A DNA stretch of 64,000 bases from NCBI GenBank assembly GCA_947497985.1, contig CANMIX010000002.1, forward strand, positions 1 through 64,000. Reading direction: 5' to 3'. The translations under genes were made by a program, and so were the position numbers. This document shows positions 1 through 64,000 of this stretch, piece by piece. Below the pieces are notes generated by a model. It was not told where the DNA came from, ran no database searches, and worked only from the letters and a program-made list of their open reading frames with translations. Every line of letters starts with the position of its first letter. Positions within the stretch are counted from its first letter, which is position 1. This DNA comes from an uncultured Paracoccaceae bacterium (GTDB lineage Bacteria > Pseudomonadota > Alphaproteobacteria > Rhodobacterales > Rhodobacteraceae).

Positions 1-17
1 GGTCGCTTGTTGGCCAT
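1..17 (-). CDS. 5' end of an unidentified leftward gene (partial)
   Basis: An ATG at 17-15 on the minus strand opens a frame reading M-A-N-K-R and runs off the left edge. A strong Shine-Dalgarno sequence, GGAGGAAA, sits just upstream at about 21-28 with normal spacing, which supports a real start. Five codons are too few to name the product. Three GCTGGA repeats and tRNA-Gln lie in its upstream region. Confidence 0.55.
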
Positions 18-145
18 GTGTTTCCTCCGTTTTACTAAACATAGCGGAGGACCACTTCAGTGGGGGAAGGCCAGGTTTTGCGCCGCGCGTTAATTGCAGG
101 AGCTCAACAGCTCAGGTGCTTACATCGCGTGAAGTATAAGTCTTG

Positions 146-196
146 GCTGGACAAAATGCGTTTTCTAGCTGGATAAATCTAAATTCAAGCTGGACA
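146..196. repeat. Three GCTGGA(C/T)A direct repeats at 21-22 bp spacing
   Basis: GCTGGACA occurs at 146-153, GCTGGATA at 168-175 and GCTGGACA at 189-196. Start-to-start distances are 22 and 21 bp, about two helical turns, so the copies lie on one face of the DNA. They lie between the 3' end of tRNA-Gln and the leftward gene starting at 17, where a regulator could act. No regulator gene for them is visible in the window. The repeat is seen; the regulatory role is inferred. Confidence 0.45.
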
Positions 197-213
197 GCAC
201 AACAGGAGGATAA

Positions 214-288
214 TGGCTGGGATGGTAGGATTCGAACCTACGGTACACTGTACCAAAAACAGTTGCCTTACCACTTGGCTACATCCCA
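214..288 (-). tRNA. tRNA-Gln (anticodon UUG)
   Basis: On the minus strand 75 nt fold as a tRNA. The acceptor stem is TGGGATG paired with CATCCCA, followed by discriminator G and an encoded CCA end at 216-214. The anticodon loop TTTTGGT carries TTG for glutamine. The T arm contains GGTTCGAATCC. No second copy of its 3' end is seen in the window, so nothing points to an integrated element here. Confidence 0.96.
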
Positions 289-438
289 GCGCTTGTGAGG
301 GGCGTTCTAATGCTTGTTCCGAGGGGGTGCAAGAGGTTTTTTGTAAAAAATGTGAAATCCGTTCCAACCAAGCGAGGGTTGGGAAAATCTATATAATTCA
401 TTAACTTGACGTTTTTTCGGGTCATAACGTCGACCTGA

Positions 439-464
439 AAAGCCAGCCCGTTGAGGCTGGCTTT
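439..464 (-). terminator. Hairpin terminator of the first chemoreceptor gene
   Basis: AAAGCCAGCC (439-448) pairs perfectly with GGCTGGCTTT (455-464) around a 6-nt loop. It lies 26 bases past the stop of the leftward chemoreceptor gene. The minus-strand RNA ends the stem in UUUU, which gives a short intrinsic-terminator tail. Confidence 0.7.
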
Positions 465-490
465 GGAATTCTGATGTTGTGGATTTGACG

Positions 491-2380
491 TCAGAAATCT
501 TGCCAAGGATTGCCCGCATTGACGGCAACCGGCTCAGGCTGTGCGGGTGGAACTTCTTCATCCCAGCTCATGTCGTCATCACCATGTGCAGATGGTGCTG
601 CGACGGGTCCGCTGGTGTGGTTCATAGTGAACGGCGAAACATTTCCCTGACCGATGTTGAAATGGGCAACCAATTCACCGAGTTTCCCGGCATCGGAATT
701 TAGCAAATGCCCAGCGGATGTGGCCTCTTGCACCATGGCGGCGTTTTGTTGTGTGACCTGGTCCAGCTGGGTCATGCCGGTGTTGATCTCTGCAAGGCCA
801 GTGGACTGTTCAGCGGCCCCTTCGGCGATCCCGGAAATCAGGGTTGAGATATTGCTGACCCGTTGCACGATTTGTTCCAGCGCCTCGCCAGCTTTGCCAA
901 CCAAATCAACGCCGCGTTCCACCTGTTGGGAACTGTCAGAGATCAACTTTTTGATTTCCATAGCTGCGTCTGATGAGCGTTGTGCAAGGCCGCGCACCTC
1001 TGATGCCACAACTGCAAATCCGCGACCTGCTTCGCCGGCACGTGCAGCTTCTACGCCTGCGTTCAAGGCAAGAAGATTGGTTTGGAAGGCGATGTCGTCA
1101 ATCACGCTGATGATCTGGGAGATATGGCTGGAACTGCGTTCGATCTCGGTCATAGCTGCAACGGCGTTCTGAACCACTTCGCCGCTGTCTTCGGCCTGCG
1201 CGCGGGCTTCTTTTACGGTGGCCTCAACGCTTCGAGCCCCATCCGCAGCGGAACGTACGCTGGCGGTCATCTCTTCCAGCGCTGCGGCGGTTTCTTCCAA
1301 AGTCGCAGCCTGGCTTTCTGTGCGTTGCGACAGCTCGTCAGAGGATTGGTTGATTTCCTGCGCCCCGTTGCGAATGCTGCTTGAAACATCGACGACCTGC
1401 GAAATTGTGTTTTGCAGCTGGTCTACAGTCTTGTTGAAGTCGACACGTAGCTGTTCGTATTCTTCCGGGAAGTTTTCGTCAATTTTCGAATTCAGATCGC
1501 CTGTCGACAGGGCCGCCAAATTGCTGCGCAACCCGTCTACGACCTTGTTGCGAAGAGCCTCGGCGGATTTTTGTTCAACCTCCAAAGCGTGCTGCGCCTG
1601 CAACTTGTTGCGGAAAACTTCGAGTGTGCGGGCCATCGCACCAACTTCACTTGCGCTTTCGGTGCCCGGAACTGGTGAGCTGTCATCGCCACTGGCGAGA
1701 CCTTGCATACGGGAATTCAAAGCTGCCATAGGCACTGTGATGCTGCGGGTCATGAAAAAGCCGAACGTACCAAGGATCAAGAGGCCGATCACCAGAGTAA
1801 CCATTGCCGCATTACGCTGTACAGCAGCTGCCGCTTCGATGTCTTCGATATAAGTCCCAGTGCCGACCACCCAGTCCCACGGCTCAAAATTAATGACATA
1901 GCCCAGTTTTGGTTCGATCACGTCGGTATCGGGGCGTGGGAAATAATAGGTCAGATCACCGGAACCTTGTGTGGCACCAATGCGAACCAGTTCCTTGACG
2001 ATGTAAGTGCCGCGCCTGTCGACGATATCAGACTTGTCAGTGCCAAAAAAATCGGGACGGACACCGTGCGCCATGTTGATATGTTTATGGTCGTAAGCAA
2101 AGAAGTATCCGGATGTACCATACCGCAACTTGTCAAGCTCGTGGCGACCACGTTCTTTCGCTTCCGAGGACGTTAATTCATTGGCTTGAACCTTGTTCTC
2201 AAGGTCTTGCAATGTGCTGATTGCGGTCTCAACCAACAGGTGCAGCTCTTTTTTGCGCATGTCATACGCGTTGTTCAAAGAGCGAGAGAGCGTCGTATAT
2301 GTCAGCGCAAGGGCCATGACCATCGCGATGGCGACGATGGCGTATATACGAGCGTGCAGTTTGTGGAAGACTCTTAGCAT
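491..2380 (-). CDS. Methyl-accepting chemotaxis protein (sCache_2 sensor, tandem copy 1)
   Basis: A 629-residue inner-membrane chemoreceptor. TM1 is at about residues 11-29 and is followed by a periplasmic single-Cache (sCache_2-like) domain of about 150 residues, with [10 protein letters not shown] and the [14 protein letters not shown] ending typical of that fold. TM2 is at about 192-211, then a HAMP domain and a second HAMP-like segment near 290-335. The MCP signalling hairpin has the tip region [26 protein letters not shown]. The C terminus is NPWQDF, a W-x-x-F tail resembling the CheR/CheB docking pentapeptide. ATG at 2380 follows an AGGGAA ribosome-binding site. Its partner at 2990-4864 is a tandem paralogue. 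The ligand cannot be read from the sequence; family members often sense small organic acids. Confidence 0.95.
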   Translation of the reverse strand: [629 protein letters not shown]

Positions 2381-2930
2381 TTAGTGGAATTCCCTTCGAA
2401 TGGGTCGCTTTGAAACGGGGCCATAAAAATAACTGGTTCTCCATCAACTACCGGTGAAGAAGTTAATCCTGCGCAAATGGGGAAACCGAAATCTATTGAG
2501 GGCGTCAGGCGCGAAGAGAGTGTTAGTCCATTGTTTTTGATTGATTAATGTGGGTTGGGCAACGTACTGAATCCACATTGAATTACAATTTTACATATCT
2601 CTCTTGGATGATCGTAAAAACGTGATCACTGTAGGCTTTACGCAAAACTGGGCGACTGTCGAAACGTACCGCGTTTCACGGAGCATTTGCGTATTTTTTC
2701 CGCAAGCAGCTGCACCTAGCCGAATCATAACTGGCCGATTAAGTGGGGGACCTTTTCATAGTGCCTCGACCAGCCCCGGTGTGGTCTTGCGGCCCGACAT
2801 CGCGGCCAATCGCGTGCGCGGTGAACGTTAAGTACAACGCAGCATCAGAAGAACCGCTTCGTCAGTTGGGCTTTCACGGAGCGCCACCCGCTTCCGCTTT
2901 TGCCGAACTTACGATTTCACAAAGTAAAAT
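2381..2930. other. Intergenic region between the two chemoreceptor genes
   Basis: About 550 bases with no supportable gene. The part next to 2380 must carry the promoter and ribosome-binding site of the first chemoreceptor, unless transcription reads through from the second. Short open frames at 2604-2949 have no ribosome-binding site or recognisable product, and one runs into the terminator hairpin. I see no repeat or convincing operator. Confidence 0.6.
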
Positions 2931-2960
2931 AGCCCCGGCCTATATGTAATGGCCGGGGCT
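2931..2960 (-). terminator. Intrinsic terminator after the second chemoreceptor gene
   Basis: AGCCCCGGCC (2931-2940) and GGCCGGGGCT (2951-2960) form a perfect 10-bp GC-rich stem with a 10-nt loop. On the minus strand it is followed by ATTTTACTTT. It lies 30 bases after the stop codon of the chemoreceptor gene ending at 2990, so that gene probably has its own transcript. Confidence 0.85.
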
Positions 2961-2989
2961 GCCGAGATGACCACTTTAAGAAAAGTGAC

Positions 2990-4864
2990 TTAAAAATCTT
3001 CCCAGCTACTTCCGTGTGCCACTTTCTTTCTTGGGGTTTGTTCAAACTCAGAGAAGGTGGCGGACGGCAGGTTTGTTTCTAGGTCAGGAGCCGCGAGTTT
3101 GTTGATGTCACGTGCTGACAGCGGATCGCCGATTTTGAAATAGTTGACGAGGTCGACGAGTTTTCCTGAGTCATTGTTCAATAGATGACCGGCCGCAGTG
3201 GCTTGCTCGACCATTGCCGCATTTTTCTGGGTCACTTGGTCAAGCTGGCTCATACCAGTGTTGATCTCGTCTAGGCTGGTCGATTGTTCCGCTGACCCTT
3301 CTGCTATGCCTGAAATCAAAGTCGAGATGTGGCCGACACGATCCACGATTTGTTCCAGGGCTTCTCCAGCACGTCCCACCAGTTCCACGCCGCGTGCGAC
3401 GTGTTGTGAGCTACCAGAAATCAACGTTTTGATCTCCATCGCCGCATCCGAAGAGCGTTGCGCCAATCCACGCACCTCTGAGGCCACGACGGCAAAGCCT
3501 CGTCCTGCTTCTCCGGCCCGAGCAGCCTCGACCCCTGCATTTAACGCCAGAAGGTTGGTTTGGAAGGCAATATCGTCGATCACATTGATGATTTGGGAGA
3601 TATGGTTGGAACTTTGTTCGATCTCGGTCATGGCCGACACTGCGTTTCGCACCACTTTACCACTCTCCTCGGCTTGCTGACGCGCGTCGGTCACGGTGAT
3701 CTCGACATTGCGCGCGCCGTCTGCGGCAGATCGAACGCTGGATGTAATCTCTTCTAGCGCGGCGGCGGTTTCTTCAAGAGTTGCAGCCTGGCTTTCGGTG
3801 CGATGAGACAAATCATCAGAGGCCTGACTGATTTCAACCGCGCCATTGCTGATGGATGAAGCAGATTCAATGACCTGCGAAATGGTGTTTTGCAACGTGT
3901 CGATCGTGGTGTTGAAATCACTACGCAACTTCTCATACTGGTCGGGGAAACTATCTGTGATTTTGATATCCAAGTTGCCTTGCGACATCTGTGATAGCTT
4001 TCCGCTGAGCATCTGTACTACGCCGGAAATCTCTTCGGTTTGTCTGTTTTGCGCTCGTTCCATTTCCTTTTGTCGTTGCAACCCTTTTTGAAAGACTTGC
4101 ACTGACAGGGCCATGCGTCCCAATTCGCTGCGGTTGGCTAGGGACGGGATTTGCGATGTCAGATCGCCGTCGGCCAAGGTGTTCATCCGATCTCGTAGCT
4201 GTTGCAGCGGTCGGATCATGCTGCGGCTGATACCTGTGGAGGTCGCCAACAAGACAAGCAGAGAGGCCGCGAGGCAGACGGATGCCAGAACTTGGGTATC
4301 ATAAATGCTCTCTTCGACGTCGTCGATGTACATGCCGGTGGCAATCAGCATGTCCCATGGCTCAAACAGCAGCGCGTGACCCAGCTTGGTTTCAACTTGC
4401 TGCGTTCCGGGATTCACAAAAGAATACTCCACACGGGAGCGGCCCTGTTCATCCAAGCCGTCGATGAAGGACTTAAAGAAGTACTGACCCGACGAGTCCT
4501 GCACAGAAAGTTTGTTCTGCCCAATCCAGTCCGGTCTATGGGGGTGGGCAAGAATGACACCGTCTGTGGACAAGGCGAAGTAATAGCCGCTGTCATCTGC
4601 GCCAAAGCGCGCCTGTTCGAGAATTTTACGACCCTCGGCGATCCCTTCTTCACGGGTGATCGTACCGGCTTCTACACGTTCATTGATGGTTTCCAGATAA
4701 CTGGAACCCAATTCCGTTAGGTGGTCCAATTCGTAGTCCCGAAACTCGTAGACCTGATCGGCAGAACGGTGGACAAGAAAAAATGTCAGGCAGGCCGACA
4801 GCAGCACCGCCAGGACAACAAGTGCATATAGTCGAGTGGAAAATCGGTAGAGAAGTTCAGGCAT
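2990..4864 (-). CDS. Methyl-accepting chemotaxis protein (sCache_2 sensor, tandem copy 2)
   Basis: A 624-residue paralogue of the chemoreceptor at 491-2380 with the same order: TM1, periplasmic single-Cache domain ([21 protein letters not shown]), TM2 near residue 185-205, two HAMP-like segments and the MCP hairpin, whose tip is nearly identical to copy 1. The tail SSWEDF is again a W-x-x-F docking motif. The Cache domain has diverged far more than the signalling domain, which suggests different ligands feeding one array. I chose ATG 4864 because the proteins then align from residue 1; a GTG at 4873 is three codons upstream. Terminators on both sides suggest a separate transcript. Confidence 0.93.
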   Translation of the reverse strand: [624 protein letters not shown]

Positions 4865-5109
4865 TGGTTTCACGAGCCTTTTGTGGAGATTTCCTACCAG
4901 AAACCAAGAAAAACCTAACGCTTGGTATCCACATCAGAATGTTTGGCTGAAGATCCGATATGCACTGAGTGCATAGCTTTAAAAATGTGCAGAGCTTTCA
5001 AGCTTGGAAGATTGGTGAGCAGAGATCCGAGTTTGGTTCTCGAGCAAGTAAAACATGTATTTGAAATATATGAATTTTTGCGACCTGAAACATCGTTGCA
5101 AAAATGAAA

Positions 5110-5133
5110 AGAGCCCGGAATGCTCCGGGCTCT
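5110..5133 (-). terminator. Intrinsic terminator of icd
   Basis: AGAGCCCGGA (5110-5119) pairs with TCCGGGCTCT (5124-5133) around a 4-nt loop. The minus-strand RNA continues into UUUUCAUUUUU. It lies 33 bases after the icd stop codon. Confidence 0.9.
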
Positions 5134-5165
5134 CTCTTACTTAGCAAGCTAAACGGCTACGGCGC

Positions 5166-7379
5166 TTAGCCGATAATTGCGTTCAACGTTGCACTTGGGC
5201 GCATAACTTCTGCTTTCTTCTCAACCGATGGGCGGAAGTAGCCACCGATGTCGGCTGCTCCGCCTTGGGCGGCTGCCAGCTCCGAGAGGATCGCTTCTTC
5301 TTTGCCGGTCAGTGCTTCGGCGATCGGGGCAAAGTGGGCCGCCAGATCTGCGTCGTCGGACTGTGCCGCCAGCGCTTCTGCCCAGTAGCGTGCAAACCAA
5401 TAGTGGCTGTCGCGGTTGTCAGGCTGGCCAACTTTGCGGCTTGGGGATTTGTTGTTGTCCAGGATGCCTTGGGTCGCAACTTCGGCTGCGGTGCCCAGAA
5501 CGCCTGCTTTGGCGTTGCCTTTGACGTCCGCCAAGAAGTTCAGGCTTTCACCCAGGGCACAGAATTCACCCATCGAGTCCCAACGCAGGTGGTTTTCTTC
5601 AACCAGCTGCTGCACGTGCTTCGGCGCCGAACCACCCGCACCGGTTTCGAACAGACCGCCGCCCTGCATCAGTTTTACGATCGACAACATCTTGGCCGAG
5701 GTGCCCAGTTCCAGGATTGGGAACAGGTCGGTCAGATAGTCACGCAGAACGTTGCCGGTGATGGCGATGCTGTCGTCACCTGCGGTGATGGTTTTCAGCG
5801 ACTGTGCGGTTGCTTCACGCGGTGCCAGGATCTGGAATAGATCCGCTTTGCCAGCGGCTTCCAGAGCAGGGGTGACGTATTTGATCAGCTCTGCATCGTG
5901 GGCGCGGTTTGCGTCCAGCCAGAAGATCGCCTCGGAACCGGTCAGGCGCTGACGGTCCAGAGCCAGCTCGATCCAGTTCTCGATCGGGGCTTTCTTCACG
6001 GTGCAAGAGCGCCAGATGTCGCCTGTTTCAACCGTGTGGCTGTGCAGCGTGTCACCATTGGCCAGAACGATGCGGATCTCACCAGCGGCGGGCGCTTCGA
6101 ACGTGGTCGGGTGGGAGCCGTATTCCTCGGCCTTCTGAGCCATCAGGCCAACGTTTGCGACAGAACCCGCAGTGGTCACGTCCAGCGCGCCATTGGCTTT
6201 GAAGAAGTTGATGGTCTCGTCATAGACGGTCGCATAGCAACGATCAGGGATCACACAGTTGGTGTCGCCCTTGTCGCCTTTTTCGTCCCAGCCTTTGCCG
6301 CCAGCGCGGATCACGGCCGGCATGGACGCGTCGATGATCACATCGGACGGCACGTGCAGGTTGGTGATGCCTTTGTCGCTGTCGACCATATACATGGACG
6401 GACGGTCTGCGGCGATGGCTTCGATCGCTGTTACGATGTCGGCGTTGTCTTTTACGCGGTCCAGCAGGTCACCCATGCCAGAGTTCGGGTTCACACCCAG
6501 CGCGTCCAGTTCTGCGCCGAACTTTTCAAACACAGGCGCCAGCCACGCTTTGACGGCATAGCCAAAGATGATCGGGTCAGAGACCTTCATCATGGTGGCT
6601 TTCATGTGCAGCGAGAACATGGTGCCGTCTGCTTTTGTGTCTTCAATCGCCTCCGCCAGGAAGGCAGACAGCGCTTTGACAGACATGAAAGTCGCATCCG
6701 CAACGGTGCCTTCGGCCAGCGGGTAAGCGTCTTTCAGAACGGTGACTGCGCCATCTGCGGCCACAAACTCGATCTTCGCGTCACCCGCTTGTGCTGCGGT
6801 GATGGTTGCGGATTTCTCGTTTGCGTAGAAATCATTGCCAGGCATCGAAGACACTTTGGTCTTGCTGTCGGCAGTCCAGGCACCCATCGAATGGGGGTTG
6901 CTCTGGGCATAGTTCTTAACCGCTTTGGCCGAACGACGGTCCGAGTTGCCTTCGCGCAGAACCGGGTTCACAGCGGAACCTTTGATGGCATCAAAACGCG
7001 CGCGGATCTCTTTTTCGGCGTCCGAGGCAGGCTCTTCCGGGTAGCTCGGGATGTCGTAGCCTTGCGCCTGCAGTTCGGTCACAGCTGCAACCAGCTGCGG
7101 AACAGAGGCCGAGATGTTGGGCAGTTTGATGACGTTTGCGTCAGCGGTTTTCACCAGCTCACCCAATGCGGCCAGATCATCAGATTGGCGCTGTGCGTCG
7201 GTCAGCTTCTCGGGGAAGGTCGCGATGATTCGACCTGCCAGCGAAATGTCTTTGGTTCCAACGGTCACACCAGCTGCTGCCGCAAATTTACGGATGATCG
7301 GCAAGAAGGATGCAGACGCCAGCTCAGGTGCTTCGTCTACAATGGTATACAAAATATCGGGGTTAGATGTGTCTGCCAT
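5166..7379 (-). CDS. icd: Monomeric NADP-dependent isocitrate dehydrogenase
   Basis: The 737-residue product has the full length of the monomeric (IDH-II type) family, roughly twice the size of a dimeric IDH subunit. It oxidatively decarboxylates isocitrate to 2-oxoglutarate with NADP in the TCA cycle, in the cytoplasm. Family landmarks include the N-terminal [15 protein letters not shown], the middle stretch [17 protein letters not shown] and [12 protein letters not shown], and the C-terminal [17 protein letters not shown]. The frame stays open upstream to 7583, but that part is not IDH-like. ATG 7379 gives M-A-D-T-S and has AAGGG upstream. It is monocistronic with its own terminator. Confidence 0.97.
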
Positions 7380-7855
7380 GTTCCATACCCTTTCAGCGAT
7401 AACGGAGGCGGTTGGACGGGGCGCAGGCAAAACCCGCGCTGTGGACGGTGTTCGCCGCCCGAATTGCAGGGTAAAATACCCGAATTCACGGCGGCTCTCA
7501 TGGCCCCCATGTAAATCACACGCGCCTGAGGTGCAATTCTTAGCTGCATCTTTCTGCCGGTCACAGTGACGCGCTTGCGTCATTGGCTCTCAAATTTAGC
7601 GTTCATAAGGGCTCATTTCGCAATACTACAAGGGTGCAGCGTGCAAGGGCGTCAATTCTGCGGCAAATTCGAATAGATTTTTACGCCTTTTGGGCAGGCT
7701 CTTCATACATCGTCGGCAATCTGTGGCCTCGTATTACCCGCGTCGTCTGTGTAGCATGAGATCAGTGTTGATTTTACGGGTTCGATTTTACAGAGCACCA
7801 GCGGCGACAGACGGGGCATACCCGGGCCAATGCCGCCGATGCGGGTGGAGAGTGT
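7380..7855. other. Divergent intergenic region between icd and the glycosyltransferase gene
   Basis: This 476-bp stretch must hold both promoters. It contains a small inverted repeat, GGGTA-AAA-TACCC (7469-7481), overlapped by an octamer CCCGAATT repeated at 7458-7465 and 7479-7486, 21 bp apart. This lies 79-107 bases upstream of icd and could be an operator, but no regulator is nearby. No gene is supportable here. Confidence 0.5.
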
Positions 7856-9154
7856 ATGATGACGGATGACACAGGGGCAAACCGGGACGGGCGTCTGCTG
7901 ATTTATGCTCCCGTGCCACTCTATCGTTTTGATGGTGTGCTTTACGTTGAGCGTCAGGCCATCAATGGATTGCGTCTTTGGGCAAGCCATTTTGCCGAAG
8001 TGGTGTCCATGATGCCTGTGCAAGACGCGCCGCCACCTGTTGGTTGGCTGCCCGCCGATGACTTCAAAGCGGTGTTGAAACATGTACGACTTGAGCCACT
8101 GCCGACGGCTTATCGTCCAGATCAATTCCTGCGCAGCTATCGCGCGACACGCAGGCGGATTGGCGCCCTGATCCAACAGGCGGAATACCTCAGTTTTGCA
8201 ATCGGTGGCCTGTTCGGCGATTGGGGTGCAGTGGCCGGATTTGAAGCGCGACGTCAGAAACGTCGTTTTGCCGTTTGGACGGACCGCGTAGAATCTGAGG
8301 TCGTGCGCCAAGACATGAAGGACCCAAGCCGTCGTCGACGCTGGCGCGCGCGGTTGACCTATCGCCCAATGAAACTGTTGGAGCACAAAGTAGTGTCGAT
8401 GGCCGCATTGGGTCTGTTTCACGGCAAGGACACGTTTGACGCCTACAGCCCTTACAGCTCAAACCCCCATCTGGTTCATGACATCCACATCCGGGCAGAG
8501 GACCATATTCCCGGCGACCAGCTGTTGCGCAAGATCAATGATGCGGGATCCGGACCACTGCGCATTGTCTATGCGGGACGCGCGGATGCCATGAAGGGGC
8601 CGTTGGATTGGATCGCGGTTCTGGAACGTCTCAAGGTCATGGGAATTGAGTTTCGCGCCACGTGGCTTGGTGCGGGGGATGAGCTGGAACAGATGCGCAC
8701 ACGTGTGACCCGTGCCGGTCTTTCGGATCAGGTGTTCTTGCCGGGTTTTGTCACCGAACACGATCAGGTGCTCGAAGAGCTGCGGCGCGCGCATGTGTTT
8801 ATGTTCTGCCATAAAACGCCGGAAAGCCCGCGCTGTCTGATCGAAGCGCTCAGCAATGGAACCCCAATTGTTGGCTACGACAGCTCTTATGCGCAGGATC
8901 TGATTTCAGCCAATTCGGGTGGTGTTTTGGTGCCCGTCAATGACGTCGAAAAGCTGACAGATGAAATTGCAGCTCTTGCCCAAGACCGCACCAAAACCGC
9001 GCAGCTGATCGGTCATGCCCGCGCCGATGGGGAGCCGTTTACGGATGAAAACGTCTTTGAGCATCGTTCCCATCTGATCAAGGATCAACTGCGTCCAGGC
9101 GCGCCGGGGGCCAACCGTTTGCGCGCCCGCTGGGGAGAGAGCGTGACAGGTTAA
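7856..9154 (+). CDS. Glycosyltransferase family 4-like protein
   Basis: The 432-residue protein has the C-terminal half of a GT-B (glycosyltransferase group 1) enzyme: a GRADAMKGPLDWI nucleotide-binding segment near residues 240-255, WLGAGDELEQM, LPGFV, and a donor-site region ending EALSNGTPIVGYDSSYAQDL near residues 330-350. It would transfer a sugar from a nucleotide-sugar to a polysaccharide or lipid acceptor on the cytoplasmic side. The N-terminal acceptor domain is not family-diagnostic. Start is ATG 7856 or ATG 7859; GGAG at 7847-7850 fits the second slightly better. No other polysaccharide gene is next to it, so acceptor and donor are unknown. Confidence 0.85.
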   Translation: MMTDDTGANRDGRLLIYAPVPLYRFDGVLYVERQAINGLRLWASHFAEVVSMMPVQDAPPPVGWLPADDFKAVLKHVRLEPLPTAYRPDQFLRSYRATRRRIGALIQQAEYLSFAIGGLFGDWGAVAGFEARRQKRRFAVWTDRVESEVVRQDMKDPSRRRRWRARLTYRPMKLLEHKVVSMAALGLFHGKDTFDAYSPYSSNPHLVHDIHIRAEDHIPGDQLLRKINDAGSGPLRIVYAGRADAMKGPLDWIAVLERLKVMGIEFRATWLGAGDELEQMRTRVTRAGLSDQVFLPGFVTEHDQVLEELRRAHVFMFCHKTPESPRCLIEALSNGTPIVGYDSSYAQDLISANSGGVLVPVNDVEKLTDEIAALAQDRTKTAQLIGHARADGEPFTDENVFEHRSHLIKDQLRPGAPGANRLRARWGESVTG

Positions 9155-9393
9155 CCGCGCAACCGCCGTGCGGCTGCGTTTGACGGATCGCGAATTCTAT
9201 GCGAGGTTCCGCGTCAACTGAACAACTTGTATGGTACGCATCAGCCCATCCGATATCCTGCCGCATTTCCGTGCCATCGCCGGTATTTGGGGGGTGCTGG
9301 CGATGCAGCAGTTGCGCCGACAGGGGGTTCAGACCACGCCCAAGGGGACTTGGGCGTATGTACTGTGACCCTTTGTCGAGCGAAAGATACAAC

Positions 9394-10134
9394 ATGAACC
9401 GCTTCTCTCTTAATGGTAAAAAAGCTCTCGTCACCGGGGCCAACACCGGTATTGGTCAGGCAATCGCCATCGCCTTGGCTGCTGCCGGGGCGCATGTGGT
9501 TTGTGCTGGGCGGCGCAGCTGCGGTGAAACTGTCGACCAGATCACCAAGGCGGGTGGCACAGCCGAAGATCTTAAACTGGATTTTGCCGATCCGATGGCC
9601 GCCAAACAAGTCTTCCCAGGCGCCGGGTTTGACGTTCTGATCAACAATGCAGGTATCATTCGCCGCGATGATGCGGTTGATTTCGGCGAAGACGATTGGG
9701 ATGCGGTGATGGACGTCAATGCCAAGGCGCTGTTCTTTACATGTCAGGCGTTTGCACGCGAGGTCATGGCCCAAAACCGCAGCGGCAAGATCGTGAACAT
9801 TGCATCGCTTCTGTCCTTCCAAGGCGGCATTCGCGTCCCATCATACACGGCCTCGAAACATGCGGTTTCTGGCCTGACGAAATTGCTGGCCAATGAATGG
9901 GCGGCCAAGGGCGTCAATGTAAATGCAATTGCGCCGGGTTATATTTCTACCAATAACACCGAGGCGCTGCGTAACGACGCAGACCGCAACAAAGCCATCC
10001 TGGACCGTATCCCAGCAGGACGCTGGGGAGAGGCGCAAGACATTGCAGACACAGCGGTTTTCTTGGCGGCTCCGGCGTCAGATTACATTCATGGTGCCAT
10101 CTTGAATGTCGACGGTGGCTGGCTCGCGCGTTGA
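9394..10134 (+). CDS. kduD: SDR-family 2-dehydro-3-deoxy-D-gluconate 5-dehydrogenase / 2-deoxygluconate 3-dehydrogenase (KduD-like)
   Basis: A 246-residue classical short-chain dehydrogenase. It has the TGANTGIGQ dinucleotide loop, the NNAG motif, and the Ser plus YTASK catalytic set, ending in VDGGWLAR. N-terminal FSLNGKKALVTGANTGIG and length match KduD, which interconverts 2,5-diketo-3-deoxygluconate and 2-keto-3-deoxygluconate in uronate and polyuronate breakdown. ATG 9394 fits the SDR N terminus; the open frame extends upstream to 9199 without SDR-like sequence. The gene converges on udh with 14 bases between stops, a context that supports a uronate role. Other gluconate-type SDR functions cannot be excluded. 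Confidence 0.82.
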   Translation: MNRFSLNGKKALVTGANTGIGQAIAIALAAAGAHVVCAGRRSCGETVDQITKAGGTAEDLKLDFADPMAAKQVFPGAGFDVLINNAGIIRRDDAVDFGEDDWDAVMDVNAKALFFTCQAFAREVMAQNRSGKIVNIASLLSFQGGIRVPSYTASKHAVSGLTKLLANEWAAKGVNVNAIAPGYISTNNTEALRNDADRNKAILDRIPAGRWGEAQDIADTAVFLAAPASDYIHGAILNVDGGWLAR

Positions 10135-10148
10135 TCGCGGGCGTGGTG

Positions 10149-10949
10149 TTAATCGTCGTCTTGGAAAATCGGACACTCGGTAAAGACGCCGCCTTGAAAC
10201 AGGTTCACCGGCAAGCGCGGGTCGGGGTTCGGGCAGGCGGCCTCGATCTTGGCGGCGAACACTTCTGAATTGTCCTGTGGCATCCAGCCCAAGTCTGCGG
10301 CCTTGGAATTGTCCCAAAACGTCCGGTCATTCGCCGACGCCCCATAGACGATCGGACAGCCCAAGGTTTCAACACCAAAGGCAGTCCGGGCAAAGCTGAT
10401 GAAGTCCCGGTGCGACAACCACGTGGCCAGCATCCGATGGTCTTGTGGTTCCTCCAGGCAAGAACCGATGCGCAGAATGGCCGTTTCCTGGCCGAATTTT
10501 TCAAAATAGAACCGCGCCAATGCCTCGCCAAAGGTCTTGGTGACCCCATAAAGGCTGTCTGGCCGCGGCAAAACCGAAGCATCGACGGTTTCGCTTTGTT
10601 TGTAGTATCCGACGACATGGTTGGAGGAGGCAAACAGGATACGCGGCATGCCATTGGCCCGCGCCGCCTCATATAGGTTGTAAAGGCCAAGGATATTGGC
10701 CTGCATCAGGGTCGAAAAGGGCCCCTCAACCGAAAAACCGCCTAGATGGATCACAGCCTCGCAGCCTTCCATAGCATGGTTGAGTGCCGCCAAATCGCCA
10801 AGATCAGCCGCGCGGCTTTCTTCATGCGCCGCCAGATCCGTGATCTCTTCGGGCGCGGATAAGATTACCTTTTCGGCCAATTCCGCGATCAAAGGGCGCA
10901 GGGCCGTGGCCATGCCACCAGATGCGCCTGTAAGCAAAAGTTGTTTCAT
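10149..10949 (-). CDS. udh: Uronate dehydrogenase
   Basis: A 266-residue NAD-dependent extended-SDR/epimerase-type protein that oxidises D-glucuronate or D-galacturonate to the aldarolactone. It carries a TGASGGMA Rossmann loop, the ASSNHVVGYYKQ segment, the SLYGVTK catalytic Tyr-x3-Lys, and RIGSCLEEP, all landmarks of characterised bacterial uronate dehydrogenases, with matching length. ATG 10949 is preceded by AAGGG. A TTG seven codons upstream is less likely. It is tail-to-tail with kduD, and the sugar-acid locus at 43-54 kb may use related substrates. Confidence 0.92.
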   Translation of the reverse strand: MKQLLLTGASGGMATALRPLIAELAEKVILSAPEEITDLAAHEESRAADLGDLAALNHAMEGCEAVIHLGGFSVEGPFSTLMQANILGLYNLYEAARANGMPRILFASSNHVVGYYKQSETVDASVLPRPDSLYGVTKTFGEALARFYFEKFGQETAILRIGSCLEEPQDHRMLATWLSHRDFISFARTAFGVETLGCPIVYGASANDRTFWDNSKAADLGWMPQDNSEVFAAKIEAACPNPDPRLPVNLFQGGVFTECPIFQDDD

Positions 10950-11105
10950 ATCTAAGCCCTTTGACTGCAAATCCTACGACGTGGTTGCCACGCGACATCA
11001 CCGGGACCCGTGGTTCAGGGCCTTTGACGGGATGCATCGCCGTTTATAAATCAGTTTGGGATAAGTGTCGTCAATTCATATGATAACTTTTGATTGTGCC
11101 CAGGC

Positions 11106-11666
11106 CTAGTGCGACGCCACAGTGAGAGACCGGGCGGGCAGTTGGGGCAGCGCCAAGGCCAGTTCACGCAACCACATCATAATGCGCGCCGTGTCATTGC
11201 CTTCGCACAACATCATCAATTCCAGCTCAGCCCGTTCAACCCCGCCGCGACGCAGGCTGGACAGTGCGGTGAGAAGGCGGCGTTCATGTTCCGTCAAAAT
11301 ATCAGCACAATTAGAGCATGCGGGATTGTTGAACATGAAACAGGAGCGCCGCGATTGGCGCACCGCGTCCAAAACCCGTGCAACCAGCGACGCAATGACG
11401 GGGCCATTGCAATAATCAAAATGCTCTTCGGCCGTTGCAAAAGCCTTCATCCAGGTCTGGCTGAGCGGGTTGCTGAACGTGTTGAAGTAATACCGTGCAA
11501 TCTGGATGCAGGTGATTTCATCCTTATCCGCACCGGATTGAGCGATGCGCTGTTCTTTGTCCGAGGGCGTGCGGGTGCAGGCCTCGGGAAAGCTGACAGT
11601 GGGGCGCTGACCGGTTTTGCGACCGTGGGGTCCTGATTGTGGTTGAAATTTCTTGTGGTGTTTCAC
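11106..11666 (-). CDS. Conserved-looking protein of unknown function with a Cys-rich segment
   Basis: A 186-residue soluble protein that I do not recognise. The N-terminal 40 residues are basic and low in complexity. The rest looks helical and contains IQIARYYFNTFS, a cluster CFMFNNPACSNCADIL with three cysteines near residues 111-122, and a Leu-rich helix ELELMMLCEGNDTARIMMWL. The C-x8-C-x2-C spacing could bind metal or form a disulfide, but no fourth ligand is obvious nearby. The longest frame starts at GTG 11666; a shorter internal start is possible. It stands alone, 156 bases from udh and convergent with nothing. Coding status is likely; function unknown. Confidence 0.6.
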   Translation of the reverse strand: MKHHKKFQPQSGPHGRKTGQRPTVSFPEACTRTPSDKEQRIAQSGADKDEITCIQIARYYFNTFSNPLSQTWMKAFATAEEHFDYCNGPVIASLVARVLDAVRQSRRSCFMFNNPACSNCADILTEHERRLLTALSSLRRGGVERAELELMMLCEGNDTARIMMWLRELALALPQLPARSLTVASH

Positions 11667-12029
11667 GGCCCGACCTTTCGTCTGGATGCTTACGATCCTG
11701 TCACTACCGGGCTGATGGGGCTGGGTTTCAATTTCTTACTAAAACACTCTGAAATTAGCAAGGGGCGTATTCCATACTTTTCCAAGGTGCCAGAGCGTGG
11801 CGTGCGTGGTTGGTTTTGAAGTCGCGTAAATATAAGCCATGACGAGGCTTTTTCGCGACGTTCAGTTCAAAAGTTCTCGGCCCCTTACATCTCGACGCTT
11901 GCATGAACCGGATCGGCTGTGCAATCGCAGGGATATCGAATGAGTGGAATGTGCGGCTAGGACCTTAAAGATGGCTTTTATACAGATAGATACGCGCAGA
12001 TTTGCCCGACACGAAATGCGGAGCGCAAA
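11667..12029. other. Intergenic region upstream of the ghrA-like gene
   Basis: In these 363 bases I see no gene with a ribosome-binding site and no clear repeat. The right end carries GGAGCGCAAA immediately before ATG 12030, the ribosome-binding site of the ghrA-like gene. The promoters of both divergent flanking genes should lie here. Confidence 0.55.
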
Positions 12030-12962
12030 ATGATTGGTGTCGCCATAGATGCAGATTTAGACATCCTTGATTTTCTCGGAGAGGCCTTGGCCACCCATTC
12101 ACCAAACCTGTCGGTGCTGCGAGAGGATGAGGTGACAGATCCGCAAACCGTTGAATTCGCACTGACCTTTCGCCCGGCGGATGATGCATTTACCCGGTAC
12201 ACTGGGCTAAAGGCTGTCGTCTCGGTTGCGGCTGGTGTGGACGCAATCCTGTCTTGCCCGTCCCTGCCAAAAGATGTGGCCGTTCTGCGGGTGGAGGATG
12301 ACGACCAAGCCTTGCAGATGGCAGGCTTTGCGGCATTTCATGTTCTGTGGCACCACCGTCGCATGGATCTGCATTTGGAAGACCAGATGAATGAGGTCTG
12401 GAACCGCCCTCAATCTGGACGCTCGCCTGCCGAGCGTCGGGTTGGCGTTATGGGGTTTGGTCTGATGGGCCGTGCAGTTGCCAAGTCGATTGCAGCGCTC
12501 GGCTATCCAACCGCCAGCCTATCACGCAGCATGCCCGAACCTTCAGAGCCCGGTATCGAGCACTTTATCGATGCGGACCGGGATGCGTTTCTGGCCCGCA
12601 GCGATATCTTGATTAATGTGCTGCCGTTGACGCAAGCGACACGTGGCGTGATGAATGCTGATCTGCTTGCGGCCTTGCCCCAAGGCGCCTGTGTGGTGAA
12701 TTTGGGTCGCGGTGAACATCTGGACGACGCTGCATTGTTGGCTGCCTTAGAAAGCGGTCAAATCACGGGTGCGTCGCTGGATGCGTTTGAGAATGAGCCA
12801 TTGGCAGAAGGGCACCCTTTTTGGTCGCACCCTCGTATTTTGGTGACGCCGCACACCGCGAGCGCCCCCGAGCCAACGGGTGTTGTCCTGTCCATCAAAG
12901 ACGGGTTGCGCCGGCTGGCGGATGGGGACGTCGGTGATGATCGTTTGGCGCGAGGATATTGA
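12030..12962 (+). CDS. ghrA: Glyoxylate/hydroxypyruvate reductase A-like D-2-hydroxyacid dehydrogenase
   Basis: A 310-residue NAD(P)-dependent 2-hydroxyacid dehydrogenase of the GhrA branch. The Rossmann motif GVMGFGLMGRAVA is near residues 140-152, the substrate Arg lies in NLGRGEHLDD, Glu in DAFENEPL, and the catalytic His in TPHTAS. It would reduce glyoxylate or hydroxypyruvate to glycolate or D-glycerate in the cytoplasm. GGAG seven bases before ATG supports this start. It converges on matB and is not obviously part of either neighbouring operon. Confidence 0.87.
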   Translation: MIGVAIDADLDILDFLGEALATHSPNLSVLREDEVTDPQTVEFALTFRPADDAFTRYTGLKAVVSVAAGVDAILSCPSLPKDVAVLRVEDDDQALQMAGFAAFHVLWHHRRMDLHLEDQMNEVWNRPQSGRSPAERRVGVMGFGLMGRAVAKSIAALGYPTASLSRSMPEPSEPGIEHFIDADRDAFLARSDILINVLPLTQATRGVMNADLLAALPQGACVVNLGRGEHLDDAALLAALESGQITGASLDAFENEPLAEGHPFWSHPRILVTPHTASAPEPTGVVLSIKDGLRRLADGDVGDDRLARGY

Positions 12963-12984
12963 AAACACGTAACCTCAGCGTAGG

Positions 12985-13018
12985 CCCGGTGCGCTGACGC
13001 AAGAGTGCGCGCACCGGG
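12985..13018. terminator. Hairpin between convergent ghrA and matB
   Basis: CCCGGTGCGC (12985-12994) and GCGCACCGGG (13009-13018) form a perfect 10-bp stem with a 14-nt loop in the 73-bp gap between the two stop codons. There is no clear U-tract on either side, so terminator activity for both genes is inferred from position and stability. Confidence 0.6.
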
Positions 13019-13035
13019 TAATAAACAAGCGCGGC

Positions 13036-14553
13036 TTATGCTTTTGCAAGACGGCTGCTGTACATGTCGCGCAGGATGTTTTTCTGCACTTTTCCCATCG
13101 TGTTGCGGGGCAATGCATCCATAAGGACCAGCGCGCGTGGATGTTTGAACCGTGCCAGTGAACCTTGAACCGCGGACATAATGGCATCCAGATCTGGTGT
13201 CGCGCCTGCCTCGGGAATGATCACGCCAAGAACGGTTTCACCGAAATCTGGATGGGGCACGCCGATTACCGCAGTTTCCAGAACACCGGGCTGTTCGTCC
13301 AGCACCAGCTCAACCTCTTTGGGGTAGATGTTGTAACCGCCCGAGATGATCAGGTCCTTGTTACGCCCCACAATCTGGACATAACCATCGGCGTCGATTT
13401 TACCCAAGTCCCCGGTGATAAAGAACCCATCCGCCCGCAGCTCATCCGCGGTCTTTTCCGGCATCTGCCAATAGCCTTTGAAAACATTGGGACCGCGGAC
13501 CTCGATCTGGCCGATTTCTCCTTGTGGCAGTTCAGATCCAGTATCCGGATTGGTGATCTTCAGCTCCACTCCGGGCAGAGGGAAGCCCACAGTGCCCGCC
13601 CGCCGCTCCCCGTCATAGGGGTTGGAGGTGTTCATATTGGTTTCGGTCATGCCATAGCGTTCCAAAATCCGATGGCCTGTGCGCTCCTCGAACTTCACAT
13701 GGGTTTCCGCCAGCAAAGGCGCAGAACCTGACACGAACAAACGCATGTGCTGCGTCAGGTCGCGGGTAAAGCGGGCATCGTTCAACAGGCGGGTGTAAAA
13801 GGTCGGCACACCCATCATGCTTGTGGCACGCGGCAGACTATCGATGATCTGGTCCTGATCGAACTTCGGCAGGAATATCATGCTTCCACCGGCCGCCAGT
13901 ACCACATTGGTCGCCACAAACAGACCATGGGTGTGAAAGATCGGCAGCGCATGAAGCAGCACGTCTTGATCGGTGAAACGCCATTCCTGAACGAGGGTTT
14001 CCGCATTGGACAGCAGGTTATCCTGCGTCAGCATCGCCCCTTTGGAGCGACCCGTGGTGCCCGACGTATAAAGAAACGCAGCCAAATCGTCGCCGCTGCG
14101 ATCCACGGTGGCAAATACGTCGGACATGCCGCAGGCCTGATCGACCAAGCTGCCGGTCCCATCCGCATTCAGCGTTTCTAGCCGGGCACCAAATGCTGCA
14201 ACCACCGGGTCAAGCGCGACTTTCTTGGAGGTGTCGCACAGAACCAACGCAGCTTGGCTGTTGTCGATGAAATAGCTCAGCTCATCCACAGTATAGGCGG
14301 TGTTGAGCGGCAGGAAAATCAACCCGGCTTGTGCACAGGCCGCATAAACGGCCAAGGCTTCGGGGGATTTTTCCACTTGCACCGCCACCCGGTCACCGGG
14401 TTTTAATCCGTTTTGGACAAGCACATGTGCAAATTGCGCGGCCATGGACAAAAATGCCTGATGGCTCAGGACCTTGCCACCGTCGAGATGAAGAAACGCG
14501 GTCTCTTTTCCGGCGTGGCAGCCCAATAGGGTGTCGTAGAGCGGATTGGGCAT
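13036..14553 (-). CDS. matB: Malonyl-CoA synthetase
   Basis: A 505-residue acyl-adenylate-forming enzyme that activates malonate to malonyl-CoA with ATP and CoA. It shows the P-loop YTSGTTGRSKGAML near residue 165, the YGMTETNMNTSNPY substrate/adenylate segment, GYNIYPKEVE, and the C-terminal catalytic Lys in NTMGKVQKN. These match MatB and separate it from acetyl-CoA synthetases. It is the last gene of matPQMAB, seven bases after matA, so product and decarboxylase substrate are made together. Expression is probably under MatR. Confidence 0.93.
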   Translation of the reverse strand: MPNPLYDTLLGCHAGKETAFLHLDGGKVLSHQAFLSMAAQFAHVLVQNGLKPGDRVAVQVEKSPEALAVYAACAQAGLIFLPLNTAYTVDELSYFIDNSQAALVLCDTSKKVALDPVVAAFGARLETLNADGTGSLVDQACGMSDVFATVDRSGDDLAAFLYTSGTTGRSKGAMLTQDNLLSNAETLVQEWRFTDQDVLLHALPIFHTHGLFVATNVVLAAGGSMIFLPKFDQDQIIDSLPRATSMMGVPTFYTRLLNDARFTRDLTQHMRLFVSGSAPLLAETHVKFEERTGHRILERYGMTETNMNTSNPYDGERRAGTVGFPLPGVELKITNPDTGSELPQGEIGQIEVRGPNVFKGYWQMPEKTADELRADGFFITGDLGKIDADGYVQIVGRNKDLIISGGYNIYPKEVELVLDEQPGVLETAVIGVPHPDFGETVLGVIIPEAGATPDLDAIMSAVQGSLARFKHPRALVLMDALPRNTMGKVQKNILRDMYSSRLAKA

Positions 14554-14559
14554 GGGAGG

Positions 14560-15819
14560 TTACCTTTCTTGGGGGGCTTCGCCGTGTACAGCAGCGGCCA
14601 GCGTCTGGACCTCTGTTGTTGCAACCACATTTCGCGTGGTGGCAAAGTCTTCGTGGTTTTGCGACACGGTCGCCAGATCATAGAGATAATTTACCATAGT
14701 GCCTGCGGATTGAACGCGCCCTTTTTCCGAGGTGTCAGCGTCGGCATGGACCGCATGAATAATGGCTCCGTTGCCAAGATGGAAGCGGGCCACAGGATCA
14801 AAGGGCAAATCGCCGCGTGACTTTGCATGGATAAGGTAATGCGCTGCCAGGGATTTGATCCGATCGGCGTGTTCGGGGCTCCAATCGATCTGCTGCTGAA
14901 ACAGCCATTTTGTCAGGCCTGGAATGGGCGACAGGGTCACAAAGGTCTGCAATCCATCCAGTTCGGCAGCCAGATCTGCCGCCACCTGTTTGATCAGGGA
15001 ATTGCCAAAGGAGATGCTTGCCAGACCGGCCTGACAGTTGGAGATCGAGTAAAACACCGCTGTATCCGCGTCTTGCGCGGGCAGGGGCGCGCGGTCTTGG
15101 GCCAGCAATCCTTGGATCGAACCGGGCGTCCCTTTGGTCAGGGCAACTTCGACAAAGATCAGCGGCTCATCCGGCATTGTGGGGTGGAAAAAGGCAAAGC
15201 AGCGGCGGTCGCTTGGCTCCAACCGCCTGCGCAGATCTTCCCAGCTTTCGATGGCATGCACGGCCTCATAGGCGATGATCTTCTCCAAAATATGAGCGGG
15301 GCTTTCCCAGGAAATTGGCCGCAGCACCAGAAATCCACGGTTGAACCACGAGGCAAAGAGATGGCGAAAATCCAGATCAAGCGCGGCAAGTTCGGGATCC
15401 TTGCCGCCCAGCCGTAGCAGATCGGCCCGCATCCGCACCAAAGCTTGGGTGGCACCGGGCAGGCGGTTCATGCGGCGGATCAATTCTTGCCGTTTTGGTT
15501 CCGCCGCTGCGGCAAAAGCACGGTAGCTGACCTTGGACGGCGCGCGCTCATACTCTTCCAGCGTCGAGCGGACGGCCTCTGGGTCAATATTCATTGCAGT
15601 GGCGATAAAACGGAAAAACACCACCTTATCGTCGTCTGACATTCCATCGAACCGGGCCAGGATCTCTTCGGCCAGGGCCAGCCCCGATGTTTCACTGGCT
15701 GAGCCGACCAATGCCTCGGCCAGTTGGTTCAGGCTGCGACTGTCATCGGCCATCGCGGATTGTCCCCGGCGATGCCGACGTTCAAAGACGGTGGACAGGA
15801 GGTCGGCAAACAAGGTCAT
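14560..15819 (-). CDS. matA: Malonyl-CoA decarboxylase
   Basis: A 419-residue malonyl-CoA decarboxylase that converts malonyl-CoA to acetyl-CoA and CO2. The helical N-terminal domain spans about residues 1-150. The acetyltransferase-like catalytic domain contains CFAFFHPTMPDEPLIFVEV and, near the C terminus, FHLGNGAIIHAVHADADTSEKG followed by MVNYLY, the usual signature stretches of the family. ATG 15819 overlaps the matM stop as ATGA, implying translational coupling, with GGGAGG ten bases upstream. The frame stays open 20 codons further upstream without family sequence. Its place after the TRAP genes fits the rhizobial matPQMAB order. Confidence 0.94.
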   Translation of the reverse strand: MTLFADLLSTVFERRHRRGQSAMADDSRSLNQLAEALVGSASETSGLALAEEILARFDGMSDDDKVVFFRFIATAMNIDPEAVRSTLEEYERAPSKVSYRAFAAAAEPKRQELIRRMNRLPGATQALVRMRADLLRLGGKDPELAALDLDFRHLFASWFNRGFLVLRPISWESPAHILEKIIAYEAVHAIESWEDLRRRLEPSDRRCFAFFHPTMPDEPLIFVEVALTKGTPGSIQGLLAQDRAPLPAQDADTAVFYSISNCQAGLASISFGNSLIKQVAADLAAELDGLQTFVTLSPIPGLTKWLFQQQIDWSPEHADRIKSLAAHYLIHAKSRGDLPFDPVARFHLGNGAIIHAVHADADTSEKGRVQSAGTMVNYLYDLATVSQNHEDFATTRNVVATTEVQTLAAAVHGEAPQER

Positions 15820-17135
15820 AGCGTTGCACCTCCCATCAGGGCATTTGGCAGCCAGGTCGCAAGGTCTGGAAACAGGCAAAGCAGGACAATGGCCAGGATC
15901 ATGCAGGCGACAAAGGGCAGGGAGCCGGTCAGAATTGTCTTGAGCGAGATATCCGGCGCGATCCCGTTGATTACATAAAGGTTCAGACCAACCGGCGGCG
16001 AAATCAGACCAATCTCCATGTTGATGGTCAGCACCACCGCAAACCAGATAGGGTCAAAACCAGCCGTGGTGATGATGGGCAACAAGATGGGCGCGGCCAT
16101 CAGGATCACGGCCACAGGTGGCAGGAAAAATCCCGCGATCAGCAGAAAGACGTTCACGGCCCCCATCAAGACCCAGCGGTTGACTTCCAGCGTTCCAATC
16201 CACTCGGCAATCGATTGGGTGATGAACAGTGACGACAGCATGTATGAAAACACACCCGCAGCGGCGATGATGAACAGGATCATCACGCTTTCCTTGGTGC
16301 TGTCGCGCAGGACCGTCCAGATCGCACGCGGGTGCCACAGCTTATAGATGATCACCGCGATCAACAGACATAACAAAGCGCCAACGGCCGCCGTCTCAGA
16401 CGGGGTCGCGATGCCGCCGTACATGGCATAAAGCACGCCGAGGATGATCGCGAGGAAGGGAAGGACCCTTGGCAGGATCTCAAACCTTTGTTTCCACGTA
16501 TAGGTGCCGGATCCCAGCTGTTTGGCATTGCCCGATGCCCAGGTGGAATAGAGCGACCAGACCATAAACAGACCAACCAACAACACGCCCGGGATCACCC
16601 CGGCCAAGAATAGTCGCCCGATCGAGGTTTCGGTGGCGATGCCATAGACGATCATGGTGACGGAGGGTGGGATCAGGATGCCCAATGTGCCCCCTGCGGC
16701 AATGGATCCTGCGGCAACCCCGTCGGGATAACCGCGTTTGCGCATCTCGGGGATGCCCATTTTGCCGATCGCGGCGCAAGTTGCTGGTGATGATCCGGAC
16801 ATGGCTGCAAACAAGGCGCAGGCGCCGAGGTTTGATACCACCAATCCGCCGGGCATGCGGCCAAGCCAACGTTCCAGCGCCTCATACAAGTCAGCGCCCG
16901 CACGGGTCGAAGCGATGGAGGCGCCCATGATGATAAACATCGGGATCGACAGCAGTGCAAAGTTATCAAGCTTGCCAAACAGGATTTCAGGCATCAGCTC
17001 AAGCGAGCGAGGCCCGTCAAAGACAATCAGGAACCCGGCGGACACAATCAACAGACCAATGGCGACCGAGACACCAGAGAATAACACAAGGATGGTGGTA
17101 ATCGCCACGATCCCACCAAGCAGGAGCGGATCCAT
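15816..17135 (-). CDS. matM: TRAP transporter large permease (DctM type), malonate locus
   Basis: A 439-residue polytopic membrane protein of the DctM family with about twelve hydrophobic segments. Family sequences are visible: GLLIVSAGFLIVFDGP, AMSGSSPATCAAIGKMGIPEM, GTLGILIPPSVTMIVYG, and the C-terminal EIGLISPPVGLNLYVING. It forms the sodium-driven translocation channel with the small subunit encoded next to it. It overlaps matQ by one base (TGATG) and matA by four. The linked decarboxylase and synthetase make malonate the likely substrate. Confidence 0.93.
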   Translation of the reverse strand: MDPLLLGGIVAITTILVLFSGVSVAIGLLIVSAGFLIVFDGPRSLELMPEILFGKLDNFALLSIPMFIIMGASIASTRAGADLYEALERWLGRMPGGLVVSNLGACALFAAMSGSSPATCAAIGKMGIPEMRKRGYPDGVAAGSIAAGGTLGILIPPSVTMIVYGIATETSIGRLFLAGVIPGVLLVGLFMVWSLYSTWASGNAKQLGSGTYTWKQRFEILPRVLPFLAIILGVLYAMYGGIATPSETAAVGALLCLLIAVIIYKLWHPRAIWTVLRDSTKESVMILFIIAAAGVFSYMLSSLFITQSIAEWIGTLEVNRWVLMGAVNVFLLIAGFFLPPVAVILMAAPILLPIITTAGFDPIWFAVVLTINMEIGLISPPVGLNLYVINGIAPDISLKTILTGSLPFVACMILAIVLLCLFPDLATWLPNALMGGATL

Positions 17136-17683
17136 CAGCTGTCCTCCAATCCGTAAGGTTTATCAATGCCGAAGATCACCGCCACCAGATCGGCGATCAA
17201 CTGTAGCAACAACAAACCAAATCCAATTGGGATCGATAGATAGGGGATCCACAGGCGCACCCCCCACACGGTGTCAGATCGCCAGCCACGCTCCCAGGCA
17301 AAATGCCAATAGTCATAGCCGTACACCAGCATCACCGTGATGATCGCAATGGACAGGGTGGATGTCAGTATCGACATGTAGAACCGGGCACGCGGTGCCA
17401 GTGACAGCGGGATCAGGTCAACGTTCACATGTCCACGCAGACGTTGCACATAGGGCAGTCCGATCAATGTGGCGGCCACCATCAGGTAAATCACCGCCTC
17501 AGTTTGCCAAATGGTGGAGCCGTTCAGCACAAAGCGGATGATGATCATTTGGCAGGTGATGCCCACGGCGGCCACAATCATAGCGGCAGAGCACCACCCG
17601 GCCAGAGTGGATAGAGCGGCAACTGCGGTGAGGAAGGGATTGTTCCCGGTTTGTGAAGCAACGGCAGAGCTGTGGCTCGCCAT
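17135..17683 (-). CDS. matQ: TRAP transporter small permease (DctQ type), malonate locus
   Basis: A 182-residue membrane protein with four hydrophobic segments (about residues 20-43, 62-80, 105-125 and 148-170) and the DctQ motif IWQTEAVIYLMVAATLIGLPYVQRLRGHVNVDLI. It pairs with MatM in the membrane. ATG 17683 has AGGAGG nearby. It follows matP after a 77-bp gap that contains a strong hairpin, which may set a higher level of the binding protein than of the membrane subunits. Confidence 0.92.
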   Translation of the reverse strand: MASHSSAVASQTGNNPFLTAVAALSTLAGWCSAAMIVAAVGITCQMIIIRFVLNGSTIWQTEAVIYLMVAATLIGLPYVQRLRGHVNVDLIPLSLAPRARFYMSILTSTLSIAIITVMLVYGYDYWHFAWERGWRSDTVWGVRLWIPYLSIPIGFGLLLLQLIADLVAVIFGIDKPYGLEDS

Positions 17684-17730
17684 AGGCGCCTCCTGTCGTC
17701 AAAGGTGGTATTGGAGTGTTCGTGATGGGC

Positions 17731-17754
17731 TGGGGCAACCCAGTGGTTGCCCCA
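17731..17754 (-). promoter_or_regulatory. Intercistronic hairpin after matP
   Basis: TGGGGCAACC (17731-17740) and GGTTGCCCCA (17745-17754) make a perfect 10-bp stem with a tetraloop, beginning six bases after the matP stop. There is no U-run on the minus strand, so it looks like an mRNA 3'-end stabiliser or partial attenuator rather than a full terminator. Confidence 0.65.
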
Positions 17755-17760
17755 CCAAAG

Positions 17761-18747
17761 TCATTCAACGGCCAGTGCGAGATCGAGCAGCGCTTGTCCG
17801 TCATCCACTTCTTCGACGAATTTCTTGTAGGACGTGTCCATCGCCAATGCGCGCCAAGCCTCGAAATCCTCGGCTGACATTTCTGCCAGTTCCACACCCG
17901 CTTTGGCAAAGACTTCGGCAGAGGCTGCGTCCTGTTTTTTCGCTTCGGCAAGATAATGCGCCTCTGCCTTCTCAGCGGCGGCCAACAGCGCGGCTTGTTG
18001 CTCTGGGCTTAGCCCCTCGAATGTGGATTTGTTCATCAGCAATGGTTGATACATGAACCACAGTGCGACATCGCCTGCCGGGGTATAGCAGCTGACTTGT
18101 TCGTAAATCCGATATGAGACAAACGAAGAAGACGATGTATTGGCAGCCTGCAAAACCCCGGTCTGCATCGCATTGTAAATCTCGGACGAGGCCATCGAGG
18201 CAATTGAAGCTCCGGCACCTGCCAGCATCTGTTCAAAGGATTTGCCAGCAGCGCGGGTTTGCAACCCCTCTACGTCATCCGGGGATGTGATGCATTTGTC
18301 CTTGCCTGCAAATCCACCAGCCAGATAGCCGTGCACCAGCACCATGACATCATCCTGCGCCATCTTTGCTTCCAACGCCTCCATGAAGGGGGACGTGGAC
18401 AAACGCGCCGCGTGGTCGTGGTTTTTCACCAAGCCCGGCATCAAAGTCAGGTTATACGCCGGCTGTTGCCCGCCCGCATAGCTGAGCGGTAGGACCGTCA
18501 TATCCAGCTGGCCGCGGCTCAGTGGTTTATATTGTTCGCGCGGCTTGAACAGGGATTTGGAGCCAAAAATCTTGATCTCCAGATCCACATCTGCTGCGGC
18601 GACTTCATCGGCAACGATTTGTGCCACTTGATGGCGAATATCCTTGTTGGACCATTGATGGGACAGGCGCAGTTCCGTTGCCTGAGCAGCAGCACCCATC
18701 GCAACAAGAGACACGGCCGCAAGGGCCGTTTTGAACGTCAGTTTCAT
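17761..18747 (-). CDS. matP: TRAP transporter solute-binding protein (DctP type), malonate locus
   Basis: A 328-residue periplasmic protein with a Sec signal peptide (MKLTFKTALAAVSLVAMGAAAQA, cleavage near residue 23). Mature sequence shows DctP features: LRLSHQWSNKDIRHQVAQI, IKIFGSKSLFKPREQYKPLSRGQLDM, and EIYNAMQTGVLQAANTSSSSF in the ligand-loop region. It would capture malonate and deliver it to MatQM. ATG 18747 has a GGGAGGAG ribosome-binding site. It is first in the operon, divergent from matR, with a GntR-type palindrome between them. The substrate is inferred from the neighbouring enzymes. Confidence 0.92.
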   Translation of the reverse strand: MKLTFKTALAAVSLVAMGAAAQATELRLSHQWSNKDIRHQVAQIVADEVAAADVDLEIKIFGSKSLFKPREQYKPLSRGQLDMTVLPLSYAGGQQPAYNLTLMPGLVKNHDHAARLSTSPFMEALEAKMAQDDVMVLVHGYLAGGFAGKDKCITSPDDVEGLQTRAAGKSFEQMLAGAGASIASMASSEIYNAMQTGVLQAANTSSSSFVSYRIYEQVSCYTPAGDVALWFMYQPLLMNKSTFEGLSPEQQAALLAAAEKAEAHYLAEAKKQDAASAEVFAKAGVELAEMSAEDFEAWRALAMDTSYKKFVEEVDDGQALLDLALAVE

Positions 18748-18829
18748 TGTTCTCCTCCCAAAGAATTATAATGGCCCTCCTCAAGGCCGGGTTTAGGTTA
18801 GGCTGAGAATGTTTTTTAGGTCAATAATT

Positions 18830-18839
18830 TTGTATACAA
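18830..18839. promoter_or_regulatory. Candidate MatR operator TTGTATACAA
   Basis: A perfect 10-bp palindrome with the GT-N2-AC core typical of GntR/FadR-family operators. It lies in the matP-matR divergent gap, 83 bases upstream of matP and 47 bases upstream of matR, where a repressor could control both promoters. Confidence 0.7.
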
Positions 18840-18885
18840 GGCTGACGTTGTTGAATTTGAGCGTTGGGTGAGATATTATTGGATT

Positions 18886-19542
18886 ATGACTAAACGGCGC
18901 GCGGATAACATTGCAGAACAGCTGGAAGAGCTGATATTTGACGGAACTTTTTCCGACGGAGACCGGCTGGATGAAGTCCGCCTATCCGAACAGTTTGGCG
19001 TCTCCAGAACGCCACTTCGTGAGGCATTGCAACGGCTTGCCTTGTCCGGGCTGGTTGAGTTGATCCCGCGTCGCGGCGCGTTTGTACGCCAACCCGGCCC
19101 AATCGAGCTGATGGAGATGTTCGAAGTAATGGCCGAGATGGAAGCTGTCTGCGGACGCCTTGCAGCGTTGCGGATTTCAGATCAGGCTTTGGAGGATCTT
19201 CGGGATGCAAACACCAAATGTCATGACGCAGTCGATGGTTCAAACCCTGATGCCTACTACCATGAGAACGAGCGGTTCCACAGAATCATCTATGAGGAGT
19301 CGGGTAACAGTTTCCTCGCACAGGAGGCCTATAAGCTGCACAAGCGCCTAAAGCCTTTTCGGCGTCAGCAACTGCGATTTCGGGGGCGTTTGCAACAGTC
19401 GATGGGGGAGCATGAAGCCATCTTGCAAGCCCTGTCAGATGGGTGTCAGGATGCTGCCGCCAATGCATTGCGCGATCATGTGGCGGTGCAGGGGGAGAAG
19501 TTCCAGCGCCTGATGGCGACCCTAAAAGCCGCTGCTGAATAA
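18886..19542 (+). CDS. matR: GntR/FadR-family regulator of the malonate operon
   Basis: A 218-residue regulator. The winged helix-turn-helix spans about residues 5-70, with LSEQFGVSRTPLREALQRL as recognition region and LVELIPRRGAFVR as wing. An FCD-type all-helical effector domain follows, with conserved Asp/His-like positions in HENERFHRIIYEESG. It would bind a malonate-pathway effector and control matPQMAB and itself. ATG 18886 gives M-T-K-R-R; an earlier start at 18868 adds six unlikely residues. It is divergent from matP and convergent with tauR, which ends two bases beyond. Confidence 0.9.
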   Translation: MTKRRADNIAEQLEELIFDGTFSDGDRLDEVRLSEQFGVSRTPLREALQRLALSGLVELIPRRGAFVRQPGPIELMEMFEVMAEMEAVCGRLAALRISDQALEDLRDANTKCHDAVDGSNPDAYYHENERFHRIIYEESGNSFLAQEAYKLHKRLKPFRRQQLRFRGRLQQSMGEHEAILQALSDGCQDAAANALRDHVAVQGEKFQRLMATLKAAAE

Positions 19543-19543
19543 C

Positions 19544-21013
19544 CTACTGTTCGGCGTATTTTATCATTTCTGAAATGATATCAATACCCGGTTCAATCCG
19601 TCCGACCGGGATAGAGGAATAGGCCAGTCTGAAGTGTTGTCTATTCGCCTTGTTCGGCGCAAAGAATGCGTGCCCCGGTTCGATCAAAACGCTTTCTTTG
19701 CGCAACGCATAGGCAAGCTGCTGTGCGTCTACACCCTCGGGCATCTGCAGCCAAAACGATGATCCTCCAAATTCGCCACGTTTCTGAGGCAGCAGATTAT
19801 GGGTCCGGAGGGTTTCCTCCATCACAGCGCGCCGCTTGCTGAAACTGCGGGCCTGGCGTGCCAGCTGTGCATCAAAATGCCCAAGCGACAAGAAATAGGC
19901 GACGGTGCGCTGCACATGGCTAGGCGGGTGGCGCAACACCGCGCTGCGCAGGGCGCGTGCCTCGTCGATGACCTCTTGCGGAGCAACCATATACCCCAGC
20001 CGCAACCCCGGAAAAACGGATTTGGAAAAGGAGCCCACGTAGATCACCGCGCCCGTCTGATCCAGCGATTTGAGCGCAGGCGACGGAGATTTCAGGAAGG
20101 ACAGTTCAAATTCATAGTCGTCTTCGACAATGATAAAATCATCCTGCGCCGCCTGGTCCAGCAAGGCATGACGCCGGTCAATCGGCATGGTGACATTCGT
20201 CGGGCAATGGTGGCTGGGGGTGGTAAATACGACATCTGTGTCCGGCGGGATCAGATCGGGCGGCAGGCCGTCTTCATCCACGTCAATGGCTTCGACCGCA
20301 CACCCCTTGGGGCCCAGGATCTGGCGCAGACCTGGATAGCCGGGGTTCTCAATTACGGCTTTGCGGCGTTTGTTGAGCAGCATCTCAACAATCAGCCACA
20401 GCGCATTCTGTGACCCCATCGTGATCAGGATCTCTTCGGGGCGGGCCGCAATGCCGCGGCGGGGCAGGATCTGACGCAGAATGAACTCCACCAACATCGG
20501 ATCATCGCGCTGATAGTGGTCGGTGGCCAAAGTATCAAAGTCGCGTCGCCCCACCGCGCGCAAGGCGCATGCCCGCCAATTGCGATGATCAAAAAGATCT
20601 GCGTCTGACTGCCCGTAAATAAACGGGTAGCGATAGTCGCGCCAATTGGGGGGGCGGGAAATCTCAAAATGGGCCGAAAACTTCTGGTTAAACTTACGCC
20701 CCCATTGCACCTGTTCCTGAACCGGGCTGGCCAGATGATCAAAGGTAGGGCGTTTGGGTGCGGTATCCGCGACGTAAAACCCGGAGCGGCCGCGCGACAC
20801 CAGGTATTCATTCGCAACCAGCTCATTATAGGCCAAGGTGACCGTGATTCGAGCCACATTCAAATGATCCGCCAATCGCCGTGTGGACGGCATCCGCTCC
20901 CCAACTGCACAGCGACCCGAAACAATCGCTTCGGAGACAACCTGCTGAATTTTCTGCTGTAAAGTGGCCTCACCCTTTGCGGGCAAAAGAAAAATTTCGG
21001 GAGGTATGGCCAT
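19544..21013 (-). CDS. tauR: MocR-type GntR regulator of taurine catabolism
   Basis: A 489-residue fusion of a winged helix-turn-helix (about residues 15-80: GERMPSTRRLADHLNVARITVTLAY) and a fold-type I aminotransferase domain. The PLP-binding Lys is in VGSFSKSVFPGLRLGY, and NPGYPGLR and VEDDYEFEL are also present. MocR proteins sense substrate through a PLP adduct. The divergent tauABC operon, and the known role of TauR in Rhodobacter taurine use, support activation of taurine uptake. ATG 21013 is the obvious start. No tpa or xsc gene follows it here. Confidence 0.88.
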   Translation of the reverse strand: MAIPPEIFLLPAKGEATLQQKIQQVVSEAIVSGRCAVGERMPSTRRLADHLNVARITVTLAYNELVANEYLVSRGRSGFYVADTAPKRPTFDHLASPVQEQVQWGRKFNQKFSAHFEISRPPNWRDYRYPFIYGQSDADLFDHRNWRACALRAVGRRDFDTLATDHYQRDDPMLVEFILRQILPRRGIAARPEEILITMGSQNALWLIVEMLLNKRRKAVIENPGYPGLRQILGPKGCAVEAIDVDEDGLPPDLIPPDTDVVFTTPSHHCPTNVTMPIDRRHALLDQAAQDDFIIVEDDYEFELSFLKSPSPALKSLDQTGAVIYVGSFSKSVFPGLRLGYMVAPQEVIDEARALRSAVLRHPPSHVQRTVAYFLSLGHFDAQLARQARSFSKRRAVMEETLRTHNLLPQKRGEFGGSSFWLQMPEGVDAQQLAYALRKESVLIEPGHAFFAPNKANRQHFRLAYSSIPVGRIEPGIDIISEMIKYAEQ

Positions 21014-21335
21014 ATGGATCTACTCTACAACTCTATTGGATCCATCGCTATGGCGCGGAATTTGCACTCGCAAGAGATCTGGCGCAAATCTTTGTTCTTA
21101 AGTCGACTTTTTGAAAAGGTGACCTTATGAACGATGAGATTTTGACCAGAAGATGAGCGACAATAAGTCCAAACGCTGCGAAAAAGTAGATCCAACTTGC
21201 CTCCGCTGTTGTCGAATTTGGACATAAAATTCCTAGTAAGCGACATACCAGCCGATCTGGTGTGAAACACATAAGAGCCGATCACAGGTTCAGCATGCAG
21301 GTCTACAGCCTGCGGGTCCAGACAAGGAGAACGAA
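21014..21335. promoter_or_regulatory. tauR-tauA divergent control region
   Basis: This 322-bp gap holds both promoters and no gene. A perfect palindrome AAGTCGACTT lies at 21100-21109, about 87-96 bases upstream of tauR. The right end has CAAGGAG six bases before the tauA ATG. MocR proteins usually need paired direct repeats; I could not settle on a convincing pair. Confidence 0.5.
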
Positions 21336-22316
21336 ATGAAAGCACTCACAAAGCTATTGGCGGGCGTCGCCATTCTCACCAGCGCCACCTCTGCGTCCTC
21401 GGAGGAGTTGACTGTTGGTTATTTTCTGGAATGGCCGATGCCGTTTTTGGCAGCGAAGGCGGATGGTGTTTATGACGAAGCGCTTGGTGTTGACGTAAAT
21501 TGGGTTGCGTTTGAGACGGGGACAGCGATGTCTGCGGCGATGGCGTCTGGTGACGTTCAGATCTCTGTGAGCCAGGGTGTGCCTCCGTTTGTGGTTGCGG
21601 CCTCTTCCGGTCAGCCTCTGCAAGTTCTGGATGTGGCTGTGAGCTACTCTGAGAACGACAACTGCGTTGTGGCGACGACGCTTGAGATCGACAAAGAAAG
21701 CGCCGATGAGCTGGCGAGCAAAAAGGTTGCGGTTCCTCTGGGCACAGCGGCGCATTACGGCTTCCTGAAGCAGATGGAGCATTTCGGCGTCGACCTGGCC
21801 TCGCTGGAAATCGTTGACATGGCACCGACCGATGGCGCGGCGGCTCTGGCACAGGGTTCTGTTGATTTCGCCTGCGGCTGGGGCGGTGGTCTGGCGCGCA
21901 TGAAAGAGCACGGCAACATCCTGTTGACCGGTGCCGAGAAAGAAGAGCTGGGCATTCTGGTGTTTGACGTCACCTCTGCGCCGACCGATTTTGTTGTTGA
22001 GAACGAAGAGCTTGTGGCCAAGTTCCTGGCGGTCACAGCAGAAGCAAACGCAGCCTGGAATGCAGACCAGTCGGCCGAGATGCTGACCAAGATCGCGGTT
22101 GAATCCGGCATGGACGAAGAGGCGGCTTTGGCGTCGCTGTCGACCTTCTCTTTCCCCTCCGTCGAAGATCAGCTGTCTGACGCCTGGTTGGGCGGCGCGG
22201 CTGCGACCTTTATGAAGGGTGTGGCGGACGTCTTTGTTGAAAGCGGCTCGATCCAATCCTCGCTGGACAGCTATGAAGACGCGGTGACCACCGCACCGCT
22301 GGCTGCGATCAAGTAA
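21336..22316 (+). CDS. tauA: Taurine ABC transporter, substrate-binding protein
   Basis: A 326-residue periplasmic binding protein with a signal peptide ending near residue 22 (TSATSASS-EEL). The TauA/SsuA-like fold starts with LTVGYFLEWPMPF and continues with FETGTAMSAAMASGDVQIS, GVPPFVVAASSGQPLQV and SENDNCVVAT. It binds taurine (or a related sulfonate) in the periplasm and delivers it to TauBC. GGAG precedes ATG 21336. It is first in tauABC and divergent from tauR. A perfect hairpin follows its stop. Confidence 0.92.
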   Translation: MKALTKLLAGVAILTSATSASSEELTVGYFLEWPMPFLAAKADGVYDEALGVDVNWVAFETGTAMSAAMASGDVQISVSQGVPPFVVAASSGQPLQVLDVAVSYSENDNCVVATTLEIDKESADELASKKVAVPLGTAAHYGFLKQMEHFGVDLASLEIVDMAPTDGAAALAQGSVDFACGWGGGLARMKEHGNILLTGAEKEELGILVFDVTSAPTDFVVENEELVAKFLAVTAEANAAWNADQSAEMLTKIAVESGMDEEAALASLSTFSFPSVEDQLSDAWLGGAAATFMKGVADVFVESGSIQSSLDSYEDAVTTAPLAAIK

Positions 22317-22330
22317 GCCACGCGCACTTT

Positions 22331-22361
22331 GGTCTGCGCCGCGTTTGAGGTGGCGCAGACC
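22331..22361 (+). promoter_or_regulatory. Intercistronic hairpin after tauA
   Basis: GGTCTGCGCC (22331-22340) pairs perfectly with GGCGCAGACC (22352-22361) around an 11-nt loop, 14 bases after the tauA stop. No U-tract follows, so mRNA stabilisation or partial attenuation before tauB is more likely than complete termination. Confidence 0.65.
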
Positions 22362-22412
22362 CGCGACCTCTCCCTCCCTCCTCCACATACGCACACCATA
22401 GGAGACCCACCC

Positions 22413-23213
22413 ATGGGCGCCCTACAGATTAATGATGTATCCATGCGTTTTGAATTGCCGGACGGAAGCCACGTCCAGGCCCTGCAGAACGTGTCGCTGG
22501 ATCTCAAAGAAGGGGAACTCTTGTCAGTTCTCGGACCGTCAGGCTGCGGTAAATCCACCCTGCTGAATATCGTGGCCGGTTTCCTGGCCCCCACCGATGG
22601 TGTTGTCACCCTGTCGGGCAATACGGTGACAGGCCCCAATGCGGAACGCGGCATGGTGTTCCAGAAGGGGGCGCTGTTTGAATGGATGAGCGTGCGCCAG
22701 AATGTGGAATTCGGCCCGCGCATGAAGAACATGGGCGAGGCGGACCGCAATACGATTGTGGAAAACCTGCTGGACACTGTGGGTCTGCGCGATTTCAAGG
22801 ACAAGGCGGTTTATGAGCTTTCGGGCGGCATGCAGCAGCGGGTGGCGCTGGCGCGTTGCTTGGCCAATGACCCCGACGTGATCTTGATGGATGAACCCCT
22901 GGGCGCGCTGGACGCGCTGACGCGGGAGAAGATGCAAGGTCTGGTGCTGGATCTGTGGAAGAAAACCGGCAAGACCATCATCTTGATCACCCACTCGGTG
23001 GATGAGGCGCTGTTGCTGGGCGAACGCCTGCTGGTGATGGCCCCGCGCCCCGGTCGGATCTTCAAGGAATACCGTCTGCCCTTTGCCGACAAGGCCGTTG
23101 GTGCGGATCTGCGCGTGGTCAAGGAAGACCCGCAGTTTGGCGACACCAAGAAAGAGATCCTCCAGATGATCTGGGAGATGGAAGAAGAAATTATGGGCGC
23201 GGGAGACGCATAA
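22413..23213 (+). CDS. tauB: Taurine ABC transporter, ATP-binding protein
   Basis: A 266-residue ABC ATPase with Walker A GPSGCGKST, the Q-loop at MVFQKGALFEWM, signature ELSGGMQQRVALARCLA, Walker B VILMDEPLGALD and the switch His in LITHSVDEALLLGERLL. This is the nitrate/sulfonate/taurine type. It energises TauC on the cytoplasmic face. ATG 22413 follows a GGAGAC stretch; the frame stays open upstream without ABC sequence. It sits one base before tauC, so translation is probably coupled. Confidence 0.94.
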   Translation: MGALQINDVSMRFELPDGSHVQALQNVSLDLKEGELLSVLGPSGCGKSTLLNIVAGFLAPTDGVVTLSGNTVTGPNAERGMVFQKGALFEWMSVRQNVEFGPRMKNMGEADRNTIVENLLDTVGLRDFKDKAVYELSGGMQQRVALARCLANDPDVILMDEPLGALDALTREKMQGLVLDLWKKTGKTIILITHSVDEALLLGERLLVMAPRPGRIFKEYRLPFADKAVGADLRVVKEDPQFGDTKKEILQMIWEMEEEIMGAGDA

Positions 23214-23214
23214 G

Positions 23215-24477
23215 ATGTCAGGCATTGGCGGTATATTGATCTATTTCGGTCTGCTGATCGGGACGTTTTTCGTGGTGCGGATGGTGCGCTCGTTCATGAG
23301 CAAGACCACCGATTTCACCTCGCTCAAGACGGTGACGTTTGGCGATGAAAGCGCGGTGACCTCGGACCGGGCGGCCTCGGTTATTTCGGTGATTGTGGTG
23401 TTTCTGGTCTGGGGGGCGTTTACCGGCTCCAAACTGGTGCCGATCCACATGCCGGGCCCCTTTAAAGGGGAGACCAGCTTTACCTATGTGGCGCAAAACC
23501 CGGCGGGTGAGACGGCGACAGGCACGGTGCAGGTCCTGGTGCATGAGGCCGGAGAGGACGTGGAGACCCCGGATGCGGGCACCTCTGCAGGCTTTGCCCA
23601 AAACGATGCGGCCACGGTTGCGGCCTGGCGCTCGGTCCTGATCCGCGCCCATCGCAATGACGGCGACGATGTGGTTGTGACATCGGTCGAAGGTCAGGCG
23701 ATTGTACCTGGCGACACGGTTTCGGTCCCCAATGGTGAGGTCACGATGACCGCCAAAGGCTCGCTGAACTTCTCACCAAAATCCGGCTGGCAGATGGAGC
23801 CGATCTGGCTGCCATCCCCCGAGGCCGTTGCCGAACGGTTCTGGGTGATCGCCACCGAGGGCTACCAGAACGTGTCGCTGTTTGAACATGTGGGCTGGTC
23901 GCTCTACCGGGTGTTTGTGGGCTTCCTCTTGGGCTCGCTCGTGGGCATTCCGCTGGGCTATGCGATGGGTCTTTCGGGCTGGGCACGCGGCTGGTTTGAC
24001 CCGATCGTGGAGTTCATGCGTCCGGTGCCACCGCTGGCGCTGATCCCGCTGGTCATCATTTGGTTCGGTATCGGCGAAGTGGGCAAGATCGTTCTGCTGT
24101 TCCTTGCGGCGCTGTGGGTGATGATCATTGCGGCGCGCGCGGGCGTGTCGGGGGTCAATATCACCAAGGTGCAGGCGGCCTATTCGCTGGGGGCCAGCAA
24201 ATGGCAGGTGCTGCGCTATGTGATCCTGCCGAACTCGCTGCCCGAGATCTTTACCGGTGCACGGGTTGCCATGGGCGTCTGCTGGGGCACGGTTGTTGCG
24301 GCGGAACTGGTGGCGGCCGAAAAAGGCGCCGGCAAAATGATCGTCGCGGCGTCGAAATTCCAGGCCACCGACATCGTCATCATGGGCATCGTCATGATCG
24401 GCCTCATCGGATTTGGCATCGACATCCTGATGCGCAAATCCGAAGCCTTCCTCGTCCCATGGAAAGGCAAGTCCTAA
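23215..24477 (+). CDS. tauC: Taurine ABC transporter permease with an extra N-terminal membrane and extracytoplasmic region
   Basis: A 420-residue permease, against about 260-280 residues in ordinary TauC/SsuC proteins. The C-terminal 220 residues are a standard BPD_transp_1 domain with RVFVGFLLGSLVGIPLGYAMG, PVPPLALIPLVIIWFGIGE and the coupling helix AAYSLGASKWQVLRYVILPNSLP. The N-terminal 200 residues are additional: a hydrophobic helix at about 4-25, a second at about 55-72, then about 130 polar residues containing TSFTYVAQNPAGE, DDVVVTSVEGQAIVPGDTVSVP. That part has no stop or frameshift, so it is a true fusion or insertion. It is probably extracytoplasmic and may contact TauA. Its start lies one base after tauB. 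Confidence 0.9.
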   Translation: MSGIGGILIYFGLLIGTFFVVRMVRSFMSKTTDFTSLKTVTFGDESAVTSDRAASVISVIVVFLVWGAFTGSKLVPIHMPGPFKGETSFTYVAQNPAGETATGTVQVLVHEAGEDVETPDAGTSAGFAQNDAATVAAWRSVLIRAHRNDGDDVVVTSVEGQAIVPGDTVSVPNGEVTMTAKGSLNFSPKSGWQMEPIWLPSPEAVAERFWVIATEGYQNVSLFEHVGWSLYRVFVGFLLGSLVGIPLGYAMGLSGWARGWFDPIVEFMRPVPPLALIPLVIIWFGIGEVGKIVLLFLAALWVMIIAARAGVSGVNITKVQAAYSLGASKWQVLRYVILPNSLPEIFTGARVAMGVCWGTVVAAELVAAEKGAGKMIVAASKFQATDIVIMGIVMIGLIGFGIDILMRKSEAFLVPWKGKS

Positions 24478-24501
24478 GCCCACAAACGGACCTTAAAACC
24501 A

Positions 24502-24528
24502 AAACGGCCGCTAAATAAGCGGCCGTTT
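24502..24528. terminator. Bidirectional terminator between tauC and the cox locus
   Basis: AAACGGCCGC (24502-24511) and GCGGCCGTTT (24519-24528) form a perfect stem with a 7-nt loop, 24 bases past the tauC stop and 36 bases past the stop of the leftward gene ending at 24565. A/T ends on both arms suit both directions. Confidence 0.85.
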
Positions 24529-24564
24529 CGCGTTCTAAGGAGAGTGAAGGTTAAATTCACTCGG

Positions 24565-25542
24565 CTATGCGCGCTTGCGCATTTCCGGATGGTCATTCGT
24601 TGCAGAATGGCGAACGACGATGGATTGCGAAAAACGCTGCGTGATTTCTGCCATGGCAGAGATTGCGATCAACGGGGCCTGTCGCAAGGATGGCACAAGG
24701 CCGATTGGACCGTTGAGCCGGTCCAGCTCGGCTTCAGCGATACCCATCATACGCAGGGTTTCGACCCGGGTCGCATGGGTGCGCACACTGCCAAGGCTAC
24801 CAATGAACCGCGCAGGTGTTTTGAGCGCGGCTGACAACAGTGCGGGTTCCCAATCATGGTCATGAAACAAGGTCAAGAATCCGCTGTGCGCATCCAACTC
24901 CAGCTCTGGTGCGCTGCCGGGTGTGGTCAGATTTGTTACAGAAATCGCAGGCAAATCTGACAGATCCGCAAGGTCCTGTTCATCTGGCGACATCAGGGTA
25001 ATTTCAAACCCTGCAGTATGCGCCGCGCGCGCAGTGGCGCGAAACACGGCGCCGCGTCCGGCCAGACCAAGACGCGGTTTCGGAAAATAATCAAAGGCAA
25101 TTGGTGCCCCATCAGCGCGTTTAAAACACAAGCTGGCAACACGACGGGCAGATAGGTCTGCGTAAGCTGCTTGGATGGCTGTTGCGTCTGGATTGGGGTC
25201 GACGCTCACCTCAAGCGCGCCGCCGCAGGGCAATTTGAGATCGAAATTGGCAGAGCCATGACCATAGCGCAGCACGGTCTGTTCACCAGTTTCAAGCGCA
25301 GTCATGGCCTGAAACTGGATATCGCGATCGATACAGCCGTTGGACATATAACCAGACATCGCCCCGCTCGGCGCGACAACCGCAAGGGAGCCAAGTTCCC
25401 GCGCAGCGCCGCCTTGAATATCAACCGAGGCGATGAGGGCGCAGGGGGTGCCTGCGCCCATGAGCGCGGACGCTCGGGCCAGAACATCGACAGGATGTTC
25501 TGTATATTCAATTGCCTCAAGCAACTTGTTTCTCAGCCACAA
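24565..25542 (-). CDS. XdhC/CoxI-family molybdenum-hydroxylase maturation protein (second copy in cox locus)
   Basis: About 325 residues of the XdhC/CoxI family, which helps insert sulfurated molybdenum cofactor into xanthine-dehydrogenase-type enzymes. The N-terminal XdhC_CoxI domain has MSGYMSNGCIDRDIQFQA and KLPCGGALEV; the C-terminal Rossmann-like domain has SLGSVRTHATRVETLR. No ATG lies near the N terminus: the frame begins at TTG 25542, with another TTG at 25524. Both overlap the 3' end of coxG, so the start is uncertain but translational coupling is likely. In Oligotropha cox clusters, CoxF and CoxI play these roles. Which one this is I cannot tell. Confidence 0.88.
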   Translation of the reverse strand: MWLRNKLLEAIEYTEHPVDVLARASALMGAGTPCALIASVDIQGGAARELGSLAVVAPSGAMSGYMSNGCIDRDIQFQAMTALETGEQTVLRYGHGSANFDLKLPCGGALEVSVDPNPDATAIQAAYADLSARRVASLCFKRADGAPIAFDYFPKPRLGLAGRGAVFRATARAAHTAGFEITLMSPDEQDLADLSDLPAISVTNLTTPGSAPELELDAHSGFLTLFHDHDWEPALLSAALKTPARFIGSLGSVRTHATRVETLRMMGIAEAELDRLNGPIGLVPSLRQAPLIAISAMAEITQRFSQSIVVRHSATNDHPEMRKRA

Positions 25543-25969
25543 CGGTTGCGAAGGACTTGAAGAACTTTGCAGCCAGTTTTTTGGCCGTGCTTTGGATCAG
25601 ACGGCTGCCGAGCTGGGCAAGTTTGCCGCCGATTTCGGCCTTGGCGTCATACTTCAGGATGGTTTCATCACCATCTGCTGTCAGAGTGACATCTGCGCCG
25701 CCTTTGGCGTGGCCGGCTGCGCCGCCATTGCCCGAACCGGTTAGGGAAAACGCATCAGGTGCGCCAGATTTATCCAGTTCAACATTGCCGCCGAACTTGG
25801 CTTTGACGGGGCCGACTTTCAGCACAACTTTGGCTTCGAGCTCCGTGTCAGAGTGTTGCAGCAGCTCTTCACAACCGGGGATACATTGTTTGAGAATTTC
25901 CGGGTCATTCAATGCGGCATACACCACGTCTTTTGGGGCGGCGATACGGATTTCGTCTGCGAGTTCCAT
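25517..25969 (-). CDS. coxG: CoxG-like carbon monoxide dehydrogenase subunit G (SRPBCC fold)
   Basis: A 150-residue START/SRPBCC-fold protein of the CoxG family. It begins MELADEIRIAAPKDVVYAALNDPEILKQCIPGCEEL, the hallmark N terminus, and ends in a helix LGSRLIQSTAKKLAAKFF with a hydrophobic stretch. CoxG proteins are accessory factors for CO dehydrogenase; membrane recruitment has been proposed. ATG 25969 follows AAAGGAAA. It lies 13 bases after the 30-aa ORF stop, and its 3' end overlaps the next XdhC-like gene by up to 26 bases. Confidence 0.93.
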   Translation of the reverse strand: MELADEIRIAAPKDVVYAALNDPEILKQCIPGCEELLQHSDTELEAKVVLKVGPVKAKFGGNVELDKSGAPDAFSLTGSGNGGAAGHAKGGADVTLTADGDETILKYDAKAEIGGKLAQLGSRLIQSTAKKLAAKFFKSFATVVAEKQVA

Positions 25970-25982
25970 AGGGTTTCCTTTC

Positions 25983-26075
25983 TTAACAGCAGGGGAATTT
26001 GATGGTGGCCAGCGTTTCGGCTTGCTCTGGTGTCAGGGCAAAATGTCTCTTGAGCCGTCTAAACAAGCTCTTCAT
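25983..26075 (-). CDS. 30-residue small protein in the cox operon, ending Phe-Pro-Cys-Cys
   Basis: An ATG at 26075 with an excellent ribosome-binding site (GGAGGAG, six bases upstream) opens a 30-codon frame ending at TAA 25985-25983. The peptide has a basic amphipathic N terminus (MKSLFRRLKRHF), an acidic middle (ALTPEQAETLATIK) and a terminal FPCC. It starts inside the end of the MobA-like gene (17-bp overlap) and stops 13 bases before coxG, the tight packing of an operon member. I do not recognise it. A vicinal Cys pair could bind metal or act in redox or sulfur transfer during CODH maturation; that is inference. Coding is supported by the ribosome-binding site and context, not by homology. 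Confidence 0.65.
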   Translation of the reverse strand: MKSLFRRLKRHFALTPEQAETLATIKFPCC

Positions 26076-26667
26076 TGGGATCTCCTCCTTCGTGTTGGAC
26101 GTAGGCGTCCGGCGTGTCGATGTCGGTGTAAAACCCAGACGCGGGCAGGGTGACCCGGTGCACAAGGTCCGGGTTTGCCTGGATAAAACGTTTGCATCCG
26201 GGGCGGGCCCGGTCCTCCAGCAAACGCGGCCGCAACGACGCCGGTACGACAATGGGATTGCCACGCAACTCACCGTTGACCGGGATGGTGATCCGATCAG
26301 GTGCGGCTGTGTGACGGATGAGCAAAGTGGCGATATCCACTTCGGTCAGAAACGGTTGATCACCAAGGCCGATCAACGTGTTCTGAGCCTGACTGGGCAA
26401 GTGCAACCCCGCCGCAACCGAGGTGAACTGCCCCTGCTCGAACGCGGGGTTGAAATGGAATGTGACATCCAGATCCGCAAGCGCGGCTTGAACCGCGTCG
26501 CTCTCGTGTCCCGTGACCACAGTCACATTGGGACCGATGGCACGGATATAGGTTTGTACCACATGGCGCACCATCGGCATGCCGCGCCAGTCAAGCAGCA
26601 GCTTGTTCTGATCCCCCATCCGCCGCGACAGACCGGCTGCCAATATGATCGCATCTGTCTTAGCCAT
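26059..26667 (-). CDS. MobA-like NTP transferase (molybdenum cofactor cytidylyl/guanylyltransferase type) of the cox locus
   Basis: A 202-residue nucleotidyltransferase of the MobA-like/MocA family. It has the N-terminal signature AIILAAGLSRRMGDQNKLLL, VVTGHE, and LGDQPFLTEVDIATLL. Such proteins attach CMP to molybdopterin, giving the cytosine dinucleotide cofactor used by CO dehydrogenase. ATG 26667 (M-A-K-T) has GGCGG nine bases upstream; ATG 26676 is possible. It overlaps the upstream XdhC-like gene by eight bases and the 30-aa ORF downstream, so the whole block is one transcript. CMP specificity is inferred from the CODH context. Confidence 0.88.
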   Translation of the reverse strand: MAKTDAIILAAGLSRRMGDQNKLLLDWRGMPMVRHVVQTYIRAIGPNVTVVTGHESDAVQAALADLDVTFHFNPAFEQGQFTSVAAGLHLPSQAQNTLIGLGDQPFLTEVDIATLLIRHTAAPDRITIPVNGELRGNPIVVPASLRPRLLEDRARPGCKRFIQANPDLVHRVTLPASGFYTDIDTPDAYVQHEGGDPNEELV

Positions 26668-27463
26668 CTGCGACATCCGCCTGATTTTTGGACTTGCCGA
26701 TGGTCTGGCGGTGCAACTGGATCAATTGTGCAAAAATCGACAGGGCGATTTCTTCGGGTGTAACCGCGCCAATTTTTACACCGGCAGGGGCGGTGATGCG
26801 GCTGATCTGCTCAGAACTGTGGCCCGCTTTTTGCAGTTTCTCCGACAGGACGGCGAATTTTTTGCTACTGCCCACAAATGCGATGTGATCGACCTCTGCA
26901 GCCATTGCAGCAGTCAGTGCGGCCAAGTCACCTTGCCCCTGTGTGGCAATGACGATGGCGCGGGTGCGGGGCTGTGGGGTCGGGTCAATGTCGTCGCGGG
27001 TTACAGCCCAGCTCATCACGGGCGCCAATGTGGCCAATGCTTCGGCCACGGGTGAGGCGCCCATGATCACCACTTCGGGCGCGGGCAGGCAGGGTTCGAT
27101 AAAGATGTCGATTGTCCCGCGCGATGGGCAGCCGTTGCGCGCATAGGTTACGCCCTCTGCCTCGGCCCCCGGGGTAAGGCCTTTTTTGGTGATCTCTTCC
27201 TCGGGCGTGACCGAAATCAGCTGGGGTGTGCCGGTTTCAAGGGCGGTCAAGGCCGCGCGTTTGACCGCGCCGCGGGTGCAACCGCCGCCAAGAAAACCGC
27301 CAACAATTGCGCCTTCGCTGTCAATCAACGCCTTGGCACCGGGTTTTGCGGCCGTGGTTCCAGCGGTACGGATGATGGTGGCATAGGCAAAGGGCTGCTG
27401 CCCCGATTGCAGGCGCGCGGCCGTGTCGGCCAGATCAACGGACAGGAGGTCAGCAGGTATCAT
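26660..27463 (-). CDS. XdhC/CoxF-family molybdenum-hydroxylase maturation protein (first copy in cox locus)
   Basis: A 267-residue XdhC-family protein. The N-terminal domain has ATIIRTAGTTAAKPGAKALI and GGFLGGGCTRGAVKRAAL, with a Cys in the usual family position, followed by RNGCPSRGTIDIFIEP. The C-terminal Rossmann-like domain has VIMGASPVAEALA. It probably loads modified molybdenum cofactor into CoxL. Its start overlaps the coxE stop by four bases. Two XdhC paralogues in one operon match the coxF/coxI pair of Oligotropha, though this copy is only distantly similar to the one at 24565. Confidence 0.88.
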   Translation of the reverse strand: MIPADLLSVDLADTAARLQSGQQPFAYATIIRTAGTTAAKPGAKALIDSEGAIVGGFLGGGCTRGAVKRAALTALETGTPQLISVTPEEEITKKGLTPGAEAEGVTYARNGCPSRGTIDIFIEPCLPAPEVVIMGASPVAEALATLAPVMSWAVTRDDIDPTPQPRTRAIVIATQGQGDLAALTAAMAAEVDHIAFVGSSKKFAVLSEKLQKAGHSSEQISRITAPAGVKIGAVTPEEIALSIFAQLIQLHRQTIGKSKNQADVADG

Positions 27464-28644
27464 AGGCGGGCGAGCTCCGATTCAAGGGCGGCAAGATCAT
27501 TCAGCGTATTGGCGGCTTGGAACAGATCCAGATGGGTCAGGGCAGCGGCCATTCCGGCGGCGATGGGTTGGTAGTCTTTCCAGCCCTTCAACGGGTTCAG
27601 CCAGATGATGCGGCAACCACGTTTGCGTAATTTGGCAAGGGCGGCGGCGACCTCGGCCGGGGCCGAAGTGTCATAGCCATCGGACAGGATCAGCACCACG
27701 CTGCGCCCGTCTACAAAACGACGCGCATAGGTGTCGGCAAATTGACCCAGCGAGGCGCCGATTTTCGACCCGCCTCCAAAGCCATCAGCCATCAAGGACA
27801 TGCGGCCCACGGCGCGGATCGGATCCTTGTCCCGTAATGCGTCGGTGATCCGCACCAATCGCGTGTGAAAAATATATGCGTCCGAGGTCGGGTCGCAGCG
27901 CATCAACCCGCTGAGAAATGCGAGAAAAACCTGCGCGTAAACGCTCATCGAGCCGGAAACATCACATAGGGCGACCAACTTGCGATCCCGGTCAGGCCGT
28001 TTTTTGCGAAACAAGGTGAGCGGTTCACCACCCGTGGCAAGGCTGCGGCGGATGGTTTTGCGGAAATGCAACCGATCGCCGCGACGTGCGGCAATACGAC
28101 GACGCGAGCGGCGGTCACGCAGAGCGGCACCCAGTCGGCGGGCAACCTCTTCGGCTTGGGCAATGTCTTCGGGGCGAACCAGATCGCGCAGGTCGCGGCG
28201 CGCCAGATTTCGCATTTCGGTGGCGACTAACTTGCCTTCACCGTCCATATCCGCTTCGCCGTCACCACCAGCCGGGGCTGTGGTTTGGCCCGCGCCGCCC
28301 GCAGTATCGGCACCATCACCATCGCGCGAGGAATGCACGTCCTGTTGGGTCTTGGGCTGGATCTTTGGAGTTATTTTCTGACGGACACGGCCTTTATCCA
28401 TCCAGAATGCATCAAATAGCGCGTCAAATTGCTGGGCTTCGTCCTTGGTCCCGGCACAGACGCATTTCAGCGCGGCACGGGCCAGTTCAGGCTCGGCTGC
28501 GGGCACATGGGTGAGGGCCTCCAGTGCCAATTCAGTCTCCCGAACGCCGAGGCGGAGCCCATTGTCGCGCAAGTGGGCAATAAACCCAGACATGCGCGCC
28601 AATGGGCCCGGATCGCGGCCAGCGAATTTGGTTACCCGGCTCAT
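27460..28644 (-). CDS. coxE: CoxE, von Willebrand factor A-domain protein
   Basis: A 394-residue cytoplasmic protein with a C-terminal VWA domain. The metal-ion-dependent adhesion site is visible as DVSGSMSVY (D-x-S-x-S), with later SDGYDTS. The middle is rich in Arg (RRRIAARRGDRLHF) and includes an acidic/Gly-rich linker near 110-140. CoxE works with the AAA+ protein CoxD in a late maturation step of the CoxL Cu-Mo active site. It overlaps coxD by four bases (ATGA) at its start and the next XdhC-like gene by four at its end. Confidence 0.93.
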   Translation of the reverse strand: MSRVTKFAGRDPGPLARMSGFIAHLRDNGLRLGVRETELALEALTHVPAAEPELARAALKCVCAGTKDEAQQFDALFDAFWMDKGRVRQKITPKIQPKTQQDVHSSRDGDGADTAGGAGQTTAPAGGDGEADMDGEGKLVATEMRNLARRDLRDLVRPEDIAQAEEVARRLGAALRDRRSRRRIAARRGDRLHFRKTIRRSLATGGEPLTLFRKKRPDRDRKLVALCDVSGSMSVYAQVFLAFLSGLMRCDPTSDAYIFHTRLVRITDALRDKDPIRAVGRMSLMADGFGGGSKIGASLGQFADTYARRFVDGRSVVLILSDGYDTSAPAEVAAALAKLRKRGCRIIWLNPLKGWKDYQPIAAGMAAALTHLDLFQAANTLNDLAALESELARL

Positions 28645-29516
28645 GCGGCTTTACCTGCGATGCGCTGGCTGACCTCAGTCGTGATTTGCGCGCGATCGTT
28701 TTGGGTTTTCAGCAATGTCGCCAACGTGTTGTGCAAAACAGCCGGATCATCGGTCAGATCAGCCACGCCAAGCCCCATCAGCGCAGCGGCAAAGTCCAGC
28801 GTTTCGGCAATGCCGGGTGTCTTCTCCAGGTCTTCTTTGCGCAAGGTTTGCACAAACGAGATGATCTGGCTGGCCAGTCTTTCCTCGATTTCGGCACAGC
28901 GCGCCATAAGGATCGCCAGCTCGGTCTGATGATCGGGGTAATCGAGATAAGCAAACAAACAGCGACGGCGCAGCGCGTCCGACAGGTCGCGGGTGCCATT
29001 TGACGTCAGGATCACGATGGGTTTGCTGGTGGCCTCAATGGTGCCAAGCTCTGGCACGGTAATCTGAAATTCGGCCAGCATTTCCAGCAGGAAAGCTTCG
29101 AATTCTTCGTCGGCGCGGTCGATTTCGTCGATCAACAAAACCGGAGGTGCATCCTGCGTAATCGCCTGCAGCAGCGGGCGTTCCAGCAGATATTCCCGAG
29201 AGAAAATGCGCGCCTCGACCGCTGCGCCGGTTTCACCGCTTTCGGAGGCGGCACGAATGGCCAGAAGTTGACGTTGGTAGTTCCATTCATAAATCGCCTG
29301 GGCCGCGTCGAGCCCTTCATAACATTGCAGGCGGATCAGTTTGGTGTTTTGCGACGCCGCCAATGTGCGGGCCACCTCGGTCTTGCCGACACCTGCCGCG
29401 CCTTCCAACAGCAAAGGGCGGCCCAGCGACAAAGCCAGTTGCAAGGCAACGGCCAGATCGTCTGAGGCAACATAATTCTGTTCTGCCAAGGCAGTTTGCA
29501 GGTCGGTCATAGTCAT
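28641..29516 (-). CDS. coxD: CoxD, MoxR-type AAA+ ATPase
   Basis: A 291-residue AAA+ ATPase with Walker A GAAGVGKTEVA, Walker B VLLIDEIDRADEEFEAFLLE, sensor 1 TSNGTRDLSDALRRRC and the usual MoxR ending. CoxD is needed for copper and sulfur insertion into CODH and acts with CoxE. The open frame continues upstream to 29663 but overlaps coxL. ATG 29516 (M-T-M-T-D-L-Q) with GGAGAT upstream fits the family. A GC-rich hairpin lies in the 49-bp gap to coxL and could lower expression relative to the structural subunits. Confidence 0.94.
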   Translation of the reverse strand: MTMTDLQTALAEQNYVASDDLAVALQLALSLGRPLLLEGAAGVGKTEVARTLAASQNTKLIRLQCYEGLDAAQAIYEWNYQRQLLAIRAASESGETGAAVEARIFSREYLLERPLLQAITQDAPPVLLIDEIDRADEEFEAFLLEMLAEFQITVPELGTIEATSKPIVILTSNGTRDLSDALRRRCLFAYLDYPDHQTELAILMARCAEIEERLASQIISFVQTLRKEDLEKTPGIAETLDFAAALMGLGVADLTDDPAVLHNTLATLLKTQNDRAQITTEVSQRIAGKAA

Positions 29517-29532
29517 GTTGAGATCTCCGGTC

Positions 29533-29556
29533 GGACGGGGGTGGGGACCCCCGCCC
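29533..29556 (-). promoter_or_regulatory. GC-rich intercistronic hairpin between coxL and coxD
   Basis: On the minus-strand RNA GGGCGGGGGU pairs with ACCCCCGUCC around a CCCC loop: ten pairs, one of them G-U. It starts ten bases after the coxL stop and ends 17 bases before the coxD ATG. No U-tract follows. Position suggests mRNA processing or attenuation that separates abundant structural subunits from maturation factors. Confidence 0.6.
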
Positions 29557-29565
29557 GTGTTGGAA

Positions 29566-31992
29566 TTAGCCGTGCAGGCCCAGATCATTGGCGGTTTTCC
29601 AGATCCGCCAGTGGTCATGTGGCATGTGCGTATGGCGCAGGCCAAAGGCCTTGAACGCGTCATTCACAGCATTCGAGAAGCAAGGCACACCGCCAACGTG
29701 GGGGCTTTCGCCCACGCCCTTGGCACCAATTGGGTGGTGCGGGCTTGGGGTAACCGTGAAATCGGTCTCGTAGTTTGGAACTTCCCAAGCTGTGGGCAAG
29801 AAAAAGTCCATCAAAGTACCGGTTTTCACGTTGCCCAGGCTGTCATAGGCGATCTCTTGTCCCAGGGCGACAGCCAGCGCTTCGGTCAGGCCGCCATGGA
29901 TCTGGCCATCGATGATCATCGGGTTGATCCGGGTGCCACAGTCATCCAGCGCATAGAAGCGGCGAATGTCGGTCACACCTGTATCCACGTCGATATCCAT
30001 CACACAGACATAGGCGCCAAACGGGTAGGTCATGTTGGGCGGATCATAGTAGCTGACCGCTTCAAGACCGGGTTCAACACCTGGAATGGCCTGGTTATAG
30101 GCCGCATAGGCGATCTCTTTCATCGTCTTGAACTTCTCAGGCGCACCTTTAACGACAAAACGATCTACGTCGAATTCGACGTCATCATCGTGCACTTCGA
30201 GAAGGTAAGCCGCGATCATCTGCGCCTTGGCGCGGATCTTACGTCCTGCCAATGCAGTGGCCGCACCGGCAACCGGAGTTGACCGCGATCCGTAAGTGCC
30301 CAGACCATAAGGCGCGGTATCGGTGTCGCCTTCTTCAATCGTGATCGAGTCCGCCGGCAGGCCGATTTCGGTCGCCAAGATCTGTGCAAAGGTGGTCGCG
30401 TGGCCCTGACCTTGGGAAATAGTGCCCAGACGTGCGATGGCCGATCCTGTGGGGTGGATACGGATTTCGCAGCTGTCGAACATGCCCATGCCAAGGATGT
30501 CGCAGTTTTTGACGGGGCCGGCGCCTACGATCTCGGTAAAGAACGTCAAGCCAACACCCATCAGCTTGCGGGTTTTACCTGCTTTGAAGTCTTCGACACG
30601 TTGAGCCTGTTCTGCGCGCAGACCTTCATAGTCGACGGCTTTCAGCGCCTTCTCCCACGCAGTGTGGTAATCGCCGCTATCATATTCCCACCCAAGGGCT
30701 GCCTGATAGGGGAACTGCTCTTTTTTGATGAAATTCTTCATCCGCAATTCAGCCGGGTCCATGTTCAGCTCAATCGCGAGAACTTCGATCATGCGCTCGA
30801 TGAAATAGACCGCTTCGGTCACCCGGAAAGAACAGCGATAGGACACGCCGCCCGGCGCCTTGTTGGTGTAGACACCGTCAACGCCCAGATAGGCAACGGG
30901 GATATCATACGAGCCGGTACAGATGTTCATAAAGCCGGCCGGGAATTTGCTCGGATCCGCACAGGCATCAAACGCGCCGTGGTCAGCGGTTACATGGCAG
31001 TGCAGGCCGGTGATCTTGCCGTCTTTGGTGGCTGAGATCTTACCCTTCATCCAGTAATCCCGCGCAAAGGCGGTGGACATCAGGTTTTCCATCCGGTCTT
31101 CGACCCATTTCACCGGCTTGCCGGTAACAATGGAGGCCACGATCGAGCAGACATAGCCCGGGTAGACGCCAACTTTATTGCCAAAACCACCACCGATGTC
31201 GGGAGAGACAACGCGAATGTTGTGTTCTTCGATACCCGACAACAGGGAGGCCACGGTCCGCACCACATGCGGTGCCTGGAAGGTGCCCCAAAGGGTCAGC
31301 TTGCCGTTGACCTTGTCCATCGACGCAACCGAGCCGCAGGTCTCCAGCGGGCAAGGGTGGGTGCGGTGATAATACATGGTCTCTTCGGCCACGACTTCCG
31401 CATCATCCATCACTTCGTTGGTCGCAGGCTCATCGCCCATTTCCCATTTGAAGATATGGTTGTGATGCCCGCGTGGGCCGTGGGCGCCGTCAACGGCCGT
31501 GCCGTTTTCATCAACCGTATCTTCACGCAGAACCACATCGGATTTCAGCGCCTCGAACGGGTCGGTGATCACCGGCAGCTCTTCGTATTCAACCTCAACC
31601 AGCTCGACCGCGTCAGCCGCGATATAGCGGTCTTTGGCAACAACAAAGGCAACTTCTTGGCCTTGGAACAACACTTTGCCGTCGGCCAGAACCATCTGTT
31701 TGTCGCCCGCCAATGTGGGCATCCAAGTGAGGTTCAGGGGTTTGAGATCCTCGGCTGTCAGAACCGCGGCCACACCGTCCAGGGCCATAGCCGCATCGAT
31801 GTTGATCGATTTGATCCGAGCATGCGCATAGGGAGAGCGCACAAAGTCGGCAAACATCATCCCGTCTAGTTTGATGTCATCGACATAGTTGCCTTTGCCT
31901 TGGGTAAAGCGGGCGTCTTCGACACGTTTACGTTTACAGCCCATGCCACCCAGGGCATCGACGCGTTCTTCGCGCGTTACGTCGTCTTTCAT
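29566..31992 (-). CDS. coxL: Aerobic carbon monoxide dehydrogenase large subunit, form I
   Basis: An 808-residue molybdopterin subunit, full length for CoxL. The active-site loop reads [10 protein letters not shown]. The Cys-Ser-Phe-Arg core is the form I signature (usual AYxCSFR), so the Cu-ligating Cys is present, while the leading Ala is Ser. Other landmarks are [27 protein letters not shown], and the catalytic Glu region [13 protein letters not shown]. It oxidises CO to CO2 with CoxM and CoxS at the inner membrane. Its start overlaps coxS by four bases. Form II enzymes carry AYRGAGR instead. Confidence 0.96.
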
Positions 31993-32483
31993 TCTGCCGC
32001 CTCCTTGGCTGCGTTCATCTCACTCGCGGCGGCGAGGATGGATTTCACAATGTTCTGATACCCGGTGCAGCGGCAGATATTGCCTGCCATGCCAAAACGG
32101 ACCTCTTCTTCGGTCGGGTTGGGGTTTTCTTCCAGAAGCTTGGTCGCGCGGGTGATCATACCCGGAGTGCAGAAGCCGCACTGAAGACCGTGATGTTCCT
32201 TGAACGCGTTTTGCAGCACGTGCAGATTGTCGGGATCCCCGATCCCTTCGATGGTGGTGACATCCGCGCCATTGGCTTGCGCCACAAACATGGTGCAGGA
32301 TTTCACCGATTTTCCGTCGATCGTAACCGTGCAAGCCCCGCAATGGGTGGTTTCGCAACCGATGTGCGGACCCGTGATGTCCAGACGTTCGCGCAGGGTA
32401 TGGATCAACAATTCACGTGGTTCGGCCAGGAATTCCTGTTCTTCGCCGTTCACGGTCATTTTGATGTGCATTTTATCAGCCAT
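31989..32483 (-). CDS. coxS: Aerobic carbon monoxide dehydrogenase small [2Fe-2S] subunit
   Basis: A 164-residue iron-sulfur subunit. The plant-ferredoxin cluster is in [12 protein letters not shown] with a further Cys in SCTMF. The second, helical cluster is in CGFCTPGM and CRCTGYQNI. It relays electrons from the Mo-Cu site in CoxL to FAD in CoxM. ATG 32483 lies 14 bases after the coxM stop with GGAGGTCAC upstream. Length matches family members at about 160 residues. Confidence 0.96.
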
Positions 32484-32497
32484 GGTGACCTCCGGGT

Positions 32498-33352
32498 TTA
32501 TGCGCGCGACCAGGCACGTGCGATGGCACGGCGCAGGATCACAGCAGCTGCATGGCGTTTGAATTCGATGGGTCCGCGGTTGTCCTCGGTGGGATCAATG
32601 TCGCCCAGCATGGCAGCAACGGCGGCCTCGACGGCGGCCTCGTCCACACTGGTGCCGATCAGAGCCTCGCCCGCCTCTTCTGAATAGATCGGCGTATCGC
32701 TCAGGTTGGTCATCGCGATAGAGGCCGTCGCACACACACCGTTTTCTTTGGTGATTTGTACGGCTGCGGCAGCTGTCGCATAGTCGCCGATTTTACGCTT
32801 TTGCTTCTCGTAAGCGTATCCGCCTTCGGGCGCCGGGAAGGATACGGCGACAAGCACCTCATCATCTTCACGGTCGGTCATATAGGCCGCTTCGTAGAAT
32901 TCGCGTGCTGCAACGTCACGATCACCGTCCGGGCCAACCAGATGGAAGGTCGCATCCAGGCATTGCATCAAACCCGGCATGTCATTGCCCGGATCGCCAT
33001 TGGCGACATTGCCGCCGACGGTGCCCATATAACGCACCTGCGGATCCGCGATCTGCAATGCCGCTTCGCGCATGATCGGTGCCGCAGCCAACAGGGCCGC
33101 GTCGTCAATCATTGTGGCTTGTGTGGTCATGGTCCCAAGACGAACCGTACCGTTTTCGATGGTGATCCCCGTGAGGCCTGCAACATCCTGCAGGTCAATC
33201 AGATGGGGAACTTCTGCCATACGCAGTTTCATCATGGGGATCAGGCTATGGCCGCCTGCCAGAACGCGCGCGTCGTCCCCATGTTCTTCGAGCACGGCCA
33301 AAACGCCTGCCATGTCCTTTGGACGATAGTATTCAAAGGCAGCTGGAATCAT
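32498..33352 (-). CDS. coxM: Aerobic carbon monoxide dehydrogenase medium FAD subunit
   Basis: A 284-residue FAD-binding subunit with the two family motifs [13 protein letters not shown] (near residue 32) and [16 protein letters not shown] (near 108), followed by the CO_deh_flav_C domain from about residue 175. It passes electrons from the iron-sulfur subunit to the quinone pool. It is the first gene of the CODH operon. ATG 33352 has GGAAAGGCA upstream. The 133-bp leader holds a pair of 9-bp direct repeats beside the coxC-like regulator gene. Confidence 0.95.
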
Positions 33353-33444
33353 TGCCTTTCCTCCCTGAGCAATTTCTCTCGCTGGGAAGAAGGCTGCACA
33401 CCTACGTATGCATTGGCTGCTTAAAACACTTTATTGAGGCCTAT

Positions 33445-33483
33445 TTTGCACGAGTTGCGTCGCTATTTGCACGAAATGCGCCG
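33445..33483. promoter_or_regulatory. Candidate LytTR operator: TTTGCACGA direct repeats 21 bp apart
   Basis: TTTGCACGA occurs at 33445-33453 and 33466-33474, separated by exactly 12 bp. The match extends to 18 bp per copy (33445-33462 and 33466-33483) with three differences, the second half being TGCGnCG. LytTR-domain regulators bind paired 9-bp direct repeats with 12-13 bp between them. The pair ends two bases after the coxC-like stop and lies about 93-131 bases upstream of coxM, consistent with activation of coxMSL. Confidence 0.72.
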
Positions 33484-33485
33484 GG

Positions 33486-34640
33486 CTAACCAAATGCGAG
33501 TTGCGCGTCTTTTAGATGAGAGCGGCTGACAGGGACATCCGGCAGGCCGCTGGCTTCAAAACTGCAGCGCCCTTTGTCTTTGGTGCGTTCGAACCGGGTG
33601 ACCTTGTCCGGGTTCACAACGTAGCTTCGGTGAATCTTAATAAATCCAACTGCTGTGAGACGCTTGGTAGCCTCGGTTATTGGCATCACGCAAAAGAAAC
33701 GTTCTTGGTCGGTGTAGACTTGGGTGTAATGCCCATCTGCGCGAACAAATGCGATCTCATCCGCAGGGATCAGGATCTTGCGGCCGTCCTGTTCACAGTG
33801 AATGCGCAGGATCTCCCCTTGTGGGACGATCGCGGGCTTCATTGGCGAAGGCGTTGGTTGGTGGGCGCTTGGATCCAAATCAACTGGCGGCGTTAAAGGT
33901 GAGGCCGCAACCTGTTCAGGCATCAAGAAGGTCGATCCCACCCATAAGAACGCCCCAAGCAACACAAAGCTGGAAAGGATTACCCCAATCGCCATGGTTT
34001 CATTGCTGATCAGCGGGCCGAATTCATGGGTGCCAGGCACCGCCACAAAATTGGTGCTGGCCATCGCAAGGAAATGCACCCCTCCAACTGCAACGCCAAA
34101 ACATAATGTTCCGATCATGATGTTACGGGTCGAACGCACACTATAGGCAACGCCAAAGGCGACGATGCACAGACCGATGGCCAAGACCGACGAAGAGATC
34201 ACGCCAAACGTGGTATAGACCGGTCTGCACAGCTGCATGCCGGCCATGCCGACATAATGCATTGCCAGAATTCCCGCCCCAACCAAAGCGCCGGCCGCAA
34301 CAATGGTCGTTTTGGTGCGAACTGTGAAGTGAAGCATCAACAGTGCCAGCGCAACAATCAGGATTGCAATTAGAGCGGACACCAATGTTATTGCGGCATC
34401 ATAGAAATACAGGATCGGCATATGCAGACCCAGCATGGCAACAAAATGCATCGACCAAATGCCACCACCCAGTGCAATCGCTGCCATGGCCACGGACAGT
34501 TTCCGTTGCGCCACAGATTGCAGTGACAGGTCCTTGGTCAGGGTCAACCCCGTGGCGCCCGCAACAAGCGCCACAAAAAACGAGACCGCCACCAGACCAA
34601 CGTTATGTCCGTACTCTATAAATTCCATGGAGCGTAACAT
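33486..34640 (-). CDS. coxC: MHYT-LytTR membrane-bound transcription regulator (CoxC-like)
   Basis: About 384 residues. The N-terminal 230 residues form seven membrane helices of an MHYT sensor with the repeated M-H-x(2)-A/G motifs (WSMHFVAMLGLHMP, LAMHYVGMAGM, GVHFLAMAST), thought to bind metal and sense gases such as CO. A Pro-rich linker at about 250-280 leads to a LytTR DNA-binding domain: IAFVRADGHYTQVYT, FIKIHRSYVVN, PVSRSHLKD. CoxC and CoxH of Oligotropha have this build. Start is uncertain: ATG 34640, ATG 34628 or TTG 34664; none has a strong ribosome-binding site. It is transcribed toward coxM, 133 bases upstream. Confidence 0.88.
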   Translation of the reverse strand: MLRSMEFIEYGHNVGLVAVSFFVALVAGATGLTLTKDLSLQSVAQRKLSVAMAAIALGGGIWSMHFVAMLGLHMPILYFYDAAITLVSALIAILIVALALLMLHFTVRTKTTIVAAGALVGAGILAMHYVGMAGMQLCRPVYTTFGVISSSVLAIGLCIVAFGVAYSVRSTRNIMIGTLCFGVAVGGVHFLAMASTNFVAVPGTHEFGPLISNETMAIGVILSSFVLLGAFLWVGSTFLMPEQVAASPLTPPVDLDPSAHQPTPSPMKPAIVPQGEILRIHCEQDGRKILIPADEIAFVRADGHYTQVYTDQERFFCVMPITEATKRLTAVGFIKIHRSYVVNPDKVTRFERTKDKGRCSFEASGLPDVPVSRSHLKDAQLAFG

Positions 34641-34761
34641 GCATGACGCCCCAATGTGATGCAATTAACAGATTGCGTTATATCAAGCTCTTCGCGCTTG
34701 ACAGCAGCCCACAATTGGAACCCGCGATTGCGGAACCGGTCTCGGGGTGAACACCCCCACC

Positions 34762-36444
34762 TTAGCCATAGAATTTCTTGCGCGACATTTTCCCAATGCC
34801 GGGGTTCATGCTGTTGGTGGGGTCGATCTGTTTGTAAAACGCGGCAAGGCCGGGCTTGGCGGGATAAAGATGTCCCACATTATGTTCGGCCGGGTATTCC
34901 GCACCTCGTTTGTCCAGAATCTCCAGCATTGCCGCCTTCAAGGCCTTTGGATCGCAGCCCTTTTTGACGATGTAATCCTGATGCAGCACGTGGCACATGA
35001 AATGCCCGTAATAAAGACGGCTCACCAGTTGGCTGGCGATCTCGGTCGGCAGTTCCTCGAACCAATCCTGATCATTGCGGCGCAAGGCAATATCAAGGGC
35101 AATGATATCTTCGACGTCATTCTTATGAACCGCCATGTAACGCACGGCAGCACCTGCTGCGGCAAACCGGTGCAATGCGGCCATCTTGGCCTCGCGATCG
35201 TTACATTCAAAGAAATCAAGCGCACCATCCGCCTTCATTTCGCCCAGCAATGCTCGCGCTTCGTCAACGCCACCGTCGCGCATTTTGAGGATCAGGTGAT
35301 GGGGATAAAGGGCACGATAGGTGCGCATATTCTTGGGCAGGACATCTGGCCACAGCTTCATGGCAAGCTGCATGAAACGATCTGTGAAATTGCCAAGCCC
35401 CGGAATGTTGGCCAATCGGGCATCCACAGCGCCTTTGATAGAAAAGAACAAGGGCAATTTATCTGTGCCCAGCTTGTCGATCATCACCATCGTGTCCTTG
35501 CCGTAGACGTCCGAGATGTCAAAAATCTCGGAATGCATATATTCGGCGCTGATTGGCAGGGTTTGAAAGCTGGACAGGATTTTACGGCGCAGATCGGTCA
35601 GCGCGCCAGTGGTCTGCGCCCCAATGTAAAACGTCCGCTCCGTCGTGTTTTTTTCGTGGGTATCAAGGCGCACAGCAAACACGGCAAGCTTTCCTGCACA
35701 ACCGGCGGCCTCATATAGGCGGCGGGTGTCGGCATTGAACCGGGCAGGGGTGTCCGCATCAATCTGGCGCACACGGCGGGCGTAATCGGTATCGGATGCT
35801 TTGCGATTGCCGTTTTCAATATCAGCCGGAGAATAGCCACCGTTTTGCAAAGTGGTCAGGATTTCCGCCGGTGTCTTGCCCAGATTGATGCCGAGGTGGT
35901 TCACCAGCTCCAACGCTCCGTCCTCGGCAATCTGCGCATAAAGGGACAGTTCGGTATAGGCCGGGCCACGTTCCACCAACGACCCACCCGAACTGTTGCA
36001 AACCCCGCCAACAACCGATGCGCCAATGCAAGAGCTGCCGATCACCGAATGCGGTTGCCGGTTCAACGGCTCCAGCAGTTTCTCCAGCGCAAACAGGGTG
36101 GATCCGGGAAAGCTGATGACCTGTTTCCCCTCGTTGATCAGCTGCAACTGATCCATCCGGCGGGTATTGATCAAAACCACATCGCGATCATAGGTGCCTT
36201 TTGGCGTGGAGCCTTCCGTCAGACCTGTGTTGGCGGCTTGCATGATCAGAATTTTGTCGGCCTCAACACACGCCTCCAACACGTGCCACTGCTCTAACAG
36301 CGTCGCGGGTTGAACCACCGCCAAAGCGTCCCCTTCGCCCGAACGAAATCCTTTGCGGAACCGTTGTGTCGCACGCGCACTGGTCATAACGTGACGTTTG
36401 CCGACAATCTTGCGCAGACGATTGATAAGATCCTGATCGGTCAT
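34762..36444 (-). CDS. dld: Quinone-dependent D-lactate dehydrogenase (Dld type)
   Basis: A 560-residue FAD enzyme resembling E. coli Dld (571 residues). The N-terminal FAD_binding_4 part has IMQAANTGLTEGSTPKG and VIGSSCIGASVVGGVCNSSGGSLVERGPAYTE; the C-terminal Lact-deh-memb-like region has HHLILKMRDGG, HRFAAAGAAVRYMAVH and AEHNVGHLYPAKP. It oxidises D-lactate to pyruvate and feeds the quinone pool at the inner face of the membrane. It follows lldD after 12 bases, so one operon handles both lactate stereoisomers. Confidence 0.94.
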   Translation of the reverse strand: MTDQDLINRLRKIVGKRHVMTSARATQRFRKGFRSGEGDALAVVQPATLLEQWHVLEACVEADKILIMQAANTGLTEGSTPKGTYDRDVVLINTRRMDQLQLINEGKQVISFPGSTLFALEKLLEPLNRQPHSVIGSSCIGASVVGGVCNSSGGSLVERGPAYTELSLYAQIAEDGALELVNHLGINLGKTPAEILTTLQNGGYSPADIENGNRKASDTDYARRVRQIDADTPARFNADTRRLYEAAGCAGKLAVFAVRLDTHEKNTTERTFYIGAQTTGALTDLRRKILSSFQTLPISAEYMHSEIFDISDVYGKDTMVMIDKLGTDKLPLFFSIKGAVDARLANIPGLGNFTDRFMQLAMKLWPDVLPKNMRTYRALYPHHLILKMRDGGVDEARALLGEMKADGALDFFECNDREAKMAALHRFAAAGAAVRYMAVHKNDVEDIIALDIALRRNDQDWFEELPTEIASQLVSRLYYGHFMCHVLHQDYIVKKGCDPKALKAAMLEILDKRGAEYPAEHNVGHLYPAKPGLAAFYKQIDPTNSMNPGIGKMSRKKFYG

Positions 36445-36456
36445 GAGGTCTGTTCC

Positions 36457-37602
36457 TTAGCGAAAACGGAGATTTTCGGAGCTCAGTTGATCCAGCGCGG
36501 TGACGCCCATCAACTTCATGCCGCGTTCAATTTCGGACTGCATCAACCCCAGCGCACGTTCGACGCCGGGTTGTCCCGCAGCCGCCAGCGGATAAAGGTA
36601 GAACCGTCCACCGCCGACTGCCTTGGCGCCCAATGACAGCGCCTTCAACACATGGGTGCCACGTTGGATGCCACTGTCCATAATCACGTCAATCTCATCG
36701 CCGACGGCATCGACAATCTCTTTCAACTGATCAAAAGGCGCACGTGAGCCGTCCAGCTGTCGCCCCCCGTGGTTTGACAGAACAATACCCGTGCAGCCGA
36801 TCTCAACCGCGCGACGGGCATCGGCCGCAGTCATCACCCCCTTGAGGCAGAATTGACCATCCCAATCCTGGACCATCTCGGCCACGTCATCCCAATTCAT
36901 CGACGGATCCAGCATCTCAGAGAAATACCCCCCGATTGAGCTGGCCCCCCCGCCCATATCGACAAATTCATCCAGTTGCGGCAGGGCGAATTTCTCATGG
37001 GTGACATAGTTGATGCCCCACTGCGGTTTCAGCGCGAATTGCAACATGCCTGCCAGGGTCAGCCGGAAGGGGATGGAAAATCCGGTGCGCAGATCACGCT
37101 CACGATTTCCGCCGGTGATGCTGTCCACGGTCAACATCATCACTTCAACGCCCGCGTCCTTGGCCCGTTGCATCATCGCTTTGTTCAGGCCGCGATCCTT
37201 GTGGAAGTAAAACTGATAGACCTGCGGGTTCTTATGTTTCTGACGCAATTCCTCCAGGCTGACGGTGCCCAACGAAGACACACCAAACATGGTGCCAAAT
37301 TTTTCGGCTGCCGCCGCCACGGCACGCTCACCTTGATGGTGGAACAGTCGTTGCAATGCGGTGGGAGAGCAATAGATTGGCATCTCAAGCCGTTGGCCCA
37401 TGACCGTTACCGACATATCCACCGCATTCACCCCTTGCAGGACCGAGGGCAGCAGGTCGCAACTGTCAAACGACGCGGTGTTTTGGCGATATGTCACCTC
37501 ATCATCGGCGGCACCGTCGATATAGTTGAAAATCGGTCCGGGCAAACGCCGACGCGCCAATTCGCGAAAGTCCTGAAAGTTATGGCACTGATTGAGCCGC
37601 AT
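36457..37602 (-). CDS. lldD: L-lactate dehydrogenase (FMN, quinone-linked)
   Basis: A 381-residue TIM-barrel FMN enzyme of the alpha-hydroxyacid oxidase family. FMN and catalytic sites are visible: YCSPTALQRL, VSSLGTVSLEEL, QFYFHKDRG, the catalytic His in LSNHGGRQLDG, DSGIQRGTHVLKAL and GRFYLYPLAAAG. It oxidises L-lactate to pyruvate at the membrane. ATG 37602 (M-R-L-N-Q) has GGGAG upstream; the open frame extends 29 codons further through the operator and is unlikely to be used. It is first of lldD-dld, divergent from the GntR gene lldR. Confidence 0.94.
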   Translation of the reverse strand: MRLNQCHNFQDFRELARRRLPGPIFNYIDGAADDEVTYRQNTASFDSCDLLPSVLQGVNAVDMSVTVMGQRLEMPIYCSPTALQRLFHHQGERAVAAAAEKFGTMFGVSSLGTVSLEELRQKHKNPQVYQFYFHKDRGLNKAMMQRAKDAGVEVMMLTVDSITGGNRERDLRTGFSIPFRLTLAGMLQFALKPQWGINYVTHEKFALPQLDEFVDMGGGASSIGGYFSEMLDPSMNWDDVAEMVQDWDGQFCLKGVMTAADARRAVEIGCTGIVLSNHGGRQLDGSRAPFDQLKEIVDAVGDEIDVIMDSGIQRGTHVLKALSLGAKAVGGGRFYLYPLAAAGQPGVERALGLMQSEIERGMKLMGVTALDQLSSENLRFR

Positions 37603-37640
37603 GGCTGCTCTCCCGAGTTTTGGGCGACGAAAGGATTGGG

Positions 37641-37659
37641 TGGTAAATAATATTAACCA
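37641..37659. promoter_or_regulatory. Candidate LldR operator 1, TGGT-N11-ACCA
   Basis: TGGTAAATAATATTAACCA lies 39-57 bases upstream of the lldD start. TGGT and ACCA are inverted and the 11-bp centre is AT-rich and nearly symmetrical. TGGT/ACCA half-sites are typical of FadR-type GntR regulators, though the usual spacing is shorter. The same TGGTAAA half-site recurs in the second site near lldR. Confidence 0.55.
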
Positions 37660-37825
37660 CTGAATTTCGTCAATCACTTTGATGACCACTGTGGCTGTGC
37701 AACGCAGTCAAATAGGTTGAAGTCAATATTGAGAAGCCGTTTCAAAGATGGCAATTAGGCAATATTCTCATCCTCTTACGTCTCCAATTCCAACTCTCAG
37801 AGGTGCTTGTTATTGTAGGTCAAAG

Positions 37826-37844
37826 TGGTAAACTGTCTAGACCT
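37826..37844. promoter_or_regulatory. Candidate LldR operator 2, TGGT-N11-ACCT
   Basis: TGGTAAACTGTCTAGACCT has the same TGGTAAA start and TGGT-N11-ACC spacing as the lldD-proximal site. It lies 39-57 bases upstream of the lldR ATG, the same distance as site 1 from lldD. It is nested inside a wider inverted repeat GGTCAA (37818-37823) / TTGACC (37851-37856). Confidence 0.5.
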
Positions 37845-37882
37845 CTGCGATTGACCTGCACCATGACCCAAGGCTCCGTATC

Positions 37883-38653
37883 ATGACATCTTCCAGCCCA
37901 TTTGAACCTATTGGCCATGATTCCATTGCCGAATCCGTGGTGGATCAGATCGAATCGATGATTGTGAACGGGATCTTGAAGGAGGGCTACAAACTACCCT
38001 CGGAACGGGAACTGGCCGAGGTTATGGGCGTGTCCCGACCCAAATTGCGCGAAGCCATAAAGCAGTTGGAACGGGATGGCCTGGTCACCGTGTGCCATGG
38101 CGAGGGCACATTTATCGCCAAGCTGACAGGGCGGGCGATGTCACCGGCGTTTCTGGCGCTTTATGCCCGTCACGGCGAAGCGTTTTACGACTACCTTGAA
38201 TACCGTCGCGAGCAGGAAGGCTTTGCCGCCAGCCTTGCAGCCCAACGTGCAACCCAATCAGATCATGAGCGGTTGCGCGACATTATCCGGGACATGCAGG
38301 AAGCTTGGGAACAGAATGACAACGATGCCGCACAGGAGGCGGATATCAGGCTGCATACAGCGATCGTGGATGCCAGCCAGAACACAACGCTGATCCATAT
38401 GATGGCCTCGGTCTATGATCTGACCCGCGAGGGGGTATTCTACAATCGCAGGTTCCTGCGCACGATGGATGGGACAGGCAAAGCGCTGCTGGAACAACAT
38501 ATCGCTTTGGTCGATGCGATTACCGCGGGCGACGCCACGGCGGCAAAAACCGCGGCGCTTGCCCATATGGATTTTGTTGAAAGCAGCTTCCGAAAAGGGC
38601 AAGAGCAAGTCATCCGCGAAGCACGCGCCGCCAAACGGCGCCAGTTGGCGTGA
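37883..38653 (+). CDS. lldR: GntR/FadR-family regulator of lactate utilisation
   Basis: A 256-residue regulator. The winged helix-turn-helix is at about residues 14-82 with YKLPSERELAEVMGVSRPKLREAIKQLERDGLV and wing HGEGTFI; the FCD effector domain follows with ADIRLHTAIVDASQN and LEQHIALVDAI, holding the usual Asp/His metal or ligand positions. LldR/PdhR-type proteins respond to lactate or pyruvate. It is divergent from lldD-dld with paired TGGT-N11-ACC sites between. ATG 37883 fits the family start. Assignment to lactate rests on context. Confidence 0.87.
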   Translation: MTSSSPFEPIGHDSIAESVVDQIESMIVNGILKEGYKLPSERELAEVMGVSRPKLREAIKQLERDGLVTVCHGEGTFIAKLTGRAMSPAFLALYARHGEAFYDYLEYRREQEGFAASLAAQRATQSDHERLRDIIRDMQEAWEQNDNDAAQEADIRLHTAIVDASQNTTLIHMMASVYDLTREGVFYNRRFLRTMDGTGKALLEQHIALVDAITAGDATAAKTAALAHMDFVESSFRKGQEQVIREARAAKRRQLA

Positions 38654-38708
38654 CACAAAGGTGCGTTTGATCTAGGCGGGATGCACCCAGTATTGGAGCA
38701 AACGTCTC

Positions 38709-39683
38709 ATGTCCCGGTCAAACACTGCAAAAGATCTGAGCCTGAAATCGATGGAGTTGTTTCAGATCTGCGCTGAAAAAGGCTCATTGCAGGCCGTGGC
38801 GCAGGAAACCGGGCTAACGGTCAGTACGGTGTCGCATCACCTGCGCAATCTGGAAATCCATCTGGGGGTGGAACTGTTCAACCACGCCCGCCGCCCGATG
38901 GTGCTAACGCCCAAGGGACGCAACTTTCTGCGCAATATCGAAGGGGCCTTGTTGACCATCCGCAAGGCCAAGGCAGAGGCCTCATCCGGTGATCCAACAG
39001 ATGCCAGCCATCTGCGGATTGGCACGATTGAAGATTTTGAAAGCGACATCATCCCCGAACTTGCGGTGTTTCTCTCCGGTTGCATGCCGGCTTGTGATTT
39101 TCTGTATCACACGGATTCCAGCTATGACGTGATTGAGATGCTGCGCAATCGGCAGTTGGAGTTGGGGATCACGGCCACCACCGGCGACAAGCTGGGTGAC
39201 CTGCACGAGCGCCCCCTGCTCAACGATCCCTTTGTGGTGGTGTTGCCAAAAGGCTGCCCGCATGCGCTGGCGGATGTGGTGAAAAACCGGACGCCGCTGC
39301 CGTTTCTTCGCTTCTCCAGCAATCTGGTAATCGGACGATTGATCGAGGCCCAGCTGCGTCGGCTGAGCGTTTCAACCACCCGGAATTTTGAATGCAGCAA
39401 CAATCAGACCCTGATGGCTATGGTTGCAGCAAACGCGGGGTGGACGATTACCACGCCTCTGATGTTTTCACGGGCCAATCGATTTCAAGCCGGTCTAGAC
39501 ATGCACCGGTTTCCGGACAAAAGCTTTGCCCGCACGCTGACGGTGGTGAACACGCCTGATTGTTCTCAATCGGTTGTGGACTTGGTGGACAACAAATTGC
39601 GCAGCCTGATCTGGCATCAGATTATTGCTCCCAGCCATCAAGCCACACCCTGGTTGGCAGAGAGCTTTAAGCTGATCGGCTAA
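38709..39683 (+). CDS. LysR-family transcription regulator
   Basis: A 324-residue LTTR. The N-terminal HTH (about residues 12-70: LFQICAEKGSLQAVAQETGLTVSTVSHHLRNLEIHLGVELF) ends in the LTPKGRNFL wing. The periplasmic-binding-like effector domain starts near residue 95 with LRIGTIEDFESDIIPELA. It follows lldR by 55 bases on the same strand and precedes the dimethylglycine-dehydrogenase-like gene by 188 bases. It could regulate the latter; LTTR genes are more often divergent from their target, so this is not certain. No effector is deducible. Confidence 0.88.
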   Translation: MSRSNTAKDLSLKSMELFQICAEKGSLQAVAQETGLTVSTVSHHLRNLEIHLGVELFNHARRPMVLTPKGRNFLRNIEGALLTIRKAKAEASSGDPTDASHLRIGTIEDFESDIIPELAVFLSGCMPACDFLYHTDSSYDVIEMLRNRQLELGITATTGDKLGDLHERPLLNDPFVVVLPKGCPHALADVVKNRTPLPFLRFSSNLVIGRLIEAQLRRLSVSTTRNFECSNNQTLMAMVAANAGWTITTPLMFSRANRFQAGLDMHRFPDKSFARTLTVVNTPDCSQSVVDLVDNKLRSLIWHQIIAPSHQATPWLAESFKLIG

Positions 39684-39758
39684 AGATTCGCAGTCAAAGC
39701 TCGCCACAGGTGTGACCACCGTGGCAACATTTTTAAACAGTGCAAAAAAGCATACCTT

Positions 39759-39777
39759 ATTTCGATTCTATCGAAAT
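39759..39777. promoter_or_regulatory. Inverted repeat ATTTCGAT-TCT-ATCGAAAT upstream of the DMGDH-like gene
   Basis: Two perfect 8-bp inverted arms around a 3-bp spacer lie 95-113 bases upstream of ATG 39872, in the 188-bp gap after the LysR gene. Position and symmetry suit an operator. The LysR protein or the GlxA-type regulator after the flavoprotein are the nearest candidates. Confidence 0.5.
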
Positions 39778-39871
39778 TATGTTTTGATTTTTCCCAACAA
39801 GACACGAAATGATTGCTCAGGATCTTTGGCGGACGCAAAGGTGACGTCAAACGCATCAGAGGTCCCGCATC

Positions 39872-42310
39872 ATGAAATCTCGTACAAAAGTAGTCGTCAT
39901 CGGCGGCGGCATTGCAGGTTGTTCCACCCTGTATCACCTGACCCAAGAAGGTTGGACCGACGTTGTTCTGGTTGAGCGCAATGAGCTGACCAGCGGCACC
40001 ACCTGGCACTCTGCGGCGCAGGTCACTAATTTTGGTGGCAACCAGACCATGGTGGGCCTGAAGACCCACTCCATCAACCTTTACAAAAAGCTGTCGGAGG
40101 ACCCGGCATATCCGATCAACTATCACCATGCGGATGGCGGCATCCGTCTGGCCAACACCGAAGAGCAAATGCAGGGCTATCGCCACTTTGCCTCGATGGC
40201 GCGCGGTATGGGTGTTTATTTCGAAATTATCGATGCCGAGGAATGTGCACGCCGTCACCCGCTGATTTCCACCACCAACCTGTTGGGCGGCCTGTGGGAT
40301 CCGCTGGATGGCGACATCGACCCGGCGCAGCTGTGTCAGGCGTTGGCATATCACGCGCGTCAGGCCGGCGCTGAGGTCTATCGCGAAACCCCCGTGACGG
40401 CGCTGACCCAGCACAAGGATGACACCTGGACCGTTCACACCGAAAAAGGCGACATCGATTGTGATATCGTCGTCAACGCCTGCGGGTATCGCGTGAACGA
40501 AGTGGGTAAGATGATGGGTGTGCACCACCCTGTTGCCTCGATGGAGCACCAATACTTCCTGACCGAAGACATCCTCGCGATTGTGGAATCCGACAAACGT
40601 ATGCCGCTGCTGCGCTGCCCGATTTCGGACTACTATTCCCGCCAAGAGAAAAATGGCCTGCTGGTCGGCTTCTATGAACAGGAATGTAAGACCTGGGGCA
40701 TGGACGGGATTGATCCGAATTTTGTGAACGCGCTGTGTCCGGATGATCTAGACCGTGTCATGGACGTTCTGGCCGGCGCATTCGAACGCATGCCTGCGTT
40801 GGAAGAGACGGGCATCCGCTCCATCGTGAACGGACCGATCACATATACCATCGACGGTGCGCCCTTGGTTGGTCCAATCCCCGGCAAGCGCAACGCGTTC
40901 TGCATCATCGGCCTGCGTGCCGGTCTGGGCGAAGGCGGCGGCCACGGCTGGTTGCTTGCACAACAGATCGTGCACGGCGAAGCCTGCTATGACACATGGT
41001 GCATTGATCCGCGCCGCTTCACCGGCCATGCCAATGTCGAAGTGACCGCGCTGAAAGCGATCGAAGACTATCAGAACGAATTCCGGTTCCACTTCCCGCA
41101 CGAACACCGCCCCGCCGCGCGTCCGGCCAAAACCACGCCGATCACCCCGGTGCTGGCAGCCGAAGGTGCAGAGTTCACCGTCGTCAACGGCTGGGAACGC
41201 GTCGACTACATCAAGCCGGGCCCCGATTTCCACCCCTCGCTCAGCTTCAACTTTGATGAAGCATTTGATCTGATCGGCGCAGAGGTCAAAAACGTGCAGG
41301 AAAACGTCGGCCTGTGTGAGGTCAACGGCTTCAACCGGTTTGAAATCACGGGTGCAGACCGTCACAGCTTCCTTGATCGCATGATCTGCGGCAATGTCAC
41401 GAAACGTGACGGGCGCGTGGGTCTGGGGTATTTGCTGAATGATCACGGCATGGTCAAAGGCGAAGCGACAATCGCAAACATCCCCGCATCCGACCGAGGC
41501 GAGGCCCGTGTCTGGTACGGCTCGGCCGCGGCAGCGGAATTCCACGACATGGATTGGCTGCAAACCCACATTGGCGCAGGCGAAGACGTTCAGATCAAGA
41601 GCCTGACCAACGATCAAACCATTCTGGTTCTGGCCGGCCCCAATGCACGCAAAGTCTTGTCGGCTGTATCGCGGGGTGACTGGTCCAAAGAGGCCTTCCC
41701 ATGGCTATCGGTACGCGAATGCTTCATCGGGTTTGCACCTGCAACCGTTCTAGGCGTCTCCTTCTCCGGCGAGCTGGCCTATGAAATCCACGTCCCGAAC
41801 CAATCGCTTTATGCGGCCTATCTGGCGTTGCGTGAGGCGGGCGAAGCGTTTGGCATGAAGCTTTTTGGCGCGCGAGCAGTGGACTCAATGCGGATGGAGA
41901 AGGGCTTTATGCACTGGAAAGCCGACCTGCTGACCGAATTTGACCCCTTTGAAACGTCGTTGGATCGTTTTGTTAAACTCGACAAATCAGTGGATTTCAT
42001 CGGTAAAGAGGCGCTGATGAAACGTCAGGTCGAAGGGCTGCGCCAGAAACTCACTTGTTTCAGCATCAACACCAAGACAGCGCCGGCGCACCCCGGGGCG
42101 TCGCTGATGAAGGACGGCAAAGTTGTGGGCACCGTGACATCCGGCGACTGGGGGTATCGCTGCGATATGAACATCGCCTATGCCTTTGTGAACCCTGATC
42201 TGACCAACGTTGGCAGCACAGTTCAACTGGACCTTTGTGGCGAAATGGTCACCGCAACCGTGATCGCGTTCTCACCTTACGACCCGTCTTACGCACTGAT
42301 GCGCGGGTAG
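39872..42310 (+). CDS. Dimethylglycine/sarcosine dehydrogenase-like FAD oxidoreductase with GcvT domain
   Basis: An 812-residue two-domain enzyme. The N-terminal DAO domain (about 1-370) has the FAD motif VVVIGGGIAGCSTLYHL and SGTTWHSAAQ, whose His aligns with the covalent flavin site of dimethylglycine dehydrogenases, plus GLRAGLGEGGGHGWLLA. An FAO_M linker follows. The C-terminal folate-binding GcvT domain (about 430-800) has DRMICGNVTKRDGRVGLGYLLND, SGELAYEIHVP, and GARAVDSMRMEKGFMHW. It would demethylate dimethylglycine, sarcosine or a related N-methyl compound, passing C1 to tetrahydrofolate. The exact substrate is not readable. ATG 39872; the next gene starts seven bases after its stop. 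Confidence 0.9.
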   Translation: MKSRTKVVVIGGGIAGCSTLYHLTQEGWTDVVLVERNELTSGTTWHSAAQVTNFGGNQTMVGLKTHSINLYKKLSEDPAYPINYHHADGGIRLANTEEQMQGYRHFASMARGMGVYFEIIDAEECARRHPLISTTNLLGGLWDPLDGDIDPAQLCQALAYHARQAGAEVYRETPVTALTQHKDDTWTVHTEKGDIDCDIVVNACGYRVNEVGKMMGVHHPVASMEHQYFLTEDILAIVESDKRMPLLRCPISDYYSRQEKNGLLVGFYEQECKTWGMDGIDPNFVNALCPDDLDRVMDVLAGAFERMPALEETGIRSIVNGPITYTIDGAPLVGPIPGKRNAFCIIGLRAGLGEGGGHGWLLAQQIVHGEACYDTWCIDPRRFTGHANVEVTALKAIEDYQNEFRFHFPHEHRPAARPAKTTPITPVLAAEGAEFTVVNGWERVDYIKPGPDFHPSLSFNFDEAFDLIGAEVKNVQENVGLCEVNGFNRFEITGADRHSFLDRMICGNVTKRDGRVGLGYLLNDHGMVKGEATIANIPASDRGEARVWYGSAAAAEFHDMDWLQTHIGAGEDVQIKSLTNDQTILVLAGPNARKVLSAVSRGDWSKEAFPWLSVRECFIGFAPATVLGVSFSGELAYEIHVPNQSLYAAYLALREAGEAFGMKLFGARAVDSMRMEKGFMHWKADLLTEFDPFETSLDRFVKLDKSVDFIGKEALMKRQVEGLRQKLTCFSINTKTAPAHPGASLMKDGKVVGTVTSGDWGYRCDMNIAYAFVNPDLTNVGSTVQLDLCGEMVTATVIAFSPYDPSYALMRG

Positions 42311-42317
42311 GCGACAG

Positions 42318-43313
42318 GTGGAACGGGTTCATATACGCATTCTGGTTCAAGACGGGTTTGTCCCTACTGAACTGGCACTTCTTCAGGACACGCTGCGCAT
42401 TGCCAACCGCATTGGCCGCGACGTCCAATTCAAAGTCGAACTTTGCTCAACCGAGCAGGGTGGCATGGTCAAAGGGATCGGCGGCATGTTCATCGAAGCA
42501 AACCCTTTGCCTGCCGAGAATGTGGTGAACCCGGACTTCCTGATTGTGCTTGGCGGGAAGGGGGTACGGGCAAGCCTGCCGCACCTGCTTCCCGTATTGC
42601 GCCGGTTTGAACGGATGGGTCAGAATATGATCCTGATGTCCGACATGGCGTCTGAATGGCAACGGCTTTATCCGCATGTCAACGACATCACGGTCCATTG
42701 GGAAGATCAGCAGGCGCGCGCCACCGCGGATGGAGTACCAAGTGGTACGTTGCCACTGTATTCTCGTGTTGGACGTGTCACCACGGCGGCCGGCATGGCC
42801 TCCACTGTGGACGTGATCCTTTGTCTGGTGGTGGCACCCTATTCGGCGCATCTGGCCCGCGCGGTTAGCAATGTCTTGTTGGTCGACAAAATCCGCAATG
42901 GTCAGGATGAGCAGCCGCGCAGCGAAAACGATGTGATCGCTCTGCGGGTTGTAAAGCTGGAAAAAGCCATTTCCGCGATGGAAAGCAATATCGAGGATCC
43001 GCTGTCGATGACCGAACTGGCCGCAACCACAGGGATCTCAATCCGTCAATTCGAACGCCGGTTCAAAGAGTACCTGGGGCAGACACCCGGCGCCTTCTAC
43101 CGCTCGTTACGCCTGCGCCGGGCGCGCAAACTGGTAGAGCAGACCGACATGCCAATTTCCGAAATCTCAGTGGCCTGCGGGTTTGGCTCGTCTTCCAATT
43201 TCTCTAAACATTTTGCACGGGAATTTGGTGTGTCGCCAACCCGTCACCAAATTCGCTTTGCGCCGATGGCGGTGATGGCCCGAACGATCCCATCCCGACG
43301 GGTTGTGCAATAA
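42318..43313 (+). CDS. GlxA-type AraC-family regulator (DJ-1/PfpI domain plus HTH)
   Basis: A 331-residue regulator. The N-terminal DJ-1/PfpI-like domain (about 1-180) has FLIVLGGKGVRA and RVTTAAGMASTVDVILCLV. The C-terminal AraC HTH_18 (about 230-315) has SMTELAATTGISIRQFERRFKEYLGQTPGAFYRSLRLRRARKLVEQT. Relatives such as GbdR and CdhR control glycine betaine, dimethylglycine and carnitine use, in keeping with the flavoprotein gene seven bases upstream. The start is GTG 42318, since the first ATG lies well inside the domain; the ribosome-binding site is weak and translation is probably coupled. A strong terminator follows. Confidence 0.88.
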   Translation: MERVHIRILVQDGFVPTELALLQDTLRIANRIGRDVQFKVELCSTEQGGMVKGIGGMFIEANPLPAENVVNPDFLIVLGGKGVRASLPHLLPVLRRFERMGQNMILMSDMASEWQRLYPHVNDITVHWEDQQARATADGVPSGTLPLYSRVGRVTTAAGMASTVDVILCLVVAPYSAHLARAVSNVLLVDKIRNGQDEQPRSENDVIALRVVKLEKAISAMESNIEDPLSMTELAATTGISIRQFERRFKEYLGQTPGAFYRSLRLRRARKLVEQTDMPISEISVACGFGSSSNFSKHFAREFGVSPTRHQIRFAPMAVMARTIPSRRVVQ

Positions 43314-43339
43314 GCGGGTCCGTTTCCTAGTTGAGACGA

Positions 43340-43374
43340 AAACAGGGCGCGAGGTTTGATCTCGCGCCCTGTTT
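43340..43374. terminator. Bidirectional terminator between the GlxA-type gene and the sugar-acid ALDH gene
   Basis: AAACAGGGCGCGAG (43340-43353) pairs perfectly over 14 bp with CTCGCGCCCTGTTT (43361-43374) around a 7-nt loop. T-rich ends on both strands and convergent genes on both sides support a shared terminator. Confidence 0.9.
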
Positions 43375-43425
43375 CTATGATTTGATGCGCAGTGGCGCGA
43401 CTCAAGGGATCGCACCACGCCGAAA

Positions 43426-44931
43426 TCAGGATTTCGGCAGCAGGCCTTCGGCCAGGTTCTGATAGCTAACCGGGCGCACAAAGCGACGGATCGCCAAAGT
43501 ACCCACGGAGGTTGCACCAAAGTTGGTCGAGGCCGGGTAGGGGCCACCGTGAACCATTGCATCACAAACTTCGACACCGGTTGGGAAACCATTGGCCAGG
43601 ATACGGCCTGCTTTGCGTTCCAGGATTGGCATCAGCGCTTGTGCCGCTTCCAGATCGCCATCATCCATTTGCAAGGTGCAGGTCAGCTGACCTTCGAGGT
43701 TCAGCGCAAGCGTCTTCATCTCATCCAGGTCAGCAACCCGAACAATCACACCCAATGGGCCAAAGACTTCTTCGCCAAGGCTTTCATCCGCCAACCATTC
43801 TGCACCAGTGGTGACAAACAGGCTGGGCGTTGCGCTGCGAGGCGCATCAGCATCGGACGTCAGCAAGGTTTTGGCGCCATCCAGGGATTTGATGTGCTCG
43901 CGGCCCTGAACATAAGCGTTGGCAATACCGTCAGTCAGCATTGTTTGTGCCGCAGAGGCTTTCAGCGCTTCGGCAGCTGTCTGTTCAAAGACATCCGCGT
44001 TTTCGCCGTCCAGCACAACCACTACGCCAGGGTTCGTACAGAACTGGCCTGCACCCATGGTCAGCGACGCCGCCCAACCAGTAGCAATATCCGCGGCACG
44101 CGCATTCATTGCTTCCGGCATCATGAACATTGGGTTCACGGAACCCAGCTCACCAAAGAACGGGATCGGCTCGGGGCGTTGGGCGCACAGGTCGAACAAT
44201 GCACGGCCACCGCGCAAAGATCCGGTGAAACCAACGGCCTTGATTAGTGGATGTTGAACCAGAGCCTGGCCAACATCCAACCCGCCACCCTGGACTAGGG
44301 AGAATACGCCAGGGTGCAGATCTAATTTCTTGAGTGCAGCATCAATCGCTGCGGCAACCAGCTCAGAGGTGCCGGGGTGTGCGTGGTGACCACGGACCAC
44401 AACGGGGCAACCAGCGGCCAATGCTGCGGCGGTGTCACCACCCGCAGTAGAGAACGCGAGCGGGAAGTTGGACGCGCCAAAGACCGCAACCGGGCCAATG
44501 GGACGCTGTACCATGCGGATTTCCGGGCGCGGCATTGGCGCGCGATCGGGCAGGGCTGCATCGTGGCGTTCGTCCAGATAGTCGCCTTCTAGGATATGGC
44601 TTGCGAACAGTTTCAGCTGGCCAGTGGTCCGACCCAGCTCACCTTGCAGGCGGGCTGTAGGAAGGCCAGTTTCCTGGCTGCCGATCGCGACGATGTCGTC
44701 GGTCAGCTTGACCAGTTCTTCGGCAATGGTGTTCAGCAGGTCCGCGCGGGATTGGCGCGTGCTGTAACCAAATGTCCAAAAGGCATCTTCGGCCGCGCTA
44801 CAAGCGCGCGCGACCAAATCTGTTGTACCTGCAGAGAAGGAATGTGCCTCTCCGTGGGCGGGATCCGACGCGAAACGTTCAGACGTTTCGACCCATTCGC
44901 CAGCGATCAAATGTTTGCCGCTTAGTTCCAT
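43426..44931 (-). CDS. Alpha-ketoglutarate-semialdehyde (2,5-dioxovalerate) dehydrogenase-type aldehyde dehydrogenase
   Basis: A 501-residue ALDH. The catalytic Cys is in GAGQFCTNPGVVV and the catalytic Glu in FFGELGSVNPMF; the NAD site shows VGFTGSLRGGRAL and FGASNFPLAFSTAGGDTAAALAAGCPV. The ELGSVNPMFMMPEAM and QFCTNPG features are those of the 2,5-dioxovalerate dehydrogenase group, which ends oxidative pentose/sugar-acid routes at 2-oxoglutarate. It is second in an operon after the SDR gene (57-bp gap). Glycolaldehyde or other sugar-derived aldehydes are alternative substrates. Confidence 0.88.
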   Translation of the reverse strand: MELSGKHLIAGEWVETSERFASDPAHGEAHSFSAGTTDLVARACSAAEDAFWTFGYSTRQSRADLLNTIAEELVKLTDDIVAIGSQETGLPTARLQGELGRTTGQLKLFASHILEGDYLDERHDAALPDRAPMPRPEIRMVQRPIGPVAVFGASNFPLAFSTAGGDTAAALAAGCPVVVRGHHAHPGTSELVAAAIDAALKKLDLHPGVFSLVQGGGLDVGQALVQHPLIKAVGFTGSLRGGRALFDLCAQRPEPIPFFGELGSVNPMFMMPEAMNARAADIATGWAASLTMGAGQFCTNPGVVVVLDGENADVFEQTAAEALKASAAQTMLTDGIANAYVQGREHIKSLDGAKTLLTSDADAPRSATPSLFVTTGAEWLADESLGEEVFGPLGVIVRVADLDEMKTLALNLEGQLTCTLQMDDGDLEAAQALMPILERKAGRILANGFPTGVEVCDAMVHGGPYPASTNFGATSVGTLAIRRFVRPVSYQNLAEGLLPKS

Positions 44932-44988
44932 TTATATCACCTTTTCAATAGGTTTATGCAGTCGGATGAATACCCGCCGCGCAGTCAA

Positions 44989-45735
44989 TTACGAGAACAG
45001 CATGCCGCCGTTGATGTCTACGTTTGCACCGGTAACAAAGGCGCCTTCGTCGGATGCCAGGAACGCAACCAATTTACCAACGTCTTCAGACGTACCTTCA
45101 CGCTTCAGCGGAGTGACGTTTGCAACATGCGCACGTACTTCCGGCTTGGTGAAGATGTTGTGGAAATCGGTGTCGATCATGCCTGGGCAAACTGCGTTTA
45201 CACGTGTTTTGGGACCCAACTCTTTGGCCAGACCACGTGTCAGGGTCATGATTGCACCTTTGGATGCACCGTATGCACCGGCACCTGGGCCACCGCCATC
45301 ACGGCCAGCTTGCGATGCCAGACCTACGATGGACGAGCCTTCGTTGAAGTGAGGCAGGCATTCGCGAACCATCAGAACGTAGGATGTAACGTTCAGATCC
45401 ATAACACCGTTCCAGTGTTCCAGAGTCATTTCGCTCATTGGAACGCGTGCGATGATGCCGCCAGTGTTGTGAACCAGGATGTCGATGCTACCGAATGCTT
45501 CAACAGTTTTCGCAACCAGAGCTTTTGCGTCGTCTTCTTTGGTCAGATCGCCTTTGAGTGCGAAAGCTTTGCCGCCCAGTGCTTCGATGTCAGCAACAGC
45601 TTTGTCCGCACCTTCAGAGCTTTGGAAGTAGTTGATCGCAACGTTTGCGCCGCGTTTCGCCAGTTCCATAACGCAGCCCAGGCCGATGTCACGTCCGCCA
45701 CCGGTTACGATCGCTGTTTTTCCTTTAAGGTCCAT
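44989..45735 (-). CDS. SDR-family oxidoreductase of the sugar-acid locus
   Basis: A 248-residue classical short-chain dehydrogenase with TGGGRDIGLG (Rossmann loop), HNTGG in place of the usual NNAG, catalytic Ser in GLASQAG and the YGASK Tyr-Lys pair, ending VDINGGMLFS. The Asn-to-His change before NTGG is unusual but does occur in the superfamily. Substrate unknown; position before the ALDH and near the sugar-acid dehydratase suggests a sugar or aldonate. ATG 45735 has GGAG nine bases upstream; an ATG at 45750 lacks one. First gene of a leftward two-gene unit. Confidence 0.85.
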   Translation of the reverse strand: MDLKGKTAIVTGGGRDIGLGCVMELAKRGANVAINYFQSSEGADKAVADIEALGGKAFALKGDLTKEDDAKALVAKTVEAFGSIDILVHNTGGIIARVPMSEMTLEHWNGVMDLNVTSYVLMVRECLPHFNEGSSIVGLASQAGRDGGGPGAGAYGASKGAIMTLTRGLAKELGPKTRVNAVCPGMIDTDFHNIFTKPEVRAHVANVTPLKREGTSEDVGKLVAFLASDEGAFVTGANVDINGGMLFS

Positions 45736-46184
45736 GCCTCTAGTCTCCATTCATATGTATTTGTCGGGGTTGCAGGGGGCTCGTTCTCACAGGCAACTCT
45801 CCACAACCCGGATCCTCATGAAGCACACAGCGTTGAGGCATCCAGCGCTTCATCAATTATGCCATTTGGTTAAGGGATACGTGTCGGTTTGGCAATACAA
45901 ATTATTACAACTTTCACGCTGCGTGGGCTGTCCTCGCCTGACACCTAGGGACCTTAAACAATTGCAAACAAAGCGAATAAATTAAGGCTATCGCCGTTAG
46001 AATTCGATTTCAACTTTGTATGTTACCTCAATCGGAACCTCATCCAAGCGCAAGTCACAGTTTTCAAATTGTTACAAATATCGCGCGGAATTTTTTGCAC
46101 ATTGAAAACCCTTCCCAACGCCATGAAACCGAGGAAACCAGCGATGATTTAATCGCTGGGATCACGGACGCACAACCGAGAATC
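45736..46184. promoter_or_regulatory. Control region upstream of the SDR-ALDH operon with two TTGTA-type sites
   Basis: This 449-bp stretch has no supportable gene. It contains TACAAATTATTACAA at 45896-45910 and the variant TTCAAATTGTTACAA at 46063-46077. On the minus strand they read TTGTA-ATAAT-TTGTA and TTGTA-ACAAT-TTGAA. They match sites before dctP and the thioredoxin-fold gene of the same locus, and are probably targets of the GntR protein encoded at 46185-46928. Confidence 0.6.
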
Positions 46185-46928
46185 TTATCCTTGGAAGACC
46201 CGGCGACGTGCGTTTTCGACGTGGGAACGCATTGCAGCCCGCGCGCCGTTTTGATCGCGTTTCTCCAGAGCGTCCAAAATAGCATAGTGCTCTTTCTGGA
46301 CCATCTCCAAGCGCTCATTCGACTTGGTCAATGATAGGTTCCGCGTCAGATTTAGACCCGTCATGATGTTGGGCTTCATCGATGTTCTTGCCGTTGTGAA
46401 GTACTGGTTTCCCGAAGCCGCACAAATGGCCTGGTGAAAGTCCTCATCGGCATCAACACCCAATTCGCCGTCGCGAATACACCGATCGAGCTCCGCCAAG
46501 ATAGCTCGCATCTGTTTTAGGTCATCTACTGAACACCGTTCCGCAGCCAAAAAGGCAGCTTCACCTTCGATCGCAGCTCGGAATTCAAACGTACGTTGAA
46601 TATCTGCAATCGAACCAACTGCTGCAAACTCGAACACAGCGGTTTCTGGTCGCCGTTGCACAAATGAACCGGACCCCTGACGTGAGACGACAACGCCGTC
46701 TGCACGCAATTGTTTCAGGGCTCGGCGTAGAACCGGGCGAGAGACTTCCAGTTGATCGCTCAGGGCGTGTTCGGTTGGCAACTTAGCGCCAACCTGAATT
46801 TGCCCGCTGGAAATCATCGCGAGAATCTTCTCGTAAGCGTGATCTGCAAGCGTGCGATCCTTGCCCGAACCGGCGGACAAAGGACCGCGTAGTTTGCGGG
46901 TTGTCACCGGTTGTTCTGTTCTCGCCAT
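46185..46928 (-). CDS. GntR/FadR-family regulator of the sugar-acid locus
   Basis: A 247-residue regulator. After a 25-residue basic tail, the winged helix-turn-helix (about 28-95) shows GAKLPTEHALSDQLEVSRPVLRRALKQLRADGVV and wing RQGSGSFV. The FCD domain has FEFRAAIEGEAAFLAA, DEDFHQAICAASGN and QKEHYAILDALEKRD, with conserved Asp and His ligands. It is last in the TRAP-RraA unit and overlaps the RraA-like gene by 25 bases, so it is co-transcribed with the transporter. The TTGTA-N5-TTGTA repeats around the locus are its likely operators. Effector probably an aldonate or keto-deoxy acid. Confidence 0.87.
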   Translation of the reverse strand: MARTEQPVTTRKLRGPLSAGSGKDRTLADHAYEKILAMISSGQIQVGAKLPTEHALSDQLEVSRPVLRRALKQLRADGVVVSRQGSGSFVQRRPETAVFEFAAVGSIADIQRTFEFRAAIEGEAAFLAAERCSVDDLKQMRAILAELDRCIRDGELGVDADEDFHQAICAASGNQYFTTARTSMKPNIMTGLNLTRNLSLTKSNERLEMVQKEHYAILDALEKRDQNGARAAMRSHVENARRRVFQG

Positions 46929-47620
46929 GCTTTAAACTTCTCTTTCGTCTCGGGGTCGGTCGGTGGGTACAGACCAAATGTTGAGGCCCCTTCCTGTACC
47001 ATCTCCAAAACGAAATCCTCAAAGACAGTCATCTCTTCGGTTTCCGCTACCACTTCTTCGACCAAGTGAACAGGGATGCAGACAACGCCTTCGTTGTCGC
47101 CAACCATGATGTCACCTGGGAATACCGAAATGCCGCCGCATGCAATCGGATCGTTGATTGCGACCGCGTGGTGTTTGGTCAGGTTTGTTGGTGCGCTTGG
47201 GCGTGTATGATAGGCTGGAATGTCCATTTGCGCAATTTCTGGCGTATCACGGAAGCCACCATCGGTCACGATACCTTGGCAACCCAATTTCGCAAGGCGC
47301 GTGACAAGGATGCTACCGGCAGATGCCGCAGTGGAATCTTCACGCGAGTCGATTACGAAAATCGCACCGGGAGGACATTCTTCAACACCTTTACGTTGCG
47401 GGTTTTCACGATCCGCAAAGGATTCCAGACCGTCCAAATCCTCACGCGCTGGGATGTAGCGCAGTGTGTAGGCCGGACCGACCATGTTTGGACCCGGATT
47501 GATGCGCTGTGGACCCTGAATATACACGTTGCGGAACCCACGTTTAAACAAAGACGTCGTGAGAGTCGCAGTGCTGACATTCTTCAGTTTTTCAAGAGCT
47601 TCGGGCGAGATAGTAGACAT
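46904..47620 (-). CDS. RraA-like protein (class II pyruvate aldolase / demethylmenaquinone methyltransferase-like family)
   Basis: A 238-residue member of the RraA-like family. Many members are metal-dependent aldolases that release pyruvate from 4-hydroxy-2-oxo acids, rather than RNase E inhibitors. The family loop is visible as GIVTDGGFRDTPEIA, which supplies the Arg-Asp pair, and GDIMVGDNEGVVCIPVHLVEEVV near the C terminus. In this locus it sits between TRAP genes and the regulator, opposite a sugar-acid dehydratase. An aldolase acting on a 2-keto-3-deoxy acid is attractive but inferred. Confidence 0.8.
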   Translation of the reverse strand: MSTISPEALEKLKNVSTATLTTSLFKRGFRNVYIQGPQRINPGPNMVGPAYTLRYIPAREDLDGLESFADRENPQRKGVEECPPGAIFVIDSREDSTAASAGSILVTRLAKLGCQGIVTDGGFRDTPEIAQMDIPAYHTRPSAPTNLTKHHAVAINDPIACGGISVFPGDIMVGDNEGVVCIPVHLVEEVVAETEEMTVFEDFVLEMVQEGASTFGLYPPTDPETKEKFKAWREQNNR

Positions 47621-47722
47621 GATCGGAACCTTCCAAATAGTCTTTATGTATTGGCTCGGTAACTTGGCTTAGGGCTTAAGCTGCGTCCGGCGGAGACCGC
47701 CAGACGCGAGACCTAAATTTCG

Positions 47723-49003
47723 TTAGTCGAGGATGGAGGGGAGGAACAAGGATACTGATGGTACGTATGTAATCAGGATCAACGCGGCCAAGATGCTGAC
47801 GTAGAAGGGCCAGATCGTCTTGAGCGTTTCCTCAATTTTTATTCGCCCAACAGCGCAGCCGACAAAGAGGCAGGTTCCTACCGGCGGGGTACAAAGTCCC
47901 AGTCCCAGGTTAACCAGCAGCATGATGCCGAATTGAGTTGGGTCCATACCCAGATCTTTTACGATCGGCAGGAAGATAGGTGTACAGATCAGGATCAGAG
48001 CAGCCATGTCCATGATCATACCGAGGACGAGCAACATGATGTTGATCATCAACAGAACCATGACCTTCTCTTCGGAGATCCCGAGGATGAATTCGCTCAG
48101 CTTATCAGGAACTTGGTACAGGGCCAGCAGGTAAGCAAAGGAGCTCGCAAAACCGATCAGAACCATAACCATCGCTGTGGTGCGCACTGCGGAAACAACG
48201 GAGGTCTTGAAGCCTTCCCAGTCCAATGTGCGGTAGACAAAGAATGTCAGCAGCAGAGCGTAGATCGCACCAAAAGCACCAGATTCTGTAACAGTAAAGA
48301 TACCAGACAGAACGCCGCCCACGATGATGATTGCAGTCACCAAGCCAGGGATCGCTTGCATGGAGGCAACACCGACAGCTTTCCAACCAGGGAAAGGCTC
48401 GGCGGGGTAATTACGCTTGATCGCGATGACATAGGCCGCAATCGCCAAGCACAAACACATCAACATGCCCGGGAGAATACCCGCCAGGAACAGTTTGGAG
48501 ATCGAGATGCCGCCGCCGGCTGCAACAGCAAAAATAATCATGTTGTGGCTGGGCGGAATAACGATGCCAGCAATGGATGACGTCACGGTCACGTTAACGG
48601 CGTAATCCGAATGATAGCCACGCTCTTTCATGACCGGGATCAGGATCGAACCCAAAGCCGAGATGTCAGCAACCGCAGAACCGGAGATGCCACCAAACAG
48701 CATGCTGGAGAAGATGTTAACCGACGCCAGGCCGCCACGGATGTGACCCACCAGAGCAGATGCGAATTTCACCAGGCGCATCGCGATGCCACCGTGCAGC
48801 ATCAATTCGCCTGCAAAAACGAAGAATGGAATTGCCAGCAGCGAGAAGACCGAAATACCGGAAACCGACCGCTGGAAAGTGAGGAGCAGGGGGAAGCCTT
48901 CATACCAGAAGGCGGAAGCCGCAGCGATACCCATCGCAAAGGCAACTGGCAGGCCGATTACGACACCGACGCCAAAAATCCCAAGTAGTATTGCCAAGCC
49001 CAT
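47723..49003 (-). CDS. TRAP transporter large permease (DctM type), sugar-acid locus
   Basis: A 426-residue DctM-family membrane protein with about twelve helices. Typical segments: SGISVFSLLAIPFFVFAGELM, FGGISGSAVADISALGSILIPVM, IAGIVIPPSHNMIIFAVAAGG, and LLVNLGLGLCTPPVGTCLFVG. Together with the small subunit it carries out sodium-coupled uptake. It starts two bases after dctQ. Sequence is quite distinct from the malonate MatM. Substrate is probably a uronate or aldonate, judging by the linked dehydratase, kinase and dehydrogenases. Confidence 0.93.
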   Translation of the reverse strand: MGLAILLGIFGVGVVIGLPVAFAMGIAAASAFWYEGFPLLLTFQRSVSGISVFSLLAIPFFVFAGELMLHGGIAMRLVKFASALVGHIRGGLASVNIFSSMLFGGISGSAVADISALGSILIPVMKERGYHSDYAVNVTVTSSIAGIVIPPSHNMIIFAVAAGGGISISKLFLAGILPGMLMCLCLAIAAYVIAIKRNYPAEPFPGWKAVGVASMQAIPGLVTAIIIVGGVLSGIFTVTESGAFGAIYALLLTFFVYRTLDWEGFKTSVVSAVRTTAMVMVLIGFASSFAYLLALYQVPDKLSEFILGISEEKVMVLLMINIMLLVLGMIMDMAALILICTPIFLPIVKDLGMDPTQFGIMLLVNLGLGLCTPPVGTCLFVGCAVGRIKIEETLKTIWPFYVSILAALILITYVPSVSLFLPSILD

Positions 49004-49005
49004 AG

Positions 49006-49536
49006 TTAGAAGCCGCCTTTTTCAACATAAGTTTCGCGTTGCACCAGGCACACCAAACGGAAGATGGCGCGCATACCGGCGAAGATGAAAACCAACCCGC
49101 CGCACAGTGCAGCTGACAGGGAGCGGAAGCTTTCGGGGATGTTCAGCATTGGCAACAGGGTGTCCCAGCCGAATTGAACCAGCTCGATGCTGGCGGTCAG
49201 CATGATGAAGCCGAAAACAGCGAGAACGATGTCGATGATCAGTTTCAGGACGTCACTGACTTTGGTTCCGAGCATGTCCCTGAACAGGGTTACGCCAAGG
49301 TGTGTGTTTTCGTGAATACCAACTGCCGCGCCCAAGTAGGCAATGTAGCAGATCAGCAGTAGGGCAAGTTGTTCAACCCAGGTTGGTGTGGCATTCAAAA
49401 CGTAACGACCAAAAACGAGCCAACCGAATGTCGCAACAAGCGTGACAAGAGCAAGAGATGCAAGAAGCATGCAAAGAAAGCTGAGGCGGTCTAATACGCG
49501 CTCTGAGCTGACTTTCCATCGGGGGGCGTTTTCCAT
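49006..49536 (-). CDS. TRAP transporter small permease (DctQ type), sugar-acid locus
   Basis: A 176-residue membrane protein with four hydrophobic helices (about 15-38, 52-72, 90-112, 130-152) and the DctQ-like stretch PTWVEQLALLLICYIAYLGAAVGIHENTHLGV. It partners the large permease. ATG 49536 has GGAG ten bases upstream; an in-frame TTG one codon earlier is less likely. A terminator-like hairpin with a U-tract separates it from dctP, so its level is probably below that of the binding protein. Confidence 0.91.
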   Translation of the reverse strand: MENAPRWKVSSERVLDRLSFLCMLLASLALVTLVATFGWLVFGRYVLNATPTWVEQLALLLICYIAYLGAAVGIHENTHLGVTLFRDMLGTKVSDVLKLIIDIVLAVFGFIMLTASIELVQFGWDTLLPMLNIPESFRSLSAALCGGLVFIFAGMRAIFRLVCLVQRETYVEKGGF

Positions 49537-49561
49537 CAATCAGTGTCTCCAGAGTTAAAAA

Positions 49562-49591
49562 TTGCGCGCCAGGCACCCGCCTGGCGCGCAA
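49562..49591 (-). terminator. Terminator-like hairpin between dctP and dctQ of the sugar-acid locus
   Basis: TTGCGCGCCAGG (49562-49573) pairs perfectly over 12 bp with CCTGGCGCGCAA (49580-49591). On the minus strand the stem runs into UUUUUAAC, a true intrinsic-terminator shape, yet it lies inside the TRAP operon, 21 bases after dctP and 25 before dctQ. Partial read-through would give excess binding protein. Confidence 0.78.
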
Positions 49592-49612
49592 CTTGATTAA
49601 GTGCGGCTAGAT

Positions 49613-50602
49613 TTACTTAGCGTCGCGGAACAGGTTAACCAGATCGGTCATTTCCGGGTTCGCCGCGAGGTATGCGTCGTAAACAGGAACCATTGCGTTT
49701 TGGAACGGTGCTTTGTCAGCAATTTCGTTCACTTCAACACCACCAGCGCGGATAACTTCCATCGAAGCTGCTTCACGCTCGCCCCACAGCTTACGCTGCA
49801 GATCGGTTGAGTTTTTACCCGCTGTTTTGACGATTTCTTGCTGCTCAGGTGTCAGGCCGTCAAAGGTCTTTTTGCTCATGCACAGGCATTCAGGAATGAT
49901 CAGGTGCTGAGACAGTGAGTAGTACTGTGCAACTTCAAAGTGGCTTGTGGATTCGTAGGACGGTGGGTTGTTTTCCGCACCATCTACAACACCGGTCTTG
50001 ATCGACTGGTACACTTCAGCAAAGGCCATTGGCGTGGCGTTGCCGCCCATTGCTTCAACCATGCCAACGAACAGGTCGTTGTTCATGACGCGTACTTTCA
50101 GGCCTTGAACATCTTCAGGCGTGTTGATCGGCTTGATCGAGTTGTAGAAAGAACGTGCGCCAGCGTCATAGTAACCCAGAGCAACGATGCCTTTTTCTTC
50201 CAGAGCTGCGTTCAGAGCGGCACCAGGTGCACCGTCCATCAGCTCATACATCTGTGGTACGCTCTTGAAGATGAATGGCAGCGATACAACGTTAGTTGCT
50301 GGAACAGACTGACCCATTGGGCCGAGGCTGAATACACCGAAATCCATGATGCCAAGGCGCAGCTGCTCAATCGCGTCAGGCTGTGAACCCAGAACACCAG
50401 CGTGGAAAACTTTACCTTCGATCTCGCCGCCGGTCTTCTCAGCAACTTCCGCCATGAACGCTTCCATGCCGTGCGAAACAGGGTAGTCCTCGACGTGAAT
50501 GTTCCAACCGCGCCAATCTTTTGCTTGTGCGGCCATAGGCACAGCTGCCAAGGTCGCTGCAACTGCGAACGCACCAGTGCTGATGATTTTGCTAAACTTC
50601 AT
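49613..50602 (-). CDS. TRAP transporter solute-binding protein (DctP type), sugar-acid locus
   Basis: A 329-residue periplasmic protein with a signal peptide (MKFSKIISTGAFAVAATLAAVPMAAQA, cleavage near residue 27). The DctP fold shows GMEAFMAEVAEKTGGEIEGKVF, the carboxylate-binding Arg region GLKVRVMNNDLFVGMVEAMGGNATPMAFAEVYQSIKTGVVDGAENNP and KKTFDGLTPEQQEI. The AENNPPS ligand loop resembles sugar-acid-binding TRAP proteins. It heads the dctPQM-RraA-GntR unit. A TTGTA-N5-TTGTA site lies 48-62 bases upstream. Confidence 0.92.
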   Translation of the reverse strand: MKFSKIISTGAFAVAATLAAVPMAAQAKDWRGWNIHVEDYPVSHGMEAFMAEVAEKTGGEIEGKVFHAGVLGSQPDAIEQLRLGIMDFGVFSLGPMGQSVPATNVVSLPFIFKSVPQMYELMDGAPGAALNAALEEKGIVALGYYDAGARSFYNSIKPINTPEDVQGLKVRVMNNDLFVGMVEAMGGNATPMAFAEVYQSIKTGVVDGAENNPPSYESTSHFEVAQYYSLSQHLIIPECLCMSKKTFDGLTPEQQEIVKTAGKNSTDLQRKLWGEREAASMEVIRAGGVEVNEIADKAPFQNAMVPVYDAYLAANPEMTDLVNLFRDAK

Positions 50603-51029
50603 AGTCGTCTCCTCCTCAGGACTTTCATTGCCAAATTCTTTCCACGAGTTACAAATCTTTACAAGTTTATTTTTGAAATCTTCGCAGCTTCACGGCCCAA
50701 AATCGCTGTTTTCTTCCCTATATTTGGGGCGATTTGGGGGCGAAAAATTCTAAATTTATAAGAAAAAACATTCCGTTAACCTGCATTAAGGGAAAATTAA
50801 CGTTTTTCGATGTGTCGGCTGAAATTCGGCGTGATTTGCAAGGTGAAACCGTTCTTTCAGGCAACTTTTCTCATCGAATCACTGAAATAAGGCGTGAAAT
50901 TTGTAAAAGAGGTGAATAAGTGACCACCATGTTGGCGTGTTGATCGCCTCTGCAGTAGAAGTGTTGTACGATTTGTAAAAAGTTGTTTTGCTCCAGAACC
51001 CCGTAAAATCCTAGAAAGGTTCATGAAAT
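50603..51029. promoter_or_regulatory. Divergent control region of the sugar-acid locus with two TTGTA-type sites
   Basis: A 427-bp AT-rich gap without a gene, feeding both the TRAP operon and the rightward dehydratase operon. TACAAATCTTTACAA at 50650-50664 (minus: TTGTA-AAGAT-TTGTA) is next to dctP. TTGTACGATTTGTA at 50964-50977 (one base shorter spacer) is 53 bases before the gene at 51030. Both match the sites near the SDR-ALDH operon. Confidence 0.62.
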
Positions 51030-51566
51030 ATGACCGACTCAACCACATCACAGTCCACAAAATTGCCAGCCGGCGCAGCGTTCCCTACATTTGAGGTTCC
51101 GAAATTTGGCGGTGGAAGCGTTAAGGTCGGCGGCGAAAGCGACCGCTGGACTCTGTTGATCGTCTATCGCGGCAAACATTGTGGCCGCTGCAAGAACTAC
51201 CTCAACAAGTTGGAAAAGACCTACGGCGATTGGGAGAAGGCAGGTTTTGATGTGGCCTGTATTTCCGCCGACCCCATCGAGAAAGTATCAGATGACATCG
51301 AAAAGTTCGGCTGGACCTTCGACATCGGATATGATTTGCAAGAGCCCGAAATGCGCGCCATGGGCCTTTATGTAAGCGACCCGCTGTCGACACAAGAGAC
51401 CGATCGCCGTTTTGCGGAGCCCGGCATCTTCTGTTTGCGCCCAGACGGAACCGCGCAGATCGTCGCCATTTCTAATGGCCCGGCGGCCCGTCCAGACCTG
51501 GACGAACTTCTCGATGGCATGATCTTTACCATCGAAAATGACCGCCCGGTGCGCGGCGACGCCTGA
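51030..51566 (+). CDS. Peroxiredoxin-like (AhpC/TSA-type) thioredoxin-fold protein
   Basis: A 178-residue cytoplasmic thioredoxin-fold protein with the peroxiredoxin-like strand LLIVYRGKHCGRCKNYLNKLE, a C-x2-C at about residues 51-54, followed by VACISADPIEKV, FDIGYDLQEPEMRAMGLYVS and FAEPGIFCLRPDG. The first Cys matches the peroxidatic position, but H-C-G-R-C replaces the usual W-C-P-x-C. No signal peptide. It is the first gene before a sugar-acid dehydratase whose Fe-S cluster may be oxygen-sensitive; protection of that enzyme is a guess from context. AAAGG lies upstream of ATG 51030. Confidence 0.82.
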   Translation: MTDSTTSQSTKLPAGAAFPTFEVPKFGGGSVKVGGESDRWTLLIVYRGKHCGRCKNYLNKLEKTYGDWEKAGFDVACISADPIEKVSDDIEKFGWTFDIGYDLQEPEMRAMGLYVSDPLSTQETDRRFAEPGIFCLRPDGTAQIVAISNGPAARPDLDELLDGMIFTIENDRPVRGDA

Positions 51567-51600
51567 CCTTATGCCTATTGGCATGACCTAACTATCCTTT

Positions 51601-51621
51601 GGACCACCCTCATGGTGGTCC
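51601..51621 (+). promoter_or_regulatory. Hairpin between the thioredoxin-fold gene and the dehydratase gene
   Basis: GGACCACC (51601-51608) and GGTGGTCC (51614-51621) form a perfect 8-bp stem with a 5-nt loop followed by AATTT. It is 35 bases after one stop and 21 before the next ATG. A weak terminator or attenuator inside the operon. Confidence 0.55.
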
Positions 51622-51641
51622 AATTTCCATGTGGAGGCCTT

Positions 51642-53438
51642 ATGGCGAAAGTTACCCCAGAGACACTGCGATCCCGGAAGTGGTTTGCAAACCCGGAAAA
51701 CCCCGAGATGACAGCGCTCTATCTGGAGCGGTATTTGAACTATGGCCTGACGCGTGAGGAGCTCCAATCTGGTAAGCCGATCATCGCCATCGCACAGACC
51801 GGGAGCGACCTGAGCCCGTGCAACCGCCATCACCTGGAACTCACCAAACGGGTGCGTGACGGGATCATCGCAGCCGGCGGCACCGCAATCGAAGTGCCTG
51901 TGCACCCTATCCAAGAGACCGGCAAACGCCCAACCGCAATGCTGGACCGCAACCTAGCTTATCTTTCACTGGTTGAGACATTGTTTGGCTACCCGCTGGA
52001 CGGCGTGGTGCTTAACATCGGCTGTGACAAAACCACCCCGGCTTTGTTGATGGCCGCGGCTACAGTTGGGATTCCCGCGTTAGCGCTATCTGTTGGGCCG
52101 ATGCTGAATGGCTGGCACGACGGAAAACGCGCAGGCTCTGGCACTGTGATCTGGAAAGCCCGCGAAATGCTGGCCGCTGGCGAAATCGACGACAAAGGCT
52201 TTATGGAGCTTGCGGCGTCTTCGGCACCGTCGGTGGGCTATTGCAACACCATGGGCACCGCCTCCACCATGAACTCCCTCGCCGAAGCCCTGGGCATGCA
52301 GCTGCCGGGCTCCGCCGCCATTCCAGCTCCTTATCGCGAACGGGGCCAGATCAGCTATGAGGCGGGCAAACGTGTTGTTGATATGGTCTGGGACGATCTG
52401 CGCCCAGCAAAGGTGATGACCCGCGAAGCGTTTGAAAACGCAATTGTAATCAACTCGGCCATTGGCGGTTCAACCAATGCGCCGATCCATTTGAATGCCA
52501 TCGCACGTCATCTGGGCGTACCGCTGGACAATGATGATTGGCAGACTATCGGTCACAACATCCCACTGCTGGTCAACCTGCAACCGGCTGGCGAATATCT
52601 GGGGGAAGACTACCACCAGGCTGGCGGTGTACCCGCTGTTGTCGGCGAACTTCTCGCGGCCGGCCTGCTGCCACATCCAAACGCGCTCTGCGTCAATGGA
52701 CGCAGCATGGGCGAAAACTATCGTTCGGTGCGCAGCACCAACCAAGACGTCATCCGCCCGGCCAGCAACCCACTGTTGGCATCCGCAGGCTTCATCAACC
52801 TCAAAGGCAACGTCTTTGACAGCGCCTTGATGAAAACCAGCGTGATCGGCGACGACTTCCGCGCCCGTTACCTATCCAACCCCGATGACCTAAATGCTTT
52901 TGAAGGACGTGCGGTGGTTTTTGACGGCCCCGAAGACTATCATAAACGCATCGATGATCCCGCTGAGGCGATTGACGAAAACTCGATCCTTGTCATGCGC
53001 GGCGCCGGTCCCAAAGGCTATCCGGGTGGTGCAGAAGTTGTGAATATGCGTGCCCCGTCCTATCTGTTGAAACAGGGGATCGACAGCCTGCCTTGCATGG
53101 GCGATGGCCGTCAATCCGGCACATCCGGGTCACCTTCGATCCTCAATGCGGCACCCGAAGCGGCTGATGGCGGTGGCTTGGCCCTGCTGCGCAGCGGCGA
53201 TCGCATGCGCATCGATTTGAATGAATGCACAGTTCATATGTTGGTGGAACAGTCCGAACTGGACCAACGCCGCACCGAACTGGACGCAAACGGCGGCTAC
53301 CCCGCCCCCGAGAGCCAGTCCCCCTGGCAGCAATACTTCCGCGAGAAGGTAGAGCCTTTTGATAAGGGTATGACCTTGCGCGACGCAGACAACTATCGCG
53401 ACATTGCCGGCAAGTCCTTGCCGCGCGACAACCACTAG
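51642..53438 (+). CDS. IlvD/Edd-family sugar-acid dehydratase, xylonate dehydratase-like
   Basis: A 598-residue dehydratase of the IlvD/Edd family. It shows [15 protein letters not shown], the cluster-binding Cys regions [10 protein letters not shown] and [43 protein letters not shown] and [16 protein letters not shown]. Length and the N-terminal [13 protein letters not shown] segment match Caulobacter XylD-type xylonate dehydratases more closely than Edd or IlvD. It removes water from an aldonate to give a 2-keto-3-deoxy acid. ATG 51642 has GGAGG upstream. Followed 13 bases later by a KDG-type kinase. Arabinonate or hexonate substrates are also possible. Confidence 0.88.
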
Positions 53439-53451
53439 GAGCCTCCACGAA

Positions 53452-54378
53452 ATGGCACAAGAAATTCGCAAGATTGCCTGTATTGGCGAAGTTATGATCG
53501 AGCTCGTCAGCCATGGCGACACCGCTGATCTTAACGTTGCTGGCGATACTTATAATACGGCCGTCTACCTGGCCCGGCTGCTTCGTGAGTCAAATGCAGA
53601 GGTGACCTACCTCACGGCTTTGGGGGTCGATGACTTTTCAGACCGCATTCTGGATCAGATGAAGGCCCAGGACATTGGCACCGGCTATATCGAACGGCGC
53701 ACCAACAAGGTGCCCGGTCTTTATGCGATCAAAACCGACGATATGGGCGAACGCAGCTTCACCTATTGGCGGTCTGACAGCGCCGCACGCACGCTGTTTT
53801 CAGAACCCTGCGACATCTCTTTTGACAGTCTCTTGGACTTTGATCTGATCCTGCTTTCGGCGATCACCGTGGCAATCCTACCGGATTCGGTCCGGCAGTC
53901 ACTGATTGCAGCGCTGGACAAATACCGCGCCAATGGCGGGTTGGTTGTGTATGACAGCAACCACCGTCCGCATTTGTGGGAAGATTCCGAGACCGCGATT
54001 CGCGTCAACACCGAGATCTGGAAGCGCTGCGACATCGGCCTGCCTTCCGTTGACGACGAAATGGCGCTTTATGGGGACGCGTCCCATTACGAAGTGCTGG
54101 AACGTCTGGCGTCCTTTGGCGTTGTTCATGGTGCGTTGAAACGTGGTGAAGAGGGACCAATCGCCCTGTCTCAGGAAAAATGTGACGTTGAATTCACCCC
54201 GGTCACAACCGTGATCGACAGCACCGCCGCAGGCGACAGCTTCAACGCTGGTTTCCTGGCCGCAATGGTCAAAGGCCAGTCCGAGGCCGAGGCGCTAATG
54301 TCCGGACACGACATGGCCGCCGAAGTGATCCAACATCGCGGCGCCATCATCCCGATTGAGCTGCAAAAGAAGTGGTAA
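53452..54378 (+). CDS. kdgK: PfkB-family 2-dehydro-3-deoxygluconokinase-like sugar kinase
   Basis: A 308-residue ribokinase-fold enzyme. The N-terminal glycine pattern GEVMIELVS and GDTYNTAVYLARLL bind the sugar; the C-terminal anion hole and catalytic Asp are in STAAGDSFNAGFLAAMV (an AAGD form of the usual GAGD). DSNHRPHLW is typical of KDG kinases. It phosphorylates a 2-keto-3-deoxy acid from the adjacent dehydratase. ATG 53452 follows AGGAG ten bases away. No KDPG aldolase is in the window; it may be elsewhere in the genome. A strong terminator follows. Confidence 0.87.
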   Translation: MAQEIRKIACIGEVMIELVSHGDTADLNVAGDTYNTAVYLARLLRESNAEVTYLTALGVDDFSDRILDQMKAQDIGTGYIERRTNKVPGLYAIKTDDMGERSFTYWRSDSAARTLFSEPCDISFDSLLDFDLILLSAITVAILPDSVRQSLIAALDKYRANGGLVVYDSNHRPHLWEDSETAIRVNTEIWKRCDIGLPSVDDEMALYGDASHYEVLERLASFGVVHGALKRGEEGPIALSQEKCDVEFTPVTTVIDSTAAGDSFNAGFLAAMVKGQSEAEALMSGHDMAAEVIQHRGAIIPIELQKKW

Positions 54379-54402
54379 GCTCTGATTGAGCCAGAACTTC
54401 AA

Positions 54403-54445
54403 AACAACACAGGCCGTTTCTCATTGAGCTACGGCCTGTGTTGTT
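54403..54445. terminator. Bidirectional terminator between kdgK and the inositol ABC genes
   Basis: A 15-bp perfect stem: AACAACACAGGCCGT (54403-54417) with ACGGCCTGTGTTGTT (54431-54445), loop 13 nt. It lies 24 bases after the kdgK stop and 36 bases from the convergent ABC ATPase stop. Confidence 0.88.
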
Positions 54446-54481
54446 GATAATTGGCATTATGTTAAATGCAACGGTGTGCCG

Positions 54482-55270
54482 TCATACAGTGCCGCCCAAA
54501 CTGCCTTCCAGCTGGACCAACTCCTGACCACCGGCCATCAGATCCTGCAGCTCTTCTGGAGTGATTTCACCGCGTTGTGCAGTGCCCAAGGTTTTGCCGC
54601 GGTTCAGCACGGTGAAACGATCGCCCACCGCCATCGCGTGGCGGACGTTGTGGGTGATAAAGACAACCGCGATGCCCTGTTTGCGCACCTTGTCGATGGT
54701 GGCTAGAACATTTGCGGTTTGCCGCACACCCAAGGCCGAGGTTGGCTCATCCAAGATCAGAACCTTGGCGCCGAAATAGACCGCGCGAGCAATTGCCACC
54801 GTCTGACGCTCACCACCGGACAATGTGCCCACCGCCTGATCCGGCCCCCGTAGGTTGATACCCATTTTGCGCATCTCATCCATGGTGACCGTATTGGCGT
54901 GATCATGGTCGAACAGTTTCAACGGGCCCACGCTTTTGACCGGCTCATTGCCCATAAAGAAATTGCGGCTGACAGACATCAACGGGATCATCGCCAGATG
55001 CTGGTGCACGGTGGCAATCCCGGCTGAGATCGCATCGCGCGGATCGGCAAAGTGCATTTCCTTGCCTTCGAACAGGATCTCACCATGGGTGGGTTTATGC
55101 ACGCCCGACATAGTTTTGATAAAGGTGGACTTCCCGGCGCCGTTGTCGCCCAACAGGCAGTGGCATTCGCCGGGGAACACATCAACCGAGACACCGGCCA
55201 ACGCGATTACGCTGCCAAAATGTTTCTCGATGTTCTGCATCTTGATGATCGGAGTTTTATCGCTGCTCAT
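54482..55270 (-). CDS. Sugar/inositol ABC transporter ATP-binding protein (single-domain FrcA type)
   Basis: A 262-residue ABC ATPase with Walker A GDNGAGKSTFIK, signature LSGGERQTVAIARA, Walker B VLILDEPTSALG and switch His in VFITHNVRHAMAVGD. It belongs to the carbohydrate uptake CUT2 group but has one ATPase domain, as FrcA does, rather than two as in RbsA. ATG 55270 has GGGGAG upstream; a TTG two codons earlier is less likely. It begins two bases after the permease stop. Given the adjacent inositol genes, inositol is the probable substrate. Confidence 0.9.
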   Translation of the reverse strand: MSSDKTPIIKMQNIEKHFGSVIALAGVSVDVFPGECHCLLGDNGAGKSTFIKTMSGVHKPTHGEILFEGKEMHFADPRDAISAGIATVHQHLAMIPLMSVSRNFFMGNEPVKSVGPLKLFDHDHANTVTMDEMRKMGINLRGPDQAVGTLSGGERQTVAIARAVYFGAKVLILDEPTSALGVRQTANVLATIDKVRKQGIAVVFITHNVRHAMAVGDRFTVLNRGKTLGTAQRGEITPEELQDLMAGGQELVQLEGSLGGTV

Positions 55271-55272
55271 GA

Positions 55273-56397
55273 TCAACGCTCCCCTGTGATGATGCGACGG
55301 ATGTAGGTGTTCAGGATCACAGCGCCCAGAAGGATGATGCCGAGGAACACGCGGAACAGTGAGCTTTCGACGCCGGCAAAGAACAGACCCTGCTGCACGA
55401 CACCAAAGATCAGCGCCCCAAGGGCTGCGCCCAGAACCGAGCCATAACCACCAGTCAAAAGCGCGCCGCCGATGACCACGGCGATGATCGCCTCAAATTC
55501 CTTCAACAGACCACGGTCTGCACCGGCCGAGCCAAATTCCATCACCTGACAGACCGCGAAAACGGTTGCACAGAAGGCGGTGAACATGAACATCAGGACT
55601 TTTACCTTGTTCACGGGCACGCCCGAGTTGCGCGCTGCTTCGGCGTCGCCACCGGCCGCAAAGATCCAATTGCCGAATTTGGTTTTGGTCAACAGGATAT
55701 GGCCAAAAATGATCAGGACGATGGCCCAGATGATCAACATCGGGATGCCGTCCACCACAGGCTGGCCCTGACGGCTGCCACGGGTGAAGGTTGCGATCAG
55801 GCCTGCGTCGCCCATCCATTGGAACAGACCGCCCAAGATCTTGCCGCCAAAGATTGGGGCCAGCCAGTCACCTTCGGCCACGTCTTTGATGCCACCAATG
55901 ATGGTCTTACGTTCGATAACCTGCGGCAAAAAGATGGTGAAGCCACGCAGGATGAACAGGAAGGCAAGCGTCACAATAAAGCTGGGAAGACCGGTTCGGA
56001 TCACGATGAAACCGTTGACGGCGCCGATTGCGGTGCACAGGACAAAGGTCACAATGATGGCCATCCAGACGGGCCAACCCAGCGTGACCGCAAAGATCGC
56101 GATCATCATGCCGGCGAAACCGATCATGGACCCGACCGACAGGTCAAACTCGCCTGCGATCATCAGCAGACATGCGCCCACCGCGATGATCATGAATTGG
56201 GCCGAAACAACCGACCAGTTCATGGCGCCCTGGGCGCTGAACATGCCGCTGTCAAAAGCGAACAAAAGGAAAAAGGTGAATACCGCAATAGTGCCGACGA
56301 TGCCGCCGAGTTCGGGGCGGATCAGCGCTTTGCGCAGGGCCGAGATCTCTTTGATACGTTCATCGGCTACGGGGGTGGATTGAGCAGCTTCGCTCAT
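55273..56397 (-). CDS. Sugar/inositol ABC transporter permease (CUT2 type)
   Basis: A 374-residue BPD_transp_2 permease with about ten helices. Typical CUT2 sequence: MIAVGACLLMIAGEFDLSVGSMIGFAGM, NGFIVIRTGLPSFIVTLAFLFILRG, GGDAEAARNSGVPVNKVKVLMF and AVVIGGALLTGGYGSVLGAALGAL. ATG 56397 has AAGGG upstream; the open frame extends nine codons further without support. It follows the binding-protein gene after an 89-bp gap with a hairpin and is coupled to the ATPase gene. Confidence 0.92.
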   Translation of the reverse strand: MSEAAQSTPVADERIKEISALRKALIRPELGGIVGTIAVFTFFLLFAFDSGMFSAQGAMNWSVVSAQFMIIAVGACLLMIAGEFDLSVGSMIGFAGMMIAIFAVTLGWPVWMAIIVTFVLCTAIGAVNGFIVIRTGLPSFIVTLAFLFILRGFTIFLPQVIERKTIIGGIKDVAEGDWLAPIFGGKILGGLFQWMGDAGLIATFTRGSRQGQPVVDGIPMLIIWAIVLIIFGHILLTKTKFGNWIFAAGGDAEAARNSGVPVNKVKVLMFMFTAFCATVFAVCQVMEFGSAGADRGLLKEFEAIIAVVIGGALLTGGYGSVLGAALGALIFGVVQQGLFFAGVESSLFRVFLGIILLGAVILNTYIRRIITGER

Positions 56398-56447
56398 GAC
56401 AGCGCCCTTTCGCAATACTTGCAATGTGCCAAGATGGGGATGGGATC

Positions 56448-56473
56448 GGGCGTCCGAAGTATGACGGACGCCC
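56448..56473 (-). promoter_or_regulatory. Intercistronic hairpin after the inositol-locus binding-protein gene
   Basis: GGGCGTCCG (56448-56456) and CGGACGCCC (56465-56473) form a perfect 9-bp stem with an 8-nt loop, 13 bases after the binding-protein stop. No U-tract follows on the minus strand. Probably stabilises the upstream message or reduces permease/ATPase expression. Confidence 0.62.
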
Positions 56474-56486
56474 TTAAGTTTCGGAA

Positions 56487-57434
56487 TTAACGGTATTCGC
56501 CCGCGAATTCTTCGATTTTGGTCAGACCGTCAGCAGTTACAAAACCGGGACCGGAGTTGATGTTGTTGCCGGGAAGAACGCCGTAACGGTGGTAGTTGGT
56601 CATCACAACAACCGGCAGGTAGGCCTGCAGGAAGGGTTGTTGGTCGATGCCCCATTCAATCGTGCCGTCCTTGATCCCTTTGACGATTTCGCCGCCCAGA
56701 TCGAAGGTGCCGAAATAGATGTCACCCGCCATGCCGTTCTCTTCCAGCGCCAGCAGGGTGGGGTCAGCGGAAACCGGACCCAGTGTCAGAACCGCATCTG
56801 TGTCTGGGTTGGCAGACAGATAGGCCAACACGCGGTTTTTGATTTCAGACGGGTCTTGGCCCGCGTCGATCATCTGGGTGCCAAGGTCGATACCAAGACC
56901 GTCAGCAAAGCCCTGGCAACGCTCGGACGACGATGGCTGGACGATATAGTGGTTCACGCAGAGGAACGAACCAATGCCGTCACCCTTGGCGCGCAGACCA
57001 GCGGCGTAACCGGCGTCATATTCGGGCTGGCCCACATACATCAGTGCACCCAATTCGCGGGCAATGTCGGGAGAGCCGGTGTTCATGATGATCACGTCCA
57101 CACCGCTATCGATTGCAGATTGGATCGGACCGCTCAGGATGTCGGGATCAGCCAGGGTGGTGATGATACCATTGGGGCCGGATGCGGCGGCCTGTTCGAT
57201 GATACGCGCCATATCCGCAAGGTCGCCGGTGGGCGGGTTACGGTATTCAACTTCTACGTTCATCTGCTCACCCGCAAGGGCGATGCCGTTTTTGATGGTG
57301 TTCCACCAGCTGTCGCTGTCAGGCGCGTGGCTGACAAGAATATATTTCTCACCTTCGGCCACTGCGGTTGTTGCTGCGGCCATTGGAACCGCTGCTACGG
57401 ATGCCATGGCAAGTGTCTTTACAAATGAAATCAT
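56487..57434 (-). CDS. Sugar/inositol ABC transporter substrate-binding protein (RbsB/PBP type I)
   Basis: A 315-residue periplasmic binding protein. Signal peptide MISFVKTLAMASVAAVPMAAATTAVA, cleavage near 26. The Peripla_BP_4 fold shows YILVSHAPDSDSWWNTIKNGIALAGEQMNVEVEY, IIEQAAASGPNGIITTLADPD, VIIMNTGSP and VLTLGPVSADPTLLALEENG. ATG 57434 has GGAGG upstream. It heads the ABC operon, divergent from the LacI gene, with a 22-bp palindromic operator 84 bases upstream. Inositol as ligand is inferred from the locus. Confidence 0.91.
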   Translation of the reverse strand: MISFVKTLAMASVAAVPMAAATTAVAEGEKYILVSHAPDSDSWWNTIKNGIALAGEQMNVEVEYRNPPTGDLADMARIIEQAAASGPNGIITTLADPDILSGPIQSAIDSGVDVIIMNTGSPDIARELGALMYVGQPEYDAGYAAGLRAKGDGIGSFLCVNHYIVQPSSSERCQGFADGLGIDLGTQMIDAGQDPSEIKNRVLAYLSANPDTDAVLTLGPVSADPTLLALEENGMAGDIYFGTFDLGGEIVKGIKDGTIEWGIDQQPFLQAYLPVVVMTNYHRYGVLPGNNINSGPGFVTADGLTKIEEFAGEYR

Positions 57435-57517
57435 ACTTTCCTCCCGTGTCGCGCCGCCTCCGTGCGGCGTTTGAGGCAAATGTGCCTCGACGACTCGAGA
57501 TAAACACATCTCAAATC

Positions 57518-57539
57518 GTTTTGCAACCGGTTGCAAAAC
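57518..57539. promoter_or_regulatory. LacI-family operator 1 of the inositol regulon
   Basis: A perfect 22-bp palindrome with core TTTTGCAACCGGTTGCAAAA (57519-57538), flanked by G and C. The CCGG centre and TTGCAA arms are typical of LacI-family operators. It lies between the ABC binding-protein gene and the LacI gene. The same 20 bases recur at 61817-61836. Confidence 0.92.
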
Positions 57540-57614
57540 CTCCGCGAACGATTCATGCTGAAAGAAATTGAAATCCGCGATAAATCTTTCTTACTGAATT
57601 TCGGGAATAGGCAC

Positions 57615-58613
57615 ATGGTTGTAACGCTTAAAGAGGTCGCCGAACGGGCGGGAGTCTCACGTTCTGCCGTATCGCGGACGTTTACGGATGGGGCGTCCGT
57701 ATCTGACAAGATGCGGCGCAAAGTCGAAAAAGCGGCGCGCGATTTGGGATACAGCCCCAACGCATTGGCGTCATCGCTGACCACCGGGCGGACCAAATTG
57801 ATTGGTCTGGTGTCCAATAACTTTCACAACCCGATTTTCCTGCAAGTTTTCGACCAGTTCACCAAGGGCCTGCAAGAACGTGACCTGCGCCCATTGCTGG
57901 TAAACCTGTCCAGCGAAACCAATCCCGAGGCCTCCGTTAGGATGCTGCGCCAATACAGTGTTGATGGGGTTGTTGTGGCCTCCTCCACCTTGCCGCCCTT
58001 GTTTGCCAAAGCGTTTCGTGAGGCGGATATTCCAGTGGTGCATTCCTTTGGTCGGTCCTCATCAGCGCCCGAAGTACATGTGGTTGGCATCGACAATGTG
58101 GAATGCGGACGGATGGCCGCACGCGAGCTGGTGCGACGTGGGTACAAGCGCGTGGGTTTTATGGGCGGGCCTGAGGCGGCGACATCCACACAGGATCGCT
58201 TCACCGGGTTTATGTCTGAGATGGCAGCTCATAAGGAAATCCAGACCAGCTATAGCTTTGCGCAGGCCTATTCATATCAGGCGGGCCGGCGCGAGATGCT
58301 GCGCCTGCTGAAAACCACCCCGGCCGAGGCCTATTTCTGCGGCGATGACGTCCTGTCGATCGGGGCCCTGTCCGCGATTGATGACAGCGCCTATAGCTGC
58401 CCACAAGACATTGGAATCATTGGGCTGAACGATATGGAAATGGCCCAATGGGAAAGCATCAACCTGACCACGATCCATCAGCCGATCCGGGAGATTATCA
58501 ATTCGTCGATTGAGCTGATGGTGGCGATGCTGGATACGCCCAACCGCTATCCGGAGGCGCGAATTTTTCCCTGTTCGGTGATTGAACGGGGCACGTTGCG
58601 CCCCGCTCCTTAA
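57615..58613 (+). CDS. LacI-family regulator of the inositol locus
   Basis: A 332-residue regulator. The LacI HTH at residues 3-50 has TLKEVAERAGVSRSAVSRTFTDGASVSDKMRRKVEKAARDLGYSPNALA with the minor-groove hinge in the usual place. The effector domain (about 60-330) resembles periplasmic sugar-binding proteins. ATG 57615 puts the HTH at the N terminus; an earlier ATG at 57555 would add 20 unlikely residues. Two identical palindromes, one before this gene and one before iolD, are its probable operators. It likely derepresses on an inositol metabolite. Confidence 0.9.
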   Translation: MVVTLKEVAERAGVSRSAVSRTFTDGASVSDKMRRKVEKAARDLGYSPNALASSLTTGRTKLIGLVSNNFHNPIFLQVFDQFTKGLQERDLRPLLVNLSSETNPEASVRMLRQYSVDGVVVASSTLPPLFAKAFREADIPVVHSFGRSSSAPEVHVVGIDNVECGRMAARELVRRGYKRVGFMGGPEAATSTQDRFTGFMSEMAAHKEIQTSYSFAQAYSYQAGRREMLRLLKTTPAEAYFCGDDVLSIGALSAIDDSAYSCPQDIGIIGLNDMEMAQWESINLTTIHQPIREIINSSIELMVAMLDTPNRYPEARIFPCSVIERGTLRPAP

Positions 58614-58631
58614 GCGTTTTGGCCTGTAAGT

Positions 58632-59765
58632 TTAGCGGTACATTGGCGGACGTGCGTCCACCCAGGCCCCATCTTGTTTGGCAGAGCTGACCGCGCTGTG
58701 CACGGCGGCCATAGAGCGCACGCCGGCGGCTGCATCAGGCAGGCCATTGCGCGCTTCACCCTGAATGGCATCCGCCAGATCGCAATAAATATTGGCCACG
58801 GCCAGCGGGAACCCTTCGGGGTGGGCAATGGACACACGGCTGAGGCGTTGCGCGTCTTCGTGCAGGCCGCTTTCGCCTTTTTCAATGATCTGAGTGCGTC
58901 CGCCAACTGGGGTATAAATCAGCTGGTTTGGCTGCTCAGACGTCCATTTAAAACCACCGGTTTCGCCAAAGATCTGGATTTCAAACCCATGTTGGCGACC
59001 AATCGCAACAGAAGAAGTCCATAGACGCCCAACTGTGCCACCGCTCATGCGAAAATTCACCATTGCATCGTCTTCCAGCTCGCGGCTGGCGATGGTGGAG
59101 GCAAAATCGGCAGACAGGGTTTCAACCTCATCATTGCAGATAAAGCTGGCCATATGCAGCGCGTGAATGCCGCAATCGGCAAACTGGCCCGACACACCCG
59201 CCATCGCCGGGTCATAGCGCCAGCGCACACGGGGGTTATCCGCGTCCGTCGCATCGCCGTGGTGGCCATGGCTGAAGTTGGTGACAACTAGCCGCACTTT
59301 GCCGATCTCACCTGCGGCGACCATTGCACGGGCCTGACGCACCATTGGGTAGGCCGAATAGCAATAGTTTACCGCGCAGATTTTCCCTGTCTTTTCAGAG
59401 ACACGCACGATTTCTTCGCCTTCTTCGACGGTCATGGTCATGGGCTTTTCGCACAGAACATTGAACCCCGCTTCGAGGAAAGATTTGGTGATCTCAAAGT
59501 GGGTGGAGTTCGGCGTTGCAACCGTTACCAAATCGACGCGGTCAGCACGATCTTTTTCGCCTGCCAGCATCTCGGTCCAGTCGCCATAGGCGCGATCGGA
59601 AGCAACACCCAAACGTTGGGCATATTCGCGCCCGGCTTCGGGACGGTGGTCCAATGCGCCCGCGGCCAGTTCAAAGCGCCCATCCGCAAGCGCGCCGAGA
59701 CGGTGTGCCGGTCCGATTTGGCTGCCTTCGCCGCCGCCAATCATTCCCCATTTTAACTTGGTCAT
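58632..59765 (-). CDS. Gfo/Idh/MocA-family dehydrogenase (inositol locus, copy A)
   Basis: A 377-residue NAD(P)-dependent oxidoreductase. The N-terminal Rossmann fold has GMIGGGEGSQIGPAHRLGAL and the family motif NVLCEKPMTMT, whose Lys is catalytic; the C-terminal half has the substrate motif QFADCGIHALHMASFI with the Asp and His. The family includes inositol and scyllo-inositol dehydrogenases. Last gene of a three-gene leftward unit (60687-61790, 59777-60670, this one), 11 bases after the IolE-like gene and convergent with the LacI gene, 18 bases between stops. Exact inositol isomer unknown. Confidence 0.87.
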   Translation of the reverse strand: MTKLKWGMIGGGEGSQIGPAHRLGALADGRFELAAGALDHRPEAGREYAQRLGVASDRAYGDWTEMLAGEKDRADRVDLVTVATPNSTHFEITKSFLEAGFNVLCEKPMTMTVEEGEEIVRVSEKTGKICAVNYCYSAYPMVRQARAMVAAGEIGKVRLVVTNFSHGHHGDATDADNPRVRWRYDPAMAGVSGQFADCGIHALHMASFICNDEVETLSADFASTIASRELEDDAMVNFRMSGGTVGRLWTSSVAIGRQHGFEIQIFGETGGFKWTSEQPNQLIYTPVGGRTQIIEKGESGLHEDAQRLSRVSIAHPEGFPLAVANIYCDLADAIQGEARNGLPDAAAGVRSMAAVHSAVSSAKQDGAWVDARPPMYR

Positions 59766-59776
59766 GGCCGTGTTCC

Positions 59777-60670
59777 TCAGTTAAATCCGATGGATTCCAA
59801 AAATTCGCGGTTTTTGCGGGCGTCACCGACGGGATCGGGATCCAGCAGCGGATCGCAGTCTTGTTCAACGGTGCACCAACCGGTGAAACCCGCGTCCAAC
59901 AACACCTGACGGACGGCCTGGAAATCCACGTCGCCGTCACCTAGATTGCAGAAAATACCCTGACCGCAGGCATCGTAGAAACCGGTGCGGTTTGCGATGA
60001 CCTCGGCTTTGACGGCTGGGGCGATATCTTTGAAATGCATATAGGAAATACGATCCACATTGCGTTTCATAAAGGCAACCGGATCAAATCCCGCATAGGA
60101 ATGGTGGCCGGTGTCAAAACAGATCTTGAGGATCTTTTCGTCGACTTCATTGAGCAAACGGTCCAGCTCGGGCTCAAAATCCATGAAGCCAGCCGCATGG
60201 GCGTGAATGCCAACGGTCAGCCCGTATTCTTCGGTGCCGATACGTGCGGTTTCGGCGATGCGGTCGCGGTATGCGGTCCACTCGGCCTTGTCCATCTGCT
60301 CGGCCTCAGACGCACGCCCCGCAGTAGGTGCGCGACGGGGAGAGATCGAGTCGATCAACACCATATGTTCCGCGCCGTGCGCCTTGAGCGCGCGGGCGGT
60401 GCGATGGGTGGCGTCCAGCACCTCATCAAAGGCGGCGGGATCGTGATAGGGGCGAAAAACCACGCCGCCGATCAATTCCAGATCATGTTCTGCCAGCGCA
60501 TCCGCCAGTTCGGCCGGATCTTCGGGCATATAGCCAACAGGGCCAAGTTCGATGCCCTTATAGCCAGCAGTGGCGCAATCCTTCAGGACGCTTTTCCACG
60601 TGGGGTTACGGTCATCGTCTGCAAATTCAACACCCCAGGAACAGGGCGCATTTCCGATTCTGATTGTCAT
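59777..60670 (-). CDS. iolE: IolE/MocC-like TIM-barrel protein (inosose dehydratase or isomerase)
   Basis: A 297-residue AP_endonuc_2-type TIM barrel. It begins TIRIGNAPCSWGVEFADDD, contains GYKGIELGPVGY, GIHAHAAGFMDFEPELDRLL, the metal-site CFDTGHHSYAGFDPV and YMHFKDIAP, and ends WCTVEQDCDPL. Residue pattern and length match IolE (2-keto-myo-inositol dehydratase) and MocC-type rhizopine proteins; IolI-type isomerases are another option. ATG 60670 has GGAGAG upstream; the longer frame to 60862 is unsupported. It lies between the two Gfo/Idh genes. Confidence 0.83.
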   Translation of the reverse strand: MTIRIGNAPCSWGVEFADDDRNPTWKSVLKDCATAGYKGIELGPVGYMPEDPAELADALAEHDLELIGGVVFRPYHDPAAFDEVLDATHRTARALKAHGAEHMVLIDSISPRRAPTAGRASEAEQMDKAEWTAYRDRIAETARIGTEEYGLTVGIHAHAAGFMDFEPELDRLLNEVDEKILKICFDTGHHSYAGFDPVAFMKRNVDRISYMHFKDIAPAVKAEVIANRTGFYDACGQGIFCNLGDGDVDFQAVRQVLLDAGFTGWCTVEQDCDPLLDPDPVGDARKNREFLESIGFN

Positions 60671-60686
60671 CTTTTCTCTCCGATGC

Positions 60687-61790
60687 TCAGAAACTGTTGA
60701 GATCTTTCCAGCTGCCGTCTGCGTTTGAGGCATGGGCAGCGGTGACGACACGATTGACATCGTGGCCGTCGCGGAATGTGGGCCAGACCGGTTCGCCGGT
60801 CTCGATCGCGCGCAAAAAGTCGCGCGCTTCGATAATGATTTGATCCTGATAGCCGGTGCCATGGCCGGGACCCTGACAGAAGGCCGCGTAATTGGGGTGC
60901 GCCGGACCAGTCAATATTTTGGTAAAGCCGCGCGTGGCTTCGGGTTCATCCATCCGATAGAGCCACAGCGCGTTCTGATCTTCTTGATCAAAGCGAATTG
61001 CGCCTTTTGTGCCTGTGATTTCATAGGCATAGCCCATTTTGCGCCCGGTCGCGACACGAGAGAAGAACATATGCCCCATCGCGCCGTTTTCAAACCGGCA
61101 CATCATCTGCGCCTGATCATCATTGGTCACCTCACCGCCGGGGCGAGTTTTGTGAACGGTTTCAACCTGGGCCGAAAGTTTGGCGATCGGGCCCATCAGG
61201 GCAAGGGCGGCATTGATCATATGCGGGGCCAGATCGCCCATGGTGCCATTGGCCATGCCTGTGGTGCGCCATGTGGCGGGTTCCTGCGGGTCGGCATAAA
61301 AATCTTCGGTGTGTTCACCACGAAACCAAGTCACGTCACCGATCACGTCATCAGCGATCAGCTGACAGGCGAATTGGCTGGCAGGGGTGCGGATATAGTT
61401 GAAACCAACCATGTTGGGCGCACCTGATGCATCGGCGGCCGCGACCATTGCGGCGCTGTCGTCCAATGACGCGCCCAAGGGTTTTTCGCAGAACACCGGT
61501 TTTTTAAGGGCAAAGGCGGCCTCGGCGATCTCGCGGTGGGTTTCTTGTGGGGTTGCAATTACCAGCGCTTCGACCTTGGGGTCATTGACCAATACACGCC
61601 AATCATCGGTGGCGCGTTGAAATCCATAGGCTGCGCGATAGCGTTCGGCGCTAACCATCGTGGAGGCAGCAACCATTTCCAAACGCGGCCTGAGCGCCGG
61701 ATTGAATACGGGTCCCACGGCAGCCATTGCAGCCGCGTGGGCCTTGCCCATGTAGCCTCCGCCAAGGATGCCGATCCCAATTTCCGTCAT
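60687..61790 (-). CDS. Gfo/Idh/MocA-family dehydrogenase (inositol locus, copy B)
   Basis: A 367-residue dehydrogenase with Rossmann motif GILGGGYMGKAHAAAM, catalytic Lys in VFCEKPLGAS and the C-terminal GDLAPHMINAALALMG with the Asp-His pair. It is only distantly related to copy A. It is the first gene of the leftward unit, divergent from iolD across a 122-bp gap holding LacI operator 2. Likely a myo- or scyllo-inositol (or inosose) dehydrogenase; which of the two copies does the IolG reaction cannot be told. Confidence 0.87.
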   Translation of the reverse strand: MTEIGIGILGGGYMGKAHAAAMAAVGPVFNPALRPRLEMVAASTMVSAERYRAAYGFQRATDDWRVLVNDPKVEALVIATPQETHREIAEAAFALKKPVFCEKPLGASLDDSAAMVAAADASGAPNMVGFNYIRTPASQFACQLIADDVIGDVTWFRGEHTEDFYADPQEPATWRTTGMANGTMGDLAPHMINAALALMGPIAKLSAQVETVHKTRPGGEVTNDDQAQMMCRFENGAMGHMFFSRVATGRKMGYAYEITGTKGAIRFDQEDQNALWLYRMDEPEATRGFTKILTGPAHPNYAAFCQGPGHGTGYQDQIIIEARDFLRAIETGEPVWPTFRDGHDVNRVVTAAHASNADGSWKDLNSF

Positions 61791-61816
61791 GCTTGCGCCC
61801 TTTCTTCAAAAATATA

Positions 61817-61836
61817 TTTTGCAACCGGTTGCAAAA
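61817..61836. promoter_or_regulatory. LacI-family operator 2 of the inositol regulon
   Basis: TTTTGCAACCGGTTGCAAAA, identical over 20 bases to the operator at 57519-57538. It lies 27 bases upstream of the leftward dehydrogenase gene and 77 bases upstream of iolD, so one repressor dimer could control both directions. Confidence 0.92.
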
Positions 61837-61912
61837 CTAGTATCTTGAGAATCAAATCCGCGCAAGCTGCATTCGCTGCTGCGACAAAATTTCCGGAAGG
61901 GTCGCTTGAGAT

Positions 61913-63781
61913 ATGACGTCACCACAGGACACCATACGCCTGACTACTGCGCAGGCTATAATTCGTTGGCTTACCAACCAGTTCATCGAAATTGATGGGG
62001 AGGAAATGCGCCTGTGTGGCGGCGGTTTTGGCATCTTTGGCCATGGCAACGTGACCTGTCTCGGAGAGGCATTGAACACGGTGCATGAGGAGCTGCCACT
62101 ATACCGTGGGCAGAACGAGCAAAGCATGGGATTCGCGGCAGCTGGTTACGCCAAACAATGGCTGCGCCGTCGGTTTATGTTCTGCACTGCCAGTGCGGGC
62201 CCGGGTACATCCAATCTGGTCACCGCGGCAGGTCTGGCGCACGCCAACCGTTTGCCGATGCTGCTGTTGTGTGGCGACACCTTTATTACCCGCCTGCCAG
62301 ACCCTGTTTTGCAGCAGATGGAGAATTTCAACGATCCCACCTTTGGCGTGAATGACGCGTTTAAGCCAGTGGTGCGGTATTGGGATCGTATTTGTCACCC
62401 GGCGCAGATCATTCAATCGCTGCCTGCGGCCATTGCCACCATGTTGGATCCGGCCGATTGTGGTCCGGCGTTTTTGGGCCTGCCGCAAGACGTGCAGGGC
62501 TGGACCTATGATTATCCAGTCAAGTTTTTTGAAAAACATGTCCACCGCATTCGTCGCCAATCCCCAGATCAGGCAGAAATCGCAGATGCGATTGCAGCAC
62601 TGGCCGCAGCGGAACGTCCGATGATCATTGCCGGTGGCGGTGTGCAATATTCCGGAGCGGTGGCTGAGCTGACCGCATTTGCGGAGGCGCATCAGATCCC
62701 GGTGGTCGAAACCATCGCCGGGCGGGCCAATATGGTTGCAACCCATTCGCTGAATATCGGCCCTGTTGGCGTCACCGGGTCAGACAGTGCCAATGCCATT
62801 GCCGAAAAAGCCGATGTTATTCTGGCGGTTGGAACCCGGTTGCAAGATTTCACCACCGGTTCCTGGACCGCATTTGCGCCGGATGCGCGCATTATTGGGG
62901 TAAACGCGGCCCGTCACGATGCAGCGAAACATATGTCGCTGACGGTTGTGGGCGATGCAAAACTGACGTTGAACGCTTTGGCCGCCGCGTTGAAGTATAA
63001 GACCCCGGCCGATTGGGTGGCGTTTGCGCGAAGTGAGCGCACGAAATGGGACAGCTATGTTGAGGGCAATGTCGCCCATGGTGATCGACCCAATTCATAC
63101 GCGCAGGCGATCGGAGTGGTGAATGATCTGTGTGATCCCCGCGACCGTGTTGTCGCCGCCGCCGGTGGCCTGCCGGCCGAGGTGACCGCCAACTGGCGCA
63201 CCAAAGATATCGGCACCGTTGATGTTGAATTCGGCTTCTCCTGCATGGGGTACGAACTGGCCGGCGCATGGGGCGCCCGCATCGCGCAGGCCGAACAAGA
63301 ACCGGATCAAGACACCATAACCTTCTGCGGGGATGGGTCTTATATGATGTTGAATTCAGACATTTATTCCTCGGTTCTGAGTCAGAAGAAAATGATCGTT
63401 ATGTTGATGGATAATGGTGGTTTTGCGGTGATCAACAAACTGCAGAACAACACCGGCAACGACAGTTTCAACAATCTGCTGGCCGACTGCCCCACAATCC
63501 CCGCGCCTTTTGGCGTCGATTTTGTGGCTCATGCGGCGTCAATGGGGGCCACGGCGGAAAAAGTCGCGAACCCGGCCGAGCTGGGCGAAGCCTTCATGCG
63601 CGCCAAGGCCAGCGACAAGACCTATGTGATTGTCATGGACGTGGACCCCTATGAGGGGTGGACCACCGAAGGGCACACGTGGTGGGAAGTTGGCACGCCG
63701 CATATCACCGAAAGCGACAAGGTCCGTGCCGCGCACATCGATTGGGAATCCTCCCGCAACAAGCAGCGGAAGGGCGTATAA
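61913..63781 (+). CDS. iolD: 3D-(3,5/4)-trihydroxycyclohexane-1,2-dione hydrolase (IolD)
   Basis: A 622-residue thiamine-diphosphate enzyme that opens the ring of the inositol-derived dione. The N-terminal ThDP domain has the Glu in YRGQNEQSMGFAAAGYAK and MFCTASAGPGTSNL; the central domain has GPVGVTGSDSAN; the C-terminal GDG motif FCGDGSYMMLNSDI leads to LMDNGGFAVINKLQ and NTGNDSFNN, all diagnostic of IolD. It is divergent from the Gfo/Idh copy B gene and shares one base (TAATG) with iolC. Confidence 0.95.
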   Translation: MTSPQDTIRLTTAQAIIRWLTNQFIEIDGEEMRLCGGGFGIFGHGNVTCLGEALNTVHEELPLYRGQNEQSMGFAAAGYAKQWLRRRFMFCTASAGPGTSNLVTAAGLAHANRLPMLLLCGDTFITRLPDPVLQQMENFNDPTFGVNDAFKPVVRYWDRICHPAQIIQSLPAAIATMLDPADCGPAFLGLPQDVQGWTYDYPVKFFEKHVHRIRRQSPDQAEIADAIAALAAAERPMIIAGGGVQYSGAVAELTAFAEAHQIPVVETIAGRANMVATHSLNIGPVGVTGSDSANAIAEKADVILAVGTRLQDFTTGSWTAFAPDARIIGVNAARHDAAKHMSLTVVGDAKLTLNALAAALKYKTPADWVAFARSERTKWDSYVEGNVAHGDRPNSYAQAIGVVNDLCDPRDRVVAAAGGLPAEVTANWRTKDIGTVDVEFGFSCMGYELAGAWGARIAQAEQEPDQDTITFCGDGSYMMLNSDIYSSVLSQKKMIVMLMDNGGFAVINKLQNNTGNDSFNNLLADCPTIPAPFGVDFVAHAASMGATAEKVANPAELGEAFMRAKASDKTYVIVMDVDPYEGWTTEGHTWWEVGTPHITESDKVRAAHIDWESSRNKQRKGV

Positions 63782-64000
63782 TGTCTGCATTGATTGACGG
63801 CGTCAAAGGCAACCACTTTGCGGTGTTTGGTCGGGCGGGCATGGATATGTTCGCCGACCCCATCGGAACCAAGAGCGAAGATGCCACCCAGTTTCGCGCT
63901 GATCTTGGTGGATCATCAGCCAATATCTGTGCGGGCCTGGTTAAATTGGGCAGCCAAGCTGCACTTGTCACAACCGTATCGGATGATGCGGTGGGTCGGT
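63781..64000 (+). CDS. iolC: 5-dehydro-2-deoxygluconokinase (IolC), 5' part
   Basis: A 73-codon N-terminal fragment running off the right edge. It has the PfkB start GNHFAVFGRAGMDMFADPIGT and the sugar-binding glycine segment DLGGSSANICAGLVKLG, then TTVSDDAVGR. IolC phosphorylates 5-dehydro-2-deoxy-D-gluconate after IolB in inositol breakdown. Its ATG overlaps the iolD stop by one base, implying coupling. Other PfkB kinases are possible, but the gene order favours IolC. Confidence 0.9.
   Translation, partial: MSALIDGVKGNHFAVFGRAGMDMFADPIGTKSEDATQFRADLGGSSANICAGLVKLGSQAALVTTVSDDAVGR

Follow-up and report, generated by a model that had tools for sequence, protein, structure and literature searches.

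Background

Do two short direct repeats between a coxC-like regulator gene and coxM form the operator through which the regulator controls coxMSL? The question is raised by a 64,000-nucleotide stretch of DNA from an uncultured Paracoccaceae bacterium (contig CANMIX010000002.1), hereafter "the window". Bacteria of the Roseobacter group are thought to be major marine consumers of CO. In the literature that we searched, mostly outside subscription journals, no operator for roseobacter cox genes was found, nor any CoxC operator ahead of coxM or from a roseobacter. Judging from the comparison of genomes presented here, we consider it very probable that the repeat pair is the operator by which CoxC controls coxMSL.

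CoxC, a CoxC operator and control by CO are already known in Afipia carboxidovorans (PMC11347149, cited throughout for the parts covered here). In this organism CoxC represses PcoxB: its LytTR domain recognises three TTNNNGCN repeats at distances of 18-21 bp (apparent KD ~25 nM); the operator needs all three repeats and is sited over the -35, and CO relieves the repression via the MHYT domain in a process for which copper is needed (PMC11347149). The concept of a DNA-binding membrane CO sensor, there a repressor, has thus been published for Afipia, which also encodes CoxH, another protein of MHYT-LytTR type; RcoM1, like most LytTR regulators, instead binds upstream of the -35 and activates (PMC11347149).

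Results

The repeat pair and its surroundings

On the plus strand of the window, TTTGCACGA stands at 33445-33453 and again at 33466-33474. The original prediction had described a 9-bp direct repeat with a 12-bp spacer and a 21-bp period, extending to 18 bp with three mismatches, and the window sequence bears out both the repeat (0 mismatches) and its extension. The placement was also correct, in that the coxC gene terminates at 33486, two bases away from 33483, and the coxM ATG at 33352 is 93 bp from 33445. Read on the coxM coding strand (33480-33447), the arrangement is CGCATTTCGTGCA-N8-CGCAACTCGTGCA, with a period of 21 bp, inside a 133-bp coxC-coxM gap (Table 1).

Table 1. Features of the window around the candidate operator
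Feature	Position	Strand	Sequence or basis
Candidate operator repeat I	33468..33480	-	CGCATTTCGTGCA; sequence and conserved half-site in the logo of 139 regions
Candidate operator repeat II	33447..33459	-	CGCAACTCGTGCA, 21 bp past repeat I; sequence and conserved half-site
Spot of the third, weaker repeat of relatives	33427..33439	-	20 bp past repeat II; window reads CCTCAATAAAGTG, unrecognisable as a repeat
coxC-like gene, MHYT membrane sensor and LytTR DNA-binding domain	33486..34664	-	PF03707 2e-27, PF04397 1.4e-17
coxM, first gene past the candidate operator	32498..33352	-	Pfam FAD_binding_5 and CO_deh_flav_C
coxS	31989..32483	-	Pfam Fer2 and Fer2_2
coxL, aerobic CO dehydrogenase large subunit	29566..31992	-	TIGR02416 1401.8 bits, cut-off 991.15 (NCBI equivalog)
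coxD-like AAA ATPase	28641..29663	-	Pfam AAA_5; coxD name from gene order
coxE-like VWA protein	27460..28644	-	Pfam VWA_CoxE

Allowing up to 3 mismatches, the window yields this one 9-N12-9 pair and no other. Shuffled windows yield a mean of 0.10 matches at the same tolerance, and because 9/100 of them also contain at least one pair, the window alone is suggestive and short of decisive. Across the 4.19-Mb genome there are 11 matches at up to 3 mismatches, the window pair being the single exact copy, and the pattern of the conserved motif described below has one match in the whole genome, the window site.

The minus-strand order is coxC, the gap, coxM, coxS, coxL and the coxD/E-like genes. The coxC product is 392 aa long from a TTG start, the true start being unsure. 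As predicted, it joins MHYT to LytTR: Pfam assigns MHYT to two stretches and LytTR to residues 295-387, and nothing else, so that the regulator does not qualify as a heme sensor of the RcoM1 type. Direct repeats about 21 bp apart from start to start and an accompanying LytTR regulator are two of the marks of a LytTR-type operator, and both are present. The protein is 31% identical to Afipia carboxidovorans CoxC over residues 20-386, is the one CoxC-like match in the source genome at E 1e-20, and has no match among PDB chains at E 0.01.

Some further features of the cluster are recorded here as observations in their own right. The CoxL motif reads SYRCSFR, the usual motif of form I CoxL enzymes being AYRCSFR. 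Genes on the coxC strand and upstream of coxC (34762-37689, 37883-38653) encode a D-lactate dehydrogenase and a lactate-type, FMN-dependent dehydrogenase; past both, a divergent gene apparently encodes a GntR-type regulator.

Conservation of the pair and co-occurrence with CoxC

We examined 394 family genomes and 385 class genomes, each sample drawn from a larger group. CoxC was present in 99/394 family genomes (E 1e-20), coxM in 101/394 (E 1e-60) and both in 96. A pair was scored when at least 20/22 conserved positions agreed at a spacing of 20 or 21 bp, at most 330 bp before coxM. The site pattern was drawn up after the aligned gaps had been viewed, so the 20/22 threshold is post hoc; as controls we took first-order resampled regions, reverse strands and the rest of the DNA in the loci.

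The pair lies ahead of coxM in 91 of the 96 family genomes with CoxC and coxM, which agrees with the original expectation that repeat and spacing would be conserved in related cox loci. It is found in 0/5 family genomes with coxM and no CoxC, with two uninformative cases (G102 and G354: contig end; coxM start missing). The CoxC genomes that lack it are G350, G224 and G323 (one good copy, partner damaged) and G227 and G017, in which CoxC is only 35% and 32% identical. One genome, G109, has degenerate repeats (score 18) before coxM and no CoxC at E 1e-20. Among the named loci, for which we used the best 80 of at least 576, 75 contain both genes and 72 of these 75 hold the pair, the full pair being absent from L070, L088 and L115.

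With the family and named loci combined, 163/176 regions carry the pair at 20 or 21 bp, against 0/5280 resampled regions and 0/176 reverse strands. When both strands of the best 80 of at least 576 named loci (1.63 Mb) were scanned, all 77 pair matches fell in the 200 bp preceding coxM, with no match in any other place, near coxC included. CoxC autoregulation via a further copy was accordingly rejected for these 80 loci.

A class-wide search with Afipia CoxC and CoxM against the 385 genomes gave 15 new loci, one of which, L255, is again from a family genome. Eleven others are in CoxC genomes: seven score at least 20, three (L248, L249, L257) score 18-19 with visible cores, and the CoxC-linked L245 has no pair. 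The remaining three (L254, L256, L258), where coxM has no CoxC alongside, score 14-15 and show no core; one of them, L258, shares a genome with L249 and is the second coxM there, the CoxC-linked coxM of L249 carrying the cores.

Separately, two contigs labelled Granulosicoccaceae (Gammaproteobacteria MAGs; L100, L108) carry the coxC-repeats-coxM unit too, by either lateral transfer or wrong binning. Four Roseovarius-type loci (L107, L109, L111, L118) have a close CoxC; the stretches fetched for them showed neither coxM nor an operator pair.

Position of the site relative to coxM and coxC

Dropping near-copies and short rows reduced the 176 regions to 139. In these, the distance from the start of repeat II to the coxM start codon has a median of 110 bp (interquartile 108-111, range 86-146), and the coxC-coxM gap spans 108 to 3819 bp (5th-95th percentile 111-271, n=136). 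The repeats are kept before coxM even where coxC is remote: at 3.8 kb in G007, ~11 kb in G656, ~15 kb in G328, ~30 kb in G279 and on another contig in G296. Since its spacing from coxM holds even with coxC kilobases distant, we assign the site to coxM.

Motif, spacing and a weaker third repeat

The half-site conserved in the logo of the 139 regions is CGCA-N-YTCGTGC(A), 12-13 bp long; it includes the TTNNNGCN core of the Afipia CoxC operator and is near the RcoM1 repeat TTCNNGCA. In the window, the core of repeat I (TTCGTGCA) fits TTNNNGCN and that of repeat II (CTCGTGCA) deviates at one position, the family consensus being YTCGTGC. The repeat unit first proposed stands as a repeat, with a change of register: on the coding strand it reads TCGTGCAAA, whose AAA portion is unconserved in the first repeat of relatives, and the register shifts to CGCANYTCGTGCA.

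A scan with the repeat I/II matrix over 82 offsets placed the best third repeat at +20 from repeat II where the pair is spaced at 21 bp, and at +21 where it is spaced at 20 bp. This repeat is weak, since mean matrix scores stay negative. A third core at +20 or +21 occurs in 79/139 regions, versus 32/417 control stretches (any of eight offsets). The outer pair is spaced at 41 bp in 58 matches, 42 bp in 18 and 40 bp in 3, so that a strictly fixed outer spacing of 41 bp had to be softened; the commonest three-repeat layout in the 21-bp group is 21+20. In the window itself the third spot scores -31.8, no better than neighbouring offsets, and close relatives read about AATAAAGYG there. What had been called a textbook LytTR pair does consist of LytTR-type direct repeats, but because a third repeat is frequent in relatives the operator is not simply a textbook pair. 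On a CoxC tree (FastTree, 130 rows, short or interrupted rows dropped) the 20/21 register changes at least 13 times, 10 of these changes being forced by well-supported branches, versus ~36 in shuffled data.

Other features in the gap

A strong predicted hairpin (-22.2 kcal/mol for 55 nt) covers the coxM ribosome-binding site just before the start codon (33354-33394, minus strand). Long stems with the ribosome-binding site (at least 7 pairs) occur in 42% of relatives versus 16% with the upstream part shuffled; conservation of the pairing bases is not strict, and the loop holds a conserved AGCCAGAA-N-AATTGCT stretch. Downstream of the repeats lies an inverted repeat, GCATAC-N4-GTGTGC (33396-33411, minus strand), a possible second binding site. 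Perfect palindromes related to it turn up in some members of the 21-bp group (with arms of at least 6 in 16%, versus 5% after shuffling) and in none of the 20-bp group; the inverted repeat was set aside as clade-limited. The gap (139 bp as searched) had no blastn match in a plasmid collection.

Comparison with known systems

The window resembles Afipia CoxC/PcoxB (strain OM5) in having an MHYT-LytTR regulator in the cox cluster and repeats two helical turns apart with the TTNNNGCN core; it differs in that PcoxB precedes coxB, upstream of coxC, whereas the window site lies between coxC and coxM, and in showing two recognisable repeats where PcoxB requires three (PMC11347149). RcoM1 of Paraburkholderia xenovorans likewise combines LytTR, CO control of cox genes and TTCNNGCA repeats with 12-13 bp between them, which repeat I here (TTCGTGCA) fits; unlike the window CoxC, it senses through heme, lacks MHYT and serves as an activator, and its site has three repeats (PMC11347149). 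The HdrRM/BrsRM LytTR systems of Streptococcus mutans share the paired direct repeats, with 11-13 bp between, but differ in half-site (e.g. ACCACTTAT), in their separate membrane inhibitor protein and in autoactivation (PMC6193735, parts covered); near coxC there is no further pair in the best 80 of at least 576 named loci.

In Afipia, a strict search of the region upstream of coxB for three TTNNNGCN sites found none. At 11/12 core positions, the 626-bp region before coxB contains a single candidate triple, TTCATGCG, TTGGTGGA and TTTGGGCA, at 21 and 20 bp, the layout most often seen in the 21-bp group above, and its first repeat agrees with the motif defined here at 11/11 positions. Within the coxC-coxM gap of Afipia, CGTATTTCGTGCA, TGCTTTTGGTGAC and GATGTCTGGTGCG follow one another in 20-bp steps, with scores of 10, 8 and 8 of 11 where the background reaches 8, and the Bradyrhizobium betae gap has counterparts of all three in equal steps (spacing judged by eye). 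The parts covered of the Afipia study name coxM only in the cluster description and leave three repeats in the gap unmentioned (PMC11347149).

Discussion

The presence of the repeats, their conservation and spacing, their linkage to coxM, their being a single site in the genome and their co-occurrence with CoxC are directly supported. We infer from them that membrane-bound CoxC would physically dock on the repeats through its LytTR domains, which would bind direct repeats 20-21 bp, or two helical turns, apart. By analogy with Afipia, CO at a copper-dependent MHYT domain would be the signal that releases CoxC, and release would then allow transcription of coxMSL from a putative promoter in the coxC-coxM gap. 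Taken whole, a CoxC operator for coxMSL that acts most likely by CO-relieved repression is, on the sequence comparisons, a highly likely explanation, only slightly less so than the operator by itself.

Least certain is the sign of control, since no promoter could be placed: a consensus search for sigma-70-like promoters found none at a consistent place. That result is what an activator-dependent promoter would give, and it is thus conceivable, if rather unlikely, that CoxC uses the same operator to activate coxMSL from a position upstream of a weak promoter, in the manner of RcoM1 and the majority of LytTR regulators, which activate from upstream of the -35 (PMC11347149). The sole CoxC that has been studied is, however, a repressor with its repeats over the -35 (PMC11347149), and if the site is a CoxC operator, this analogy makes repression the probable mode.

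That the repeats bind another regulator, their nearness to coxC being incidental, is improbable. The degenerate repeats in G109, which has no CoxC at E 1e-20, speak for it, as does Afipia, where CoxH could read the gap site; yet the pair tracks CoxC (91/96 versus 0/5), is unique in its genome, and has LytTR core and spacing in a genome with one CoxC-like match at E 1e-20. Since the repeats start two bases past the coxC stop codon in the window, they might also work at the RNA level or form part of the coxC 3' end, as a terminator or processing site, an idea we regard as highly implausible and treat as ruled out: their spacing from coxM holds across coxC-coxM gaps of 108 to 3819 bp, and the repeats persist where coxC sits elsewhere. 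Rfam returned a single match, far under the gathering score. A chance tandem duplication by slippage, without function, has in its favour that 9/100 shuffled windows also give a pair at up to 3 mismatches, but the repeats are conserved in relatives although neighbouring bases vary freely, and this conservation rules out chance or slippage, leaving it a negligible prospect.

A wider extension of the CoxC operator model is offered tentatively, as possible more than probable. The coxM-proximal operator, and not PcoxB, may be the ancestral and main CoxC switch for alphaproteobacterial aerobic CO oxidation, with the Afipia coxC-coxM gap also holding a three-repeat operator (20+20 bp). Tethered CoxC would then read three repeats, the outer pair mostly 41 bp apart and the middle one at 20 or 21 bp, in a register switched many times; because the Afipia gap would have its own three-repeat operator, repression at PcoxB would be only part of the circuit.

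With a precise conserved site, control of coxMSL by a DNA-binding membrane CO sensor becomes a one-probe experiment. The motif is usable to predict CoxC targets, and a further CoxC site is predicted in the model organism Afipia.
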